In this document: piece after piece, positions 1 through 64,000 of the stretch
Layout: each line of letters begins with the position of its first letter
Numbering within the stretch: position 1 is the first letter of the stretch
Source of the DNA: Achromobacter xylosoxidans
Lineage (GTDB): Bacteria; Pseudomonadota; Gammaproteobacteria; Burkholderiales; Burkholderiaceae_B
DNA length: 64,000 nucleotides
Direction: 5' to 3'
Assembly: GCF_014490035.1 (NCBI RefSeq)
Contig: NZ_CP061008.1
Coordinates: 930,001 to 994,000, forward strand
The notes under the pieces: generated by a model
Database searches by the model: none
What the model was told of the DNA's origin: nothing
What the model saw: only the letters and a program-made list of their open reading frames with translations
Made by a program: the position numbers and the translations under genes

Positions 1-180
1 GTCGGGCAGCGGCGCCTTCAGCACTACCAGCGGGCAGGGGCGGCGCGAGTATCTGTCGTAGACGTCGGCCAGGTCGTGGCAGCGGCGCACGTTGAAACCC
101 AGGTGCGAGAGGGCTTCGATGAGTCCCGCATGCCGCGCGTCGTCGTGACCCAGAAATATGACATCCAGCGTGTTGTTCAT
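1..180 (-). CDS. Receiver-like regulator, N-terminal fragment (runs off window)
   Basis: The first 60 residues are visible; the gene continues past the left edge. The start (MNNTLDVIFLGHDD) looks like the first strand of a CheY-type receiver with an acidic group at residues 12-14, followed by a helix and a second strand, as in OmpR-type response regulators. The strand that normally ends in the phosphorylated Asp reads LVVLKAPLPD, with Lys55 where Asp is expected. A GGAAG ribosome site lies about 8 bases upstream of the ATG. If the alignment is right this is an atypical, non-phosphorylatable receiver. The output domain lies outside the window, so winged-helix DNA binding is only a guess. Confidence 0.65.
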   Translation of the reverse strand, partial: MNNTLDVIFLGHDDARHAGLIEALSHLGFNVRRCHDLADVYDRYSRRPCPLVVLKAPLPD

Positions 181-385
181 TGATGCTTCCAATGAGGAGA
201 CCGGCCTGGGCGGCTGTGCCTGATGCCTAGGCGTGGCGCTGCGTGTCATGCCCGTCTCCCTGTGCTGCGCGCCGAGGCGCGAGAGCGCCGGGCGGTGTTG
301 TTCGGATGGGCGCGAGGCCGGGGGGATTGCCCCTGGTTTCGTGCTTATGCCGATGGCCGCCCATGCTTCGATGCTGCTTGGAAGT

Positions 386-423
386 CACGCCCGTGTTTCA
401 TTTAAACACGGGCGTGTTTTTTT
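386..423 (+). terminator. Intrinsic terminator with no obvious upstream gene
   Basis: Perfect 13-base-pair stem (386-398 with 404-416), loop of five bases, then a run of seven T. The T-run is only on the plus strand, so it ends rightward transcription. The nearest annotated gene to the left is transcribed leftward, so the transcript it ends is unknown. Confidence 0.85.
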
Positions 424-437
424 GTGAAGATACGTTT

Positions 438-453
438 CTGTAGTTTCTGACAG
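438..453. promoter_or_regulatory. Possible LexA-type box
   Basis: The sequence fits CTGT-N8-ACAG, the core of the proteobacterial SOS box. The eight central bases are not the usual alternating AT, and no SOS gene starts nearby, so this may be chance. Confidence 0.2.
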
Positions 454-529
454 TAACAGAAAGCGTGGGGGCTGCGCCATGGAAACGCTTGAAATACTGT
501 TTGTTTTGGGACGCGGGTGTTAACGCATT

Positions 530-546
530 ATGTATCGCCGATACAT
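530..546. promoter_or_regulatory. Palindromic candidate operator
   Basis: Two 8-base inverted arms (ATGTATCG and CGATACAT) separated by a single base, about 300 bases before the XRE gene. Symmetry and AT flanks suit a dimeric repressor site; no regulator can be assigned from sequence alone. Confidence 0.3.
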
Positions 547-841
547 TATTTTCGATTTTGAATACGTGAAACGCCATAAACTCGCCAGGCTTTTGCCCCT
601 GCAGTGCGCCTGCAGGCCGAGGGGCGCCACCGCGCCGTGATACTGGTTGGCCTATGCAAGCCAATGATAGATATGGTCTTTTTGATGGCGCCTCGGCCTT
701 CTGCGAGGCGCTTGGAACCGGCTCGATGCGTGCGCAGGCGGCCGCAAGGCGCGATTTACGGATTAGCCCCGCAATTGGGGCGCAATCCGTTTATTTGGCG
801 CCAGTATTGAGATGTTTTAATCAAAAAATAAATTCTTATTA

Positions 842-1237
842 ATGTCTCAGGTTGATCGATTGGACACGTTTAGCCATCGTCTGCGCAACGCAAGAATGCT
901 TCAGGGATGGACTCAAAAGGACTTGGCGGTCGCAAGCAACCTGTCGCAAAGCGCTATCGGCAACTACGAGAGCGGGCAGCGCCGGCGGCCGTCCAGCGAC
1001 GCCCTCATCAAGCTGACCCGTGCGCTATGCGTCAATCCCATGTGGCTCAGCACCGGCGAAGGGCCGATGCTGAACCCGGAGCCGGGCGCCATCCAGGCGG
1101 GCGCGGAGCGTGTGGCGCTCCCTGCCGCCTGGCCGTTCGAATCCATCTCCTATGCCACCTATGCGCGCCTGAGTTCCCAGGAAAAGCGGCAGATCGAACA
1201 AGTGCTGGCCGCCTACATCAAGGCACGCGGCGAATAG
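842..1237 (+). CDS. XRE-family helix-turn-helix transcriptional regulator
   Basis: A 131-residue cytoplasmic DNA-binding protein. Residues about 12-70 form an HTH_3/Cro-C1 domain: LRNARMLQGWTQKDLA, then the recognition-helix segment LSQSAIGNYESGQRRRP, and the typical MWLSTGEG end seen in phage-like repressors. The tail (EKRQIEQVLAAYI) is a short helix, possibly for dimerisation. There is no clear Shine-Dalgarno site before the ATG; the upstream DNA is AT-rich. It stands alone, and its end overlaps the convergent acyltransferase gene by 20 bases. Targets are unknown; autoregulation is common in the family. The domain call is safe, the role is not. Confidence 0.85.
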   Translation: MSQVDRLDTFSHRLRNARMLQGWTQKDLAVASNLSQSAIGNYESGQRRRPSSDALIKLTRALCVNPMWLSTGEGPMLNPEPGAIQAGAERVALPAAWPFESISYATYARLSSQEKRQIEQVLAAYIKARGE

Positions 1238-2366
1238 ACCCGAGGGGCTGCGCGGGGGCGCCAGCGGGGCGCCGCCTGGCGTCGGACGCAGGCGCTGGAT
1301 CGCGGTCGTCGGTGCGCAGACGGCTGCGCAGGCGTTCGATGGGGTCCGCAATCACGCTGTTGAGCAGGGCCGAGAATGCGATGGTGCTCGTGATCACCAG
1401 GGCCATGAACAGCAGCGGCTGATCCAGATGCGCTTCTTCAAGCAGCCACTTGAAGAACATGATCACCAGCGAATGGCAGATGTAGATCGGGTAGCTCAAC
1501 TCGCCTATCGCCTTGTCGAGCCTGTGGCGCGACTGGAACAGGAAGGCCAGCGGCAGCAACGCCGCGAACAGCAGCACGGCCAGACCGTCGCGCACATTGT
1601 GGTTCATGGCGATCGAGAAATGCAGCACACAGTAGGCCGCCAGCACGGCCGTGCCGATTTCCGGCAGGCGCTTGATCCGCTGCGTCCAGGCCTTGTAGCG
1701 CGGCAACAGCACCTGATGCGACAGCGAACCGAGCAGGAACAGAGCGAGTTCCGTCGGGAAGAACCGATACGTCCAGGGATCGCTCAAGCCTATGCCCGTG
1801 GCGATCAGCACGCCGCGCAACGCCAGCGATGCGGCCAGCAATGCCAGCAGCCGGCGCGGCGAATGCAGGATGAAGGGAGCGACCAGATAGAAGCTCATCT
1901 CCACGCCCAGCGTCCATGCCTGCGGCACCAGCAGTCCTTCGTAAAGCGGAACTTCGCTGTGCGCGAAGCTGCCGGTGAACTTCAGCGCTGAATGTTCGAT
2001 GCCGAAGAACATCAGCCAGTCCTGGCCCATGATGAAAATGTTGGAGAGCACCAGGAACAGCTCGGCGCTGAAGGGCAGCGCGTCGTAGATGCGGAAGAAT
2101 GCGCCGCCGCTCATCACGTGCGCAGCCAGCGTCAGCGCCGCAACGGCAAGATAGATCGGGAACAGCCGCAGGAAGCGGTTTGCATAGAACTTGCCCACCG
2201 CGCCTTGATAGTGGTCGGTGGCGGTGAGTACATAGGAAATCAGGAAGCCTGAAATGACGTAGAACAGCTGTACCGCGAGACGGCCGCCCACCAGATGATC
2301 GGTGGCGCCTGCGCCCAGATGGTCCAGCACCACCGACAATGCCAACAAGGTTCTCAAAAAGCCCAT
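1218..2366 (-). CDS. Acyltransferase family 3 membrane protein (OafA/YrhL type)
   Basis: A 382-residue polytopic inner-membrane protein with roughly ten hydrophobic segments. Family marks visible are the N-terminal LRTLLALSVVLDHLG with the conserved His16, the segment YANRFLRLFPIY, and a late YPIYICHSLVI helix. Members move acetyl or other acyl groups onto exported glycans, O-antigen, peptidoglycan or lipids, taking acyl-CoA from the cytoplasm. Start chosen at the ATG preceded by GGGGAG about 9 bases away; the open frame extends far further upstream without a family match. It is separated from the glycan locus at 51-63 kb, so its acceptor is unknown. Confidence 0.85.
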   Translation of the reverse strand: MGFLRTLLALSVVLDHLGAGATDHLVGGRLAVQLFYVISGFLISYVLTATDHYQGAVGKFYANRFLRLFPIYLAVAALTLAAHVMSGGAFFRIYDALPFSAELFLVLSNIFIMGQDWLMFFGIEHSALKFTGSFAHSEVPLYEGLLVPQAWTLGVEMSFYLVAPFILHSPRRLLALLAASLALRGVLIATGIGLSDPWTYRFFPTELALFLLGSLSHQVLLPRYKAWTQRIKRLPEIGTAVLAAYCVLHFSIAMNHNVRDGLAVLLFAALLPLAFLFQSRHRLDKAIGELSYPIYICHSLVIMFFKWLLEEAHLDQPLLFMALVITSTIAFSALLNSVIADPIERLRSRLRTDDRDPAPASDARRRPAGAPAQPLGSIRRVP

Positions 2367-2670
2367 CGCCGTGTCTCCCCGGATTGATCTTATTCTTGGC
2401 CCCCGTGAGGAGCCGGACACCTGCGCCTGCGGTCGTTGCGATCGGCTTCCGCGCTTGCATGCCGGCCTGGCACGGATGGCGATCTGTACTGATTCTGCGC
2501 GTCGATGTGCGCCGCCGCCATGGGGCGTTCGATGCAGCAAGGCCATGCAATTGGAGCGTGGTCCCGCAACGCCGTGCTGCTTTTGGATACCGCTTATGGG
2601 CTGAGAACACGCATGCGGGACCACAAGGCCGGTTACAGTCGAGGGATGTGTAATTGATGGAGTCCCGTAC
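2367..2670. other. Divergent intergenic region
   Basis: 304 bases between the acyltransferase and the first META lipoprotein. It should hold both promoters, but no convincing -35/-10 pair stands out. Short frames here lack ribosome sites. Confidence 0.4.
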
Positions 2671-3201
2671 ATGTCCAAGCTCTTGTCCACGCGCTGCCGC
2701 CTGATTGCCCCGGCTCTGCTGGCCGCAGCCCTGGCGGGTTGCGCCGGATCGACTGGCGGCGCGCGCCCGCAAGGCGCGGCTGCGGCCAACGCCGCCAGCA
2801 GCGCGGATTCGCTGGCCCAGACCAGTTGGGAACTGGTGCGTTGGACCCAGGCGGGCGGCGCGCTGCGCGACATTCCCCATGGCGACAACGGCGAACCCGT
2901 GCGCCTGACGTTCCTGGCGCAAGGCAAGCAGTACCGCGTCAATGGCTTTTCCGGCTGCAATCGCTACATGGGCACCTACAAGCTCGAAGGCGGCAAGCTC
3001 TACATCGACGCCCCAGCCGCCACGCGCATGGCCTGCCCCGCGCCGGAACGCGCCCGTCTCGAGGCGGACTATCTGCGCGGCCTGGCGTCCATCGACACGT
3101 TCACGCTGGACAACGGCGGCGCGCCGCGGCACCTGACCTTCAATCTGCGCGGCGGCGACGTGCTGGAGTTCGCGCGGCGCCAGGATCCGCCCACCCCCTG
3201 A
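2671..3201 (+). CDS. META-domain (HslJ-like) lipoprotein
   Basis: A 176-residue protein with a lipoprotein signal: hydrophobic N-terminus and a lipobox LAGC with lipidated Cys24. Residues about 50-175 form a META/HslJ domain, including TSWELVRW, NGFSGCNRY and the late TRMACP segment. The domain is found in stress-related outer-membrane lipoproteins such as E. coli HslJ, linked to novobiocin resistance; its molecular role is unsettled. GGAG lies 8 bases before the ATG. The next gene encodes a clear paralogue, which points to tandem duplication. Confidence 0.85.
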   Translation: MSKLLSTRCRLIAPALLAAALAGCAGSTGGARPQGAAAANAASSADSLAQTSWELVRWTQAGGALRDIPHGDNGEPVRLTFLAQGKQYRVNGFSGCNRYMGTYKLEGGKLYIDAPAATRMACPAPERARLEADYLRGLASIDTFTLDNGGAPRHLTFNLRGGDVLEFARRQDPPTP

Positions 3202-3333
3202 CGCGGCCGGCGGGGCGCGCATCAAAGAGTGTTAAGCCGTGAATAACGGTGCCGGGGCAAGCCTACAATGGCGTGGTCCGGCCCGCCTCCTTGCGCGGGC
3301 GCTGCATTCCTCGCTTTTCCCCGGGAGATTCTC

Positions 3334-4131
3334 ATGCCCTTTTCCGCGTCTTTGCGCTGGCTGGCGCCTTGCCTGTTGTCCATCGGCCTGGCCGCCTGCT
3401 CCGCGCCGCCTCAGCGCGCCGCGGATGGCCAGGATCCGCGCTTCCAGCCCGCTTCCGCATCCGACATGCTGGCGCAGACCAGTTGGGACCTGGCGCGCTG
3501 GACCTTGCCGGGCGGCGGCTTGCGGCAGATTCCGCATCCGTCCTCCAATTCGCGTCCGCTTACGGCGAGCTTCATCCATGACCAGGGCTCGCCGCGCATC
3601 TCCGGTTTCTCCGGCTGCAACCAGTACAACGGTTCCTACACCGTCGCCAACGGCTTGCTGATCGTGCAGGGACGTCCGGTGTCGACCAGGATGGCCTGCG
3701 CGCCGCAGAACATGAAGCTGGAGCAGGATTTCCTGGCCGCGCTCACCAGCATCACCGCCTCGTCGGTGGACAACGCCAACAATCCGCAGCGCATGACCTG
3801 GGTGCTCAGCTCGGGCGACCGGCTGGACTTCGGGCGTCGCACCGACCCCATCGCGGGCGGCCAGCAGGGGCCGACCAAGCTGGTCTACGTGAACTCGGAG
3901 CGCGTGCCTTGCACCGCCGGCGCGGGCCGCGCCATGTGCTACCAGGTGCGCGACAGCGCCGGGCAGCCCTGGCAGCTCTGGTACGGCGAAATCACGGGCT
4001 TCAACTTCCAGCCTGGCGTGCGCTACCGCCTGCGCGTGGTCGAGGTCCGCAACCCGAATCCGCCGGCCGATGCGTCGACGGTGCAATGGGTGCTGGACGC
4101 GGTAGTCGAGCAGGAAATCGTCAATCGTTGA
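3334..4131 (+). CDS. META-domain plus DUF4377-like lipoprotein
   Basis: A 265-residue lipoprotein with lipobox LAAC and Cys22. Residues about 45-170 are a META domain closely similar to the preceding gene ([31 protein letters not shown]). The C-terminal 90 residues ([13 protein letters not shown] onwards, with a second Cys in AMCYQVR) resemble DUF4377, a small domain often fused to META. It probably sits in the periplasm-facing leaflet of the outer membrane. I chose the ATG after GGGAG rather than an upstream in-frame start, because only this one gives a signal peptide. Function is unknown. Confidence 0.85.
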
Positions 4132-4216
4132 GCGGGATCAAGCGGGGCGGCGGGTGGTAAAAACCGCCCAGCGTTTACTATTACGCCTTTCGTCGCCCGC
4201 TTTTTTCCGCTTTTCC

Positions 4217-4954
4217 ATGACTTCCGTCGTCAATATCGCCGCTTACAAATTCGTTTCGCTGGATGCCCTGCCCGAGTTGCGCGCCCGCCTTCTGGACGAG
4301 GCCGGCCAGGCCGCGCTCAAGGGCACCATCCTGTTGGCCGAAGAGGGCATCAACCTGTTCCTGGCGGGGTCGGCGGATGGCATAGACGCGTTTCTGCGCA
4401 CGCTGCGCGCCGATCCGCGCTTCGCCGACCTGGAAGTCAAGTTCAGCCATAGCGCGGCAGTGCCGTTCCGCAAGCTGCTGGTGAAGATCAAGCGCGAGAT
4501 CATCCGCATGGATCATCCGGCGATCCGCCCGGAAGCGGGCCGCGCGCCCGGCGTCGATGCGAAGACGCTGGCGCGTTGGCTGGAGGCCGGCGTGGACGAC
4601 GCCGGACGGCCCGTGGTCATGCTGGACACGCGCAACGCTTTCGAGGTCGACGAGGGCACCTTCACGAACGCCATCGACTGGCGCATCGAACGCTTCACCC
4701 AGTTTCCCGCTGCGGTACAGGCGCACCGCGCCGAGCTGGAAGGCAAGACAGTGGTCAGCTTCTGCACCGGCGGCATCCGCTGCGAAAAGGCCGCGATCTA
4801 CATGAACGAGGCCGGCATCGAACACGTCTACCAGCTCGACGGCGGCATCCTCAAGTACTTCGAGGAAACCGGCGGTCCCGGCTATGACGGCAAATGCTTC
4901 GTCTTCGATGAGCGCATTTCGCTGGATCCGGCGCTGGCGCCCAGCAAGGCCTGA
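4217..4954 (+). CDS. trhO: tRNA uridine(34) hydroxylase, rhodanese-domain (TrhO/YceA)
   Basis: A 245-residue cytoplasmic enzyme of the TrhO family, which hydroxylates U34 of certain tRNAs as the first, oxygen-dependent step to 5-(carboxy)methoxyuridine. The N-terminal domain (about 1-95) is the acylphosphatase-like part ending in the [13 protein letters not shown] segment. The rhodanese domain follows, with the active loop [10 protein letters not shown] and catalytic Cys183. The ATG giving [12 protein letters not shown] was chosen because this is the family's usual beginning; the frame is open further upstream. No strong ribosome site is seen. A bidirectional terminator separates it from metG. 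Confidence 0.92.
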
Positions 4955-4972
4955 TGTACCGCGCTTAGTGAC

Positions 4973-5006
4973 AAAAAGCCCGCCGATTTGAACCGGCGGG
5001 CTTTTT
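4973..5006. terminator. Bidirectional intrinsic terminator between trhO and metG
   Basis: Perfect 13-base-pair stem (4973-4985 with 4994-5006) whose ends are A5 and T5 runs, so it can end transcription from both convergent genes. Confidence 0.9.
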
Positions 5007-5026
5007 GCATTCAGCGGGGCGCGGGA

Positions 5027-7093
5027 TCAGCGCACGCGCATGCCGGGCTTGGCGCCGGGGAACGGTTCCAGCACGTAGATGCCGGCGTCCACGGACTCAT
5101 CCGCATGGCTGGCGGCCAGCACCATGCCTTCGGATACGCCGAACTTCATCTTGCGCGGGGCCAGGTTGGCCACCAGGACGGTCAGCTTGCCGATCAGGTC
5201 TTCCGGCTTGTAGGCGGACTTGATGCCCGAGAACACGTTGCGGTGGCGGCCTTCGCCCGCGTCCAGCGTCAGGCGCAGCAGCTTGGTCGAGCCTTCCACG
5301 TGTTCGCAATTGACGATCTGCGCGATGCGCAGGTCGACGCGCGCGAAGTCGTCGATGGAGATGGTCTCGGCGATGGGCTCGCCGCCAGGCACCACCACGG
5401 GGGCGGCAGGCGGCTCGAACAGGTCTTCCAGCATCTGCGGTTCGACGCGCTGCATCAGGTGCTTGAAGGGCGCCACGCGCTGCGGCAGCACGGCGGCATC
5501 GGCCCAGGTGAAGGGCGCCTGCGCGCCGAACAATTCCAGGGCCACGCGTTCGGCCAGTTCGGGCAAGACCGGGGCCAGCATCACGGACAGCGCCTTGAAG
5601 CCCGCCAGCGAGCGCGAGCAGATGTCCTGCAGGGCGGCCTTCTGCGCGTCATCGGCGGTGGCGATGCCCTTGGCCAGCACCCAGGGCTGGGCCGTGTCGA
5701 ACGCCTGGTTGATGCGATCGGCGTAGGCCATGATTTCGCGGATGGCGCGGTTGTATTCGCGCGCCTCGAACGCGGCGCGGATGGACTCCGCCTGTTCGGC
5801 GTACTCCGCGGCCAGCGCCGAGGTGTCGCCCGAATAGCCGAGGACTCCATCGAAATGCTTGGTGATGAAGCTGGCGGCGCGGCTGGCGATGTTGACGTAC
5901 TTGCCGATCAGGTCGCTGTTGACGCGGGCGATGAAGTCCTCGGGGTTGAAGTCCATGTCTTCGACCCGGGCGTTCAGCTTGGCGGCGATGTAGTAGCGCA
6001 TCCATTCGGCGTTCATGCCGAGTTCCAGGTAGCGCAGCGGCGAAATGCCGGTGCCGCGGCTTTTGGACATCTTTTCGCCGCTGACAGTGATGAAGCCGTG
6101 CACGTTCACGGCGTCAGGCGTCTTGCGCCCGGCGAACTTCAGCATCGCGGGCCAGAACAGCGCGTGGAAATACACGATGTCCTTGCCGATGAAGTGGACC
6201 TGTTCGGTGGGGCCGGCAGGATCGAGCAGCGCGTCGAAGTCCATGCCCTTGACCGCGCAATACGACTTCAGCGAGGCCAGGTAGCCCACGGGCGCATCCA
6301 GCCAGACGTAGAAGTACTTGCCCGGCGCGTCCGGGATCTCGATGCCGAAGTAGGGCGCGTCGCGGGAAATGTCCCAGTCGCCCAGCTTGGCCTCGCCATC
6401 GTCCGAGCCCAGCCATTCGCGCGTCTTGGCCAGCATTTCAGGCTGCAGGTGCTTGCCGCCGGCGGCGTTGGAGCCGGTGGTCCATTGCTGCAGGAATTCC
6501 ACGCAGCGAGGATCGGACAGCTTGAAGAAGAAGTGGTCCGAGGACTTCAGCACCGGCGTGGCGCCGGTCAGGGCCGAGTACGGGTTGATCAGCTCGGTGG
6601 GCGCGTAGACCGCGCCGCAGACCTCGCAGGAGTCACCGTACTGGTCCTTGGCGTGGCACTTGGGGCATTCGCCCTTGATGTAGCGGTCGGCCAGGAACAT
6701 GCCCTTGACCGGATCGTAGAACTGCTCGATGGAGCGGGTTTCGATCAGGTCCTGGGCCTTGAGCGCGCGGTAGATGTCCTGCGACAGCGCGACGTTCTCG
6801 GCCGAATCGGTCGAGTGCCAGTGGTCGAAGCGGATGTGGAAGCCGTTCAGGTACTGCGGGCGCTCGGCGGCGTAGCGCGCCACCAGGGCCTGCGGCGTGA
6901 TGCCTTCCTTTTCCGCCTTCAGCATGATCGGCGCGCCGTGCGCGTCGTCCGCACCCACGAAGTGCACCGTGTGGCCCGCCATTCGCATCGAACGAACCCA
7001 GATATCGGCCTGGATGTACTCCATGATGTGGCCGATGTGGAAAGATCCGTTGGCGTAGGGCAGCGCTGTGGTGACAAAAAGGGTGCGAGACAT
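5027..7093 (-). CDS. metG: Methionyl-tRNA synthetase
   Basis: A 688-residue class I aminoacyl-tRNA synthetase that charges tRNA-Met and initiator tRNA. The HIGH motif is at residues 19-22 and KMSKS at 341-345. A zinc knuckle with [18 protein letters not shown] lies in the connective domain near residue 145. The anticodon-binding helical domain follows, and about residues 585-688 form the C-terminal Trbp111-like tRNA-binding/dimerisation domain ([20 protein letters not shown]). Length matches the long, dimeric E. coli type. The start agrees with the family ([16 protein letters not shown]). It is preceded, 250 bases upstream, by a small membrane protein on the same strand. Confidence 0.98.
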
Positions 7094-7345
7094 GGTTGTC
7101 TTTGGAGGTTGAGGGAAAAAAGGGGTAGGCCGGCCATTTTAGGGCAACCGCGCAGACTTGCCGGACAGCGGCCCATCAATGGCTCAACCCGCCCTTCGCG
7201 GCAGGCGAATCAGGCGGGTTGCGAAAGAATGCGGGAATGGGCGCCGATACAGGGGGGCCGGCCGTCCGGCAATTCCGCCGTGCGGACGCACAAACCCATG
7301 GCCCGCTTGCGCCGCGCGCGGCGCAAGCATGCGGGAAAGCCGCCG

Positions 7346-7621
7346 TCAGCGGATTTCGCGGGCTTCGACGTCGATCACGTCGCCGCGCGGCTGCGTGGCG
7401 AAGGGGGCGGTGGCGGACTGGAACGGTCCTGGGCGGGCGCCTTGGCGCTGGCTCCAATAGGCGCGCACGCCGAAAGGTTTGCCGCGCACCTTGGCGACCA
7501 CGTACAGGATCGCCACGGCGATCGCCGTGGAAAGCATGAACACCAGCGCCATCGCCATGCCGATCAAGGCCAGGGCGGCGAATAGGACGGCACGAAAGAA
7601 GCGGATAAGTGTGTTGGTCAT
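7346..7621 (-). CDS. Small membrane protein of unknown function
   Basis: A 91-residue protein with one long or two short hydrophobic segments in the first half (LFAALALIGMAMALVFML, then AIAVAILYVVAKV). A polar tail follows, rich in Arg, Gln and Pro, and ends in VIDVEAREIR. It is probably an inner-membrane protein with a cytoplasmic tail. The ATG start was preferred over an in-frame TTG five codons upstream. Codon use is like its neighbours, supporting a real gene. It lies upstream of metG on the same strand, with divergent apbC on the other side. I do not recognise a family. Confidence 0.6.
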   Translation of the reverse strand: MTNTLIRFFRAVLFAALALIGMAMALVFMLSTAIAVAILYVVAKVRGKPFGVRAYWSQRQGARPGPFQSATAPFATQPRGDVIDVEAREIR

Positions 7622-7722
7622 GAAGATCGGATGCAAAACGCAGGGAAAGGTTCCCGGGTATCCGCTATCCTTTAGGGGATGGCGGGCCGCAGAAGCCGCG
7701 CTGCCTACGGAACCATAGTGAC

Positions 7723-8811
7723 ATGAGTATAACGATAGAACAAATTCGCGCCGCGCTGCGCGCCGCGCAGGACCCGAATACCGGTATGGATTTGGGTGTT
7801 TCTGTAAAAGATCGTGACATCAAGCTGGAAGGCGGACGGGTTTCGCTGGCGCTGGAGCTGGGGTATCCCGCCGACGCCGCGCGCGCCCAGGTCCGCGACA
7901 TCGCCGTGGCGGCGCTGGCCGCGGCCGGCGTGGCCGATGCCCAGGTCGAGGTGAGCTGGAAGGTCGCCGCCCATGCGGTGCAGAAAGGCCTGAAGCCCTT
8001 GCCCAATGTGCGCAACATTATTGCAGTGGCATCTGGCAAGGGCGGCGTGGGCAAGAGCACCACGGCCGTGAACCTGGCCCTGGCCCTGGCGGCGGAAGGC
8101 GCCAAGGTGGGCGTGCTGGACGCCGACATCTACGGCCCCAGCGTGCCGACCATGCTGGGTATCTCGGGCCGTCCCGAAAGCCTGGACAACAAGAGCATGG
8201 AGCCGCTCACGGGCCACGGCCTGCAGGCAAACTCCATCGGCTTCCTGATCGACGCCGACTCGCCCGCCATCTGGCGCGGCCCGATGGTGACGCAGGCGCT
8301 GGAGCAACTGCTGCGCCAGACCAATTGGCGCGACCTCGATTACCTGATCGTCGACATGCCTCCCGGCACGGGCGACGTGGCGCTGACCCTGGCGCAGAAG
8401 GTGCCGGTAGTGGGCGCCGTCATTGTCACCACGCCGCAGGACGTGGCGCTGCTGGACGCGCGCAAGGGCTTGCGCATGTTCCAGAAGGTTGAGGTGCCGA
8501 TCCTGGGCGTGGTCGAGAACATGGCCATCCACATCTGCTCGCAATGCGGCCATGCCGAGCATATCTTCGGCGAGGGCGGCGGCCAGCGCATGGCCGAGCA
8601 ATACCAAACGCCCTGGCTGGGCAGCCTGCCGCTGACCCTGGCGATCCGCGAGCAGACCGATGCTGGCTCGCCGACCGTGGTGTCGGATCCGGGCAGCGAA
8701 GCCGCGGCGCTGTACCGCGGCATTGCCCGTAAGCTGGCGGCTGGCGTGGCGGCGCTTCCCCGCGACATGGCTGGGAAATTCCCGTCCATCGTCGTGCAGC
8801 AACCGACCTGA
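7723..8811 (+). CDS. apbC: Iron-sulfur cluster carrier ATPase ApbC/Mrp
   Basis: A 362-residue P-loop NTPase of the Mrp/NBP35 family that binds and transfers Fe-S clusters in the cytoplasm. Residues 1-75 are a MIP18/DUF59 domain. The deviant Walker A GKGGVGKST is at 105-113, followed by the Mrp signature around DADIYGPSVP and the VDMPPGTGD segment. A CSQCG pair near residue 270 is the likely cluster-binding site. It lies three bases before tamA, so apbC, tamA and tamB are probably co-transcribed. Confidence 0.95.
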   Translation: MSITIEQIRAALRAAQDPNTGMDLGVSVKDRDIKLEGGRVSLALELGYPADAARAQVRDIAVAALAAAGVADAQVEVSWKVAAHAVQKGLKPLPNVRNIIAVASGKGGVGKSTTAVNLALALAAEGAKVGVLDADIYGPSVPTMLGISGRPESLDNKSMEPLTGHGLQANSIGFLIDADSPAIWRGPMVTQALEQLLRQTNWRDLDYLIVDMPPGTGDVALTLAQKVPVVGAVIVTTPQDVALLDARKGLRMFQKVEVPILGVVENMAIHICSQCGHAEHIFGEGGGQRMAEQYQTPWLGSLPLTLAIREQTDAGSPTVVSDPGSEAAALYRGIARKLAAGVAALPRDMAGKFPSIVVQQPT

Positions 8812-8814
8812 CGC

Positions 8815-10707
8815 ATGCGGTGGGCAGCCCGCGCCTTCTTGGCAGGACTTGTGGTGATGACGGGCGAGGCATTGGCCAAGCGCCCGGAAATCATTGTGGA
8901 CCCCGGCGGCGTGCCGCCGGCCGCCCTGCAGGCGATTACCGAAGCCGTCGATGCGATCGCGCGGCTGGCGGAGGACCAGGACGGCGGTGAAATCAACCGC
9001 CTGCGCCGCCGCGCGCGCGACGCGACGCTGGCGGCCCTGGCCACCCAGGGCTATTTCTCGCCCACCGTGAAGCTCGAGGCCGGCACCGATATCGGCGGAG
9101 AAACCTGGGACATCAGCATCGTCTCGGGCAAGCGCACCACCGTCGCATCCGTGGACCTGAATTTCACCGGCCGCATTACCCGGCCCGAGTTCGCTGCCCG
9201 GGTGCAGAAGCTGCGCGACGACTGGCAGTTGAAGACGGGCCAGCCCTTCATCAACAGCGACTGGAACAAAGCCAAGTCGAGCCTGCTGGACGCGGTGTCA
9301 TCGCGCGACTTCATGCTGGCGCGCATGACCGCGTCGCAGGCGGAAATCGAGGCCGATACGGCGTCGGCCGCCCTGCGCGTCACGATAGACAGCGGTCCCC
9401 AGGTCCGCATGGGCGAACTCACCACCGAAGGCCTGAAGCGGGTGCCCGAGAAGCTGGTGGAGCGCTATGTGCGCTACTCGCCGGGCGCTGCCTATGACCA
9501 GGACAAGCTGGACACCTGGCAGCAGGACCTGCAATCGACCGCGTTCTTCCGCGGCGCGTTCGTATCGCTGGAGCAGCCGGGCCAGGCGCAGCCGACGCCT
9601 GGACCCAACGCCGACCGCGCACGCGCGCCGGGCTCGACCGATCTGGCCGCCTCCACGCCGGCAGGAGATCCTTCCGTGTCCGGCGGCATGCCACCGCCAG
9701 CGCCCGCCTACGACTCGAACGGCGAAGTGACCTTGCCGGTCCAGGTGCGGGTGGTGGAAGCGCCGCCCAAGCGGTTCACCGGCTCGATAGGCGTGGACGA
9801 CGAGGCCGGCCTGCGCGTGGAATCGCTGTACCGGCAGAACGTGGTCTTTGGCCAGCCGCTCACCATGGAGACGGGCTTCAGCGTGGACCGGTTGCAGCAG
9901 CGCGTCTACGCGGACTTCCTGTTGCCGCCGAATCAGCGCGGCTACAAGGATTCGTTCGGTGTGCTGTACGACCACTCCGACATCCAGGGGCTGGATGTGA
10001 CGCGATACGCGTTGGGCGCGACGCGCCTGCAGGAGCGCAAGGGCGCGGGCAACAGCCGGGTCGAATACGAAACCCGCTGGGGCCTGCTGCTGGCGGAGGA
10101 TCACGTGAAGATCGACGGCGGCGACCAATACAAGCTGCCGACCCTGACCGCCACGGCCGAATGGCTGCGCCGCGATGTGGACAACAAGTACGACCCGCGT
10201 GAAGGCAATCTGATCGCGGTGGGCGGCGGTGTGGGCGTGACGCTGGACTCCGGCGAACCCTATACCCGCGCCCGGCTGCGGGCCCAGAAATGGTGGCCCA
10301 TCGGCAAGCTGGACGTGCTGACCGTGCGTGGCGAAGTCGGCCGGGTGTGGTCCAACAGCAAGGTGCGGGTGCCGGACGATTTCGGTTTCCGCACCGGCGG
10401 CGCGCGTTCGATCCGCGGCTACAAGTACCAGAGCATAGGCGTGCAGCAGGATGACGCCGTGGTGGGCGCGCCCACGCTGTTGGTCGGCAGCATCGAGTAC
10501 GACCACTATTTCAATGAGCGCTGGGGCATGGGCGTTTTCGTGGACGCGGGCGACGCCGCGGAATCGTTCGGCGACATGTCGATGGCGGTGGGCTACGGCG
10601 TAGGCGCCCGCGTGCGCACGCCGGCCGGGCCCTTGTTCCTGGATGTGGCCTACGGCCAGCGCGACCGCGACCTGCGTCTGCACTTTTCCTTGGGGATCGC
10701 GTTTTGA
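8815..10707 (+). CDS. tamA: TamA, outer-membrane BamA-family assembly protein
   Basis: A 630-residue Omp85-family protein. It starts with a short hydrophobic signal, then has POTRA-type domains (about residues 25-270), a Pro/Ala/Gly-rich spacer near 265-305, and a 16-strand barrel ending in the aromatic residue Phe630 expected for BAM recognition. The barrel contains the FRTGGARSIRGY segment, the conserved lid-loop motif of the family. With TamB it forms the translocation and assembly module, linked to autotransporter insertion and lipid transport between the membranes. The tamB gene overlaps its stop codon by four bases. Confidence 0.93.
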   Translation: MRWAARAFLAGLVVMTGEALAKRPEIIVDPGGVPPAALQAITEAVDAIARLAEDQDGGEINRLRRRARDATLAALATQGYFSPTVKLEAGTDIGGETWDISIVSGKRTTVASVDLNFTGRITRPEFAARVQKLRDDWQLKTGQPFINSDWNKAKSSLLDAVSSRDFMLARMTASQAEIEADTASAALRVTIDSGPQVRMGELTTEGLKRVPEKLVERYVRYSPGAAYDQDKLDTWQQDLQSTAFFRGAFVSLEQPGQAQPTPGPNADRARAPGSTDLAASTPAGDPSVSGGMPPPAPAYDSNGEVTLPVQVRVVEAPPKRFTGSIGVDDEAGLRVESLYRQNVVFGQPLTMETGFSVDRLQQRVYADFLLPPNQRGYKDSFGVLYDHSDIQGLDVTRYALGATRLQERKGAGNSRVEYETRWGLLLAEDHVKIDGGDQYKLPTLTATAEWLRRDVDNKYDPREGNLIAVGGGVGVTLDSGEPYTRARLRAQKWWPIGKLDVLTVRGEVGRVWSNSKVRVPDDFGFRTGGARSIRGYKYQSIGVQQDDAVVGAPTLLVGSIEYDHYFNERWGMGVFVDAGDAAESFGDMSMAVGYGVGARVRTPAGPLFLDVAYGQRDRDLRLHFSLGIAF

Positions 10708-13700
10708 AGGGCCTGCGCAAATTCCTGCGCCATGTGCTGGTGTGGTGGTTGCCTGGCCTGGCCATGCTGGCTGTGCTGGCCGGCGGTTTCCTGTTCTGGC
10801 TGGTCGGCTCGCAGAACGGCACGCGGCTGCTCCTGACCACGGCCGCCCAGCAACTGAACGGCCAGGCGCTGGACGTGAGCGGTTCGCTGCTGCGTGGCGT
10901 GTCGGTGGGCAAGCTGGACCTGGACGCGGGCGGCACCCGCGTCGACATCACGGACCTGCACCTCGACGTGAACTGGCGCGCCCTGGGCGACCGCCTGCTG
11001 CACGTGCGCGATGTCTCGGCGGGTTCGGTGTACATCGGCCTGGCCGCGTCGTCCGAGACGACGCCGGCGGAGGACAACGGCGAGCCGTTCTCGTTGCCCG
11101 AACTGCCGGTGGACATCGCCGTGGACCGGCTGGCGCTGGGCGACTTCCAGCTGGAACAGGACGGCGCGCCCTTGCCCGTGACCCTGGGCAATCTGGACGC
11201 CACCTTTGCCGCGGGCAAGCAGGGCGCGCAGCTACGCATCGCCAGCCTTAGGGTGGGACACGAGGCTGCGCAAGCGGACATCTCCGGGCAGGCCGAGCTG
11301 CAAGGCATGGCCGATCCGTGGCCGTTCGCCGCTCGCCTGGACGTGACCGCGCGCGGGACCGGCCCCGATTCTCCGCTGTGCGAAGCCGACAAGCTGAGCG
11401 GCGTGTATGAGCGTCAGGCGGGCGCTGCCAGGAAGCCGGAACCCAAGCCAGCCGCCAAGACCGACCCCAAGGCCGAATCGAAGGACGAATCCAAAGCCGG
11501 GGCCAAGGCGGATCCCAAGACCGCGCCTTCCGAGCCGCCCCGGCCCGCCTGCCAGGTGGTGCTGCGCGCCGATGCCGCCGGTTCCCTGGATGGTATCCAG
11601 GCCAAGGTGGACGGCGAGGGCTCCGGCCTGCTGCTGGACTTGACCGCCGACCTGGCCCCGCGCACGGCGCTGGTACTGCGCAGCGCCCGGGCGCAGGCGC
11701 AATTGCCAGACAAATCGACCCTGACCGCGCAGCTCGACCTGCAATCCGATACCACGCAAGGCTCGGGCCGCGACCGCATCGCGGGCACGATAAGCGCCCA
11801 GCGCCTGGACCTGTCGCCCTGGCTGGGCAAGGATATTCCGCCTGCGGTGCTGACCGTGCGCGGCGACGTGCAAGCCGACATCGAGAACCTGAGCCAGCTG
11901 CGTCATGCCGCGGTCGATCTGCGCTTCGAAGAGGGCACGCGCTGGAACAAGCAGCCCCTGACCGGCGCGCTCAAGGCCCAGGTGGATATCGCGGCGGCGA
12001 CCGATAGCGGGGGACCCGCCGCCGCGCCGAACGCCGCCGCCGCGCCCGAGGCCGATCCTCTGGCCGGGCTGCGCATCCACGGCCTGGACGTGGACCTGAA
12101 GCTGGGCCGCAACCGAGTCCAGGCCAAGGGAGAGCTGGACGCCAAGGACGGCGCGCTGTCGCTGGACGCGCAGGCGCCCCAGCTCGACGCGTTCTGGCCG
12201 GGCATTCCCGGCGGCGCGGAATTGAAGGGCAAGCTGACGGGCACGCCGGCTGCGCATCGCGGCGAGCTTGCGGCCGGCTACACGCCGCCCAAGCCGCGCG
12301 CGGGCGTACTGGGCGAGGCGCCCGCCAAGGCCAACATCGTTTTTGCCGGCGCCTGGGGCAAGGGTCCTGCGGGCACGCCGGATGCCGCTCTGCCGGGATG
12401 GCGCGGCACGTTTTCGCGGCTGACGGCCGAGACCGCCGGCTTCGCGGTGGCCGTGGACCGGCCGGTCACGCTGGCTTTCGTGCCGTCCGCCGTGGAACCG
12501 CAATGGCAGTGGCAGGTGGGGCAGACGGCGCTGAGCCTGACCCTGCCCGGCAAGGAACGCGTGGTCCTGGCGCACCAGGGGTCGCGGGGCGGCGGCAAGC
12601 GTTGGGAAACGGCCGGGCAGGCCGACAACCTGGTGATCACGGCCGCCATGGCGCGCCAGGTGATAGGCGCCGTCGATCCCGAGGCTGCGGCCAAGCTGGG
12701 CAAGCGGCCCGGCCGCGTGAACGCGATGGTGCCCGAGGGCCAGCGCCGCATCGCGCTGGACGTGTTGTGGGACCTGAAGTTCGATGGCCGGCTGGGCGGC
12801 CGCGCGCGCATCGCGCGCCGCGAGGGCGATCTGCTGATACCGGGCGATCCTCCCATTCCGCTCGGCCTGAAGGCGCTGGTGCTGGACCTGACCGCCACGC
12901 CGACCTCCGCCAATGCCAGCCGCCTGGACGCCAAGGTCAACCTGGCCACCGATAAGATGGGCCTCATCAACGGCACCGGCACCGCCGTGCTGGTGGTGGA
13001 CGCCAAGGGCGGCATGGCGCTGGACCCGCGCCAGCCGCTGCGCGCCAAGCTGGACGCCGATATCGCCGACCTGGCCTGGGTCGGCCTGTTCGTGGGCGAC
13101 TCGATGGAAGTCGGCGGCACGGTCAAGGCCAATCTGGAAGCCCAGGGCACCCTGGCGGGCAAATGGTCGGCCAGCGGCAACATCCGCGGCGACAAGCTGC
13201 GCGTGGTGCGCATCGACGACGGCGTGCGGCTGATCGACGGCACTTTGTCCGCGCGCCTGGAGGGCGACCGGGTGGTGCTGGAAAGCCTGCGCTTCCCGGC
13301 TTCGCTGCGGGTGATGCCGGCCGAATGGCGCACCAAGGAGTGGATCACCACCAATCCCGAGGCCAAGGGCGGCTACGCCGAGGCCAAGGGACAATGGAAT
13401 TTCATCGACGGCGGCGGCGATATCCGGCTGACCCTGTACCGCTTCCCGGCGCTGCAGCGCTCGGACCGCTACGCCATGGTTTCCGGGGTCATCGACGTGA
13501 AGGCTGCCATGCCGCGCATCGACATCGTGGGCGACCTGAAAGCGGACGCGGGCTGGTTCAGCCTGGAAATCCTGCAGGGCGTGCCGTCGCTGGACGACGA
13601 CGTCAAGGTGCGCCGCCCGGGCGACGACCCTGGCACGGTCTCCACGCCGCTGCAGACCAGCATGAACCTGAAGTTCGACATGGGGCCGCGCTTCTACATC

Positions 13701-14408
13701 ACCGGCATGGGGCTGGACGCGGGCCTGCTGGGCTCCATCCAGATCATGCTGAACGATGGGCGCCTGACCGGCGTGGGGGCGCTGCGCACCCGCGGCGGCG
13801 GCATCGAGGCCTACGGCCAGAAGCTGCGCCTGAGCCGCGGCACGCTGACCTTCCAGGGCCGTCTGGACAACCCCTTGCTGGATATCGAGGCGCTGCGCAC
13901 GGGCGAACAGGTCGAGGCGGGCGTCAAGGTGGTCGGCACGGCGCAGCGGCCGCGCATCGATCTGGTGTCGTACCCGGACGTCAGCGACGTGGAAAAGCTG
14001 TCCTGGCTGCTGCTGGGCCGAGGTCCTGACGAAAGCGGCGGCGACGCGGCGCTGCTGATGTCGGTGGGTACCGCGCTGCTGGGCGGCGGGCAGCCGTTCT
14101 ACAAGCAGTTCGGGTTGGACGACGTCAGCATCAAGACGGGCAACATCGGCAGCTCCGGCAGCATCCTGCCGGACCGCACGGTGGCCGGCGACGTCAACCG
14201 GGACAGCGACAGCCAGCTGGCCACGCAGTTCCTGGTGGCCAGCAAGACCTTCGCCAATGGCATCACGCTGAGCGTGGAGCAGGCGCTTTCCGGCACCGAC
14301 ACCGTGGGCCGGGCCAGCTACCGGCTGGCGCGCGGCCTGTCGGTGGACCTGAAGGGCGGGGCGGTCAACGGCATCGCGCTGGTCTACCGGACCTTCTGGG
14401 GGAACTGA
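10704..14408 (+). CDS. tamB: TamB, translocation and assembly module inner-membrane protein
   Basis: A 1234-residue AsmA-like/TamB protein. One N-terminal transmembrane segment (about 15-37) anchors it in the inner membrane; the rest should form a long periplasmic beta-helix or groove. The C-terminal TamB/DUF490 domain (last 330 residues) includes [18 protein letters not shown] and [10 protein letters not shown]. The start is a TTG overlapping the tamA stop, giving [11 protein letters not shown] and a clean membrane anchor. A Lys/Pro/Ala/Asp-rich low-complexity stretch lies near residues 245-280, an unusual charged insert for this family. It is probably translated by coupling with tamA. Confidence 0.93.
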
Positions 14409-14509
14409 GGCGGAATCGGGCGGCACGGTCCCGCCCGGCCCCTCGCAGGTGGCGCATCCGCACTCGGGATAAAATGGCGTCCACTCCATTCCCTAGCACC
14501 ATTCCCACC

Positions 14510-15073
14510 ATGAGCATCAAAAGCGACCGCTGGATCCGCCGCCAGGCCGAAGCCGGCATGATCGAACCCTTCGAAGCAGGGCAGGTCCGCACGGCCAATG
14601 GCGGGCGCATCGTCAGCTACGGCACCAGCAGCTACGGCTACGACGTGCGCTGCGCGGACGAATTCAAGATCTTCACCAACATCAATTCCACCATCGTCGA
14701 CCCCAAGAATTTCGACGAAGGCTCGTTCGTGGATTTCAAGGGCGACGTCTGCATCATTCCGCCCAACTCCTTCGCGCTGGCCCGCACGGTCGAGTATTTC
14801 CGCATCCCGCGCAGCGTCCTGACTGTCTGCCTGGGCAAGAGCACCTATGCGCGTTGCGGCATCATCGTCAACGTCACGCCGCTGGAACCCGAATGGGAAG
14901 GGCACGTGACGCTGGAATTCTCGAATACCACGCCGCTGCCGGCCAAGATCTACGCCGGCGAAGGCTGCGCGCAGATGCTGTTCCTGGAAAGCGACGAAGT
15001 CTGCGAGACCTCTTACCGCGACCGCGGCGGCAAGTACCAGGGTCAGCGCGGCGTGACCCTGCCGCGCACCTGA
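14510..15073 (+). CDS. dcd: dCTP deaminase
   Basis: A 187-residue homotrimeric enzyme that deaminates dCTP to dUTP, feeding dTMP synthesis together with dUTPase and the thyA product encoded further right. Family marks are [21 protein letters not shown] and the active-site segment [15 protein letters not shown], then CAQMLFLE and the C-terminal YQGQ. Length is that of the monofunctional bacterial type. The ATG of MSIKSDRWI was chosen because it matches the family start, although no ribosome site is obvious. The gene sits 100 bases after tamB and four bases before the end of a convergent gene. Confidence 0.97.
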
Positions 15074-15077
15074 GGCC

Positions 15078-15929
15078 TCAGCCTGCGCGCCCGGACACCG
15101 GGCGCAGGTAGTCGATATCCCACTCGCTTTCGCCCGTCTGCACGAACCCGTGCCGGCGGTAGAAGCGGTTCGAGTCGCTGCCGCGCAGCGCGCCCAGGCT
15201 TACCGCCAGCCCCAGGCGGTCGGCCTCCAGCAGGATCTTGCGCATGACCTGTCCGCCCAGCCCCGAACCCTGGGCGGCGGGGCGGATGTACAGATGATCC
15301 AGGCGCAAGCCGTCGCCCTCCGGGCGCAGCGCGTAAAACCCGATACGTTGGCCGTCCTGCTCGATGGACCAGGTATGTTCCGGCCGGAACGTGCTGCGCA
15401 GCCGCGAGCGCGCGCGCGCCGGGTCGAAGCGCCCCAGGCGCTCCAGGCTTTCACGCATGGCTTCGATGCGCAGCGCCAGCAGGTCTTCGAAATCGGCTTC
15501 CGAGACCGGCGAGTATTGCAGCGGCGGCGTGGCGAACTCGTCGTAGCCCCGGCCCAGGAACTGCAGGATGCAGATGCCGTGTCCGTAGGGGTCGCTCAGG
15601 TGGGCGATGCGGCCCCAGGCATGCGAGACGGCTGGATCTTCCAGGCGCGCGCCGGCGGCCACCGCCTGTGCGACCGCGCGGTCCGCGTCCTCCACCACCA
15701 CGTCCAGATGCACTGGCGTCCAGTGCCGCGCGTAGTCGCGCGGCTGACGCATGGCGCCGGCGGCTGGCGTGCCCGCAGCCTTTTCCAGCAGATAGATGGG
15801 CGCCTCGGCCCCCAGCATCTCGGCCGCTTTCGGTCCCAGCCGGCGTCGCAGTGTCAGGCCGAAAGCGCGGTGATAGAAGTCGATGGCGTGTTCGAGATCG
15901 GGCACGTCGATGTTGACCAGGATGCGCAT
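15078..15929 (-). CDS. VOC (glyoxalase-like) domain fused to GNAT acetyltransferase
   Basis: A 283-residue two-domain protein. Residues 1-125 are a vicinal-oxygen-chelate module (MRILVNIDVPDLEHAIDFY, LDVVVEDADRAV, and HLSDPYGHGICILQF). Residues about 140-283 are a GNAT N-acetyltransferase with the acetyl-CoA loop IRPAAQGSGLGGQVM and the late NRFYRRHGF segment. VOC modules bind metals, lyase substrates or drugs; GNAT modules acetylate amines. Together they suggest a self-protection or detoxification enzyme, but the substrate is unknown. The frame is continuous with no sign of a sequencing join. It diverges from the diguanylate cyclase gene. Confidence 0.85.
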   Translation of the reverse strand: MRILVNIDVPDLEHAIDFYHRAFGLTLRRRLGPKAAEMLGAEAPIYLLEKAAGTPAAGAMRQPRDYARHWTPVHLDVVVEDADRAVAQAVAAGARLEDPAVSHAWGRIAHLSDPYGHGICILQFLGRGYDEFATPPLQYSPVSEADFEDLLALRIEAMRESLERLGRFDPARARSRLRSTFRPEHTWSIEQDGQRIGFYALRPEGDGLRLDHLYIRPAAQGSGLGGQVMRKILLEADRLGLAVSLGALRGSDSNRFYRRHGFVQTGESEWDIDYLRPVSGRAG

Positions 15930-16094
15930 TGGGGATCCGTCTGCTGAGTGAAGGCGAAAAACATATCATGGCCGCGGCGCCCGGTGTTACTTGCAAATCC
16001 GCTAAAGAACATCGCCGCCGCGTCCGTAAATGACAGTACATGTGTTTGCCGATTTGGCGACGTCATCTCCGCAAGCGTAAAAAAGCCCCGACCC

Positions 16095-17336
16095 GTGCGT
16101 TACCCCCATATCCCCTGGCTGCCTTTGTTGTTCTATCCTGCGCTGCCGGTGGCCGCCGCGGTGGGGCTGCTGCTGTGGCGCGAATGGCCGCCGGCCTTGA
16201 CGCAGATCGTGCCGTTCGTGCCTTGGGTGATGGCGTTGATCGGCGTGGCCGTGTGCCTGATGTACCAACGCGCGCAGACCATGGTGCTGATGCTCAGCGT
16301 GCTGGCCGCCACGGCGGCTTGGCCGGCGCTGGCCACGGAAGCACCCTGGGCCGTCGGACCGGCGCTGGCGTGGTGGTCGCTGGCCTACACCATCAACGCC
16401 CTGTGGTCCGAACGCTCCAGCATGCTGCTGGACCTGGCCGCTCGCATCGGCCTGATCGCCGCTGGCGCGGCCGCGATCGCGCTGGCCGGCAAGGACGGCG
16501 TGTCCGATCTGTTCGGCATGCTGTCCGTGCAAGGCAGGTTGGCGCACCTGAGCGTGCCGATCGAAGGGTTGATTGCGCTGCTGGCTACGGGCCTGACGCT
16601 GACCCTGCTGCTATTGCGCTATGGGCGTCCGCAACAGGCGGGGCAGTGGCTGGGCTTCGTGTGCATGGCGTGGGCCTTGCCGCGCGGGGCGGAACATCCC
16701 GTCGAACTGGCGCTGATGTCCACCGCCGCGCTGACGGCCCTTTGCATCTCGCTGGCCCATGAAGGTTTCCACATGGCGTTCCGCGACGAGCTCACCGGCT
16801 TGCCGGGCCGGCGCGCGCTGAACGAACGGCTGCAGCGCATGGGCCGCGTCTATACGCTGGCGATGGCCGACGTCGACAACTTCAAGGCTTTCAACGACAC
16901 CCACGGCCATGACGTGGGCGACCAGGTTCTGCGCATGGTGGCGGCCCAGTTGCGGCGCGTGCCGGGCGGCGGCCGGGCCTACCGCTACGGCGGCGAGGAA
17001 TTCACGCTGGTGTTCCCGGGCAAGACCGCGGCGGAAAGCATGCCGCACCTGGAAAGCGTCAGGCGCTCCATCGAGGCCTACCAGATGCGGCTGCGCGACA
17101 AGCCGGTGCGCCCCAAGGCCGACCAGATCGGCCTGCGCCGCCGTGGCGGGCGCGATGTGCGCAATGCGCGGCCGCTGCGGGTGACGGTCAGCATAGGCGT
17201 AGCCGAACGCAGCGACGCCCTGCGCGCGCCCGAAGCGGTGATCAAGGCGGCGGATCAGGCGCTCTACAAGGCCAAGGACGAAGGCCGCAATCTGGTGCGG
17301 GCCTACGGCACGCGGCGCCGGGCTGGCGCGGGCTGA
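16095..17336 (+). CDS. Membrane-anchored diguanylate cyclase (GGDEF)
   Basis: A 413-residue protein with six or seven hydrophobic segments in the first 230 residues, of no recognised sensor family, followed by a GGDEF domain. The domain has the DxDxFK signature (ADVDNFKAFND), and the active-site GGEEF is at 299-303. No RxxD inhibitory site lies five residues before it, so product feedback is not expected. About 30 Arg/Lys-rich residues (near 345-370) are inserted before the conserved VTVSIGVA strand. A GTG start was chosen (VRYPHIPWLP); an in-frame GTG at 15948 would add 49 residues with no membrane character. It should make cyclic di-GMP at the inner membrane. Confidence 0.85.
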   Translation: MRYPHIPWLPLLFYPALPVAAAVGLLLWREWPPALTQIVPFVPWVMALIGVAVCLMYQRAQTMVLMLSVLAATAAWPALATEAPWAVGPALAWWSLAYTINALWSERSSMLLDLAARIGLIAAGAAAIALAGKDGVSDLFGMLSVQGRLAHLSVPIEGLIALLATGLTLTLLLLRYGRPQQAGQWLGFVCMAWALPRGAEHPVELALMSTAALTALCISLAHEGFHMAFRDELTGLPGRRALNERLQRMGRVYTLAMADVDNFKAFNDTHGHDVGDQVLRMVAAQLRRVPGGGRAYRYGGEEFTLVFPGKTAAESMPHLESVRRSIEAYQMRLRDKPVRPKADQIGLRRRGGRDVRNARPLRVTVSIGVAERSDALRAPEAVIKAADQALYKAKDEGRNLVRAYGTRRRAGAG

Positions 17337-17346
17337 GGCGGCGCCG

Positions 17347-17865
17347 CTACTTGCCGGCCAGCGGCAGTGCCATCAGCGCTTCGTCGTAGAGTTCACCGTT
17401 CACGCACAGCGCTTCTCGCTCGCGTCCGTATTCGGCAAAGCCCAGGCTCAGGTACAGCGCGGTGGCGGCCTGATTGTTGGCGGTCACGCTCAGCTGCACC
17501 TGGCGGATGCCGCGCATGCCTGCTGCATGGGCGATCGCCGCCTGCATCAGTTGCCGCGCCAGGCCCTGGCCGCGCTGCGCCGGCGCCACGTACATGCTCC
17601 AGATGTGCGCCTTGTGGCGCATCTTCAGTTTGCGCTGGCGGCCCACGCCGACCATGCCGGCGAGGGTCTCGCCGCAGAACACGCCAAACATTGCGCTGTC
17701 GTCCGAAGGCTGGATCCAGCCGCGGATATCCTCCAATGTCAGCGTGTGTTCCTCTTCGTAACTCGATCCGAACGATTCAGGGGTTTCCACCAGGGCGTCC
17801 AGGCGCAATTGGCGCAGCGGCGCGGCGTCGGCGGGAACAAGGCGTCGGACGGAGATCGGGGACAT
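17347..17865 (-). CDS. GNAT-family N-acetyltransferase
   Basis: A 172-residue single-domain acetyltransferase. It begins ISVRRLVPADAAPLRQLRLDAL, a usual GNAT N-terminus. It contains the acetyl-CoA-binding pattern VAPAQRGQGLARQLMQ near residue 100 and the late ALYLSLGFAEYGRE segment. The acceptor cannot be told from sequence; relatives acetylate small amines or protein N-termini. The ATG start gives MSPISVRRL; a TTG three codons upstream is possible. It converges on the diguanylate cyclase gene with a ten-base gap and diverges from the next gene. Confidence 0.85.
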   Translation of the reverse strand: MSPISVRRLVPADAAPLRQLRLDALVETPESFGSSYEEEHTLTLEDIRGWIQPSDDSAMFGVFCGETLAGMVGVGRQRKLKMRHKAHIWSMYVAPAQRGQGLARQLMQAAIAHAAGMRGIRQVQLSVTANNQAATALYLSLGFAEYGREREALCVNGELYDEALMALPLAGK

Positions 17866-17932
17866 GGTCGGCAAGTGTTGGGAATAGGGAACGTTCGGCG
17901 GTGGATTGGGCAGTATAGGGGGACACGCTGCC

Positions 17933-17938
17933 TATAAT
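17933..17938 (+). promoter_or_regulatory. Candidate -10 box (TATAAT)
   Basis: A perfect TATAAT lies about 40 bases before the next coding start. No good -35 is found at 16-18 bases; TTGGGC at 17906 is 21 bases away. GGCAG and CTGCC arms flank the spacer and might form a repressor site. Confidence 0.4.
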
Positions 17939-17978
17939 GGTCCTAACGCCGCTTGCGGTTTTCACAAAGGAGCCAATG

Positions 17979-18431
17979 ATGTTCGGTTTCCTCAAGACAA
18001 ACCAGGACGCCAAGCGCGACGAAGTCCAGGAAGAGTTCGTGGCGCGCGTGGCGGGTGCTGCGCAGGACTTCGTCCAGGCAGCCGGATCGGCCGGCGCCGT
18101 GCTGGATTACACGCCGTCCAGCGTCCATGCGCTGGACGAGGCGCTGGAGGCCGCCCATCTCGGGACCTTGCCTCTCACTCCCATGCAGACCGTCGGCGCC
18201 GCCGCCTACCTCTACGAGGTGGGACGCCGCGCGTATGGCGGTCTCTACGAAGTGTGCGACGACGAGGACCCGGTGGTGCTGGTCTGCGGCGAACCCGAAG
18301 CCGAGGTCTGCTTCGGCGCCATCGCCAAGGTCGAAAGGCGCATCCGCTACGGCTCCGCCGAGGCCATCCCGCCCTATTTCGAACAGTTCCTGATGGCCTT
18401 GCAGGCGGGCGAAGCCCGCACCATCCGCTAG
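17979..18431 (+). CDS. Conserved small cytoplasmic protein, function unknown
   Basis: A 150-residue soluble, acidic protein with no signal peptide or membrane segment. It looks like one alpha/beta domain: a helical N-terminus, SSVHALDEALEAA, then an AAYLYEVGRRAYGGLYEV core and strands ending in a VLVCGEPE segment. An AAAGGAG ribosome site precedes two adjacent ATGs; I chose the second for better spacing. The layout (LDEALE, followed by a Gly/Tyr-rich core) recalls small immunity or DUF3806-like proteins, but this is not secure. It stands alone between divergent and unrelated genes. Confidence 0.7.
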   Translation: MFGFLKTNQDAKRDEVQEEFVARVAGAAQDFVQAAGSAGAVLDYTPSSVHALDEALEAAHLGTLPLTPMQTVGAAAYLYEVGRRAYGGLYEVCDDEDPVVLVCGEPEAEVCFGAIAKVERRIRYGSAEAIPPYFEQFLMALQAGEARTIR

Positions 18432-18696
18432 CGTCCCGGCGCTTCGGGCGCCCGGTTTGCTCCCCGGCGCGGCCCGGCTCTCTGTGCTGAAAACGTCCGC
18501 TTTTGGCGCGATGACAACGGCCGTCCGGGCCATTCCGGGATTTCCCTTAGGACTGTAAGAAAAACAGCCCTACAATTCGGCCATTCCCGCCGCCCTGGCG
18601 GGTGCTCGCGCCGTCTGTCATCAGGCGGATTTTTACTAGAAGTACACTCGCGCCGCGTTACGCGTCCGAACCCGCCTTGCCCCCAGGAGCGCCTGC

Positions 18697-20958
18697 ATGA
18701 AATTCCGCTTCCCCATTTTCATCATCGACGAAGACTACCGTTCCGAGAACGCGTCCGGTCTGGGTATCCGCGCCTTGTCCGCGGCGATCGAGGCCGAGGG
18801 CGTCGAGGTGATCGGGGTGACCAGTTACGGCGACCTGAGTTCGTTCGCCCAGCAGCAGAGCCGCGCCAGCGCCTTCATTCTGTCGATCGACGACGAAGAG
18901 TTCGACGTGGATTCGCCCGAGGACGTGGCCAGCGCCATCAAGAACCTGCGCGCCTTCATCGGCGAGCTGCGTTTCCGCAACGCCGACATCCCCATCTACC
19001 TGTACGGCGAGACGCGCACTTCCGAGCACATTCCCAACGACATCCTGCGCGAACTGCACGGCTTCATCCACATGTTCGAGGACACCCCCGAATTCGTGGC
19101 GCGCCACATCATCCGCGAGGCCCGCAGCTACGTCGACAGCCTGCCGCCGCCGTTTTTCCGCGAACTGGTCAAGTACGCGCAGGACGGCTCGTACTCCTGG
19201 CACTGCCCCGGCCACTCCGGCGGCGTGGCGTTCCTGAAGAGCCCGGTGGGCCAGATGTTCCACCAGTTCTTCGGCGAGAACATGCTGCGCGCCGACGTCT
19301 GCAACGCCGTGGACGAACTGGGCCAGCTGCTGGACCACACCGGCCCCGTGGCCGAATCCGAACTGAACGCCGCGCGCATCTTCCACGCCGACCACTGCTT
19401 CTTCGTGACCAACGGCACCTCCACCTCCAACAAGGTGGTGTGGCATGCCAACGTGGCCGCGGGCGACGTGGTGGTGGTGGACCGCAACTGCCACAAGTCG
19501 ATCCTGCACGCCATTACGATGACGGGCGCGATCCCGGTGTTCCTGCGTCCCACGCGCAACCACCTGGGCATCATCGGCCCGATCCCGCTGGAAGAGTTCC
19601 ACCCGGACAATATCCGCAAGAAGATCGAGGCCAACCCCTTCGCGCGCGAAGCGGTGAACAAGAATCCGCGCATCCTGACGCTGACGCAGAGCACCTACGA
19701 CGGCGTCATCTACAACGTCGAAATGATCAAGAAGCAGTTGGGCAGCTATGTCGATACGCTGCACTTCGACGAAGCCTGGCTGCCGCACGCCTCGTTCCAC
19801 GAGTACTACCAGGACATGCACGCCATCGGCCAGGACCGCCCGCGCAGCCAGGACGCGATGGTGTTCGCCACCCACTCCACGCACAAGCTGCTGGCCGGCA
19901 TCTCGCAGGCCTCGCAGATCATCGTGCAGGAGTCCGAGACCCGCAAGCTGGACCGCAACGTCTTCAACGAAGCCTATCTGATGCACACGTCCACCTCGCC
20001 CCAGTACGCGATCATCGCGTCCTGCGACGTGGCCGCCGCCATGATGGAACCGCCGGGAGGCACCGCGCTGGTCGAGGAGAGCATCCGCGAAGCCCTGGAC
20101 TTCCGCCGCGCCATGCGCAAGGTGGAGTCCGAGTTCGGCAAGAACGACTGGTGGTTCAAGGTCTGGGGCCCGAATCGCCTGGTTTCCGAAGGCATCGGCA
20201 ACCGCGACGAATGGATCCTGGAATCCAACGACCATTGGCATGGCTTCGGCGAAATGGCCGAAGGCTTCAACATGCTGGATCCGATCAAGGCCACGATCAT
20301 CACCCCGGGCCTGGACATGTCGGGCAGCTTCGGTGAAACCGGCATTCCCGCCGCGCTGGTCTCCAAGTACCTGACCGAGCATGGCGTGGTGGTCGAGAAG
20401 ACCGGCCTGTATTCGTTCTTCATCCTGTTCACCATCGGCATCACCAAGGGCCGCTGGAACACGCTGCTGACCGCCTTGCAGCAATTCAAGGACGACTACG
20501 ACCGTAATCAGCCGCTGTGGCGCATCCTGCCGGAATTCTGCCGCGACCATCGCCGCTACGAGCGCATGGGCCTGCGCGACCTGTGCCAGGAGATCCACGA
20601 AGCCTACCGCGCCCGCGACGTGGCGCGCCTGACCACCGAGATGTACCTGAGCGACATGGTGCCGGCCCTCAAGCCGTCGGACGCCTTCGCCCGCATGGCG
20701 CACCGCGAGGTCGAGCGCGTCGACATCGACAAGCTCGAAGGCCGCGTCACCGGCGTGCTGCTGACGCCGTATCCTCCGGGCATCCCCCTGCTGATCCCGG
20801 GCGAACGCTTCAACCGCACCATCGTCCAGTACCTGCAGTTCGCGCGCGAGTTCAACCAGCGCTTCCCGGGCTTCGAAACCTACATTCACGGCCTGGCCGA
20901 CGAAGTGGGTCCGGACGGCGAAAAGCGCTACTACGTCGACTGCCTGATCGAAGACTGA
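18697..20958 (+). CDS. Orn/Lys/Arg decarboxylase (PLP-dependent, fold III-type family)
   Basis: A 753-residue decarboxylase of the large basic amino acid family (AdiA, LdcI, SpeC). The N-terminal wing (about 1-130) is receiver-like and drives oligomerisation. The PLP domain contains SWHCPGHSGG, the NGTSTSNKVV loop, the HFDEAW aspartate and the PLP Lys397 in STHKLLAG. A C-terminal domain follows. The product is agmatine, cadaverine or putrescine with CO2; length fits lysine or arginine decarboxylase, but I cannot settle the substrate. CAGGAG lies a proper distance before the ATG. The next gene starts within its stop codon, so the two are probably co-translated. Confidence 0.9.
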   Translation: MKFRFPIFIIDEDYRSENASGLGIRALSAAIEAEGVEVIGVTSYGDLSSFAQQQSRASAFILSIDDEEFDVDSPEDVASAIKNLRAFIGELRFRNADIPIYLYGETRTSEHIPNDILRELHGFIHMFEDTPEFVARHIIREARSYVDSLPPPFFRELVKYAQDGSYSWHCPGHSGGVAFLKSPVGQMFHQFFGENMLRADVCNAVDELGQLLDHTGPVAESELNAARIFHADHCFFVTNGTSTSNKVVWHANVAAGDVVVVDRNCHKSILHAITMTGAIPVFLRPTRNHLGIIGPIPLEEFHPDNIRKKIEANPFAREAVNKNPRILTLTQSTYDGVIYNVEMIKKQLGSYVDTLHFDEAWLPHASFHEYYQDMHAIGQDRPRSQDAMVFATHSTHKLLAGISQASQIIVQESETRKLDRNVFNEAYLMHTSTSPQYAIIASCDVAAAMMEPPGGTALVEESIREALDFRRAMRKVESEFGKNDWWFKVWGPNRLVSEGIGNRDEWILESNDHWHGFGEMAEGFNMLDPIKATIITPGLDMSGSFGETGIPAALVSKYLTEHGVVVEKTGLYSFFILFTIGITKGRWNTLLTALQQFKDDYDRNQPLWRILPEFCRDHRRYERMGLRDLCQEIHEAYRARDVARLTTEMYLSDMVPALKPSDAFARMAHREVERVDIDKLEGRVTGVLLTPYPPGIPLLIPGERFNRTIVQYLQFAREFNQRFPGFETYIHGLADEVGPDGEKRYYVDCLIED

Positions 20959-22160
20959 TGTTCGATGTAGCAGTACTCGGCGCCGGCGCCGCGGGCATGA
21001 TGTGTGCCGCGGTCGCCGGCCAGCGCGGCTTGCGCGTGGTGCTGGTCGACCACGCCGAGCGCCTGGCGGAGAAGATCCGCATTTCCGGCGGCGGCCGCTG
21101 CAACTTCACCAATATCGGCGCCGGCCCCGCCAACTTCCTCTCCGACAACCCGCACTTCTGCCGTTCGGCCTTGGCGGGTTACACGCCGCAGGATTTCCTG
21201 GCGCTGATGAAGCGCCACCACATCGCCTGGCACGAGAAGCATCGCGGCCAGCTGTTCTGCGACGATTCCAGCGAATCCATCATCGAAATGCTGCGCGCCG
21301 AGTGCGACGCGGGCAGGGTGCAGTGGCGCATGGGATGCTCGGTGGCCGAGATCGGCCATGGCGAGCAGGGCTACGAGCTGCGCACCAGCCAAGGCCCGAT
21401 CCGCGCCGCGAAACTGGTGATCGCCACCGGCGGCATGGCCATTCCCCAACTGGGCGCCACCGATTTCGGCCTGAAGATCGCGCGGCAGTTCGGCCTGAAG
21501 GTCGTGGAACCGCGGCCCGCCCTGGTGCCGCTGACCTTCGATGCCGAGCAATGGCGGTCCCTGTCCGAATTGTCCGGCGTGGCGCTGGAGGTCAATCTGC
21601 ACACGGGGCAGGGCAAGGCGCGCGGCGAGTTCCTCGAAGACCTGCTGTTCACCCATCGTGGCCTGTCCGGCCCCGCCATTCTGCAGATATCCAGCTACTG
21701 GAAGCCTGGCGAACCCATCGTGATCGATCTGGCGCCTGGCCGCGATCTGGCGGAAGAACTGTTGGCGTCGAAGTCGGGCAACCGGCAGCAGCTGCATACC
21801 GTGCTGGCGGGCCTCTGGCCCAAGCGCCTGGCTGACCGCTGGCTGCACCTGGCGGAGCAGGGCGGCAAGCCGGGCCTGGCGGCGCTGCGCCTGGCCGACG
21901 CGCCGGACAAGACCCTGCGCGCGCTGGCGCAGGACATCCATCAGTGGAGCCTGGTGCCCAGCGGCACCGCTGGCTACAAGAAGGCCGAAGTCATGCGCGG
22001 CGGCGTGGACACGCGCGGCCTGGACCAGAAGTCCATGCAGGCCAAGACCGTCGCCGGTCTTTATTTCATCGGCGAAGCCGTGGACGTCACGGGCTGGCTG
22101 GGCGGCTACAACTTCCAGTGGGCCTGGGCCTCGGGCGTGGCCTGCGGCAAGGCGCTCTAG
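20958..22160 (+). CDS. YhiN/HI0933-type FAD-dependent oxidoreductase
   Basis: A 400-residue flavoprotein. The N-terminal Rossmann motif is AVLGAGAAGMMCA, and the family signature RISGGGRCNFTN follows near residue 48. An inserted substrate-domain contains FTHRGLSGPAILQ, and the C-terminus has the second FAD segment GEAVDVTGWLGGYNFQWAWASG. Members are widespread but their substrates are unproven. Its ATG overlaps the decarboxylase stop (TGATG), which suggests translational coupling; whether the two act in one pathway is unknown. An imperfectly ended hairpin follows the stop. Confidence 0.9.
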   Translation: MFDVAVLGAGAAGMMCAAVAGQRGLRVVLVDHAERLAEKIRISGGGRCNFTNIGAGPANFLSDNPHFCRSALAGYTPQDFLALMKRHHIAWHEKHRGQLFCDDSSESIIEMLRAECDAGRVQWRMGCSVAEIGHGEQGYELRTSQGPIRAAKLVIATGGMAIPQLGATDFGLKIARQFGLKVVEPRPALVPLTFDAEQWRSLSELSGVALEVNLHTGQGKARGEFLEDLLFTHRGLSGPAILQISSYWKPGEPIVIDLAPGRDLAEELLASKSGNRQQLHTVLAGLWPKRLADRWLHLAEQGGKPGLAALRLADAPDKTLRALAQDIHQWSLVPSGTAGYKKAEVMRGGVDTRGLDQKSMQAKTVAGLYFIGEAVDVTGWLGGYNFQWAWASGVACGKAL

Positions 22161-22198
22161 CTTCCCCAGGCGGGACAGGGCGCCGATAGGCCGGCGCT

Positions 22199-22223
22199 AT
22201 GGCAGGTATTGGAAACCTGCCAT
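22199..22223 (+). terminator. Hairpin after the flavoprotein gene, weak terminator
   Basis: Nine-base-pair perfect stem (22199-22207 with 22215-22223) and seven-base loop. Only a short T-rich stretch follows, so termination may be partial. Confidence 0.45.
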
Positions 22224-22235
22224 TGTTATATCAAA

Positions 22236-22250
22236 TAAAAATACTTATCA
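22236..22250. promoter_or_regulatory. Candidate Fur box upstream of sodA
   Basis: Read on the minus strand, the 15 bases match the 7-1-7 Fur consensus (TGATAAT-N-ATTATCA) at about 11 of 14 positions. The site lies 60 bases before the sodA start in an AT-rich island that is distinct from the surrounding GC-rich DNA. Fur repression of manganese SOD is well established in enterics and pseudomonads. Binding here is inferred. Confidence 0.5.
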
Positions 22251-22309
22251 TTTATGTTTTCGATATAGATCCAAGCCCTGAATCGGGGGCGGATCTCACG
22301 GAGACATGC

Positions 22310-22924
<615 letters not shown>

Positions 22925-22954
22925 GCGCATCTCTCGCAAGGAGGGCAGCGGCAC

Positions 22955-23848
22955 ATGAATACCTTCAGCCGTCATCGCGTGCGGCCGGCGGCCACCAGCA
23001 TCAGCGTGTGGACCCTGGCCGTATTGGTGGCCTGCCTGGGCCTGCACCAGCTGTGGGTCTATCTGGACGTGCGTGCGCCGCACGTGGGCGATGCCCTTCT
23101 GGGCGGACTGGTCGCAGCTGGCGCTACCGCCCTGGGCACCTTGCCCATCCTGTTCGCCCGGACCATCCCCCAGAAAATGCAGGACAGCATGTTCGGCTTC
23201 GGCGCCGGCGTGATGCTGGCCGCCAGCGCCTTTTCGCTGGTGGCGCCGGGCATCGCGGCGGGTCGCGACCTGGGTTATGGCCCCTGGGGCGCCGGCTTGA
23301 CGGTAGGCGCTGCCGTGTTGCTGGGCGCGGCGGTGCTGCTGCTCATGGACCGTACCCTGCCGCACGAGCATTTCATCAAGGGCCGGGAAGGCATCGAGGC
23401 GCACCGCCTGCGCCGTACCTGGCTGTTCGTTTTCGCCATCACCCTGCATAACCTGCCGGAGGGCCTGGCCATTGGCGTGGGCTATGCGGGCAACGACGCC
23501 ATGCGCGGCACCGCGCTGGCCACCGGCATTGCTATCCAGGACATTCCCGAAGGGCTGGTGGTGGCGGTGGCGCTGCTGGCGGCGGGCTACCAGCGCGCGT
23601 TTGCCGTGGCGCTGGGCATGCTGTCCGGCCTGGTCGAGCCGCTGGGCGCGGTCCTGGGCGCCGCCGTGGTGGGCTGGTCCGAGCCGCTGCTGCCCTGGGG
23701 CCTGGGTTTTGCCGCGGGCGCCATGCTGTTCGTGATCAGCCACGAGATCATCCCCGAATCGCACCGCAAGGGGCATGAGGTCTACGCGACCTGCGGGCTG
23801 ATGCTGGGTTTCGTGCTGATGATGTTGTTGGACACGGCGCTGGGCTGA
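22955..23848 (+). CDS. ZIP-family divalent metal transporter (BbZIP/GufA-like)
   Basis: A 297-residue inner-membrane protein with eight predicted membrane segments. The binuclear metal-site motifs are HNLPEG (165-170) and QDIPEG (195-200), as in the structurally known Bordetella bronchiseptica ZIP of the GufA subfamily. The C-terminal MMLLDTALG is also shared. An AAGGAGGG ribosome site precedes the ATG. The likely substrates are Zn, Fe or Mn. Its position just after a manganese-type sodA with a Fur-box candidate makes iron or manganese import plausible, but that is inference. Confidence 0.9.
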   Translation: MNTFSRHRVRPAATSISVWTLAVLVACLGLHQLWVYLDVRAPHVGDALLGGLVAAGATALGTLPILFARTIPQKMQDSMFGFGAGVMLAASAFSLVAPGIAAGRDLGYGPWGAGLTVGAAVLLGAAVLLLMDRTLPHEHFIKGREGIEAHRLRRTWLFVFAITLHNLPEGLAIGVGYAGNDAMRGTALATGIAIQDIPEGLVVAVALLAAGYQRAFAVALGMLSGLVEPLGAVLGAAVVGWSEPLLPWGLGFAAGAMLFVISHEIIPESHRKGHEVYATCGLMLGFVLMMLLDTALG

Positions 23849-23905
23849 GGCCGCCGCAGGCATTCCCTGGCTGCGGCTTTCGTTGTATGCTTGCGCCGCT
23901 GTCAC

Positions 23906-24149
23906 GCATGTTGCGGGAGAGAGCGGCCTGTACGTCCGGCCGCCGCCGAAGGCGCAATTCGCCCGGAATCGCTCAGGTAACCCATACCGCCCATGCTTGC
24001 CCTGTCCCGGTTTTTTTACCGCGCGGACGCGGCAAAACAGTACTCTGGAGAGACCTGGCGCCGCCCCTGAACTAGGGACATAGCGAGCAGCCCAGGCGCC
24101 GAAGGTGCAAACCCGCCATGCGGGGCAACTCTCAGGCAAAAGGACAGAG
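23906..24149 (+). promoter_or_regulatory. Tandem glycine riboswitch upstream of gcvT
   Basis: Two glycine aptamers in series. Aptamer 1 (23906-23996) has closing arms GCATG/CATGC, then GGAGAG, GCCGAAGGCGCAA and GCTCAGG. Aptamer 2 (24043-24149) has closing arms CTCTG/CAGAG, GGAGAG, GCCGAAGGTGCAA and ACTCTCAGGCAAAAGGACAG. These are the conserved blocks of the gcvT RNA family. The glycine cleavage genes follow at 24244. In this family glycine usually turns expression on. The 46-base linker between aptamers is long and includes a T7 run. No clear terminator follows aptamer 2, so control of translation initiation is possible. Confidence 0.95.
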
Positions 24150-24243
24150 GGGCGGAAGATTCAGCCGTTGTACAAGTGCACCCCGCTTGGCACCACTGGC
24201 ATTCCGTAACCCTGGCAACACTGCCGCCCCGGAGTTTCCGCGC

Positions 24244-25344
24244 ATGTCCGCAACCCTCAAACGCACCCCGCTGGCTGAAGAACACATCGCCTCTGGCGCC
24301 CGCATGGTCGACTTCGGCGGCTGGGACATGCCGCTGGCCTACGGTTCGCAACTGGAAGAGCACCACGCGGTGCGGCAGGACGCCGGCATGTTCGACGTGT
24401 CGCACATGCTGAACGTCGACGTGGCCGGTCCGGACGCGTTCGCCTTCCTGCAGCGTCTGGTCGCCAACGACGTGTCCAAGCTGACCGTGCCCGGCAAGGC
24501 GCTGTACAGCTGCATGCTGAACCCGCAAGGCGGCGTGATCGACGACCTGATCATCTATTTCTTCGCCGCCGACGAATGGCGCGTCGTGGTCAATGCCGGC
24601 ACGGCCGACAAGGACGTCGCCTGGATGCAGCGCGTCAAGCAGGCCGGCCAGTTCGACGTCGCCATCAACCCGCGCCGCGACCTGGCCATGGTGGCCGTGC
24701 AAGGCCCGAACGCCCGCGCCAAGGTCTGGGCCGCGCGCCCGGCCTGGCAGGCCGCCAGCGAGCCGCTGACGCCCTTCGTGGCCGCCCGCGTGGGTGACGA
24801 CACCTTGGTGGCCCGTACCGGCTACACCGGCGAGGACGGTTTTGAAATCGTGCTGCCCGCCGCCGACGTGGTGCAACTGTGGCGCGACCTGGTCGCCCAG
24901 GGCGTTCGTCCCTGCGGCCTGGGCGCGCGCGACACGCTGCGCCTGGAAGCCGGCATGAATCTCTACGGCCAGGACATGGACGAGCTGACCCAGCCCGACC
25001 AGGCCGGCCTGACCTGGACCGTGTCCCTGAAGAACGCCGAGCGCCGCTTCATCGGCCGCGACGCGCTGGAACAGTTCGCCACGCCCGCCACCTTCATCGG
25101 CCTGAAGCTGCAAGAGCGCGGCGTGATGCGCGCGCATATGGCCGTGCGCACCAAGGAAGGCACGGGCGAGCTCACCAGCGGCACCATGTCGCCGACGCTG
25201 GGCGTGTCGATCGGCTTTGCCCGCCTGCCGCAAGGCGTCAAGCCGGGCGACACGGTCGAGGTCGACATCCGCGGCAAATGGGTGCCCGCCCTGGCTTGCA
25301 AATTGCCGTTCGTGCGTAACGGCAAAGCGGTCGAACACTCGTAA
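24244..25344 (+). CDS. gcvT: Glycine cleavage system T protein (aminomethyltransferase)
   Basis: A 366-residue enzyme that transfers the methylene group from the aminomethyl-lipoyl arm of GcvH to tetrahydrofolate, releasing ammonia. Family segments visible are [43 protein letters not shown] and [14 protein letters not shown]. The start gives [10 protein letters not shown] and is preceded by GGAG about ten bases away. It is the first gene after the glycine riboswitch, followed by gcvH and gcvP with gaps near 100 bases. Confidence 0.98.
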
Positions 25345-25442
25345 ACTCGAAGCTTCGCGCGAGCCGCCGGCCCCTGGGGCGACGGCCGCCCGCGCGAGGC
25401 GCGCAACACCATTCATCTACCCGCATTCCCTCAGGAGTTCCC

Positions 25443-25820
25443 ATGAGTCTGCCCACCGATCGCAAGTACACCGAGTCCCATGAATGGGTCAAAGCCGAAG
25501 GCGACGTGTTCGTCGTCGGCATCACCGATACCGCCCAGGATCAATTGGGCGACCTGGTCTTCGTTGGCGACGTGAAGGTCGGCGCCAAGCTGAACGCCGG
25601 TGAAACCGCTGGCGTGGTCGAATCGGTCAAGGCCGCTTCGGACATCTACGCTCCCGTGGCCGGCGAAATCGTCGCGTTCAACGAAGAGCTGGAAAACAAT
25701 CCCAACCTGATCAACGAATCGGCCTTCACCGCCTGGATCTTCAAGATCAAGCCGGTCAACGCCGCCGACGCCGACAAGCTGCTCGACGCCGCCGGCTACG
25801 AAGCCGTCGCCAACGGCTAA
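25443..25820 (+). CDS. gcvH: Glycine cleavage system H protein
   Basis: A 125-residue lipoyl carrier protein that shuttles the aminomethyl group between GcvP, GcvT and the shared lipoamide dehydrogenase. The lipoylated residue is Lys63 in [11 protein letters not shown], within the usual hammerhead fold; the N-terminal KYTESHEWV segment is typical. Length matches the family. An AGGAG ribosome site precedes the ATG. Confidence 0.98.
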
Positions 25821-25923
25821 GCCGCCTGGCCGGAACGGGCGCGCAGGCGCCAGCCACGCGCCCGTTCCGCAAGATGCAATACCGTCCGTCCTCCGACGAC
25901 ACCCGCTATCCCGAGACCTCTCC

Positions 25924-28797
<2,874 letters not shown>

Positions 28798-28844
28798 GCG
28801 TGGGCCGCGAGTCCCGGCGCGAGCCGGGCCCCTAGGCAAAAAAA

Positions 28845-28875
28845 ATCCCCCATCCGAAAGATGGGGGATTTTTTT
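28845..28875. terminator. Bidirectional intrinsic terminator after gcvP
   Basis: Ten-base-pair stem (28845-28854 with 28860-28869) and loop CGAAA, flanked by A8 on the left and T7 on the right. It can serve gcvP and the convergent YdgA-like gene. Confidence 0.92.
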
Positions 28876-28894
28876 GTCTTGCGTCAGCCGAGGC

Positions 28895-30859
28895 TTACTT
28901 CGCCGGCGCGGCCTTGCTGGCCACCGAGAAGTCTTCCGCGATGCTGAAGAACGTGTTGAGCATGATCTGCAGGTTTTCCTTGCCGATGCCGCCTTCCGAG
29001 TTCATGTCCATCTGCAGCACGGCCCGGTTCTTGTCGTCCAGGTAGGCGCGGGTCCAGCGGTATTCCTGGTTCCAGGCGTTGATGGCCTTGAGCGAGACCG
29101 GCTTCTTGCTGCTGTAGGTCGCGGTCACAACGAGGTCATGGCACTTCTCGGTGAAGTCGTTGCACAGGAAGTCGACGCGCAGCTCGCTGGCGCCGGTGTC
29201 GCGGGGATCCAGGATCAGGACCGGACCTTCGTCGCCGTCCTGCTTGCGCGGGTTGTAGACCATGTCGTCCAGCATGGTCGTCACGGTGTCCACGTCGAAG
29301 TCCTGCATGTAGCCGGCCACGGACGCGGTGTCGGAGGGCGCGGCAAGTTCCGCGCCTTCGGCCGGTTCGCCTTCCTCTTCCATGCCGTCCATGTCGTCGT
29401 CCATGCCGGTCGCGCCCAGCAGGCCCGAGAACAGTTCGTCGGCGGGGATCTTCTGGCCGTTCAGGTCGCCCATGCCATCGGCGTAGTGGAACTTGCCGAT
29501 GATGTTGTCGCCGTCGTTCTTGCCGACGTTGAGCATTTCAGCCATGCCGGACATCGAGCGCATCTGGTCGTCGGCTTCCTCGGCGGCCTTCTCCGCGGTC
29601 AAGCCTTGCTTCTTGACGGCGTACTGCACGATCAGGTCGCGCACCATGGGCTTGGAGATGACCAGGGTGGCATCGATCTGCTTGATGGCCTTGACCATGA
29701 TCTCCTGGGGCGTCAGGTCCTTGACGTTGGGCGGATTGGTCAGGTCCAGGGCGAAGGTCAGCTTGCTTTCGCCCTTGTCGGTCTTCCAGCTGATCGGGTC
29801 GATGCTGAACGTGGGGTTGCCGTTGAGCAGCTTGCCGGCGTTTTCCAGCACGGCGTCGAACTGCTCGTCCTTCAGGCCTTCGTCGCTGGCGCCCAGCATG
29901 TACTGGCGCACGATCTGGTTGTAGGTGTCCGACAGCTGCTTGATGGCGGCGCCGTCCAGCTTGGCGAGCTTGATCACGGCCTGGCCGTTGCCCAAGGCCA
30001 CGTCATTCAGAGTGATGTTGCCGGTCTGGTAGGTGGCTTCGACGTTGACGTTCTTGTCGTCTTCGGCCAGCTTGACGCCGTAGCCCAGGTTGTCCAGCGA
30101 GACCTTGACGTCGTCGCCAGGGCGGGTGACGTCGATGCGCTTGAGCTTGACGCTGGAGTCGCCAATGGACAGGCCGAACTTGCCCATGCGGCTGTTGACG
30201 TCCATCGTCAGGCCGGACACCAGCATCTTGATGGGATCGTCCGATTTTTCGCCATCCACCGACAGCGTTTCCATCAGGGCGTGCGCCGTGACGGCCTGCA
30301 GCGCGCGGTCGAAGGTGCCGTTGATCGCCATGCCGCTGAAATTGACGGCGTTGCCTTCGTGCGTGATCTGCACGGGGGCGATATTGGCGGTGGAGGTGGC
30401 GAAGCCGCCGAAACTGATGATCGTGTCGGCGCTCAGGGGCGCGACGCCCTTGGTCAGCTCGAACAGCTCCTTGATGTTTTCGGTCTTGGCGAGCTCGGCG
30501 TGCGTGAACGCCAGCTTGGGCGCGATGGCGCCGCGCGCCAGCGCGCTCTTGGGGAAGGGGCCGTGTTCGATGGATGCGTCGAACTCGATCATGCCCTTGG
30601 GCAGGTCTTCGGCGACCTTGTCGCCCTTGACCAGCGACACGCCATAACGCGCCTGCGTCGAGAACAGGCCGCGCTCGTACTTGAGCTGATCGATGCGCAG
30701 ACCGAACAGAGGCGTGATCTTGGCCAGCTTTTCGTTGGCTTCCGCCAGGTGGCGCTGCGAGCTTTCCTCGATGCGCTTGCCGGTGTACCACGTGGCCCCG
30801 ACCCAGCTTCCCGCTCCCACTATGACCACGCCCAGGGTGATCGCTACGCTCTTTTTCAT
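28895..30859 (-). CDS. YdgA/DUF945-like protein with C-terminal YbjN-like domain
   Basis: A 654-residue protein. A short N-terminal membrane anchor or signal (SVAITLGVVIVGAGSWVGA) leads into a DUF945/YdgA-like region (about 25-480) with the typical KYERGLFSTQARYGV start. An acidic linker near residue 490 is rich in Asp, Glu and Met. Residues about 512-654 match the YbjN (sensory regulator) fold: two Cys in FLCNDFTEKCHDL, and INAWNQEYRWTRAYLDD. YdgA-family proteins are envelope proteins of unclear function; YbjN is linked to motility and stress effects in E. coli. If the whole chain follows the anchor, the YbjN part would be periplasmic, which is unusual. Confidence 0.8.
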   Translation of the reverse strand: MKKSVAITLGVVIVGAGSWVGATWYTGKRIEESSQRHLAEANEKLAKITPLFGLRIDQLKYERGLFSTQARYGVSLVKGDKVAEDLPKGMIEFDASIEHGPFPKSALARGAIAPKLAFTHAELAKTENIKELFELTKGVAPLSADTIISFGGFATSTANIAPVQITHEGNAVNFSGMAINGTFDRALQAVTAHALMETLSVDGEKSDDPIKMLVSGLTMDVNSRMGKFGLSIGDSSVKLKRIDVTRPGDDVKVSLDNLGYGVKLAEDDKNVNVEATYQTGNITLNDVALGNGQAVIKLAKLDGAAIKQLSDTYNQIVRQYMLGASDEGLKDEQFDAVLENAGKLLNGNPTFSIDPISWKTDKGESKLTFALDLTNPPNVKDLTPQEIMVKAIKQIDATLVISKPMVRDLIVQYAVKKQGLTAEKAAEEADDQMRSMSGMAEMLNVGKNDGDNIIGKFHYADGMGDLNGQKIPADELFSGLLGATGMDDDMDGMEEEGEPAEGAELAAPSDTASVAGYMQDFDVDTVTTMLDDMVYNPRKQDGDEGPVLILDPRDTGASELRVDFLCNDFTEKCHDLVVTATYSSKKPVSLKAINAWNQEYRWTRAYLDDKNRAVLQMDMNSEGGIGKENLQIMLNTFFSIAEDFSVASKAAPAK

Positions 30860-31038
30860 CGTTCTGCTTGTATCGTTGATTATCGAGTCATATCCGGTGA
30901 ACCGCGGCTGCTTATGGCCGCCGGACGCTGACGCCCGCCATCGGAATACACGTATTCATCGGCCTGTAAGGCCCGCGGCGAGTATACCGAGGCCGATGGT
31001 CATCTGAGGGCGCTCACCGTTACAGAAGATTTCAAAAT

Positions 31039-31066
31039 GAAAGCCGGCGCAGTTGCGCCGGCTTTC
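31039..31066 (-). terminator. Hairpin after the first M81 gene
   Basis: Twelve-base-pair perfect stem (31039-31050 with 31055-31066) with a four-base loop, 24 bases beyond the stop of the leftward operon. On that strand ATTTTG follows, so it is a moderate intrinsic terminator. Confidence 0.6.
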
Positions 31067-31089
31067 CGGGGTGGGCGCTGCGGCCGGGT

Positions 31090-32565
31090 CTACATCGGAT
31101 CGAGGGGATAGATGGGCCGGCGCACGTGCTTGAAATCAAGCTGGCCGTAGTCCGAGGTGGTCACCCCCACGCCGGTGCATTCGATGACCTGCGTCGCCAT
31201 GTCGGAAAAGCCCGCGCGCCAGTGCACGCGGCTCTTGAGCACGACATAGCGCTTTTGCAGCGGATCGATGCCGGCCGACAGCAGGCAATTGATGTCGAAC
31301 GGCTCCTGGTGACGGGACACCACCACGATTTCCACGCGGCCCGTGTCGATCACGACCGTCAGGCCGGTGTCGTTGCGCACGCCGCGGTACATGGGGCCGC
31401 GGTTCAGGTAGACGCCGTCGAACACCAGCTTGACGCGGCCGGTGACCTCCAGCGGCTCGCTGGGTTCCTTGATGGCGGGCATGGCCAGCTTGCCGCCGAG
31501 CTGGATCGTGATGGTCTGGCCCACGCCTGCGGCAGCCGCCTCGAGTGCGGCCTGCGGGTCGCAAATGGCGTAGAAGACCACGTTCTCCAGTTCCTGGCGC
31601 AGCACTTCCGCCAGCACGGCGGTGGTGTCCATGGTGCCGCCGGAACCGGTATTGTCGTAGTGGTCCAGCAGCACGACCGGGCCTTGTTCGATGGCCTTGG
31701 CGCGGGCAATGGTGGGCGCCAGCGGCTCCGGGTGGAACACCCAGTCGGCGCGGCCGTTCCAGGCTTGGTCCAGCAGCTCGTCGCGGTGGCGCTGCGCCTC
31801 GGGCAGGTTGCCGTCGGTACAGACCACCGCGCTCAGGCCGGCTTCGCGAATGTCGGCGTGCGGGAATCCCACGAAGACGGAAGCGGCCAGGACGCCGCCG
31901 GCTTCCATTGCCTTGCAGCGTTCCTGTAGCGGCTGGTTGGGCGCCGCGTGGGTGCCCTGGCACATGATGTGCGGCAGCATGGGTTTGTTGGCCCAGGACA
32001 TGACCGGCTTGATCTCGCCCTTGAGGGTGCGCGCGATCACGTTCGCGGCGCGCAGGCCGGCCGCGCGGATGTCCACGTGCGGATAGGTATGGAAGCCCGT
32101 GATGACCGTGGCATGCTTGACGATGTCGTCGTAGATGTTGGCGTGCATGTCCAGCGTCACCGCCACGGGCGTGTGCGGATCGATCTCGCGCAGGCGGCGC
32201 AGCAGGTCGCCCTCGGCGTCCTCCACGCCTTCGGCGACCATGGCGCCGTGCAGGTCGAGCAGGATGGCGTCGTAGCCGCCGCGCTGGACCTCGTCCAGGA
32301 CCAGCTTGCATAGCCGTTCGTGGGTTTCGGCGCTGGCGGGGCCGCTGGGCCAGGACTCGGCCGCCACGGGCACGACCATCTCGGCGCCTTCGCGCCGCGC
32401 CACTTCGATATAGCCGCCCAGGCCGCTGTCGGTGTTCTCGTAGGCCTTGATGGCGCGTTCGCCGGCCAGGATCTCGGGATTGCCGCGGAAGAAGCGTTCA
32501 AGCGGGGTAGGCACGGGCGAAAACGTATTCGTCTCGTGCTTGATCATTGCCAAAAGCCAACGCAT
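31090..32565 (-). CDS. M81-family metallopeptidase (MlrC-like), last gene of operon
   Basis: A 491-residue member of the MlrC/M81 family, named for the Sphingomonas enzyme that finishes microcystin degradation. Marks seen are KHETNTFSP at residues 9-17, DLHGAMV, the metal-site candidate DMHAN, the FHTYPHVD segment and the NTGSGGTMDTT loop. No signal peptide, so it should be cytoplasmic. It closes a leftward operon with an amidase, a peptide-type ABC transporter and a second M81 enzyme. An AGGA ribosome site precedes the ATG. The real substrate is unknown; a peptide with unusual amide bonds imported by the transporter is the natural inference. Confidence 0.88.
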   Translation of the reverse strand: MRWLLAMIKHETNTFSPVPTPLERFFRGNPEILAGERAIKAYENTDSGLGGYIEVARREGAEMVVPVAAESWPSGPASAETHERLCKLVLDEVQRGGYDAILLDLHGAMVAEGVEDAEGDLLRRLREIDPHTPVAVTLDMHANIYDDIVKHATVITGFHTYPHVDIRAAGLRAANVIARTLKGEIKPVMSWANKPMLPHIMCQGTHAAPNQPLQERCKAMEAGGVLAASVFVGFPHADIREAGLSAVVCTDGNLPEAQRHRDELLDQAWNGRADWVFHPEPLAPTIARAKAIEQGPVVLLDHYDNTGSGGTMDTTAVLAEVLRQELENVVFYAICDPQAALEAAAAGVGQTITIQLGGKLAMPAIKEPSEPLEVTGRVKLVFDGVYLNRGPMYRGVRNDTGLTVVIDTGRVEIVVVSRHQEPFDINCLLSAGIDPLQKRYVVLKSRVHWRAGFSDMATQVIECTGVGVTTSDYGQLDFKHVRRPIYPLDPM

Positions 32566-32598
32566 GGGAATTCCTGTGGGTTTGCTGTTGAGGATCGG

Positions 32599-34008
32599 TC
32601 AGGCAGCCCGGGGAGGCTGGGGCCAGGGGTGTTGTTCAGGCCGCATGGCTTCCCAGGCGCGCGCCATGCGCAGCACACCCAGGTCGTCAAAGCGCGCGCC
32701 CGCGATCTGCAGGCCGATGGGCAGGCCGGCCTTGGTATAGCCGCAATTGACGGACGCCGCGGGCTGCTCGCTCATGTTGTAGGGCAGCGTGAATCCGATG
32801 TGGTGCATGGTGGTCGCGACCTCGTTGGTGGGCGACGGCCATTTGGCGTTGTAGGCGACCACCGGGGCCACGGGCGAAAGCACGTAGTCATAGGGCGCGC
32901 AAGCCGCTACCGTCCTGGCGCGCACGTTCATGGTTTCGTAATAGCTGCGGAACACGGCCTCGCCGGACTGGCCGCCGCCGCTTTCCGCCCAGGTGCGGAT
33001 GAAGGGCAGGATCTTGTCGCGGCGCGCCTGCGACAAGGCCGACAGGTCGACGGCCGAGCGCGTGCGCCAGAAGCGGTCCACGCCTTCCAGCATGTCCGGC
33101 GTCATCCAGGGCTGCATCGGCGTGACGATGGCGCCGGCGGCTTCGAAGGCGCGGGCTGCGGCCTCGACCGCGGCGCGGATTTCAGGATCCAGCGGCAGGC
33201 CGCAGCCCGCGTCCATCAGCAGGCCGATGCGCAGGCCGCGCAGGTCGAGTTCCAGGTCCAGCCAGTCGAAGTCCTGGTAAGGCAGGCTCATGTGGTCGCG
33301 CGCGTCGGGCTGCGACAGCACGCCCATCATGAGCGCCGAGTCGGCGACGGTACGCGTCATGGGGCCGGCGCAGCGGCCCATGAACGGCGGGTCGATGGGG
33401 ATGCGGCCCAGGCTGGGCTTGAGCGTGGCGATGCCGCACCAGGCCGCCGGCAGGCGCACGGAGCCGCCGATGTCGGTGCCGATATGGAGCGGGCCGTAAC
33501 CGGCGGCCGCCGCGGCGCCCGCGCCGGCGCTGGAGCCGCCCGGGTTCTTGGTCAGATCCCAGGGGTTGCGGGTCAGTTCATGGAAGCTGGACAGGCCCGA
33601 GGACAGCATGCCGAAGTCGGGCATGGTGGTCTTGCCCAGCAGCACGGCGCCGGCCTCGCGCATGCGGGCGGCTGGCGGCGCATCGGCGGCGGCAGGCTTC
33701 AATTCCGTCGCTGCCGTGCCCAGCGGCACCGGCACGCCGCGCGTGGCGATGTTTTCCTTGATGGTGGCGGGAACGCCGTCCAGCGTGTGCCCGCCGGTCG
33801 CCAGCGGCTCGCCTTTCATCCAGCGGGCTTCGGAGGCGCGGGCCTGCGCCAGAGCGCCGTCCGCATCCAGCGCGTAGGTGGCCTTCAACTGCGGTTCCCA
33901 GCGCGCGATGTGGTCCAGCACGGATCGGGTGACCTCGACGGGCGAGAGCGTCTTGTCGCGGTAGGCCTGGAGCAGCTCCACGGCGGACAGTTCATGCGGT
34001 TGCGGCAT
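32599..34008 (-). CDS. Amidase-signature family hydrolase
   Basis: A 469-residue amidase with the Ser-cisSer-Lys triad: Lys84 in PATIKEN, the cis-Ser in NPGGSSAGAG (about 159-160) and the nucleophile Ser183 in TDIGGSVRLPA. The family hydrolyses carboxylic amides, aryl-acyl amides or peptide amides in the cytoplasm. It lies 34 bases after the ABC ATPase gene and 33 bases before the M81 gene, so it belongs to the same transcript and presumably acts on the imported compound. GatA is unlikely because no gatB or gatC is nearby. Confidence 0.9.
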   Translation of the reverse strand: MPQPHELSAVELLQAYRDKTLSPVEVTRSVLDHIARWEPQLKATYALDADGALAQARASEARWMKGEPLATGGHTLDGVPATIKENIATRGVPVPLGTAATELKPAAADAPPAARMREAGAVLLGKTTMPDFGMLSSGLSSFHELTRNPWDLTKNPGGSSAGAGAAAAAGYGPLHIGTDIGGSVRLPAAWCGIATLKPSLGRIPIDPPFMGRCAGPMTRTVADSALMMGVLSQPDARDHMSLPYQDFDWLDLELDLRGLRIGLLMDAGCGLPLDPEIRAAVEAAARAFEAAGAIVTPMQPWMTPDMLEGVDRFWRTRSAVDLSALSQARRDKILPFIRTWAESGGGQSGEAVFRSYYETMNVRARTVAACAPYDYVLSPVAPVVAYNAKWPSPTNEVATTMHHIGFTLPYNMSEQPAASVNCGYTKAGLPIGLQIAGARFDDLGVLRMARAWEAMRPEQHPWPQPPRAA

Positions 34009-34042
34009 TGCGGTTCCAGTGTGTGTACAGGCTGCGCGCGTT

Positions 34043-35740
34043 TCAGGGCGCGGCGGTGTGGCCCAGGCCGGCCGCGACCGGCCGGAAGTTGCGGAAGTCC
34101 CAGTCGCGTCCGGGGGCGGCGTCGATCAGGGCCCGTGTGTATTCGTGGCGCGGTTCGGTCAGCACGGTTTCGGCGGAGCCGGTCTCGACGACCTTGCCCC
34201 GCTGCATCACCATGATGGTGTCGCAGATCTGCGCGGCCACGCGCAGGTCGTGGGTGATGAACAGCACGCCCACGCCGGTGCGCTGGCGTACCTGTTCCAG
34301 CAATTCCAGCACCTGCGCCTGCACCGATACGTCCAGGGCGGACACGGCTTCGTCGGCCACCAGAATCTCGGGGTCCATGACCAGGGCGCGCGCGATGCAG
34401 ATGCGCTGGCGCTGGCCGCCGGAGAACTGGTGGGGATAGCGGTTCATCGCGTCGGGACTCAGGCCCACGACGCTCAGCGTTTCGCCGGCGCGTTTCAGTG
34501 CTTGTTCGCGGGCCACGCCGAAATTCAGCAGGCCCTCGATGATGGATTCGCCGACGGTGCGGCGCGGATTCAGCGAACGGTACGGATCCTGGAACACGAT
34601 CTGGATGCGGCGGCGCACCGGGCGCAGCGCCGAGCCGGACAAGGTGCTGAGGTCTTCGCCGCCCATCATCATGTGGCCCGCGGTGGGTTCGATCAGGCGC
34701 ACGATGCAGCGCGCCACGGTGGATTTGCCCGAGCCGGACTCGCCCACGATGCCCAGGATCTCGCCCTTGCGCAGCGTCAGGTTGACGTCGGCGGCCGCGA
34801 TCACGTTGCGCGCAGCCTGGCGCGAAAACAGCGAACTCTTGGTGCCGTAGGTGCGGCCCAGGCCCTTGACGTGCAGCACCGGCATGCCGGCCGGCGCCTC
34901 GCGGCGCGAGGGCACCAGGCTGGGGACCGACGACACCAGCCGGCGGGTATAGGACTGCTTGGGCTCGGCCAGGATCTCGTTGCGCGTGCCGCTTTCGATC
35001 AGGTCGCCGCGGTTCATCACCACGATGCGGTCGGAGATCTCGGCCACCACGCCGAAGTCGTGGGTGATGAACAGTACGGCGGTCTGGTGCTTGACCTGCA
35101 GTTCCTTGATGAGCGCCAGGATCTGCTTCTGCGTGGTGACGTCCAGCGCCGTGGTCGGCTCGTCCGCGATCAGCAGCTTGGGCTCCAGGATCAGCGCCAT
35201 GGCGATGACGATGCGCTGGCGCTGGCCGCCCGACAGCTGGTGCGGATAGGCCTCGAAGATGCGCTCGACGTCGGGCAGGTGCACCGACCGGAACATGTCC
35301 AGCACCTTGGCGCGGCGGTCCGCGGCCGACATCTGCTTGCGGTGCAGGCGCAGCACCTCGTCGACTTGCTTGCCCACGGTGTGCACGGGGTTCAGGGCGG
35401 TCATGGGCTCCTGGAACACCATGGCCATGCGCGTGGCGCGCATCTCGCGCAGGCGGCGCTGCGTGGCGGTGACCACGTCTTCGCCTTCCACGCGGATCGA
35501 ACCCGCGCTGACGCCCAGCACGCCGGGAGGCAGCAGGCCCATGACGGCCAGCGAGGTGACGGATTTGCCGGAGCCGGATTCGCCGACGACGCACACGGTT
35601 TCGCCGGCATGCACGTCCAGGCTCAGGTTGCGCACGACGCGGTTGCCGGCGCCGGCGACTTCCACCGAGAGGTTGCGGATGGCCAGGATGGCGGTGGAGG
35701 TATCGCCTGCGGGAGGAGTGGGGGAATAGGTCATCGGCAT
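34043..35740 (-). CDS. Peptide/nickel-type ABC transporter, fused two-domain ATPase
   Basis: A 565-residue protein with two complete ABC ATPase domains in one chain, equivalent to DppD plus DppF (as in GsiA and YejF). Walker A sites are near residues 53-60 and at about Lys339; both halves keep LSGGQRQR- or FSGGQRQR-type signatures and Walker B Asp-Glu. It energises the permease pair encoded just upstream. The ATG overlaps the stop of the permease gene (TGATG), so the start MPMTYSP is preferred over the internal ATG two codons later. Confidence 0.93.
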   Translation of the reverse strand: MPMTYSPTPPAGDTSTAILAIRNLSVEVAGAGNRVVRNLSLDVHAGETVCVVGESGSGKSVTSLAVMGLLPPGVLGVSAGSIRVEGEDVVTATQRRLREMRATRMAMVFQEPMTALNPVHTVGKQVDEVLRLHRKQMSAADRRAKVLDMFRSVHLPDVERIFEAYPHQLSGGQRQRIVIAMALILEPKLLIADEPTTALDVTTQKQILALIKELQVKHQTAVLFITHDFGVVAEISDRIVVMNRGDLIESGTRNEILAEPKQSYTRRLVSSVPSLVPSRREAPAGMPVLHVKGLGRTYGTKSSLFSRQAARNVIAAADVNLTLRKGEILGIVGESGSGKSTVARCIVRLIEPTAGHMMMGGEDLSTLSGSALRPVRRRIQIVFQDPYRSLNPRRTVGESIIEGLLNFGVAREQALKRAGETLSVVGLSPDAMNRYPHQFSGGQRQRICIARALVMDPEILVADEAVSALDVSVQAQVLELLEQVRQRTGVGVLFITHDLRVAAQICDTIMVMQRGKVVETGSAETVLTEPRHEYTRALIDAAPGRDWDFRNFRPVAAGLGHTAAP

Positions 35741-36645
35741 CAGATCCTGCGCACCATTTTCGGGTCCAGCGCGTCGCGCAAGGCGTCGCCCAGGATGTTC
35801 ACGCTGAGCACGGTCAGCGACAGGAACAGGCCGGGGAACAGGATCAGGCCGGGCAGCATGCGGAAGTACATGCGTCCTTCGGACATGATGTTGCCCCAGG
35901 AGGCGATCTCGGGCGGGATGCCCGCGCCCAGGAAGCTCAGGATGGCTTCGGTGAGCATGGCGGAGGCGAACACATAGGTACCCTGCACCGTCAGCGGCGC
36001 GATCGTGCTGGGCACCATGTGGCGCCACAGCAGCAGCGGCAGTGGTGTGCCCAGGGCCAGCGCGGCTTCGACATAGGGTTCGCCGCGCACGGTCAGGATC
36101 TGGCCGCGCACCAGCCGCACCACCCGCGGAATTTCCGGGATGGTGATGGCGACCAGCACGGTGGTGATGCTGGCGCCCGTGACCGACACCAGGGCGATCG
36201 CCAGCAGGATGCCGGGGATGGCCATGATGGCGTCCATGGTGCGCATGATCAGCCCGTCCAGCGAACGGAACCAGCCGGCGATCACGCCGATGACCAGGCC
36301 GATGGCGACGCTGACCAGCGCCGCGCCCAGGCCCGCGATCAGCGAGATGCGCGCGCCGTAGGCCACGCGCGACCAGACGTCGCGGCCAAAGGCGTCGGTG
36401 CCCAGCAGGTAGTCGGAGAAGGGCGGCTTCAGGCGCGCGCCGGGGTTGATGGAAGTGGGGTCGACCGTACCCAGCAGCGGCGCGAACAGCGCGATGGCGA
36501 CGACCGCCACCAGCACGATCAGCGCCAGCATCACGGGCCAGCTCTTGAGTCCCTGGCGGATCTGGCGCCAGGCGGTAGCCTGGGGCGTGCCGCCTCCGGG
36601 GAGATCGGCGGCCGCTTGCGCGGCGGCATCGGTTGGCGTTTGCAT
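35740..36645 (-). CDS. Peptide-type ABC transporter permease, DppC class
   Basis: A 301-residue inner-membrane protein with five or six membrane segments. It has the DppC-class N-terminal extension and the LLGTDAFGRDVWSRV segment typical of this subunit. The EAA loop that contacts the ATPase is in AALALGTPLPLLLWRHMVP. It pairs with the DppB-type subunit four bases upstream. The ATG giving MQTPTDAA was chosen; an upstream in-frame start would overlap the previous gene. Confidence 0.92.
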   Translation of the reverse strand: MQTPTDAAAQAAADLPGGGTPQATAWRQIRQGLKSWPVMLALIVLVAVVAIALFAPLLGTVDPTSINPGARLKPPFSDYLLGTDAFGRDVWSRVAYGARISLIAGLGAALVSVAIGLVIGVIAGWFRSLDGLIMRTMDAIMAIPGILLAIALVSVTGASITTVLVAITIPEIPRVVRLVRGQILTVRGEPYVEAALALGTPLPLLLWRHMVPSTIAPLTVQGTYVFASAMLTEAILSFLGAGIPPEIASWGNIMSEGRMYFRMLPGLILFPGLFLSLTVLSVNILGDALRDALDPKMVRRI

Positions 36646-36649
36646 GGCG

Positions 36650-37591
36650 TTAATACCTGATTCGCGGGTCGAACACCGTGTAGGCGCAATCGACAACCAG
36701 ATTGATGAACACGTAGACGAACGCGAAGAAGAGCGTCAGGCCCTGGATGACGGGGTAGTCGCGCGCGAGCACGGCTTCCACCACCAGCCGGCCCAGGCCG
36801 GGGATGTTGAACACCGATTCCGTCACGACCACGCCGCTGATCAGCAGCGCGATGCCCAGGCCCACCACCGTGGCGATGGGCACGGCGGCGTTGCGCAGGG
36901 CGTGGCCCAGCAGCACGCCGGTTTCGCCCAGGCCCTTGGAGCGCGCCGTGCGGATGAAATCCTCGCCCATGACCTCGATGACGCTGGTGCGCGTGATGCG
37001 CGCGATCAGCGCCACGTAGACCGTGGACAGCGCCAGCGACGGCAGGATGAGGCGGTGCAGGTAAGGCCAGAAACCCTTGGCCAGCGGCGCGTAGCCCTGC
37101 ACGTTGAACCAGCCCAGCTTGATGGCGAAGAGCCAGATCAGCACGTAGCCCGTGACGAAGACCGGCACGGAGAATCCCAGCACCGAGAAGCCCATCACGG
37201 CGCGGTCCAGCAGCTTGCCTTGACGCCATGCGGCCAGCACGCCCAGCGGAATGGCGACGAGCAGGGTGAACACCAAGGTCAGCACCGCCAGGCTGAGCGA
37301 CGGTTCCAGGCGCTGGCCGATCAGCTTGGTGACCGGCACGCCGGACATGAGCGAGGTGCCCAGGTCGCCTTGCAGGAGCTTGCCGCCCCAGATGAAGAAT
37401 TGTTTGATGACCGGCTGGTCCAGGCCCATCGTCTGGCGTATCTGGACGATGCGCTCGGGCGTGGCGCCGTCGCCCGCCATGATGATGGCCGGATCTCCCG
37501 GGCTGAAACGCAATATCGCGAAGACCACCACCGCGACCATCACCAGAACGGGGATGGTCGCGAGGAGCCGGCGTGAGACAAATGCCAGCAT
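36650..37591 (-). CDS. Peptide-type ABC transporter permease, DppB class
   Basis: A 313-residue inner-membrane permease beginning FVSRRLLATIPVLVMVAVVVF, with the DppB-class GDPAIIMAGDGAT segment and the EAA-type loop FIRTARSKGLGETGVLLGHA. Six membrane segments are expected. It forms the channel with the DppC-type subunit for the substrate delivered by the binding protein encoded 26 bases upstream. Confidence 0.93.
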   Translation of the reverse strand: MLAFVSRRLLATIPVLVMVAVVVFAILRFSPGDPAIIMAGDGATPERIVQIRQTMGLDQPVIKQFFIWGGKLLQGDLGTSLMSGVPVTKLIGQRLEPSLSLAVLTLVFTLLVAIPLGVLAAWRQGKLLDRAVMGFSVLGFSVPVFVTGYVLIWLFAIKLGWFNVQGYAPLAKGFWPYLHRLILPSLALSTVYVALIARITRTSVIEVMGEDFIRTARSKGLGETGVLLGHALRNAAVPIATVVGLGIALLISGVVVTESVFNIPGLGRLVVEAVLARDYPVIQGLTLFFAFVYVFINLVVDCAYTVFDPRIRY

Positions 37592-37617
37592 GAATTTCCC
37601 CCTGAACTACTTGCCCA

Positions 37618-39183
37618 TCAAGGGGCTTTCTTGACGTTCCAGAACGCGAACACCGGCGCGTGCACCAGGCCCGAGAGCTTGGTCGAGTAGACGGTGGGCA
37701 CGGACATCTGGCCCAGCGGGACGTACAGGCCTTCATCGATGCCGATGCGCTGCACTTCCTCGGCGATCTTCTTCTGTTCCGCGGGGTCGGAGGTCAGCGC
37801 CATCTTCGTGCGCAACTCTTCGATCTGCGGGAAGTCGGGCCAGCCGAACCAGGCGTTGTCGCCGTTGGCCGCGGCCGGGGCGGAACGGACCGGGTCCATC
37901 ACGTCCGTGGCGTACCAGTTGGTGTTGTGGATGTTCCAGCCGCCTTCCGCGGGCGCAGCCTTCGAGGCGCGGCGCGTTGCGACGCTCTGCCAGTCCATCG
38001 CGGCCAGGTTGACGTTGAAGCCAGCCTTGCGCAGCGCCTGCGCCATCACCACCGGCTGGGCCGACAGCGTGCCGACGTCGGTCGCGTGCATGACCAGGAT
38101 GGGCGTGTTGTCGTAGCCCGCTTCCTTCAGCAGCGCCTTGGCCTTCTCGATGTTGGACGGCACCACCATGTCCTTGCCGATGTCGCTTTCCAGCGGCGTG
38201 CCGCAACCCCACAGCGAGGCGCAGGTCTTCCAGTATTTCGGATTGCCGACCAGCGCCTTCATGACGTCTTCCTGGCCGATGGCGTACATCGCGGCCTGGC
38301 GCACCTTCTTGTTGTTGAAGGGCGGGTACTTGAAGTTGAAGCGGTACATCGTGAAGTAGCCGACCGGGCTGAGCGACTCTTCCTTCAGATCCTTGTTGCC
38401 TTCGATCATCGGCAGCAGGTCATAGGGGAACTGCTCGACGAAGTCGATCTCGCCGCCCAGCAGCGCGTTGGCGGTGGTCAGCGCATCCGGCATGACGTCC
38501 CATTCGACCTTGTCGACGTTGACGACCTTGCCGCCGGCCAGGCCGCTGGCGGGCTCCTTGCGCGGCACGTAGTCGGCGTTCTTGGCGTAGACGGTCTTCA
38601 CGCCCGGCTTGAATTCGATGACCTTGAACGGACCCGAGCCGGTCATGTCGGTGATGGGCTGGCCGATGGCCTGTTCGGCGATGCGCTTGGGCATCATGAA
38701 CGGCGCGGTGCCGGTGGGCTTGGACAGGGCGCGCAGCGCCAGGTCCGTGGGTTCCTTCATGACGATGCGGAAGTTCTTGTCGTCGATGACTTCGATCTTG
38801 TCGGTGAACTTCAGCAGCGTGCGGCCCATGCCGTCGCCGGCGGCCCAGCGCTTGATCGAAGCGACGCAGTCCTCGGACGTCACCGGCTTGCCGTCATGCC
38901 ATTTCTGGCCGTCGCGCAAGGTCATGGTGTAGGTCTTGCCGTCGGGGGAGACTTCCCACTTTTCCAGCATCTGCGGCTGGATCTTGTTGTCGGCGTCGGT
39001 AGCCAGCAGGGTGTCGTAAATCATGTAGCCGTGCCACGTCGTGATGTACGCGGTGGTGGCGTGCGGGTCGGTCAGGCGCAGAGGCGAGTGCATCACCGAC
39101 TTGATGACGGTCTCGGCGTAGGCGCCGTGAGCCATCATCATGGTGGCGCCGGCCAGCGCGGCCGCTCGGACGTACTTCAGCAT
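37618..39183 (-). CDS. Extracellular solute-binding protein family 5
   Basis: A 521-residue periplasmic binding protein. The signal peptide (MLKYVRAAALAGATMMMAHG) is likely cut after AYA at residue 23. Family 5 marks include MYDTLLA-type early strand, LEKWEVSPDGKTYTMTLRDG, KWHDGKPVTSEDC and the later NNKKVRQAAMYAI. Such proteins capture oligopeptides, glutathione, opines or nickel. AGGGGAA precedes the ATG. An upstream extension of the open frame lacks a signal sequence and was rejected. The ligand is probably the substrate of the M81 enzymes and the amidase in the same operon. Confidence 0.93.
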   Translation of the reverse strand: MLKYVRAAALAGATMMMAHGAYAETVIKSVMHSPLRLTDPHATTAYITTWHGYMIYDTLLATDADNKIQPQMLEKWEVSPDGKTYTMTLRDGQKWHDGKPVTSEDCVASIKRWAAGDGMGRTLLKFTDKIEVIDDKNFRIVMKEPTDLALRALSKPTGTAPFMMPKRIAEQAIGQPITDMTGSGPFKVIEFKPGVKTVYAKNADYVPRKEPASGLAGGKVVNVDKVEWDVMPDALTTANALLGGEIDFVEQFPYDLLPMIEGNKDLKEESLSPVGYFTMYRFNFKYPPFNNKKVRQAAMYAIGQEDVMKALVGNPKYWKTCASLWGCGTPLESDIGKDMVVPSNIEKAKALLKEAGYDNTPILVMHATDVGTLSAQPVVMAQALRKAGFNVNLAAMDWQSVATRRASKAAPAEGGWNIHNTNWYATDVMDPVRSAPAAANGDNAWFGWPDFPQIEELRTKMALTSDPAEQKKIAEEVQRIGIDEGLYVPLGQMSVPTVYSTKLSGLVHAPVFAFWNVKKAP

Positions 39184-39265
39184 GAATGTTCCCCTTGATG
39201 CGTAGTGAGCGGCGCCATCGCGCCGCTGCGTCGTTGGTCCGCCGCGCGGTGGCGGCGTGCGAGCT

Positions 39266-40774
39266 TCAGGCGGTAGCGGACCCGCCGGAAAAGACAGGTC
39301 CGCAAGGCGCCATTCTGATGCCGGGACGCAACCGTGTCCATGGTTGTTTTGCCGCATCCATCAGCATGGAACCCGGGGCCGCGCACACCAGGATCTTTTC
39401 CGCGATGCCAGTGAAATCCGCGCGGAAGTGGGCGGAGCTCTTGACCACCAGGATCGCTGCGCGCTGCGGTTCCACGCCGGCGAAGCGGAACATCTCCTGG
39501 TCGGCCATCTGCACCTTGTTGGAGGCGACGATGATGCGTACGCCGCCGATCCGCAGACAGGCGCTGGGGCCCAGGTCCATATGGAAGCCGCGATAGAAGG
39601 CGCCGTGCGTATCGAAGCGTCCATCCGAAGTTTTCTCGACGATGAACTCGGTGTCCAGCGGCTCATCGTCGGGAATACCCGAGTGTCCACCCAATGCAAT
39701 GCGTACCTTGTTTCCAGCGCCCGCGCGGTGGGCGGCCAGCGCGGCCGCGGGGTCGACGATGAGGCCGATGGCGGTGTCGCGCGCATCGTGCCGAATCAGG
39801 GCGCGCAACACGCCAGTGGTGTCCGAGCTGCCGCCCGCGCCCGGGTTGTCCTGCGCGTCGGCGATGACCACGGGCTTGTGCGCGTCGCGCGCCAGCCGCA
39901 TGGCTTCCTGCACGGCTTCGTCGGGCGTGTAGAGCTTGCCGCCGAAGTCGCGTTCCGCGTTGAGCACGGCGCGCGCCATTTCGTCGGCAGCGGCGTCGGC
40001 TTCGGCTTGGGTCGCGCCGTAAGCCCACACCGTGGGGGCGCACTCGGGGAAGTCGGCTGCGGGAAAACCCGTGGCGAACGACAGGCTGAGCGCGCCGCGC
40101 GTTTCGATGTCGCCCACCATCTGGTACAGGCTGCGCGAGGGTTCGATATCGGTGGACTGCCAGCACAGTGAAATCAGATAGGGCAGCGCGCGCAGGGCCA
40201 CGCAAGGCCGCGGCGCGCCTGCCAGCCGCCTGGCCAGCAATTCGGCTGCGCGCTGCCCGGTTTCGGCCATGTCGATGTGAGGATAGGTGCGGTAGCAGAC
40301 CAGCGCGTCGGCGTGGCGCACCATGGCGCGGGTAACGTTGGCGTGCAAGTCCAGGCTGGCGACGACGGGGACGTCCGGACCCACCAGCTCGCGCACGCGC
40401 TTGAGCAGTTCGCCTTCGCCATCGTCCAGGTGCTCCGTGACCATGGCGCCGTGCAGATCCAGGTAGACGCCATCCAGCGGCAGCGCCTGCGACAGGCCTT
40501 GCAGGATCATCGCGCTGATGCGTTCGAACGCATCCTGGGTGACCGGTCCCGAAGGACTGGCCGCGGCCCAGGTGGTGGGCAGCAAGGTGTGCCGCCCCAT
40601 GGCTTCAATAAAGCCCGCCACCGGTATGTTGGCGCCCGCCACCGCCTGGAACATCGCTGGCCCGCTGACCAGCTTGGGCCAGCCGCCGCCTTTCTCGGCA
40701 AAATCTTCCCACGCCGCGCGCGAAGGCGCGAACGTATTGGTTTCATGCTGAAAGCCGCCTATCCCGATGCGCAT
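39266..40774 (-). CDS. M81-family metallopeptidase (MlrC-like), first gene of operon
   Basis: A 502-residue second M81 enzyme, only distantly similar to the one at 31090. It keeps QHETNTFAP at residues 9-17, LDLHGAMV, the SLDLHAN metal-site candidate, YRTYPHID and the NPGAGGSSDTT loop. It is likely cytoplasmic and metal-dependent. AGGGGA precedes the ATG at a good distance. It opens the leftward operon and is followed, 82 bases on, by the solute-binding protein. Two divergent M81 enzymes in one transport operon suggest two cleavage steps or two related substrates. Confidence 0.88.
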   Translation of the reverse strand: MRIGIGGFQHETNTFAPSRAAWEDFAEKGGGWPKLVSGPAMFQAVAGANIPVAGFIEAMGRHTLLPTTWAAASPSGPVTQDAFERISAMILQGLSQALPLDGVYLDLHGAMVTEHLDDGEGELLKRVRELVGPDVPVVASLDLHANVTRAMVRHADALVCYRTYPHIDMAETGQRAAELLARRLAGAPRPCVALRALPYLISLCWQSTDIEPSRSLYQMVGDIETRGALSLSFATGFPAADFPECAPTVWAYGATQAEADAAADEMARAVLNAERDFGGKLYTPDEAVQEAMRLARDAHKPVVIADAQDNPGAGGSSDTTGVLRALIRHDARDTAIGLIVDPAAALAAHRAGAGNKVRIALGGHSGIPDDEPLDTEFIVEKTSDGRFDTHGAFYRGFHMDLGPSACLRIGGVRIIVASNKVQMADQEMFRFAGVEPQRAAILVVKSSAHFRADFTGIAEKILVCAAPGSMLMDAAKQPWTRLRPGIRMAPCGPVFSGGSATA

Positions 40775-40884
40775 CAGGATTCCCCTTGTCGTTTTTGATA
40801 TGAGGAAGACGCGGCTACGCCGCGCCCATTTCAGTTCCCGCTGCAAACGGGCACAACGCAACTAACTGGCAAGATCGTCCCAAG

Positions 40885-40962
40885 CGGGGTCGCGCGGATC
40901 CGGCTCCGCCGGTCCGCAGCGACGCCCCCTTGAGGGGGAAGCGCGCAGCGCTTCGGGGGTGG
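40885..40962. repeat. Intergenic palindromic element (three adjacent hairpins)
   Basis: Three inverted repeats in a row: GCGGA/CCGGC arms with GCCGG/TCCGC, then CCCCC-TTGA-GGGGG, then AAGCGC-GCA-GCGCTT. It lies just after the mmsA stop. From memory, similar blocks recur between genes in Achromobacter and Bordetella genomes; only one copy is seen here. It could act as a terminator or RNA-stability element for mmsA. Confidence 0.55.
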
Positions 40963-40964
40963 GT

Positions 40965-42458
40965 TCACTTCGCCACAGGCATCGTGAATTCCGCACCCTT
41001 GGCGATGCTGTCGGGCCAGCGCTGCATCACGCTCTTGTAGCGGGAATAGAAGCGGATGCCTTCTTCGCCGTAGGCGTGATGGTCGCCGAACAGCGAGCGC
41101 TTCCAGCCGCCGAACGAATGCCAGGCCATGGGCACCGGAATCGGCACGTTGATGCCGACCATGCCGACCTTGATCTGGCGCGCGAAGGCGCGCGCCACGC
41201 CGCCGTCGGACGTGAAGCAGGCCACGCCATTGCCGAATTCATGGGCGTTGATCAGTTCGACCGCCGAGGCGAAGTCCGGCACGCGCACCACGCACAGCAC
41301 CGGGCCGAAGATTTCTTCGCGGTAGATGTTCATCGCGGGCTTGACGTGGTCGAACAGCGTGCCGCCGAGGAAGAAGCCCTTTTCGTTGCCCGGCACCTTC
41401 AGGCCGCGGCCGTCGACCACCAGCGTCGCGCCGGCGGCGATGCCGTCCTCGATGTAGCCCACGACCTTGCCGCGATGCTGCGAGGTGACGAGCGGGCCCA
41501 TTTCGGCATCGCCCTGCATGCCGTCCTTGACCACCAGCGCCTTGACGCGCGGCGTCAGGCGTTCGACGACCTTGTCGGCCACGTCGCCCACCGCCACGGC
41601 GACCGAGATGGCCATGCAGCGTTCACCGGCCGAGCCGTAGGCCGCGCCCATCAGCGCGTCGGTAACCTGGTCCAGGTCGGCGTCGGGCATGACCACCATG
41701 TGGTTCTTGGCGCCGCCCAGCGCCTGCACGCGCTTGCCGCGGCGGGTGCCTTCGGCATAGATGTATTCGGCAATCGGCGTCGAACCGACGAAGGACAGGG
41801 CTTCGACGTCGGGATGCGCGATCAGCGCGTCCACCGCCTGCTTGTCGCCGTGCACGACGTTGAACACGCCTTCAGGCAGGCCGGCTTCGGCCAGCAGTTC
41901 GGCCAGGCGCACGGACGCCGAGGGATCGCGCTCGGAAGGCTTGAGCACGAAGGTGTTGCCGCAAGCGATGGCCACCGGGAACATCCAGCACGGCACCATC
42001 ATGGGGAAGTTGAACGGCGTGATGCCGGCCACCACGCCCAGGGCCTGGCGCATGCTCCAGTTGTCGATGCCGCCGCCGATCTGGTCGGAGTACTGGCCTT
42101 TCATCAGCTGCGGAATGCCGCAGGCGAATTCGACGATTTCGATGCCGCGCGTGACCTCGCCCTTGGCGTCGGAGAAGACCTTGCCATGTTCGCGCGTGAT
42201 CAGTTCGGCCAGTTCGTCCTGGTGCTTGTCCAGCAGCGCCTTGAAATTGAACAGGATGCGCGCGCGCTTGAGCGCGGGCGTTTCGGACCAGGCCGGAAAC
42301 GCGGCCTTGGCAGCGGCCACGGCCAGCGCGACTTCGTCGTTCGACGCCAGCGGAATGGAAGCGGTGACTTCGCCGGTGGCGGGGTTGAAGCCGTCGGCGT
42401 AGCGGTTGCTGCGGCCGTCGTAGTGCTGGCCATTGATGAAATGCGGGATCTTCTTCAT
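40965..42458 (-). CDS. mmsA: CoA-acylating methylmalonate-semialdehyde dehydrogenase
   Basis: A 497-residue aldehyde dehydrogenase of the MmsA class, which turns methylmalonate or malonate semialdehyde into propionyl- or acetyl-CoA with NAD. Catalytic Cys281 lies in GSAGERCMA. The class-typical [16 protein letters not shown] segment and a C-terminal [17 protein letters not shown] are present. With the transaminase gene 91 bases upstream it forms a two-step route for beta-alanine or beta-aminoisobutyrate: amino acid to semialdehyde to acyl-CoA. The ATG giving [11 protein letters not shown] matches the family; an upstream in-frame start adds 12 residues. Confidence 0.95.
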
Positions 42459-42549
42459 GGGAACGCTCGAATCTGGGGCTTTGAAAAATGCCACAGGGCG
42501 GCCGTCGGCCGCCCAGGCGAAAAACCGCCCCTCGCGGGGCGGCGGACGA

Positions 42550-43875
42550 TCAGGCGACTTCCTTCAGGATGCGGCCGATCTGTTCGAAGATCTGGCCGAT
42601 CTGCGCCTCTTCGATGATGAGCGGGGGCGAGATCGCGATGATGTCGCCGGTGTAGCGCACCATCAGGCCGTTGTCGAAGCACTTCTGGAAGACTTCGGCG
42701 GCGCGCGCGCCGGGAGCGCCGGCGCGCGGCGCCAGCTCGATGCCGCAGACCAGACCCAGATTGCGCACGTCGATGACGTGCGGCGCGCCCTTCAGGCTGT
42801 GGGCGGCGTCCTGGAAGGCGCCGGACAGCTTGCGGGCGCGGCCGAACAGGTCTTCGCGGCGGTAGATGTCCAGCGTGGCCAGGATGGCGGCGGCGGCCAG
42901 CGGGTGCGCCGAATAGGTGTAGCCGTGGAAGAACTCGATGCCGCCGGCCGGGCCGTTGACGATGGCGTCATGCACTTCGCGCTTGACCGCGACCGCGCCG
43001 GCCGGCACGGCGGCATTGCTCACGCCCTTGGCCATGGCGATGATGTCCGGCGTGACGCCGAAGAACTCGGATGCCGTGGCGGCGCCCAGGCGGCCGTAGG
43101 CGGTGATGACTTCGTCGAATATCAGCAGGATGCCGTGCTTGGCGGTGATTTCGCGCAGCTTTTCCAGATAGCCCTTGGGCGGGATCAGCACGCCGGTCGA
43201 ACCTGCCATCGGTTCGACGATGACCGCGGCGATGGTGGACGGGTCGTGCAGCGCGACGATGCGCTCCAGTTCGTCGGCCAGGTGAGCGCCCCAGGCCGGC
43301 TGGCCCTTGGAATAGGCGTTCTGCTCGATGTTGTGGGTGTGCGGCAGATGGTCCACGGCGGGCAGCAGCGCGCCGGAGAAGGTCTTGCGGTTGGTCGAGA
43401 TGCCGCCCACCGAGATGCCGCCGAAGCCCACGCCGTGGTAGCCGCGCTCGCGGCCGATCAGGCGGGTGCGCTGGCCTTCGCCGCGGGCGCGGTGATAGGC
43501 CAGGGCGATCTTCAGGCAGGTGTCGACGGATTCGGATCCCGAGTTCGTGAAGAAGACCCGGTCCAGGCCCTGCGGCATCAGGCTGGCGACGGCGGTCGCG
43601 GCTTCGAAGGCCAGCGGGTGGCCCAGCTGGAAGCCCGGCGCGTAGTCCATCACGCCTGCCTGTTTGGCGATCGCGGCGACGATTTCCTCGCGGCCGTGGC
43701 CGGCGTTGACGCACCACAGGCCGGCCGTGCCGTCCAGGATCTGGCGGCCGTCGGTCGAGGTGTAGTACATGCCCTTGGCGGTCGCCAGCATGCGCGGGTG
43801 CGCCTTGAACTGTTTGTTGGCAGTGAAGGGCATCCAGAGGTGGGACAGGTCGGGTAGTTTGTCGGGGACGTTCAT
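42550..43875 (-). CDS. Omega-amino acid:pyruvate (beta-alanine) transaminase
   Basis: A 441-residue class III PLP aminotransferase. It starts [20 protein letters not shown], the usual beginning of beta-alanine:pyruvate transaminases. The PLP Lys283 sits in AMAKGVSN, with the preceding [13 protein letters not shown] aspartate loop. It should move the amino group of beta-alanine or related omega-amino acids to pyruvate, giving malonate semialdehyde for MmsA. It is transcribed away from the MocR-type regulator, and the shared 161-base gap contains paired operator-like palindromes. Confidence 0.93.
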
Positions 43876-43995
43876 GGCGGCTCCAGGGGACGGACAAGCG
43901 CTGGACTTGGGCGACGGTTGTGCAGCCAGCGGGATTGAAACGATTCTGGTGCGTCCGGATGGGAATGAAAATATACGATCCGCGCAAATGCGGCT

Positions 43996-44030
43996 AACTG
44001 TATAGTTATGAACGACACAACTGTACAGTT
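43996..44030. promoter_or_regulatory. Paired operators for the MocR-type regulator
   Basis: AACTGTATAGTT (43996-44007, one mismatch from symmetry) and AACTGTACAGTT (44019-44030, a perfect palindrome) are spaced 23 bases centre to centre, about two helical turns. They lie between the divergent transaminase and regulator genes. The second ends six bases before the regulator start codon. Repeated sites in such a gap are typical of MocR/GabR regulators; autoregulation is likely. Confidence 0.65.
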
Positions 44031-44036
44031 ATCTCC

Positions 44037-45464
44037 GTGATCGATTTCCAGCCCAACCGCGCCCGTGGCCGCGGACAGGCGCCGACCCTGGTCGAGCAGC
44101 TGGTCGCCGCCATCCTGCGCGCCATCGAAGAACAGACGCTGCGTCCGGGTATGTCCCTACCTTCGGTGCGCGAGTTTGCGCGCCTCTACGAGGTCAGCAC
44201 CTTCACGGTGGCCAGCGCCTACAGCAGGCTGGTATCGCTGGGCTGGCTGGCGGCGCGGCCGGGCGCGGGCTATCGGGTCGCGACGCCGGACGCGCCGGCG
44301 CGCCCCGTCCAGCCGCCGTCCTGGGAGCCGCCGCGCCTGAACGCCGGCTGGCTGCTGTCGGACATCTTCGCGGACCATTCCATCCCGATCAAATCGGGCT
44401 GCGGCTGGCTGCCAGGCGAATGGCTGAACGAGGAGGGGCTGCACATGGCCCTGCGTCACATGGGGCGGGTGCCGGCCATGCGTATCGCGAACTACGGGCA
44501 TCCTTATGGCTATGCGCCACTGCGCGAGACCATCGCGGCCAGCCTGAGCGCGCAGGGCATGGAGGTCGAGGCCTCGCAGGTCGTGCTGACCCAGGGCGTG
44601 ACGCATGGGCTGGACATGGTGATACGCACCTTGCTGCGGCCAGGCGACACGGTGGTGGTGGAGCAGCCCGCCTATGCCAATCTGCTGCAGATGCTGCGTT
44701 TGGCCGGCTTGCGCGCGGTGTCCGTGCCGCGCACGCCGGACGGGCTGGACTGCGAGGCGCTGGAAGCGGTGGTGGCTCGCCACCGGCCCAGGGCGCTGGT
44801 CGTCAACACCGCATTGCAGAACCCGTCGGGCGCCAGCATCAGCATGGCCAATGCCTTCCGCATCCTGCAGGCGGCCGAGCGGCACGGCTTGTGGGTGGTG
44901 GAAGACGATATCTCGCGCGAGCTCGCGCCCGGCGTAACGCCCATGCTGGCCGCCCTGGACGGGGCGCGGCGCGTGGTCTACCTGGGCGGCTACTCCAAGG
45001 TCATCAGTCCGTCGGTGCGGGTGGGTTATGTGGTGGCGCACCGCGATCTGGCGCGCGACATCGCGCGCACCAAGATGGCGGTGGGCCTGACCTCGCCGGA
45101 GATCATGGAGCGCATCGTGCACCAGGTCATCCGCGAGGGCCGCTACCGCGCCCACATCGCCCGCACCCGCGAACGGCTGGCGGAGGCTCATGCGGGCGTG
45201 GGCGAGCTGATGGCGCAGCATGGTTTCGAGATCTATGGGAGGCCGCAAGGCGGCCTGTTCCTGTGGGCCAAGGTGGCCGGACAGTGGCGCGAACGCGGCG
45301 CCAACGGACTCGCGGAATTGGCGCTGAAAGACGGCATCTGGCTGGCGCCCGGGTCTTACTTCGAGGCGGACGAGGCCGATACGCCCTGGGTGCGCTTCAA
45401 CGTGGCCTACTCGGAAGCGCCGGCCCTTTGGCGTTTCATGCGCAACGCCGGGGCGGCCGCCTGA
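44037..45464 (+). CDS. MocR-type regulator (GntR winged helix plus aminotransferase-like domain)
   Basis: A 475-residue PLP-dependent transcription factor. Residues about 20-90 are a GntR winged helix (RPGMSLPSVREFARLYEVSTFTVASAYSRL). Residues about 105-470 are an aminotransferase fold I domain with the PLP Lys321 in GGYSKVISPSVRVGY. Such regulators sense an amino compound through PLP chemistry. Divergence from the transaminase-mmsA pair makes beta-alanine or a related omega-amino acid the likely effector. A GTG start was chosen because the upstream ATG at 44008 is out of frame. The start lies next to the second operator. Confidence 0.93.
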   Translation: MIDFQPNRARGRGQAPTLVEQLVAAILRAIEEQTLRPGMSLPSVREFARLYEVSTFTVASAYSRLVSLGWLAARPGAGYRVATPDAPARPVQPPSWEPPRLNAGWLLSDIFADHSIPIKSGCGWLPGEWLNEEGLHMALRHMGRVPAMRIANYGHPYGYAPLRETIAASLSAQGMEVEASQVVLTQGVTHGLDMVIRTLLRPGDTVVVEQPAYANLLQMLRLAGLRAVSVPRTPDGLDCEALEAVVARHRPRALVVNTALQNPSGASISMANAFRILQAAERHGLWVVEDDISRELAPGVTPMLAALDGARRVVYLGGYSKVISPSVRVGYVVAHRDLARDIARTKMAVGLTSPEIMERIVHQVIREGRYRAHIARTRERLAEAHAGVGELMAQHGFEIYGRPQGGLFLWAKVAGQWRERGANGLAELALKDGIWLAPGSYFEADEADTPWVRFNVAYSEAPALWRFMRNAGAAA

Positions 45465-45465
45465 G

Positions 45466-45951
45466 TCACTGCCGCTCGTAAGTCACGAAATCGTATTCGT
45501 AGCCGTTTTCGGCCGGCTGCGCTTCGCGCGCCGTTTCCTTCCATTGAAAGGCGGGCAGCAAGGGGAAGAAGGCGTCGCCTTCGACCTCGGCGCGGACTTC
45601 GGTGGCCAGCACGCGTTGCGCCAGCGGCAGGGCTTGCGCGTAGATTTGCGCGCCGCCGATCACATAGGCCGCGTCGATGTCGCCGCAGGCCTGGATCGCC
45701 GCTTCCAGCGACGGCGCCACGATGGCGCCCGCGGCGCTGAAATCGGGATTGCGGCTGATCACGATGTTGCTGCGGCCGGGCAGCGGCCGGCCCAGCGAGT
45801 CCCAGGTCTTGCGGCCCATGATGATGGGGTGGCCCAGGGTGCTGCGCTTGAAATGCGCCAGATCGCCCGGCAGTTTCCAGGGCAGGGCGTTGTCGCGCCC
45901 GATGGCGCGATTGGTGGAATAGGCGACGATGAGGGTAAGGCTGGCGGGCAT
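45466..45951 (-). CDS. folA: Dihydrofolate reductase
   Basis: A 161-residue enzyme that reduces dihydrofolate with NADPH, regenerating the cofactor oxidised by thymidylate synthase encoded nearby. Family segments: AIGRDNALPWKLPGDLAHFK with the catalytic acid Asp30, GHPIIMGRKTWDSLGRPLPGR, and VIGGAQIYAQAL. Length is normal for chromosomal DHFR. It converges on the MocR gene with a single-base gap. Confidence 0.97.
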   Translation of the reverse strand: MPASLTLIVAYSTNRAIGRDNALPWKLPGDLAHFKRSTLGHPIIMGRKTWDSLGRPLPGRSNIVISRNPDFSAAGAIVAPSLEAAIQACGDIDAAYVIGGAQIYAQALPLAQRVLATEVRAEVEGDAFFPLLPAFQWKETAREAQPAENGYEYDFVTYERQ

Positions 45952-46035
45952 GCGGGGTCGGGACGGTTGGGGTTCGGCCGGTTGGCTACGGCAAGCGTAG
46001 CAAATTTGCGCGGCGGCTTGCGCCGCGCCGGCCGC

Positions 46036-48099
46036 TCAGTCGACCGCGTGTTCCAGGAATTCGGTGGCGGGCATGGGTTTGCCCAGCAGGAAGCCCTGTA
46101 GCGAATCGCAGCCCAGGCCGGTCAGGAACTTCTGCTGCGCCGGCGTTTCCACGCCCTCAGCCACGATGCGCAGGTTGAGCTGCTGCGCCAGCGCGACAAT
46201 GGCCGACACGATGGCCGCGTCTTCGTTGTCGTTTTCCAGCTGGTTGACGAAGCCGCGGTCGATCTTCAGCTCGGTGGCCGGCAGCCGCTTCAGATAGAGC
46301 AGGCTGGAATAGCCGGTGCCGAAGTCGTCGATCGAAATCGTCACGCCCAGGTTCGACAGGCGCTTGAGCACCGCCAGGCTGGCCTCGGCGTCGCGCATGG
46401 CGGTGGATTCGGTCACTTCCAAGGTCAGGCAGGCCGGCGGCACGCCATGGCGTTCCAAGGCCGAGCGCACCGTTTCCACCAGGCTGGCGTGGGCGAACTG
46501 CAACGCTGAAATATTGACGGCGATGGTCCAGTGGCCCTGGCCCGCGTTGATCCATTCACGCATCTGGCGGCAGGCCTCGTTGATCACCCATTCGCCGATG
46601 GACAGGATCAGGCCGGTCTTTTCCGCCGTGGGGATGAACTGGTCCGGGCCAACCAGGCCGCGGGTCGGATGGTTCCAGCGCAGCAGCGCCTCGGCGCCGA
46701 TGATCGGGCCGGCGGGCGCTTCGTACTTGGGCTGGTAGTGTAGGACGAGCTGGTTGCGTTCCTGCGCCAGGCGCAGGTCGTGCAGCAGTTCGATCTGCTC
46801 GTGCGCGTCCGCGTTCATGGACGGTTCGAAGAAACTGTAGCCAGTGCCGCCCAGGCGCTTGGCGTGGTACATCGCCGCGTCGGCGTTGGTCAGCAGGGCG
46901 TGGGTGTCCTGGCCGTCGTTGGGATAGATGGCGATGCCCACGCTCGAGGTCACCATCACCTCATGCCCGTAGACCGTGACGGGGCGGGCGATGGCGTCGA
47001 TGAGACGGTCGGCCACATTGGCCGCGTCGGTGGGTTCGACCACTTCGCTCAGTACGATGAACTCGTCACCGCCCAGGCGCGCCACCGTGTCCTGTGTGCG
47101 CAAGGTCTGGCGGATGCGCTGCGCCAGGTCGATCAGCAGGGCGTCGCCGGTGTGGTGTCCGTACGCGTCGTTGACCGCCTTGAAGCCGTCCAGGTCGAAG
47201 AACAGCACCGCGAAATAGCCCTTGCGCCGGCTGGCGCTTTCGATCGCCTGCTCCAGCCGGTCTTCCAGCAGGATGCGGTTGGGCAACTTGGTCAGCGTGT
47301 CGTGCAGCGCCAGTTGCACCAGTTCTTCATTGGCCTCGGCCAGCGATGAAGCCAGGGCCGAGGTGCGCGCCTCCAGCCGGTTGTCCAGCACCGCGACCAG
47401 CAGGGCGATGGCCAGCACGCTCAGGGTCACGGCGGTCACGGCGATGGCCAGCCAGCCGGCCGAAATGCCGCTGTTGGCCGCCATGCAGATACTGCCCGCG
47501 GGGAAGCCGGCGGCGGCCATGCCGGTGTAGTGCATGCCGACGATGGCGATGCCCATGATCGCTGCCGCCAGCGGCCGCGACCAGACCACGCGGGGGCCGC
47601 CGTGGCGCAGCCGGTAGGTGATCCATAGCGCCGCGCCGGAGGCGGCCACGGCAATCACGATGGACAGTGCGAACCATTTGGCGTCATAGACAATGCCGGG
47701 CTCCATGAGCATGGCGGCCATGCCGAGGTAATGCATCGCCGCGATGCCGGCGCCCATGAGCAGGGCGCCGATCACCAGCCGCCGCCGCGGCAGCTCGTCC
47801 TTGCTCACGGTCCACAGGGCGAAGGCGGAGCAGCCGATGGCGATGACCAGCGACAGGACGGTCAGCGGCAGGTCGTAACCCATGGGAATGGGCAGGCTGA
47901 AGGCCAGCATGCCCACGAAATGCATGGACCAGATGCCCACGCCCATCGCGAACGCGCCGCCCGCCAGCCAGTAGCGCGCGCTGGGCAACCCGTTCGAGGC
48001 TCTGACGCGGTTGGCCATGCCCAACGCCGTGTAGGACGCCAGGATGGCGACTCCTAGAGATACGAGGACGAGCGAAGGGTTATAAGTTCCGACGAGCAT
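46036..48099 (-). CDS. MHYT-GGDEF-EAL cyclic di-GMP signalling protein
   Basis: A 687-residue inner-membrane protein. The first 240 residues hold seven membrane segments with three MHYT-type motifs (SMHFVGM, AMHYLGM, GMHYTGM), thought to bind copper and sense O2, CO or NO. The GGDEF domain has an intact GGDEF at 343-347 and an RTQD inhibitory site five residues before it. The EAL domain has EAL at 470-472 plus the DDFGTGYSS and KIDRGFV segments needed for catalysis. Both synthesis and breakdown of cyclic di-GMP look possible. It lies between folA and thyA on the same strand but with wide gaps, so co-regulation is not implied. Confidence 0.93.
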   Translation of the reverse strand: MLVGTYNPSLVLVSLGVAILASYTALGMANRVRASNGLPSARYWLAGGAFAMGVGIWSMHFVGMLAFSLPIPMGYDLPLTVLSLVIAIGCSAFALWTVSKDELPRRRLVIGALLMGAGIAAMHYLGMAAMLMEPGIVYDAKWFALSIVIAVAASGAALWITYRLRHGGPRVVWSRPLAAAIMGIAIVGMHYTGMAAAGFPAGSICMAANSGISAGWLAIAVTAVTLSVLAIALLVAVLDNRLEARTSALASSLAEANEELVQLALHDTLTKLPNRILLEDRLEQAIESASRRKGYFAVLFFDLDGFKAVNDAYGHHTGDALLIDLAQRIRQTLRTQDTVARLGGDEFIVLSEVVEPTDAANVADRLIDAIARPVTVYGHEVMVTSSVGIAIYPNDGQDTHALLTNADAAMYHAKRLGGTGYSFFEPSMNADAHEQIELLHDLRLAQERNQLVLHYQPKYEAPAGPIIGAEALLRWNHPTRGLVGPDQFIPTAEKTGLILSIGEWVINEACRQMREWINAGQGHWTIAVNISALQFAHASLVETVRSALERHGVPPACLTLEVTESTAMRDAEASLAVLKRLSNLGVTISIDDFGTGYSSLLYLKRLPATELKIDRGFVNQLENDNEDAAIVSAIVALAQQLNLRIVAEGVETPAQQKFLTGLGCDSLQGFLLGKPMPATEFLEHAVD

Positions 48100-48459
48100 T
48101 GGTAGGGTCCTGTCCTTGGCGCATGCTGCCGCCGCGCGGGCTTCATATCAATTCAATTGGTAGTCTATGGTTGCAAGTCGGTCGCAAGACAGAATTCGGC
48201 GGTCGACGCTGGTGATACACGTGCTCTCTTTTTGGGAAGGGGAGTGCGGCTGAGCAACGCCTGCGGACGGCGCTGCCGGGCGAACGGCCCGGTTTCGCTG
48301 CGAGCGACAGGCACGGCGCGGCAGGTGCCGGTCGGAAGCAATGGCGCGCGGGCATTTCTGGACGCGCGCCCATGGCTAAGGGATGGGTTATACCGAAAAC
48401 GCGCTTCCAGAAGCTCACCAATCTTCACCTGCGGCCCAGGGCACGCAGGCAGCCACTGT
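48100..48459. other. Non-coding gap of 360 bases
   Basis: This separates thyA from the MHYT gene, both leftward. It should contain the MHYT promoter near the AT-rich 48150-48180 stretch, where a TTGCAA is visible on the minus strand without a well-spaced -10. Overlapping short frames have no ribosome site or family match. Confidence 0.45.
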
Positions 48460-49431
48460 CTACACGGCCATGGCGGCGGTGAGGGGGGCGTGATGGGTGT
48501 AGCCCGACAACGAAAAGTCGCCTGGTTCCACCTTCTCCAGCCATTCGGGCTCGTAGCGTCCGGTGACCGCAAAATCGGGAATGCGGTCCGACAGCACCAG
48601 CGTGGGCGCTTCGTAGGGCTCGCGCGTGAGTTGCTCACGCAGCATCGGCAGGTGGTTTTCGTAGATGTGCGCGTCGCCGATGAAATAGGTGAACCAGCGC
48701 GGCGTGTAGCCGGTCAGTCGGCCAACCAGATGCAGCAGGGCCGCGCCTTCCGTGAGGTTGAATGGCGTACCCAAACCGACGTCGTTGGAACGGATGTACA
48801 GGCACAGCGATATTTCGCGGGTGGTCGCGTTCGGCAGGAATTGATAGAGCAGGTGGCAGGGGGGCAGCGCCATTTCCTCGATCTGCGCCCAGTTCCAGCC
48901 GTGGAACAGGATGCGGCGGTCGCCCGGCCGTTCGTGGATGGTGTCCAGGCATTGCCGCAGCTGGTCCACCGCCTTGTAGAGCAGCACCTTGGGCGCGCCG
49001 CCTTCCTCCAGATCGGCGACCTTGGCGTAGCCGCGCGACAGGGCGTCGGCGATCTGCGCCGAGCGGCTGGCGTCCAGCATCTTGTAGGCCGGCCACTGGC
49101 GCCATTGCACGCCGTAGACCGGGCCCAGGTCGTCGGGACCTTCGCGGTACGGGTTGGCCAGCCACTGGCTGTTCTCGTTGGCATTCTGGTCCCAGACCTT
49201 GCAGCCCAGCTCGCGGAATTCCGCCGCGCTGCGCGAGGCGCGCAAGAAACCCACCATTTCGCCGATGGCGGACTTGAAGGCCAGCTTCTTGGTGGTGACA
49301 GCGGGGAAGCCCTTCTGCAGGTCGAAGCGCAGCGACGCGCCCGGCATGCTCAGGGTGCGTATGCCCGTGCGGTTCTCCTGCCACGCGCCGGTGTCCAGGA
49401 TGGATTGAACGAGGTCCAGGTATTGTTTCAT
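48460..49431 (-). CDS. thyA: Thymidylate synthase
   Basis: A 323-residue enzyme that methylates dUMP to dTMP with methylene-tetrahydrofolate, producing the dihydrofolate that FolA recycles. Catalytic Cys192 is in [10 protein letters not shown]; the folate and dUMP segments [12 protein letters not shown] and the early [12 protein letters not shown] are present. It is longer than the E. coli enzyme because of an internal insertion near residues 85-150, as in the Lactobacillus casei type. An AAGGA ribosome site precedes the ATG. Confidence 0.97.
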
Positions 49432-49541
49432 GGCGGTCCTTGCGCACGCTCGCCCGGCGGGTGACGCAGACAGCCGCCGCGAACGGATCGCGGCGGCTCT
49501 TATAAGTTACGGATAGACGAATTACACCACGCGGGCGCGGT

Positions 49542-49985
49542 TCAGGCCGCGGCGGGCGTTTCCTGCGTGTCGACGATCTCGACCGAGAAGGTCAGCGCCG
49601 CGGTTTTCTCCAGCATGGCCGAGGCCGAGCAGTATTTTTCGTGCGACAGCTGCACTGCGCGTTCGACCGCGGCGCGCGGCAGGTTGCGGCCGGTGACGGT
49701 GAAGGCGAAATGGATGCGGGTGAAGACCTTGGGGTCGGCATCGGCGCGGTCGGCCTGGAGCTTGACGCTGCAGCCGCTGACGGCGTGGCGTCCGCGTTTG
49801 AGGATCAGCACCACGTCGTAGGCGGTGCAGCCGCCGGTACCGGCCAGCAGCATTTCCATGGGACGGGGGGCCAGATTGTGCCCGCCGCCGTCCACGGCGC
49901 CGTCCATGACGGCCACGTGGCCGCTGCCGGTGCTGGCGGTGAAGAGCATGCCGTTCGGGCCGCCCCAGTCGATCGTGCATTCCAT
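49542..49985 (-). CDS. OsmC-family protein
   Basis: A 147-residue OsmC/Ohr-fold protein. The two conserved Cys residues that reduce organic or fatty acid peroxides are Cys53 in GTGGCTAYD and Cys119 in HEKYCSAS. The N-terminal half shows the HNLAPRPMEMLLA segment of the YhfA-like branch. AAGGA precedes the ATG; the longer open frame upstream has no family match. It diverges from coq7 across about 120 bases. Confidence 0.9.
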   Translation of the reverse strand: MECTIDWGGPNGMLFTASTGSGHVAVMDGAVDGGGHNLAPRPMEMLLAGTGGCTAYDVVLILKRGRHAVSGCSVKLQADRADADPKVFTRIHFAFTVTGRNLPRAAVERAVQLSHEKYCSASAMLEKTAALTFSVEIVDTQETPAAA

Positions 49986-50109
49986 ATTGTCGTGTCCTTG
50001 AGCTTGAGCGCTGTCAATGGCTGATGATACCTGTTGCGTACAATTCCGGGCATGAGAGCCCCGCCCCGCATCAGGGGTGTGCGTGCCAGCCTTGCCGAGG
50101 AGTTGTCCC

Positions 50110-50787
50110 ATGTCCACCGCTCTGTCCCGCCCCAGCCCCGTTTCCTTCCTGCGCCGCATCAGCCCCGTGGATGCGCTGCTGGCCGAGGCCGACCGCGCGT
50201 TGCGGGTGCTGTCCGGCAGCGCCACTGCCGGCCGCCCGTATCCGGCCACTGCCGACGAGGCGCCGCAAGCCCTGTCGGCCCAGGAAAAGCGCCACGCGGC
50301 CGGCCTGATGCGGGTGAATCATGTGGGCGAGGTCTGCGCCCAGGCGCTGTACCGGGGCCAGGCTTCGGTATGCCGAGAGCCCGCGCCCCGAGCCCTGCTG
50401 CTGAACGCGGCCTCCGAGGAAGTGGACCACCTGGCCTGGTGCAATCAGCGGCTGACGGAACTGGGCAGCCGCCCCAGCCTGCTGAATCCGGTCTGGTACG
50501 CGGGTTCGTTTGCGCTTGGCGTGCTGGCCAGCTACGCCGGCGTGCCGCGCAACCTGGGTTTCATGGCGGAAACCGAAAAGCAGGTCGAAGCGCATCTGGA
50601 AGAACATCTGCGCACCTTGCCGGTGCAGGACGAGCGCTCGCGCCAGATCGTGCACAAGATGAAAGAGGACGAGGCGCAGCATCGCGCCAGCGCGGAAGCG
50701 GCGGGCGGTGTTCCTTTGCCGGCGCCGGTAAAGGCCGCGATGCGGGCCATGTCGAAGGTCATGACGACCACCGCTTACTGGGTCTGA
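50110..50787 (+). CDS. coq7: Ubiquinone biosynthesis hydroxylase Coq7 (demethoxyubiquinol hydroxylase)
   Basis: A 225-residue membrane-associated di-iron monooxygenase that carries out the last ring hydroxylation in ubiquinone synthesis. Iron ligands are probably Glu74 ([11 protein letters not shown]), Glu104 and His107 (SEEVDHLAW), Glu160 and the Glu188/His191 pair (EDEAQHR). Many betaproteobacteria use this Coq7 form instead of UbiF. GAGGAG lies nine bases before the chosen ATG; an upstream in-frame start lacks this signal. Confidence 0.95.
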
Positions 50788-51041
50788 TACGCCTGAAACG
50801 TGAAATGTTGCAATGCGCAAAAATAGCTGCAAGTTGGTGCCGGGCGCACCATCTCGGTGCAAAATCCAGAGCGGGATAACCCGATAGAGGCTAGGGTAAG
50901 CCCCGGGCGGGTTTACCCATTTGGCAAAAACCCTGTTTTTGGAATAGCCATTGATTGGCGCGGGTTTCCAGAGGGGAGTCCAGGACTTTGCGGCAAATTT
51001 GCAACGCGAAAAATCTCTTGCGCGACAGGCTAAAAAAATTC
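50788..51041. other. Structured non-coding segment after coq7
   Basis: No coding frame is supported. Two neat hairpins stand next to each other: GGGTAAGCCC with GGGTTTACCC (50894-50918, one wobble pair) and CAAAAAC with GTTTTTG (50925-50941). Neither is followed by a T-run in the direction of coq7, though either could end or stabilise its message. Base composition becomes AT-rich towards the promoter that follows. Confidence 0.5.
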
Positions 51042-51070
51042 TTGCATCGCACAAAAAACCTCGGTACTAT
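51042..51070 (+). promoter_or_regulatory. Candidate sigma-70 promoter of the small RNA
   Basis: TTGCAT (51042-51047) and TACTAT (51065-51070) are separated by exactly 17 bases, in an AT-rich stretch unlike the surroundings. Transcription would start near 51077, about 145 bases before an intrinsic terminator. Confidence 0.5.
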
Positions 51071-51076
51071 TCATAC

Positions 51077-51223
51077 ATCGGATGTTGAAACGCAGTCGGC
51101 GCGGTGCAAAACCCCGAAAGCGTAGTGAGCGGAAGGCCAGCTCCCAACATGCCACGGTTGTCTCCTCCACCCTCCTCCTTTGGTGGATTTAGCCCGAGAT
51201 CTCACGATCTCGGGCTTTTTTTT
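51077..51223 (+). ncRNA. Candidate small RNA with two C-rich anti-Shine-Dalgarno-like segments
   Basis: The transcript would be about 147 bases, bounded by a 17-base-spaced promoter and a perfect terminator, with no open frame having a ribosome site. ATGTTG (51082-51087) can pair with CAACAT (51145-51150), enclosing the first half. A second hairpin pairs TCCACC (51166-51171) with GGTGGA (51182-51187). CTCCTCC occurs at 51162-51168 and CCTCCTCC at 51171-51178, the latter mostly in the hairpin loop. Such loops can bind ribosome sites of target messages, as in C-rich-loop sRNAs of other proteobacteria. Alternatively it is an attenuated leader of the glycan locus that begins 343 bases downstream. 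I do not recognise a known RNA family. Confidence 0.5.
51191..51223 (+). terminator. Intrinsic terminator of the candidate small RNA
   Basis: Perfect 11-base-pair stem (51191-51201 with 51206-51216), TCAC loop and eight T. The T-run is only on the plus strand. Confidence 0.92.
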
Positions 51224-51566
51224 CGATGTTTTTGGTGTGTCCCCATTTGGCTGTGGCGGGGTATCGCCTGTAGCCCTGCCTGGCACTTCCGTCAGAGGGC
51301 GGCCTTCGCGTTTTCCCTTGGATATTTCGCGTGCGTCAGGGCGGAAAGTTCTACAATCGTTCCATGAAACCCCTATTTCCGCGCCTGCGCGGTTTCGCCT
51401 TGGCGATCCTGCCAAATGACAGTTTCTGCCTGGGACTGGCGACATGGCGCAATGCGTTACGTTCTGTGCCGGTGAATTGCACTTCCTTATTCCTCCCATA
51501 TATGGGCGTTACACCTGCCACCGATAATGGCGGGCCTGTCTCGATAGACCAACCAGAGGTGACTCG
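51224..51566 (+). promoter_or_regulatory. Upstream region of the glycan locus
   Basis: 343 bases without a supported gene. A plausible promoter is TTGCAC (51477-51482) with TATATG 16 bases further on, about 60 bases before the first gene. A TACAAT at 51352 lacks a good -35. The RfaH/ops element of JUMPStart regions (GGCGGTAG) was looked for and not found. Confidence 0.35.
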
Positions 51567-52673
51567 GTGACCTGGCTGTACATTTGCGTGGTCGCATTCA
51601 TGGTGGGGGGACTCATCGTGGCGTCGGAGCGCTGGCATGGCGCCTTCACCGGCGACAGCGACCTCAACAAGCCCCAAGCCAACCATTCCCGCGCCACGCC
51701 TCGCGTCGGCGGGCTGGCCGTGCTCGCGGGTACGCTGGCGGGCCTGCTGGTCCTCGGACCCAGCAACATGACGCTGACCTGGCTTTGGCCCGCGCTGTTC
51801 GTTGCGGCGCTGCCCGTGTTCGTGGCAGGCCTGCTCGAAGACATCACCAAGGACATCGGCGCCAGCAAGCGCCTGCTGGCTGCCTTCCTGTCGGCCGCGA
51901 TCGCCTGGTGGCTGCTGGGCGGCGTCAGCCGCGTGGGGATGGCGCCGGTGGATTACGTGCTGTCCTTCTGGCCGGTGTCGCTGCTGTTCACCATGTTCGC
52001 GGTGGGCGGCTGTACGCACGCGCTGAATATCGTTGACGGCATGAACGGCCTGGCCGGCATGGTGGCCACGCTGATGGCCGTCTCGATCAGCCTGGTGGCG
52101 CTGCAAGTGGGCGACGTGCCGATTTTCCTGGTGGCGGCGGCGCTGGCCTCGGCCACGCTGGGCTTCCTGGTCTGGAACTTCCCGTTCGGGCGCGTGTTCC
52201 TGGGCGATGGCGGCGCGTACTTCCTGGGCTTCATGCTGGCCGAGCTGGCCGTGCTGCTGGTGGTGCGCAATCCTTCGGTGTCGCCGTTCTACGCGCTGGC
52301 CGTATTGTTCTATCCCGTCTTCGAAACCGGTTTTTCGATCTGGCGCCGGCGCTTCAAGCGCGGCGTGCCCGTGGACCAGCCGGATGCGCTGCACTTGCAC
52401 CAACTGGTGTTCCGCCGTCTGGTGCGGGTCACGTTCAGCCGTGGCCGGCGGCATGCGGTGCCCGCGCTGTGCAATGCGCTGGCCTCGCCTTACATGTGGG
52501 TGCTGGCCCTGATCGGCCTGGTGCCCGCGACCATCTGGTGGGACAACGCCTGGGCGCTTTGCGCCAGCCTGGTGGTGTTCGCCGCCGTCTATATCTGGCT
52601 GTATTCGCGGCTCGTGTCCTGGCGCCGGCCAGGCTGGCTGCTGCTGCCATCCGTTTTGCGGACTTCCGATTAG
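51567..52673 (+). CDS. WecA-like polyprenyl-phosphate sugar-1-phosphate transferase
   Basis: A 368-residue integral membrane protein with about ten membrane segments, of the WecA/MraY superfamily. It joins a HexNAc-1-phosphate (often GlcNAc or a modified form) to undecaprenyl phosphate and so starts glycan assembly. Acidic and substrate motifs visible are LEDITKD near residue 91, NIVDGMNG (154-161), FLGDGG near 211 and the basic HLHQLVFRRLVR loop. The start is a GTG six bases after AGAGGT. It is the first gene of the rightward glycan locus. Confidence 0.9.
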   Translation: MTWLYICVVAFMVGGLIVASERWHGAFTGDSDLNKPQANHSRATPRVGGLAVLAGTLAGLLVLGPSNMTLTWLWPALFVAALPVFVAGLLEDITKDIGASKRLLAAFLSAAIAWWLLGGVSRVGMAPVDYVLSFWPVSLLFTMFAVGGCTHALNIVDGMNGLAGMVATLMAVSISLVALQVGDVPIFLVAAALASATLGFLVWNFPFGRVFLGDGGAYFLGFMLAELAVLLVVRNPSVSPFYALAVLFYPVFETGFSIWRRRFKRGVPVDQPDALHLHQLVFRRLVRVTFSRGRRHAVPALCNALASPYMWVLALIGLVPATIWWDNAWALCASLVVFAAVYIWLYSRLVSWRRPGWLLLPSVLRTSD

Positions 52674-52682
52674 TTTTGGGCG

Positions 52683-52703
52683 CCCCGGCGGCTGCCGCCG
52701 GGG
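52683..52703 (+). terminator. GC-rich hairpin between the first and second glycan genes
   Basis: Nine-base-pair stem CCCCGGCGG/CCGCCGGGG with a three-base loop, followed after a few bases by a T-rich stretch that itself contains GGTAAT/ATTACC arms (52708-52728). It may partly terminate or attenuate transcription into tviB. Confidence 0.35.
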
Positions 52704-52775
52704 GCTCGGTAATCTTTTCTTAATTACCCGACCATATTTGAAATGCCGTAATCGTTCTACGGTGAAGGGAGAGTT

Positions 52776-54053
52776 ATGTTGCGAATTCAGGATGTGAAAC
52801 TCGCTGTTGTCGGCCTGGGCTATGTCGGCCTGCCCCTGGCGGTGGAGTTCGGCAAGAAGCGTTCGGTCATCGGGTTCGATATCAATACGCGTCGCATCGA
52901 CGCGCTCAAGGCGGGCCACGACCATACGCTGGAAGTCAGCGATGAAGAGCTGAAGGAAGCAACCCAGCTGAGCTACACGGCGGACCGCGCCGTGCTGGGC
53001 CAGGCCAACGTGTTCATCGTGACCGTGCCGACCCCCATCGACGAATACAAGCAGCCGGACCTGACTCCGCTGGTCAAGGCCAGCGAGACCATCGGCGCCG
53101 TGCTCAAGCGCGGCGACATCGTCATCTACGAATCCACCGTTTATCCTGGCGCCACGGAAGAAGACTGCGTGCCGGTGCTGGAGCGCGTGTCGGGCCTGAA
53201 GTTCAACGTGGACTTCTACGCCGGCTACAGCCCCGAGCGTATCAATCCGGGCGACAAGGACCACCGCGTCAGCACCATCAAGAAGGTCACCTCCGGCTCG
53301 ACGCCCGAAGTGGCCGAGCTGGTCGACCAGCTGTACAAGCAGATCATCACCGCCGGCACGCACAAGGCGTCCAGCATCCGCGTGGCCGAGGCTGCCAAGG
53401 TCATCGAGAACACGCAGCGTGACGTGAACATCGCGCTGATCAACGAGCTGGCCCTGATCTTCAACAAGATGGGCATCGACACCGAAGCCGTGTTGCAGGC
53501 GGCCGGCACCAAATGGAACTTCCTGCCGTTCCGTCCGGGCCTGGTCGGCGGCCACTGCATCGGCGTGGATCCGTACTACCTGACCCACAAGGCGCAATCC
53601 ATTGGCTACCACCCCGAGATCATCCTGGCGGGCCGCCGCCTGAACGACTCGATGGGCAGCTACGTGGTGTCGCAACTGGTCAAGGCCATGACCACGCGCC
53701 GCATCCACGTGCAGGGCGCCCGTGTGCTGGTGATGGGCCTGGCCTTCAAGGAAAACTGCCCCGACCTGCGCAACACGCGCATCGTGGACATCGTCAAGGA
53801 ACTGGGCGACTACAACGTCGACGTCGACGTGTACGACCCGTGGGTCGATCCCGAAGAAGCCATGCACGAATACGGCCTGACCCCGGTGGCCAAGCCCGAG
53901 GAAGGCCAGTACGACGCCGTGATCCTGGGCGTGGCGCACAATCAGTTCAAGGCGATGGGCGCGGAAGGCATCCGCAAGCTCGGCAAGGCGCAGCACATCC
54001 TGTATGACCTGAAGTACGTGCTTTCGCCTTCCGAATCCGATCTGCGCCTGTAA
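52776..54053 (+). CDS. tviB: UDP-N-acetylglucosamine 6-dehydrogenase, TviB type
   Basis: A 425-residue UDP-glucose/GDP-mannose dehydrogenase superfamily enzyme, closest in motif pattern to TviB/WbpO (Vi antigen and Pseudomonas O-antigen). The NAD motif is [15 protein letters not shown] at the start; catalytic Cys261 is in [14 protein letters not shown]; the C-terminal UDP-binding part has [15 protein letters not shown]. It oxidises UDP-GlcNAc or UDP-GalNAc to the uronate in two NAD steps. It lies nine bases before the epimerase gene, and GGGAGAG precedes the ATG. Confidence 0.92.
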
Positions 54054-54062
54054 GGACTGCCC

Positions 54063-55088
54063 ATGACCACACGCTTTGAGACCATCAAGAAGGAACTGTC
54101 GGCCGCGCCGCGCAAATGGCTGGTGACCGGCTGCGCCGGTTTCATCGGGTCGAACCTGCTGGAGACCCTGCTGAAGCTGGGCCAGACCGTGACCGGCCTG
54201 GACAACTTCGCCACCGGCCATCAGCACAACCTGGACGAGGTGCGCGACTCGGTCACGCCCGAGCAGTGGGCGCGCTTTACCTTCATCGAAGGCGACATCC
54301 GTGACCTGGAAGCCTGCCGCCGCGCGGCGCAGGGCGTCGATTTCGTGCTGCACCAGGCCGCGCTGGGTTCGGTGCCGCGCTCTTTGAAGGATCCGATCAC
54401 CACCAATGAGGTGAACATCGGCGGTTTCCTGAACATGCTGGTGGCAGCGCGCGATGCCGAAGTCAAATCCTTCGTCTACGCGGCCTCCAGCTCGACCTAT
54501 GGCGACCACCCGGCCTTGCCCAAGGTCGAGGAGCACATCGGCAATCCCCTGTCGCCTTATGCGGTCACCAAGTACGTCAATGAACTCTACGCGGACGTCT
54601 TCGCGCGCTCCTACGGCTTCGAGTCAGTCGGCCTGCGCTACTTCAACGTGTTCGGCAAGCGGCAGGATCCCAACGGCGCCTATGCGGCCGTGATCCCCAA
54701 GTGGACGGCCGCGATGATCCAGGGCGAGGACGTCACCATCAACGGCGACGGCGAGACCAGCCGGGACTTCTGCTTCGTGGACAACGCGGTGCAGGCCAAC
54801 ATTCTCGCGGCCATGGCGGCGCCTGAAGGCCGCAACCAGGTCTACAACGTGGCCGTCAGCGGCCGCAGCACTCTGAATGAGCTGTTTGGTTTCCTGGCTC
54901 ACGCCCTGGGCAACCAGGGCGTGGTCTATGGCAAGAAGCCGGTCTACGCCGATTTCCGCGCGGGCGATGTGCGCCACTCGCAGGCGGACGTCAGCAAGGC
55001 GGGCCGGTTGCTGGGCTACGAGCCGACGCACACCGTGCTGCAAGGCCTGGAAGTGGCCATGCCCTGGTACACGCAATTCCTGCGTTGA
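54063..55088 (+). CDS. tviC: UDP-HexNAc(A) C4-epimerase, TviC/WbpP type
   Basis: A 341-residue extended short-chain dehydrogenase/epimerase. The NAD motif TGCAGFIG is at 22-29, with Tyr166 and Lys170 ([11 protein letters not shown]) as the catalytic pair and the preceding AASSSTYGD serine. The N-terminal extension before the Rossmann motif is typical of TviC and WbpP, which prefer N-acetylated sugars. With the TviB-type enzyme it should give UDP-GalNAcA from UDP-GlcNAc. The order of the two steps cannot be read from sequence. Confidence 0.92.
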
Positions 55089-55089
55089 T

Positions 55090-56439
55090 TTGAAAGCACT
55101 CGTCAGAAAACTCGGCAGCATCCACCCGGACCACCAGCGCATCTTCAAGGGCGCCTTCCGGGTGGCGGTGTTCCTGCTGCTGGGCAAGGCCGCCGGCGCC
55201 ATCAAGGAGATGGCGGTGGCGTACCGCTACGGCGTCAGCGACGCCGTGGACGCCTACCAGTTCACGATGACCATGGCTACCTGGCTGCCGGTCACCATCG
55301 TGGGCGTGCTGTCGGTGGTCCTGATCCCGGTGCTGGTGCGGCTGCGCCGCGCCGATGCCGCCGAAAGAAATCTGTTCATCCGCGAACTGCAGGGCTGGGT
55401 GGCGGCCGCAGGCATCGCGCTGGCGCTGCTGACCTGGTTCGCCTGGCCGCAGGTGGTCGGCGTGCTGGGCCAGGGCTTGTCGGCCCGTGTGAGCGACATG
55501 ACAGGCCAGCTGCTTGCCGCGTTCGCGCCGGTGTCGGCGCTGCTGCTCGTCGCCGGCATCAGCGCTGCGCGGCTGCGGGCGCAGGAAAGACACGTCAATA
55601 CCCTGCTGGACAGCGTACCGGCCGTGGCGACGCTGGCCTGGGTGATGCTGGCCGCCAGCGCCGACGGCGTCGGGCCGCTGCTGTGGGGCACGCTGGTCGG
55701 CTACGCGATCCAGACGGTCTGGCTGGCGTGGCTGGCGGCGCGCGCCGATGGCGGTTTCTGGGGCGCGCCCCGACTGACGCTGCAATCGCCGCATTGGCCC
55801 GAACTGCTGGGGGCCGCGGGCGTGATGCTGATCGGCCAGGTGGCCATGAGTTTCGTCGGTCCGCTGGACCAGTACGCCGCCGCCAACCTGGGCGCGAACG
55901 CCAACGCCACGCTGGGCTACGCCAGCCGGCTGTTGTCGCTGGTGCTGGGGATCGGCGCCGTGTCAGTGGGGCGGGCGGCCTTGCCGGTGCTGGCCGATGT
56001 GCAAGCGCGGGGCGATACCGCTCGTGCGCGCGGCATGGCTCTCAAATGGTCGGTGCTGATGGTGGCCGCAGGCGCTGTTGCCGTCGCCGTGGGCTGGATG
56101 CTGGCGCCGTGGGGCGTGTCCGTGCTTTTCCAGCGCGGCGCCTTCACCGCCGAGAATACCCAGGCCGTGGCGCATGTGTTCCGCTGGGGGCTGCTGCAGT
56201 TGCCGTTCTATTTTGGCGTGCTGATCCTGGTGCAACTGCTGGCCAGCCAGAACCGCTATCGTGTGATGGCAGCCATCGCCGTCGCCAATTTCGCCCTGAA
56301 GGCGGTGTTGAACACCGTGCTGGCGCCCAGGATGGGCGCGGCCGGCATCATGCTGGCGACCAGCCTCATGTATCTGTTGTCCTTTGCCTGCTACCTGGCG
56401 GTGGCGATGCGCAAAGTTGAACCCAAAGAGGCCGATTGA
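55090..56439 (+). CDS. MurJ/MviN-family lipid-linked glycan flippase
   Basis: A 449-residue polytopic membrane protein with about twelve membrane segments, of the MOP superfamily. MurJ-like marks are KAAGAIKEMAVAYRYGVSD near the start and LFQRGAFTAENT in the later half. Its place in the locus suggests that it flips the undecaprenyl-linked oligosaccharide in place of a Wzx. The usual start would be the TTG two bases after the epimerase stop; no ribosome site is visible there, so translation may depend on coupling. Housekeeping MurJ for lipid II is probably encoded elsewhere. Confidence 0.82.
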   Translation: MKALVRKLGSIHPDHQRIFKGAFRVAVFLLLGKAAGAIKEMAVAYRYGVSDAVDAYQFTMTMATWLPVTIVGVLSVVLIPVLVRLRRADAAERNLFIRELQGWVAAAGIALALLTWFAWPQVVGVLGQGLSARVSDMTGQLLAAFAPVSALLLVAGISAARLRAQERHVNTLLDSVPAVATLAWVMLAASADGVGPLLWGTLVGYAIQTVWLAWLAARADGGFWGAPRLTLQSPHWPELLGAAGVMLIGQVAMSFVGPLDQYAAANLGANANATLGYASRLLSLVLGIGAVSVGRAALPVLADVQARGDTARARGMALKWSVLMVAAGAVAVAVGWMLAPWGVSVLFQRGAFTAENTQAVAHVFRWGLLQLPFYFGVLILVQLLASQNRYRVMAAIAVANFALKAVLNTVLAPRMGAAGIMLATSLMYLLSFACYLAVAMRKVEPKEAD

Positions 56440-57582
56440 ATGCCCGTGACCGATACCGGCCCGGCGCCGCGCGTCCTGTTGTTCATCCACTCCCTGCATG
56501 GCGGCGGCGCGGAACGCGTGGCTGCGGACCTGAGCGCGCACTGGGCGGACATGGGGCGGGAAGTCATGGTGGTGACGCAGGCCAGTGCAGAGGGCGACGT
56601 CTACACGCTGCACTCCAAGGTGCGTCGCGAGGTCCTGCATACGGCGGGCGAGGGCGGTGGTCTGCGCGGCATCTGGAGCAATGTGCAACGGGTGCGCGCC
56701 TTGCGCCGCGTGATCAAGTCGTTCCGCCCGGACATCGTGCTGGGCATGATGACGACGGCGTCGGTGCTGTCGGTGTTGGCTTGCGCGGGCCTGTCCTGCC
56801 GGGTGATCGCCACCGAACATACGCATCCGCCTTCGCAGACGCTGTCGGGCTTCTGGCAGCGCCTGCGTCGGCTGACGTATCCGCGAGCGGCCAGCGTGGT
56901 CGCGCTGACACGCGGCACCGCCGACTGGCTGGCGCAGCACGTGCCGGGCAGCAAGCTGGCCGTCATTCCCAACCCGGTACACTTTCCCCTGCCGCGAGCC
57001 GAACCGGTTCTGACCCCGGTGTCGGGCGACGGCCGCAAGCGCCTGCTGGCGGTGGGCCGTCTGCACGCCGACAAGGGTTTCGACCTGCTGATCCAGGCCT
57101 ACGCGCAATTGGCGGCGTCGCATCCCGGTTGGGATCTGGTTATCCTGGGCGAGGGCGACGAGCGGCCCGCCCTGGAGGCGCAAGTGCGCGAGGCTGGTCT
57201 GGCGTCGCGGATTTTCATGCCGGGGCGAGCAGGCAACGTCGGCGACTGGTATGAAAGCGCCGATCTGTACGTGCTGACCTCGCGCTTCGAAGGGCTGTCC
57301 AATACCCTGCTCGAATCCATGGCGAGCGGGCTGGCCGCCGTATCGTTCGACTGCGACACGGGGCCGCGCGAGATCATCCGCGAAGGCGTGGACGGCGTGC
57401 TGGTGCGCCCCAATGGCGACGTGCCCGCGCTGTGCAAGGCGCTGGACGCCGTCATGCGCAATGACGCGGACCGCGCGCGCATGGCGCAGGCGGCGATCGA
57501 CGTGCGCGACCGTTTTTCGGCCGCGCGCGTGCTGCAGAAATGGCAGGAACTTTTTGACGGCGTGCGCGGAACCGGCCGTTGA
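56440..57582 (+). CDS. GT4-family glycosyltransferase
   Basis: A 380-residue cytoplasmic or membrane-associated retaining glycosyltransferase with GT-B fold. The N-terminal glycine loop is HSLHGGGAERVA; the donor-site E-x7-E motif lies in FEGLSNTLLESMASG in the second half. The ATG follows the flippase stop directly. It should add one sugar of the repeat or oligosaccharide to the lipid-linked intermediate. Donor and linkage cannot be told. Confidence 0.9.
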   Translation: MPVTDTGPAPRVLLFIHSLHGGGAERVAADLSAHWADMGREVMVVTQASAEGDVYTLHSKVRREVLHTAGEGGGLRGIWSNVQRVRALRRVIKSFRPDIVLGMMTTASVLSVLACAGLSCRVIATEHTHPPSQTLSGFWQRLRRLTYPRAASVVALTRGTADWLAQHVPGSKLAVIPNPVHFPLPRAEPVLTPVSGDGRKRLLAVGRLHADKGFDLLIQAYAQLAASHPGWDLVILGEGDERPALEAQVREAGLASRIFMPGRAGNVGDWYESADLYVLTSRFEGLSNTLLESMASGLAAVSFDCDTGPREIIREGVDGVLVRPNGDVPALCKALDAVMRNDADRARMAQAAIDVRDRFSAARVLQKWQELFDGVRGTGR

Positions 57583-57627
57583 GGCCGCGCGTCGCGCTGT
57601 TGCTACAGTGACAACGAGAACTTCATC

Positions 57628-59559
57628 ATGTGCGGAATAGTCGGGATTTGGGGCCCTGTCGGGAACAAGGAACGTGTGTTGGCGGAAAGCTGCCGCCGCA
57701 TCCGCCACCGCGGGCCGGACAGCAATGGTTTCTGGGAAGACCCCGAGGCCGAACTGGCGCTGGCGCACGTGCGCCTGGCGATCCTGGATCTGACCGAGGC
57801 CGGCCATCAGCCCATGACGTCGGCCTGCGGCCGCTATGTCATGGTGTTCAACGGCGAAATCTACAACCACCTGGACATCCGCAAGCAGCTCGAGCAATCG
57901 GCGCTGGCGCCGTCCTGGCGCGGCCATTCCGATACGGAAACGCTGCTGGCGGGCTTTACCGCCCTGGGCATCGAAGCCACCTTGCAGGCCGCCGTGGGCA
58001 TGTTCGCCATCGCGCTGTGGGACCGCGCGTCGCGCAAGCTGATGCTGGCGCGCGACCGCATGGGCGAGAAGCCGCTGTACTACGGCTACTCAGGCGCCGA
58101 ACTGGTGTTCGCGTCGGAACTCAAGGGTCTGATGCCGATTCCCGGCTTCGGCCGCGAGCTCAACCGCAACGCCCTGGCGTCGTTCATGCGGCACAACTAC
58201 ATTCCGGCGCCGCAGTCGATTTACCAGGGCATTGCCAAGCTGCCGCCGGGTACCTGGGTCGAATTCACGGCCGACGATACCCGCAGCCGCCGCATGCCCG
58301 AGCCGCGCGTGTACTGGTCGGCCCGCGAGGCCGCCGACACCTCGGCGCAATCGCTGCTGTCGTTCGAATCCGATGCGCAGGCGACCGACGCGCTGGAAGG
58401 CGTGCTGTCCAAGGCGGTTGGCGGCCAGATGCTGTCGGACGTGAGCCTGGGCGCCTTCCTGTCCGGCGGCATCGACTCCTCCACCATCGTGGCCTTGATG
58501 CAGGCGCAGAGCTCGCAGCCCGTGCGCACCTTCGCTATCGGCTTTCACGAGAAGGGCTACGACGAGGCGCAGCATGCCAAGGCGGTGGCCACGCATCTGG
58601 GCACCGACCATACCGAACTGTACGTGACGGCGGAGGATGCGCTGGCCGTGGTGCCCACGCTGGCCGACATGTACGACGAGCCGTTCGCGGATTCGTCGCA
58701 GATTCCGACCTCGCTGGTCACGCGCATGGCGCGCCAGCACGTTACCGTGGCGCTGTCCGGCGATGGCGGCGATGAGCTTTTCGGCGGCTATTCGCGTTAT
58801 TTCCGCGTGAACAACTGGTGGCAGCAATGCGAGCGCGTCCCGGCGCTGCTGCGCAAGCCCGCCGGCGCGCTGTTGAGCGCGTCCACCCATCTCCCCGGGC
58901 GCGGCGCCTGGCGCGGCAAGGTCGGCAAGCTGGGCGAACTGCTGCGCACCGATACGCGCGGCGAGTTCTACCGCCATTTCGTATCGTATTGGGCCGATCC
59001 TTCCAGCGTGGTGAAGGGCGGCGTGGAACCGGTGTCCGAGTTCGCCCGGGCGATGCAGGGTTCCACGTTCGAAGCCATGATGAAGCTGGACACGGTGACT
59101 TACCTGCCGGACGACATCCTGGTCAAGGTGGATCGCGCCGCCATGGCCGTCAGCCTGGAAACGCGCGTGCCGCTGATCGATCACCGCGTATATGAGTTCG
59201 CCTGGAGCCTGCCGCACCAATACAAGGTGCGCGGCAACACGGGCAAGTGGCTGCTGCGCCAGGTGCTGCACCGCCATGTGCCGCAGGCGTTGGTGGACCG
59301 CCCCAAGCGCGGTTTCGCCGTGCCGCTGGCCGCATGGCTGCGCGGCCCGCTGCGCGAATGGGCCGATGCGCTGCTGGACCCGGCGCGCCTGCGCCAGGAA
59401 GGCTGGTTCGAGCCCGAACCCATTCTGCGCAAATGGCGCGAGCATACGTCGGGCCATCGCAATTGGGACAGTCATCTGTGGGGCGTGTTGATGATGCAGG
59501 CCTGGCTTGACCGCTACCGCGGCGACAAGGAGCAGGGAGGATCGGTTGGGAGTCTTTGA
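57628..59559 (+). CDS. AsnB-type glutamine amidotransferase (glycan-linked)
   Basis: A 643-residue asparagine synthetase B family protein. Cys2 is the glutaminase nucleophile (MCGIVG), with RIRHRGPDS and the NGEIYNH loop. The C-terminal synthetase domain has the ATP pyrophosphatase loop SGGIDSS and SGDGGDELFGGYSRY. Housekeeping AsnB makes asparagine, but homologues inside O-antigen loci (such as WbpS of Pseudomonas aeruginosa) amidate uronic acids. Sitting beside TviB and TviC homologues, this one probably turns GalNAcA into its amide. That role is inferred from context. Confidence 0.88.
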   Translation: MCGIVGIWGPVGNKERVLAESCRRIRHRGPDSNGFWEDPEAELALAHVRLAILDLTEAGHQPMTSACGRYVMVFNGEIYNHLDIRKQLEQSALAPSWRGHSDTETLLAGFTALGIEATLQAAVGMFAIALWDRASRKLMLARDRMGEKPLYYGYSGAELVFASELKGLMPIPGFGRELNRNALASFMRHNYIPAPQSIYQGIAKLPPGTWVEFTADDTRSRRMPEPRVYWSAREAADTSAQSLLSFESDAQATDALEGVLSKAVGGQMLSDVSLGAFLSGGIDSSTIVALMQAQSSQPVRTFAIGFHEKGYDEAQHAKAVATHLGTDHTELYVTAEDALAVVPTLADMYDEPFADSSQIPTSLVTRMARQHVTVALSGDGGDELFGGYSRYFRVNNWWQQCERVPALLRKPAGALLSASTHLPGRGAWRGKVGKLGELLRTDTRGEFYRHFVSYWADPSSVVKGGVEPVSEFARAMQGSTFEAMMKLDTVTYLPDDILVKVDRAAMAVSLETRVPLIDHRVYEFAWSLPHQYKVRGNTGKWLLRQVLHRHVPQALVDRPKRGFAVPLAAWLRGPLREWADALLDPARLRQEGWFEPEPILRKWREHTSGHRNWDSHLWGVLMMQAWLDRYRGDKEQGGSVGSL

Positions 59560-59562
59560 CGC

Positions 59563-60678
59563 ATGAAAATCTTGATGCTGGTCAGTTCCATGCACGCGGG
59601 CGGCGCCGAACGGGTCGCCGCCACGCTGGTCAACGCATGGGCCGAGCGCGGGGATTCCGTCATCCTGACGCCCACCTACTCGTCCAAGGGCAACTGCTTC
59701 TATCCGCTGTCGGACAAGGTCGAACTGGCCTGGCTGGCGGATCTGGCAGGCACGCGCGCATCGGGGGCTAAGGCCGCATTCAAGCGTCTGCTAGCGCTGC
59801 GCAAACACATCCGCGATTCGAAGCCAGACGTGGTGGTGTCCTTCCTGACCAACGTCAACGTGGCCGCCATACTGGCTTCCCTGGGATTGAAGGTGCCGCT
59901 GATTGTTTGCGAGCGTACCAATCCGGTGGCCGAAACCACGACGGGAACCGTGTGGCGCAAGCTGCGTCGCATCCTGTATCCCCGCGCCGACATGGTGACG
60001 GTGCAGGCGGAGGATACCGCTGGCCCGTTCGCCCGGCAGGTGCCCGGCATCAAGCGCCTGGCCGTGATTCCCAATCCGCTGCCGGCGCCCTTGCTGGATG
60101 CGCCGCTGGTGCCGCAGCGTGAAGACGGCGGTCCCCGCGAATTGCTGGCGATGGGACGCCTGGTCACCGACAAGCAGTTTGACCTGCTGATCGACGTGTT
60201 CGCGCAATTGGCGCCCGACTTCCCGGACTGGAATCTGCGCATCTGGGGCGAAGGCCCCGAGCGCGGCGCGCTGGAGCAGCAGGTCGCGCGCCTGGGCCTG
60301 CAGTCGCGCATCAGCTTGCCTGGCCGCACCGAGGCGCCTTGGGATGAACTTGCGCGGGGCCAGGCCTTCGTGCTGAGTTCGCTGGTGGAAGGCTTCCCCA
60401 ATGTGCTGCTGGAAGCCATGTCGCTGGGCCTGCCCTGCGTGGCGTTCGATTGCCCCAGCGGGCCGCGCGAGATGACGCGCAACGGCGAGGACGCTCTGCT
60501 GGTGCCCGCCGGCAATCGAGATGACCTGCGCGAGGCCCTGCGCCGTCTGCTGGGAGACGCCTCCCTGCGCCAGCAACTGGGCTTGCGCGGCGCCGCCGCG
60601 GTGCGCCAGCGCTATGCGCTGGCCAGCGTCCTGGCGGAATGGGATGAATTGTTCGATGCCGTGCGGGAGGGACAATGA
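59563..60678 (+). CDS. GT4-family glycosyltransferase
   Basis: A 371-residue GT-B glycosyltransferase beginning MKILMLVSSMHAGGAERVA, very similar in pattern to the one at 56440, so the two may be old duplicates. The E-x7-E motif is in VEGFPNVLLEAMSLG. It begins three bases after the asnB-type gene, and the next gene overlaps its stop by four bases. One sugar-transfer step in the same pathway is expected. Confidence 0.9.
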   Translation: MKILMLVSSMHAGGAERVAATLVNAWAERGDSVILTPTYSSKGNCFYPLSDKVELAWLADLAGTRASGAKAAFKRLLALRKHIRDSKPDVVVSFLTNVNVAAILASLGLKVPLIVCERTNPVAETTTGTVWRKLRRILYPRADMVTVQAEDTAGPFARQVPGIKRLAVIPNPLPAPLLDAPLVPQREDGGPRELLAMGRLVTDKQFDLLIDVFAQLAPDFPDWNLRIWGEGPERGALEQQVARLGLQSRISLPGRTEAPWDELARGQAFVLSSLVEGFPNVLLEAMSLGLPCVAFDCPSGPREMTRNGEDALLVPAGNRDDLREALRRLLGDASLRQQLGLRGAAAVRQRYALASVLAEWDELFDAVREGQ

Positions 60679-61832
60679 GCGCTCGGCCGCTGCGTGTCCT
60701 GCACATCATCACCGGCCTGGGGCAGGGTGGGGCGGAATCCGTGCTGTTCCGCCTGGCGACCTATCCCGGGGCGGATGTGGAACATGTCATCGTGTCGCTG
60801 ACCGACGAGGGCATCTATGGCGAGCGCCTGCGCGCGGCAGGCGTCGCGGTGCATGCGCTGGGCATGAAACGCGGGCGGGTCAGCCTGGGCGGTTTCATGG
60901 CGCTGCGTTCGCTGATCGCCGCGACGCGTCCCGACGCGGTGCAGACCTGGATGTACCACGCCGATCTGATCGGCGGCCTGGCGGCGCGCCTGGCAGGCGT
61001 GCGGGCCATCGCCTGGGGCATACGCAATTCGGGCGAACACCTGGAGCGCAGCAGCCGTTCGGCCCGCTTGGTGCTGCGGGCGTGCGCGCTGCTGTCCGGC
61101 CGCATACCCAAGGCCATCGTATGCGCCGCCCAGAAGTCGGCGCAGCGCCATGCCGACAAAGGCTATGACCGCGAACGCATGGTGGTGATCGCCAACGGCT
61201 ATGACTTGTCGCGCTATGCGCCGAATGACGAGGCCCGGCAGCGGGTGCGCGCGCAATGGGGCTTGCCGCAGGACGTGCCGGCCATCGGTTGCGTGGCCCG
61301 CTGGGATCCGCTCAAGGACCACGCCAACCTGCTGCGCGCCATCGCCGCGCTGGTACGCGATGGACGCGACGCGGGACTGCGCTGCGTGCTGATAGGTCGT
61401 GGCATGGACACCGCAAACACTGAGCTGGCGGCCTTGATCGACAGGCTGGGCCTGCGCGACCGGTTGGTGTTGGCGGGTCCCAGCGACGACGTGCCCGCCG
61501 CAATGAACGGGCTGGACCTGCATGTCCTGTCCAGCTGCGCGGAAGGCTTTCCCAACGTGGTAGCCGAGGCCATGGCCTGCGGCGTCTACTGCGTCGTGAC
61601 GGACGTGGGTGACGCGGCCTTTATCGTTGGCGATGCCGGCGTGGTGGTGCCGCCGGAGCAGTCCGAGGCGCTGGCCCGCGGCATTGAAACAGCCCTGTGC
61701 GAAGTGGCCTCGCGCGGCCGTACGCGTGCAGGCGAGGCGGGCCGCGCCCGCGTGCTGGAAAATTTCGACCTGGCGCGCATGGTGCAAAGCTATATCGCGG
61801 TGTGGCGCCGCATCTCAGGAGTCAAAGCATGA
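60675..61832 (+). CDS. GT4-family glycosyltransferase
   Basis: A 385-residue GT-B glycosyltransferase. It starts with HIITGLGQGGAESVL and has AEGFPNVVAEAMACG as the donor-site motif. It is likely peripheral to the inner membrane. Its ATG overlaps the previous stop (ATGA) and its own stop overlaps the next start in the same way, showing tight translational coupling of the last three transferases. Confidence 0.9.
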   Translation: MSARPLRVLHIITGLGQGGAESVLFRLATYPGADVEHVIVSLTDEGIYGERLRAAGVAVHALGMKRGRVSLGGFMALRSLIAATRPDAVQTWMYHADLIGGLAARLAGVRAIAWGIRNSGEHLERSSRSARLVLRACALLSGRIPKAIVCAAQKSAQRHADKGYDRERMVVIANGYDLSRYAPNDEARQRVRAQWGLPQDVPAIGCVARWDPLKDHANLLRAIAALVRDGRDAGLRCVLIGRGMDTANTELAALIDRLGLRDRLVLAGPSDDVPAAMNGLDLHVLSSCAEGFPNVVAEAMACGVYCVVTDVGDAAFIVGDAGVVVPPEQSEALARGIETALCEVASRGRTRAGEAGRARVLENFDLARMVQSYIAVWRRISGVKA

Positions 61833-62962
61833 GCGCAGGGCGCCGCCTGCTGTTTGTCGTCAACAATCCGGCCTTCTTCATGTCGCACCGCGTGCCGGTG
61901 GCGCTGGCCGCGCAACAGGCGGGCTACGAGGTACATGTCGCCACGATGGACGGTCCGGCCGTGGCGGACATCGAGGCGCTGGGCATGACGCATCACGCCA
62001 TACCCATGACGCGCAGCGGCAAGCATCCCTTGCAGGAGTTGGGTACGCTGCTGGCCCTGATACGGCTGTTCCGCCGCCTGCGGCCGCAGATCGTGCATCT
62101 GGTCACGATCAAGCCCGTGCTCTATGGCGGCATCGCTGCCCGCTTGACGCGCGTGCCGGGCATGGTCGCGGCGATTTCCGGACTGGGCTTTGTGTTCCTG
62201 TCCAATTCCCTGAAGATGAAGCTGGTGCGCGCCGTGGTCGCGCGCCTGTACCGGCTGGCGCTGGGCCATCCCAATAGCCGCGTGATCTTCCAGAACGCCA
62301 GCGACCGCGATTTGCTCAAGTCGCTGGGTGCGGTGCGCGACGCCCAGGTCGTCATGATCCGGGGCGCGGGCGTGGACCTGAATGCGTATCGGGCCCAGCC
62401 CGAACCGCCGGCGCCGCCGGTCGTGGTCACCATGGTGGCCCGATTGCTGCGCGACAAGGGCGTGCAGGAATTCGTGCAGGCGGCCAGGCTGCTGCGCGAG
62501 CGTGGCTTGTCTGTCACGATGCAGCTGGTCGGCGGCGTGGACGCCGGCAATCCGGCCTCGGCGACGCAGGACGATGTGGATGCCTGGCAGCGGGAAGGCT
62601 GCGTGCGCGCATTGGGCGAACGCTCCGACGTGGCCGCGCTGTACGCCGCCTCGCATATCGCCGTGCTGCCTTCCTATCGTGAAGGTCTGCCCAAGTCGCT
62701 GATCGAGGCGGCAGCCTGCGCGCGCGCGGTCGTGACTACCGATGTGCCTGGTTGCCGCGATGCGATCGAACCCGGCGAGACGGGACTGCTGGTGCCGGTG
62801 CGCGACGCGCAGGCGTTGGCGGACGCCATCGCGCGTCTGGCCGAGGATCCGGTCTTGCGGCAGTCCATGGGCGCCGCAGGCAGGGCGCTGGCCGAGCGCG
62901 AGTTCAACATCGAGCGCGTGGCGCGCATCCACGTGGAAATCTACGACGCGCTCAGCGCCTGA
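61829..62962 (+). CDS. GT4-family glycosyltransferase, PglA/CapM-like
   Basis: A 377-residue GT-B glycosyltransferase. FVVNNPAFFMSHRVPVA, IVHLVTIKPVLYGG and ISGLGFVFLS are the pattern of PglA-, CapM- and WbpY-type enzymes, which often act on the first lipid-linked sugar. The E-x7-E segment is REGLPKSLIEAAACA. The start was set at the ATG overlapping the previous stop. A GC-rich hairpin and convergent pgi follow, so this is the end of the operon. Confidence 0.9.
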   Translation: MSAGRRLLFVVNNPAFFMSHRVPVALAAQQAGYEVHVATMDGPAVADIEALGMTHHAIPMTRSGKHPLQELGTLLALIRLFRRLRPQIVHLVTIKPVLYGGIAARLTRVPGMVAAISGLGFVFLSNSLKMKLVRAVVARLYRLALGHPNSRVIFQNASDRDLLKSLGAVRDAQVVMIRGAGVDLNAYRAQPEPPAPPVVVTMVARLLRDKGVQEFVQAARLLRERGLSVTMQLVGGVDAGNPASATQDDVDAWQREGCVRALGERSDVAALYAASHIAVLPSYREGLPKSLIEAAACARAVVTTDVPGCRDAIEPGETGLLVPVRDAQALADAIARLAEDPVLRQSMGAAGRALAEREFNIERVARIHVEIYDALSA

Positions 62963-62971
62963 TACGGCAGC

Positions 62972-62994
62972 GCCGGCGCCGGGGAGGCGCCGGC
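62972..62994. terminator. GC-rich hairpin between the glycan locus and pgi
   Basis: Perfect nine-base-pair stem (62972-62980 with 62986-62994) and GGGGA loop between convergent genes. There is no T-run, so termination may need help or be partial. Confidence 0.45.
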
Positions 62995-63000
62995 TAGCGC

Positions 63001-64000
63001 TCAAGGACGGCGCGTGATCGCGTCGATCCAGTAGCGGGTGGAAGGATCCTGCTGGCTGGCTTGCTGCGAATTCAACTCATGCATGATGCCCTTGGCCAGG
63101 GCCTTGCCGAATTCAACGCCCCATTGGTCGAAGGGATTGATGCCCCAGACCACGCCCTGCGTGAACACCTTGTGTTCGTACAGCGCCAGCAGCGCGCCCA
63201 GCGTATAGGCCTCCAGGCGCGGCAGCACGATGAGCGAGGACGGCCGGCCGCCCGGATGGACACGGTGCAGCGCCAGCAGCCGCGCGCGGTCGGGATCGCT
63301 TTCGATGGCCGAGGTTTCGGCCAGCGCTTCCTCGTAGGACTTGCCGCGCAGCAGCGCCGAACGCTGCGCCAGGCAGTTGGCGATCAGCAGCTCGTGGTGC
63401 CGCGCGTAGGCGTGGTCGGGTTTTTCGCACAGGATGAAGTCGACGGGGGCGCCCCGGGTGTCCTGGTGCAGCCACTGGAAGAAGGTGTGCTGGCAATCGG
63501 TGCCCGACATGCCCCAAACGGCCGGGCCGGTGGGCACGCCGGCAGGGCTGCCATCGGCGGTGGCGACCTTGCCCAGCGACTCCATTTCCAGCTGCTGAGC
63601 CCAAGGCACGATGTGATAGAGCCGTGAATCATAGGGCGCAATCACCAGGGAATCGTAGCCCAGCACGCTGCGGTTGACGACGCCGGCCAGCGCCAGCTGG
63701 ACGGGCGCATTTTCCTCGACGGGCGTGGTGCGGAAATGCTCGTCCATGGCGGCCGCGCCCGCCAGCAACTGGTCAAAGGCGTCGGTACCCAGCGCCAGCG
63801 CGACTGGCAGGCTGATCGCGGACCACAGCGAATAGCGTCCGCCGACCCAATCCCAGATCTGGAAGATGTGATCGGGCAGGATGCCCAGGTTCAAGGCCGC
63901 CTCGACGTTGGCGGTGACCGCCACGACCTGCCTGATCGGATCCGCCACGCCGGCATCGCGCAGCCAGTTCATGGCGACCTCGGCATTGGCCAGGGGTTCG
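63001..64000 (-). CDS. pgi: Glucose-6-phosphate isomerase, C-terminal part (runs off window)
   Basis: 333 codons of the C-terminal part are visible; the frame is open to the right edge, so the start lies outside. It interconverts glucose 6-phosphate and fructose 6-phosphate in the cytoplasm. The signatures are IWDWVGGRYSLWSA, then GMSGTDCQHTFFQWLHQ and INPFDQWGVEFGKALA near the end. Fructose 6-phosphate is the entry to UDP-GlcNAc, the precursor of the neighbouring glycan locus, but pgi is on the opposite strand, so shared control is not implied. Confidence 0.95.
   Translation of the reverse strand, partial: EPLANAEVAMNWLRDAGVADPIRQVVAVTANVEAALNLGILPDHIFQIWDWVGGRYSLWSAISLPVALALGTDAFDQLLAGAAAMDEHFRTTPVEENAPVQLALAGVVNRSVLGYDSLVIAPYDSRLYHIVPWAQQLEMESLGKVATADGSPAGVPTGPAVWGMSGTDCQHTFFQWLHQDTRGAPVDFILCEKPDHAYARHHELLIANCLAQRSALLRGKSYEEALAETSAIESDPDRARLLALHRVHPGGRPSSLIVLPRLEAYTLGALLALYEHKVFTQGVVWGINPFDQWGVEFGKALAKGIMHELNSQQASQQDPSTRYWIDAITRRP

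Follow-up and report, generated by a model that had tools for sequence, protein, structure and literature searches.

The small RNA (sRNA) gene downstream of coq7 in Achromobacter xylosoxidans is almost certainly the orthologue of S17/CT_433 of Bordetella pertussis, a member of Rfam family RF02278, and its promoter bears over the -35 hexamer a sequence that resembles the binding sites of PhaR. Taken as a whole, sequence comparison makes it probable that this S17 orthologue is transcribed from a promoter that PhaR represses and PHB granules release. The site over the -35 had been missed by the original prediction, which was made from the letters of the window (the whole 64-kb stretch of DNA that was analysed), and a PhaR-like site on a promoter of the S17 family seems to be new.

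Identity and distribution of the sRNA

The unit had been put forward as a candidate undescribed sRNA, for which an Rfam search was proposed. That search returns the Betaproteobacteria toxic sRNA (RF02278) over the full model (positions 1-64 of 64; E 6.9e-12), so that the RNA is already catalogued and cannot be called undescribed; it is also known as S17/CT_433, and homologues have been published in Burkholderia (PMC5688073, PMC4603805) and Herbaspirillum (PMC7011215). The features of the unit and its neighbours are as follows.

50110-50787, + strand: coq7, the conserved upstream neighbour (NCBIfam NF033656 equivalog, 320.3 bits against a cut-off of 180)
51042-51047, + strand: -35 hexamer TTGCAT, the same hexamer as in the S17 promoter (P_S17)
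51065-51070, + strand: -10 hexamer TACTAT after a 17-bp spacer, hexamer and spacing as in P_S17
51077-51223, + strand: long transcript of S17L type, ~147 nt, its start set to match the RACE-mapped start of S17
51080-51153, + strand: 5′ domain closed by a predicted long-range stem, 51080-51087 with 51145-51150 and 51152-51153
51158-51223, + strand: putative processed short form of S17S type, ~66 nt, aligned with the published 67-nt S17S
51159-51223, + strand: RF02278 match, 69.2 bits against a gathering score of 50
51159-51168, + strand: Site 1, single-stranded UGUCUCCUCC, a predicted anti-RBS segment, invariant in 50 sequences that were chosen by an 11-base word inside the Site 1 region
51162-51168 and 51171-51178, + strand: CTCCTCC and CCTCCTCC
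51166-51187, + strand: predicted hairpin, stem 51166-51171/51182-51187, C-rich loop 51172-51181 (Site 2)
51191-51223, + strand: intrinsic terminator, 11-bp stem 51191-51216 and T run to 51223
51567-55088, + strand: polysaccharide genes downstream of the sRNA

S17 of B. pertussis sits between a glycosyltransferase gene and coq7, is transcribed from a TTGCAT-17-TACTAT promoter with a RACE-mapped start at an A 7 bp past the -10, and occurs as a 190-nt long form and a 67-nt short form cut by RNase E; it is Hfq-dependent, carries anti-RBS sites and has been demonstrated by Northern blot, 5′-RACE and compensatory mutations, and an orthologue in A. xylosoxidans A8 is listed for it (PMC11722255). CT_433 is the same RNA, for which RIL-seq gave 36 Hfq-mediated partners with a Shine-Dalgarno-like target motif and whose good conservation outside the closest species is confined to the 3′ region (PMC12235514). 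The name "toxic sRNA" comes from growth inhibition on over-expression in Escherichia coli; S17S in E. coli BL21 left exponential growth unaffected and had a modest effect at entry into stationary phase (PMC11722255).

The orthology rests on the RF02278 match, on the place beside coq7 (which also adjoins S17 in B. pertussis; PMC11722255), on hexamers and spacer equal to those of P_S17, and on the alignment of the window sRNA with locus L049, which reproduces S17 in full (190 nt measured from the same analogous start, 67 nt, 9 T, a 32-codon ORF). Both RNAs thus share locus, promoter, two forms, Sites 1 and 2 and terminator, and the S17S segment with both sites lies within 33 consecutive invariant columns of alignment A1 (L049 among its rows), whose rows were chosen via an 11-base word inside those very columns. 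In contrast, the window long form is 147 rather than 190 nt, its 5′ domain being ~43 nt shorter, and the 32-residue ORF of S17 is absent. The ncS03, ncS05, ncS27 and ncS62 RNAs of Burkholderia cenocepacia (PMC5688073, PMC4603805) likewise have two hairpins, C-rich anti-RBS segments and a terminator, but there several copies exist, three of four very short, whereas the A. xylosoxidans genome has one copy of RF02278, which carries a 5′ domain not covered by the Rfam model. Four further families gave weak covariance-model matches on the same stretch and were rejected, all below their gathering scores: NmsR/RcoF of Neisseria (RF02877, 35.6 bits against 52), anti-hemB (RF02837, 30.3 against 49.5), SorX (RF02784, 21.6 against 46.6) and SorY (RF02651, 26.6 against 111).

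RF02278 is found above its cut-off in all 43 genomes of the genus, the own genome counted, with a second, sub-threshold match in one of them, and RF02278 is present in 186 of 200 family genomes (the own genome and 10 other genus members counted). At order level 99 of 150 genomes have a match, 59 of the 150 over the cut-off. Among the best 80 Coq7 loci listed, all of the 22 closest (L060-L081) and seven of the remaining 58 have the exact core word in the vicinity of coq7, and the nearest Coq7 with a named source belongs to Achromobacter sp. RTa (93% identity); in seven distant loci the homologue is 0.6-1.4 kb from coq7.

As for the genes downstream, the WecA/MraY-like transferase scores below the family cut-offs, the TviB-type dehydrogenase above its own (699.9 bits against 592), and the epimerase is closest to TviC at 485.7 bits, below the cut-off of 760. 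Action of the sRNA on these glycan genes, which had been suggested, finds no specific support here, the published targets lying mostly elsewhere; duplex energies between the sRNA and the pha genes and neighbours are uninformative, since they ignore accessibility, and no target is claimed from them. Elsewhere in the window, two RF00504 aptamers on the forward strand (23904-23999, 48.7 bits; 24035-24157, 56.5 bits) are an ordinary tandem glycine riboswitch.

Transcript, fold and C-rich sites

The architecture read from the single sequence holds: the TTGCAT/TACTAT promoter with 17-base spacing, the ~147-base unit, the terminator, the adjacent CTCCTCC and CCTCCTCC segments and, in the predicted fold, the hairpin with a C-rich loop. 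A consensus promoter scan reported nothing at the sRNA promoter, which therefore rests on orthology, and terminator-like matches number one against a shuffle mean of 1.4, so that the single-sequence evidence is modest. The comparative evidence for the unit is strong, comprising the RF02278 match, its spread in relatives and covariation.

The 147-nt RNA folds at -55.8 kcal/mol (z -3.27), with one of 200 shuffles as low, and in the predicted fold ATGTTG (51082-51087) pairs with CAACAT (51145-51150), the long-range stem of the original prediction, which had also proposed a covariance analysis. For this, alignment A1 comprised 50 of 63 distinct sequences chosen by a GGATG motif and the 11-base core word, a selection that favours the 5′ strand of the long-range stem and the core and leaves the 3′ strand of the stem free. 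Across these 50 sequences 98% of the cells of the long-range stem are paired and three of its eight pairs show double-sided changes, the seventh pair occurring as U-A (26), C-G (19), U-G (3), A-U (1) and G-U (1); the terminator has such changes in six of 11 pairs, and the six stem pairs of the middle hairpin are all invariant, so that this hairpin yields no covariation information. All pairs together give nine of 25 double-sided, a value reached by none of 500 shuffles. Such shuffles leave relatedness in, whereas a control in which the partner columns are slid removes it, and in that control the pairing is lost. Covariation beyond both controls argues that the 5′ domain, although outside the Rfam model and variable in sequence, is conserved as a fold.

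RNase E processing has been shown for S17 and, by analogy, very likely yields the ~66-nt form here. Blocking of ribosome sites by the C-rich segments, as originally predicted, has been demonstrated for the B. pertussis orthologue (PMC11722255, PMC12235514), where S17 represses BP2158 directly and requires Site 1 to do so (PMC11722255); by the same analogy the window sRNA can be expected with high confidence to act against ribosome-binding sites.

A PhaR-like site over the -35

The PhbF/PhaR motif TG[N]TGC[N]3GCAA has been footprinted at phbF, and PhbF represses phaP1 and phbF (PMC3206438); PhaR moves from the phaP promoter to PHB granules (PMC3079617). The triplets TGC-N3-GCA of this motif are present in the sRNA promoter at 51043-51051, and in relatives a TTGC-N3-GCA block extends over the -35 and the spacer, beyond the hexamers. 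Against the consensus the window site (TCT-TGC-ATC-GCAC) has two mismatches, both outside the triplets, and the phasin site of the same genome (TGT-TGC-GTC-GCAC) has one. As in the published regulon (PMC3206438), the triplets lie over a promoter; the members named there are genes of PHB metabolism with no sRNA among them, whereas the site in the window belongs to an sRNA promoter.

Sites were scored with a matrix made from 46 of 55 phasin sites from genera other than the own. Nine sites (L188, L192, L193, L198, L200, L201) were dropped by eye as out of place, the own-genus loci L141, L207 and L212 and loci L202, L206 and L214 were excluded, and a threshold of 15 bits was set by hand. Three sites stand out in the window.

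51037-51058, + strand: main PhaR-type site over the -35, core TGC-ATC-GCA at 51043-51051 (24.1 bits, the best in 64 kb)
50803-50824, + strand: second PhaR-like site, just past the coq7 stop (19.9 bits, the second-best distinct site in 64 kb)
50993-51014, - strand: weak third PhaR-like site (13.1 bits)

These top three distinct sites on both strands of the 64 kb share the gap between coq7 and the sRNA, and the best site elsewhere reaches 9.8 bits; 20 surrogate 64-kb sequences peak at 8.3-16.4 bits, with one at 22.6. The second site precedes the main one by ~235 bp and recurs in all 30 genus loci scanned, with scores of 14.7-28.1 bits and a spacing of 232-235 bp; it possibly reflects looping or a second promoter. 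The third reaches at least 12 bits only in the own locus (L001) and L018 among the 30.

All 30 phasin promoters examined (the 30 best loci, located from the phasin domain match) have at least one matrix match of at least 15 bits, and 27 of them have two sites, 54-67 bp and mostly 56 bp apart; 24 of the 30 gave training sites, and the six that gave none fit equally well. Among sRNA promoters, 98 of 103 scored loci have at least 15 bits (103 of 106 loci, without L029, L230 and L233, some species occurring twice), the best site lying off the -35 in a few, for example L217, L184 and L234. In a control restricted to loci with the exact core word and to the forward strand, that score is attained by 76 of 79 related sRNA promoters versus 12 of 1580 surrogates and 5 of 643 other 300-bp pieces. 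A second site of at least 8 bits accompanies the first in 34 loci, and in 18 of these 34 it is 53-57 bp away, as in phasin promoters. Of 40 further sRNA stretches, with cores placed by fuzzy match, 16 reach at least 15 bits (many are paralogues and ~9 were already in the order-level comparison below); PhaR control would hence not be universal and would concern only part of the wider family.

In the own genome, where matrix scores come from pattern matches only, the phasin promoter (31.4 bits) and then the sRNA promoter (24.1 bits) are the strongest of the pattern matches scored. The pattern TTGCNNNGCANAA shows no enrichment there, with 29 matches versus 30 in the backwards control; TTGCNNNGCANNAAAA with at most one mismatch occurs 102 times versus 50 for the control, and 30 of the 102 were scored. 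No site is present in the own phaR-phaC region, where the best score is 3.1 bits (L175). Two other places in this genome were seen to hold PhaR-like sites: position 1501 of L242 (G000:C1 near 5779213; 16.5 bits), where a gene that looks like a pyruvate kinase begins next to a divergently oriented one that looks like a glycerate kinase, and position 1543 of L170 (G000:C1 near 120045; 17.4 bits), between presumed ABC-transporter ATPase-like and phosphodiesterase-like genes. In some other genomes (G285, G237; L267-L282) RF02278 has 8-9 matches and only some of the copies carry a PhaR-like site, in some ~20 bp before the core, which suggests that the copies may have divided roles.

Co-occurrence of the site with PhaR

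The A. xylosoxidans genome encodes PhaR (PF07879, 107.9 bits; TIGR01848, 160.4 bits against a cut-off of 109.45) together with PhaC, PhaB and a phasin, and PhaR is present in 181 of the 200 family genomes. Thirteen of the 14 family genomes without the sRNA are also without PhaR; eight of the 14 come from a single reduced genus, and the relatedness of the genomes means that they do not count as independent cases. In six family genomes the sRNA is retained although no PhaR was detected, and three of these have lost the site, including both that are 100% complete (G097, 9 contigs; G145, 1 contig); the third, G156, is a draft of 200 contigs, 91% complete. The three that keep the site, G225, G226 and G219, are drafts of 210-310 contigs, 86-97% complete. 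In three of the genera concerned (g22, g23, g4) the site is found in 13 of 14 PhaR-bearing genomes. The promoters of G145 and G156 retain TTGC and not GCA.

At order level, where site calls were fixed before the PhaR search, 25 of 28 loci were compared, 23 of them outside the own family and two within it. Fourteen have both site and PhaR, seven have neither, one (L151) has the site without PhaR and three (L142, L149, L167) have PhaR without an exact site (Fisher p=0.0017, which is optimistic because of relatedness among genomes). L148, L154 and L159, placed after this comparison, all have both. Site and PhaR thus go together order-wide.

A separate block, TATTAGA-N2-4-TNCTNA[TC], was observed 44-59 bp before the core in L151, L160, L162, L165, L166, L168 and L169, that is in six of eight PhaR-less order-level loci and one with PhaR (L169), with a shorter variant in L161 and L163; it is perhaps the site of another regulator in place of PhaR.

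Alternative explanations

The site was identified by similarity, and a different regulator that also controls the phasin genes could in principle bind TGC-N3-GCA. This reading would accommodate L151 and the three draft genomes that keep the site without a detected PhaR, but the triplets are those of the footprinted PhbF site (PMC3206438), the site is associated with the presence of PhaR, and it is gone from both 100%-complete genomes that have the sRNA and no PhaR, so we regard another regulator as improbable, though it is the most serious of the competing views. Many relatives have the site at a constant position over the -35, so one could also see in the block no more than an atypical -35 followed by a conserved spacer, with no dedicated repressor. 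Such a constraint would hardly explain why a matrix trained on phasin promoters picks the sRNA promoter, why second sites are conserved ~235 bp away in the genus and 53-57 bp away in 18 loci, why L150 and L159 have the site ~20 bp before the core, or why G145 and G156 keep TTGC but not GCA; we consider it very unlikely. Repression by PhaR remains the reading that we prefer for the site.

The nature of the RNA itself admits two other views. Lying between coq7 and a WecA-like gene, the unit might be a cis-acting element, or a terminator, that serves coq7 or the glycan genes. Yet it has a promoter and a terminator of its own, S17 is transcribed independently and acts on targets in trans (PMC11722255, PMC12235514), and in the seven distant loci the homologue is well separated from coq7; the chance of this reading is very small. 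That the long form is a dual-function RNA, also encoding a small protein of 36 codons in the window and 32 in B. pertussis, is scarcely more credible. The original prediction had seen no supported open frame, to which a caveat applies: a 36-codon frame does exist, opening at ATG 51082 and running through the C-rich region, though it is not conserved in frame; the authors of the S17 study likewise note a 32-residue ORF (PMC11722255). In 63 distinct sequences, however, the ATG-to-core distance modulo 3 is spread 25/20/18 and only 18 of the 63 read through in the frame of the window, and by this frame drift a peptide-coding long form was rejected. Moreover, the two ORFs use different start codons, the ATG of the published one being absent in the window, and changes in codon 2 follow the pairing of the long-range stem. 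An S17-type, trans-acting sRNA is thus the reading retained.

Proposed control and role

Several published observations bear on a link between PHB and this sRNA. The authors of the S17 study postulate an unnamed repressor of P_S17 (PMC11722255), whereas the known input to S17/CT_433 in B. pertussis is the Bvg state (PMC11722255, PMC12235514), which counts against PhaR control. A PhaR-like site is present in L049 (24.0 bits) as in the window, and it is not named for S17 in the accessible parts of those papers. Three Burkholderia homologues share an upstream motif (Fig. S3 of the Burkholderia paper), which may be the PhaR-like site. In Sinorhizobium meliloti the PhaR homologue AniA negatively controls the Hfq-dependent sRNA MmgR, whose promoter control involves a dyad motif between -35 and -10 (PMC8401924); MmgR is thereby a precedent for a PhaR-type repressor over an sRNA, but it belongs to the alpha-proteobacterial alpha-r8 family and is described as lowering phasins and PHB (PMC8401924). 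In the PhaR/PHB and sRNA literature covered, for the most part openly accessible papers, we found no published statement of PhaR control of the S17/RF02278 family, including the accessible text of PMC4603805, PMC9049629, PMC11332829, PMC8401924 and PMC12235514.

We infer from its site that the sRNA promoter belongs to the PhaR regulon, and binding and repression by PhaR at this promoter are, on these comparisons, probable. While no granules are present, PhaR bound over the -35 would silence the sRNA in the way it silences the phasin gene; storage of carbon as PHB would then draw PhaR onto the granules and relieve both promoters at once. Transcription would run from ~51077 to 51223, RNase E would trim the RNA to the 66-nt two-hairpin form and remove the closed 5′ domain, and the two C-rich single-stranded stretches, with Hfq, would pair with the ribosome sites of many mRNAs and block their translation. 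The sRNA would then lower translation of transporters and catabolic enzymes, as the repressive arm of a small PhaR regulon. Given that in this genome the phasin and sRNA promoters have the two strongest PhaR-like sites examined, granules would switch on a brake on uptake and catabolism.

Published targets and conditions of the family fit such a brake: S17 targets include transporters and paa genes (PMC11722255), and ncS27-type RNAs are higher in glucose medium, biofilm and starvation, ncS27 and its kin being tied to amino-acid and carbohydrate transport and catabolism (PMC10987360 and Burkholderia work). The CT_433 partners in B. pertussis, which include virulence genes and ArcA (PMC12235514), speak against a purely metabolic role, and we hold the chances of the carbon-storage brake as the role of the sRNA to be about even. 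With fair confidence, and slightly less than for the A. xylosoxidans promoter itself, we would extend PhaR control to PHB-storing beta-proteobacteria at large, in which PhaR would directly govern an anti-ribosome-site sRNA, be the repressor of P_S17 and offer a parallel to alpha-proteobacterial MmgR.

If PhaR control is true, the carbon-storage state would become a single testable input for an sRNA family that is widespread and has been described under three headings: toxic sRNA, double-hairpin RNA and virulence-mode RNA. The higher levels of these RNAs in glucose medium, biofilm and starvation would thereby be explained, and the missing repressor of S17 would have a name. The beta-proteobacterial PhaR regulon, which is of interest for bioplastics, would in turn gain a post-transcriptional arm, like that of MmgR in Sinorhizobium.
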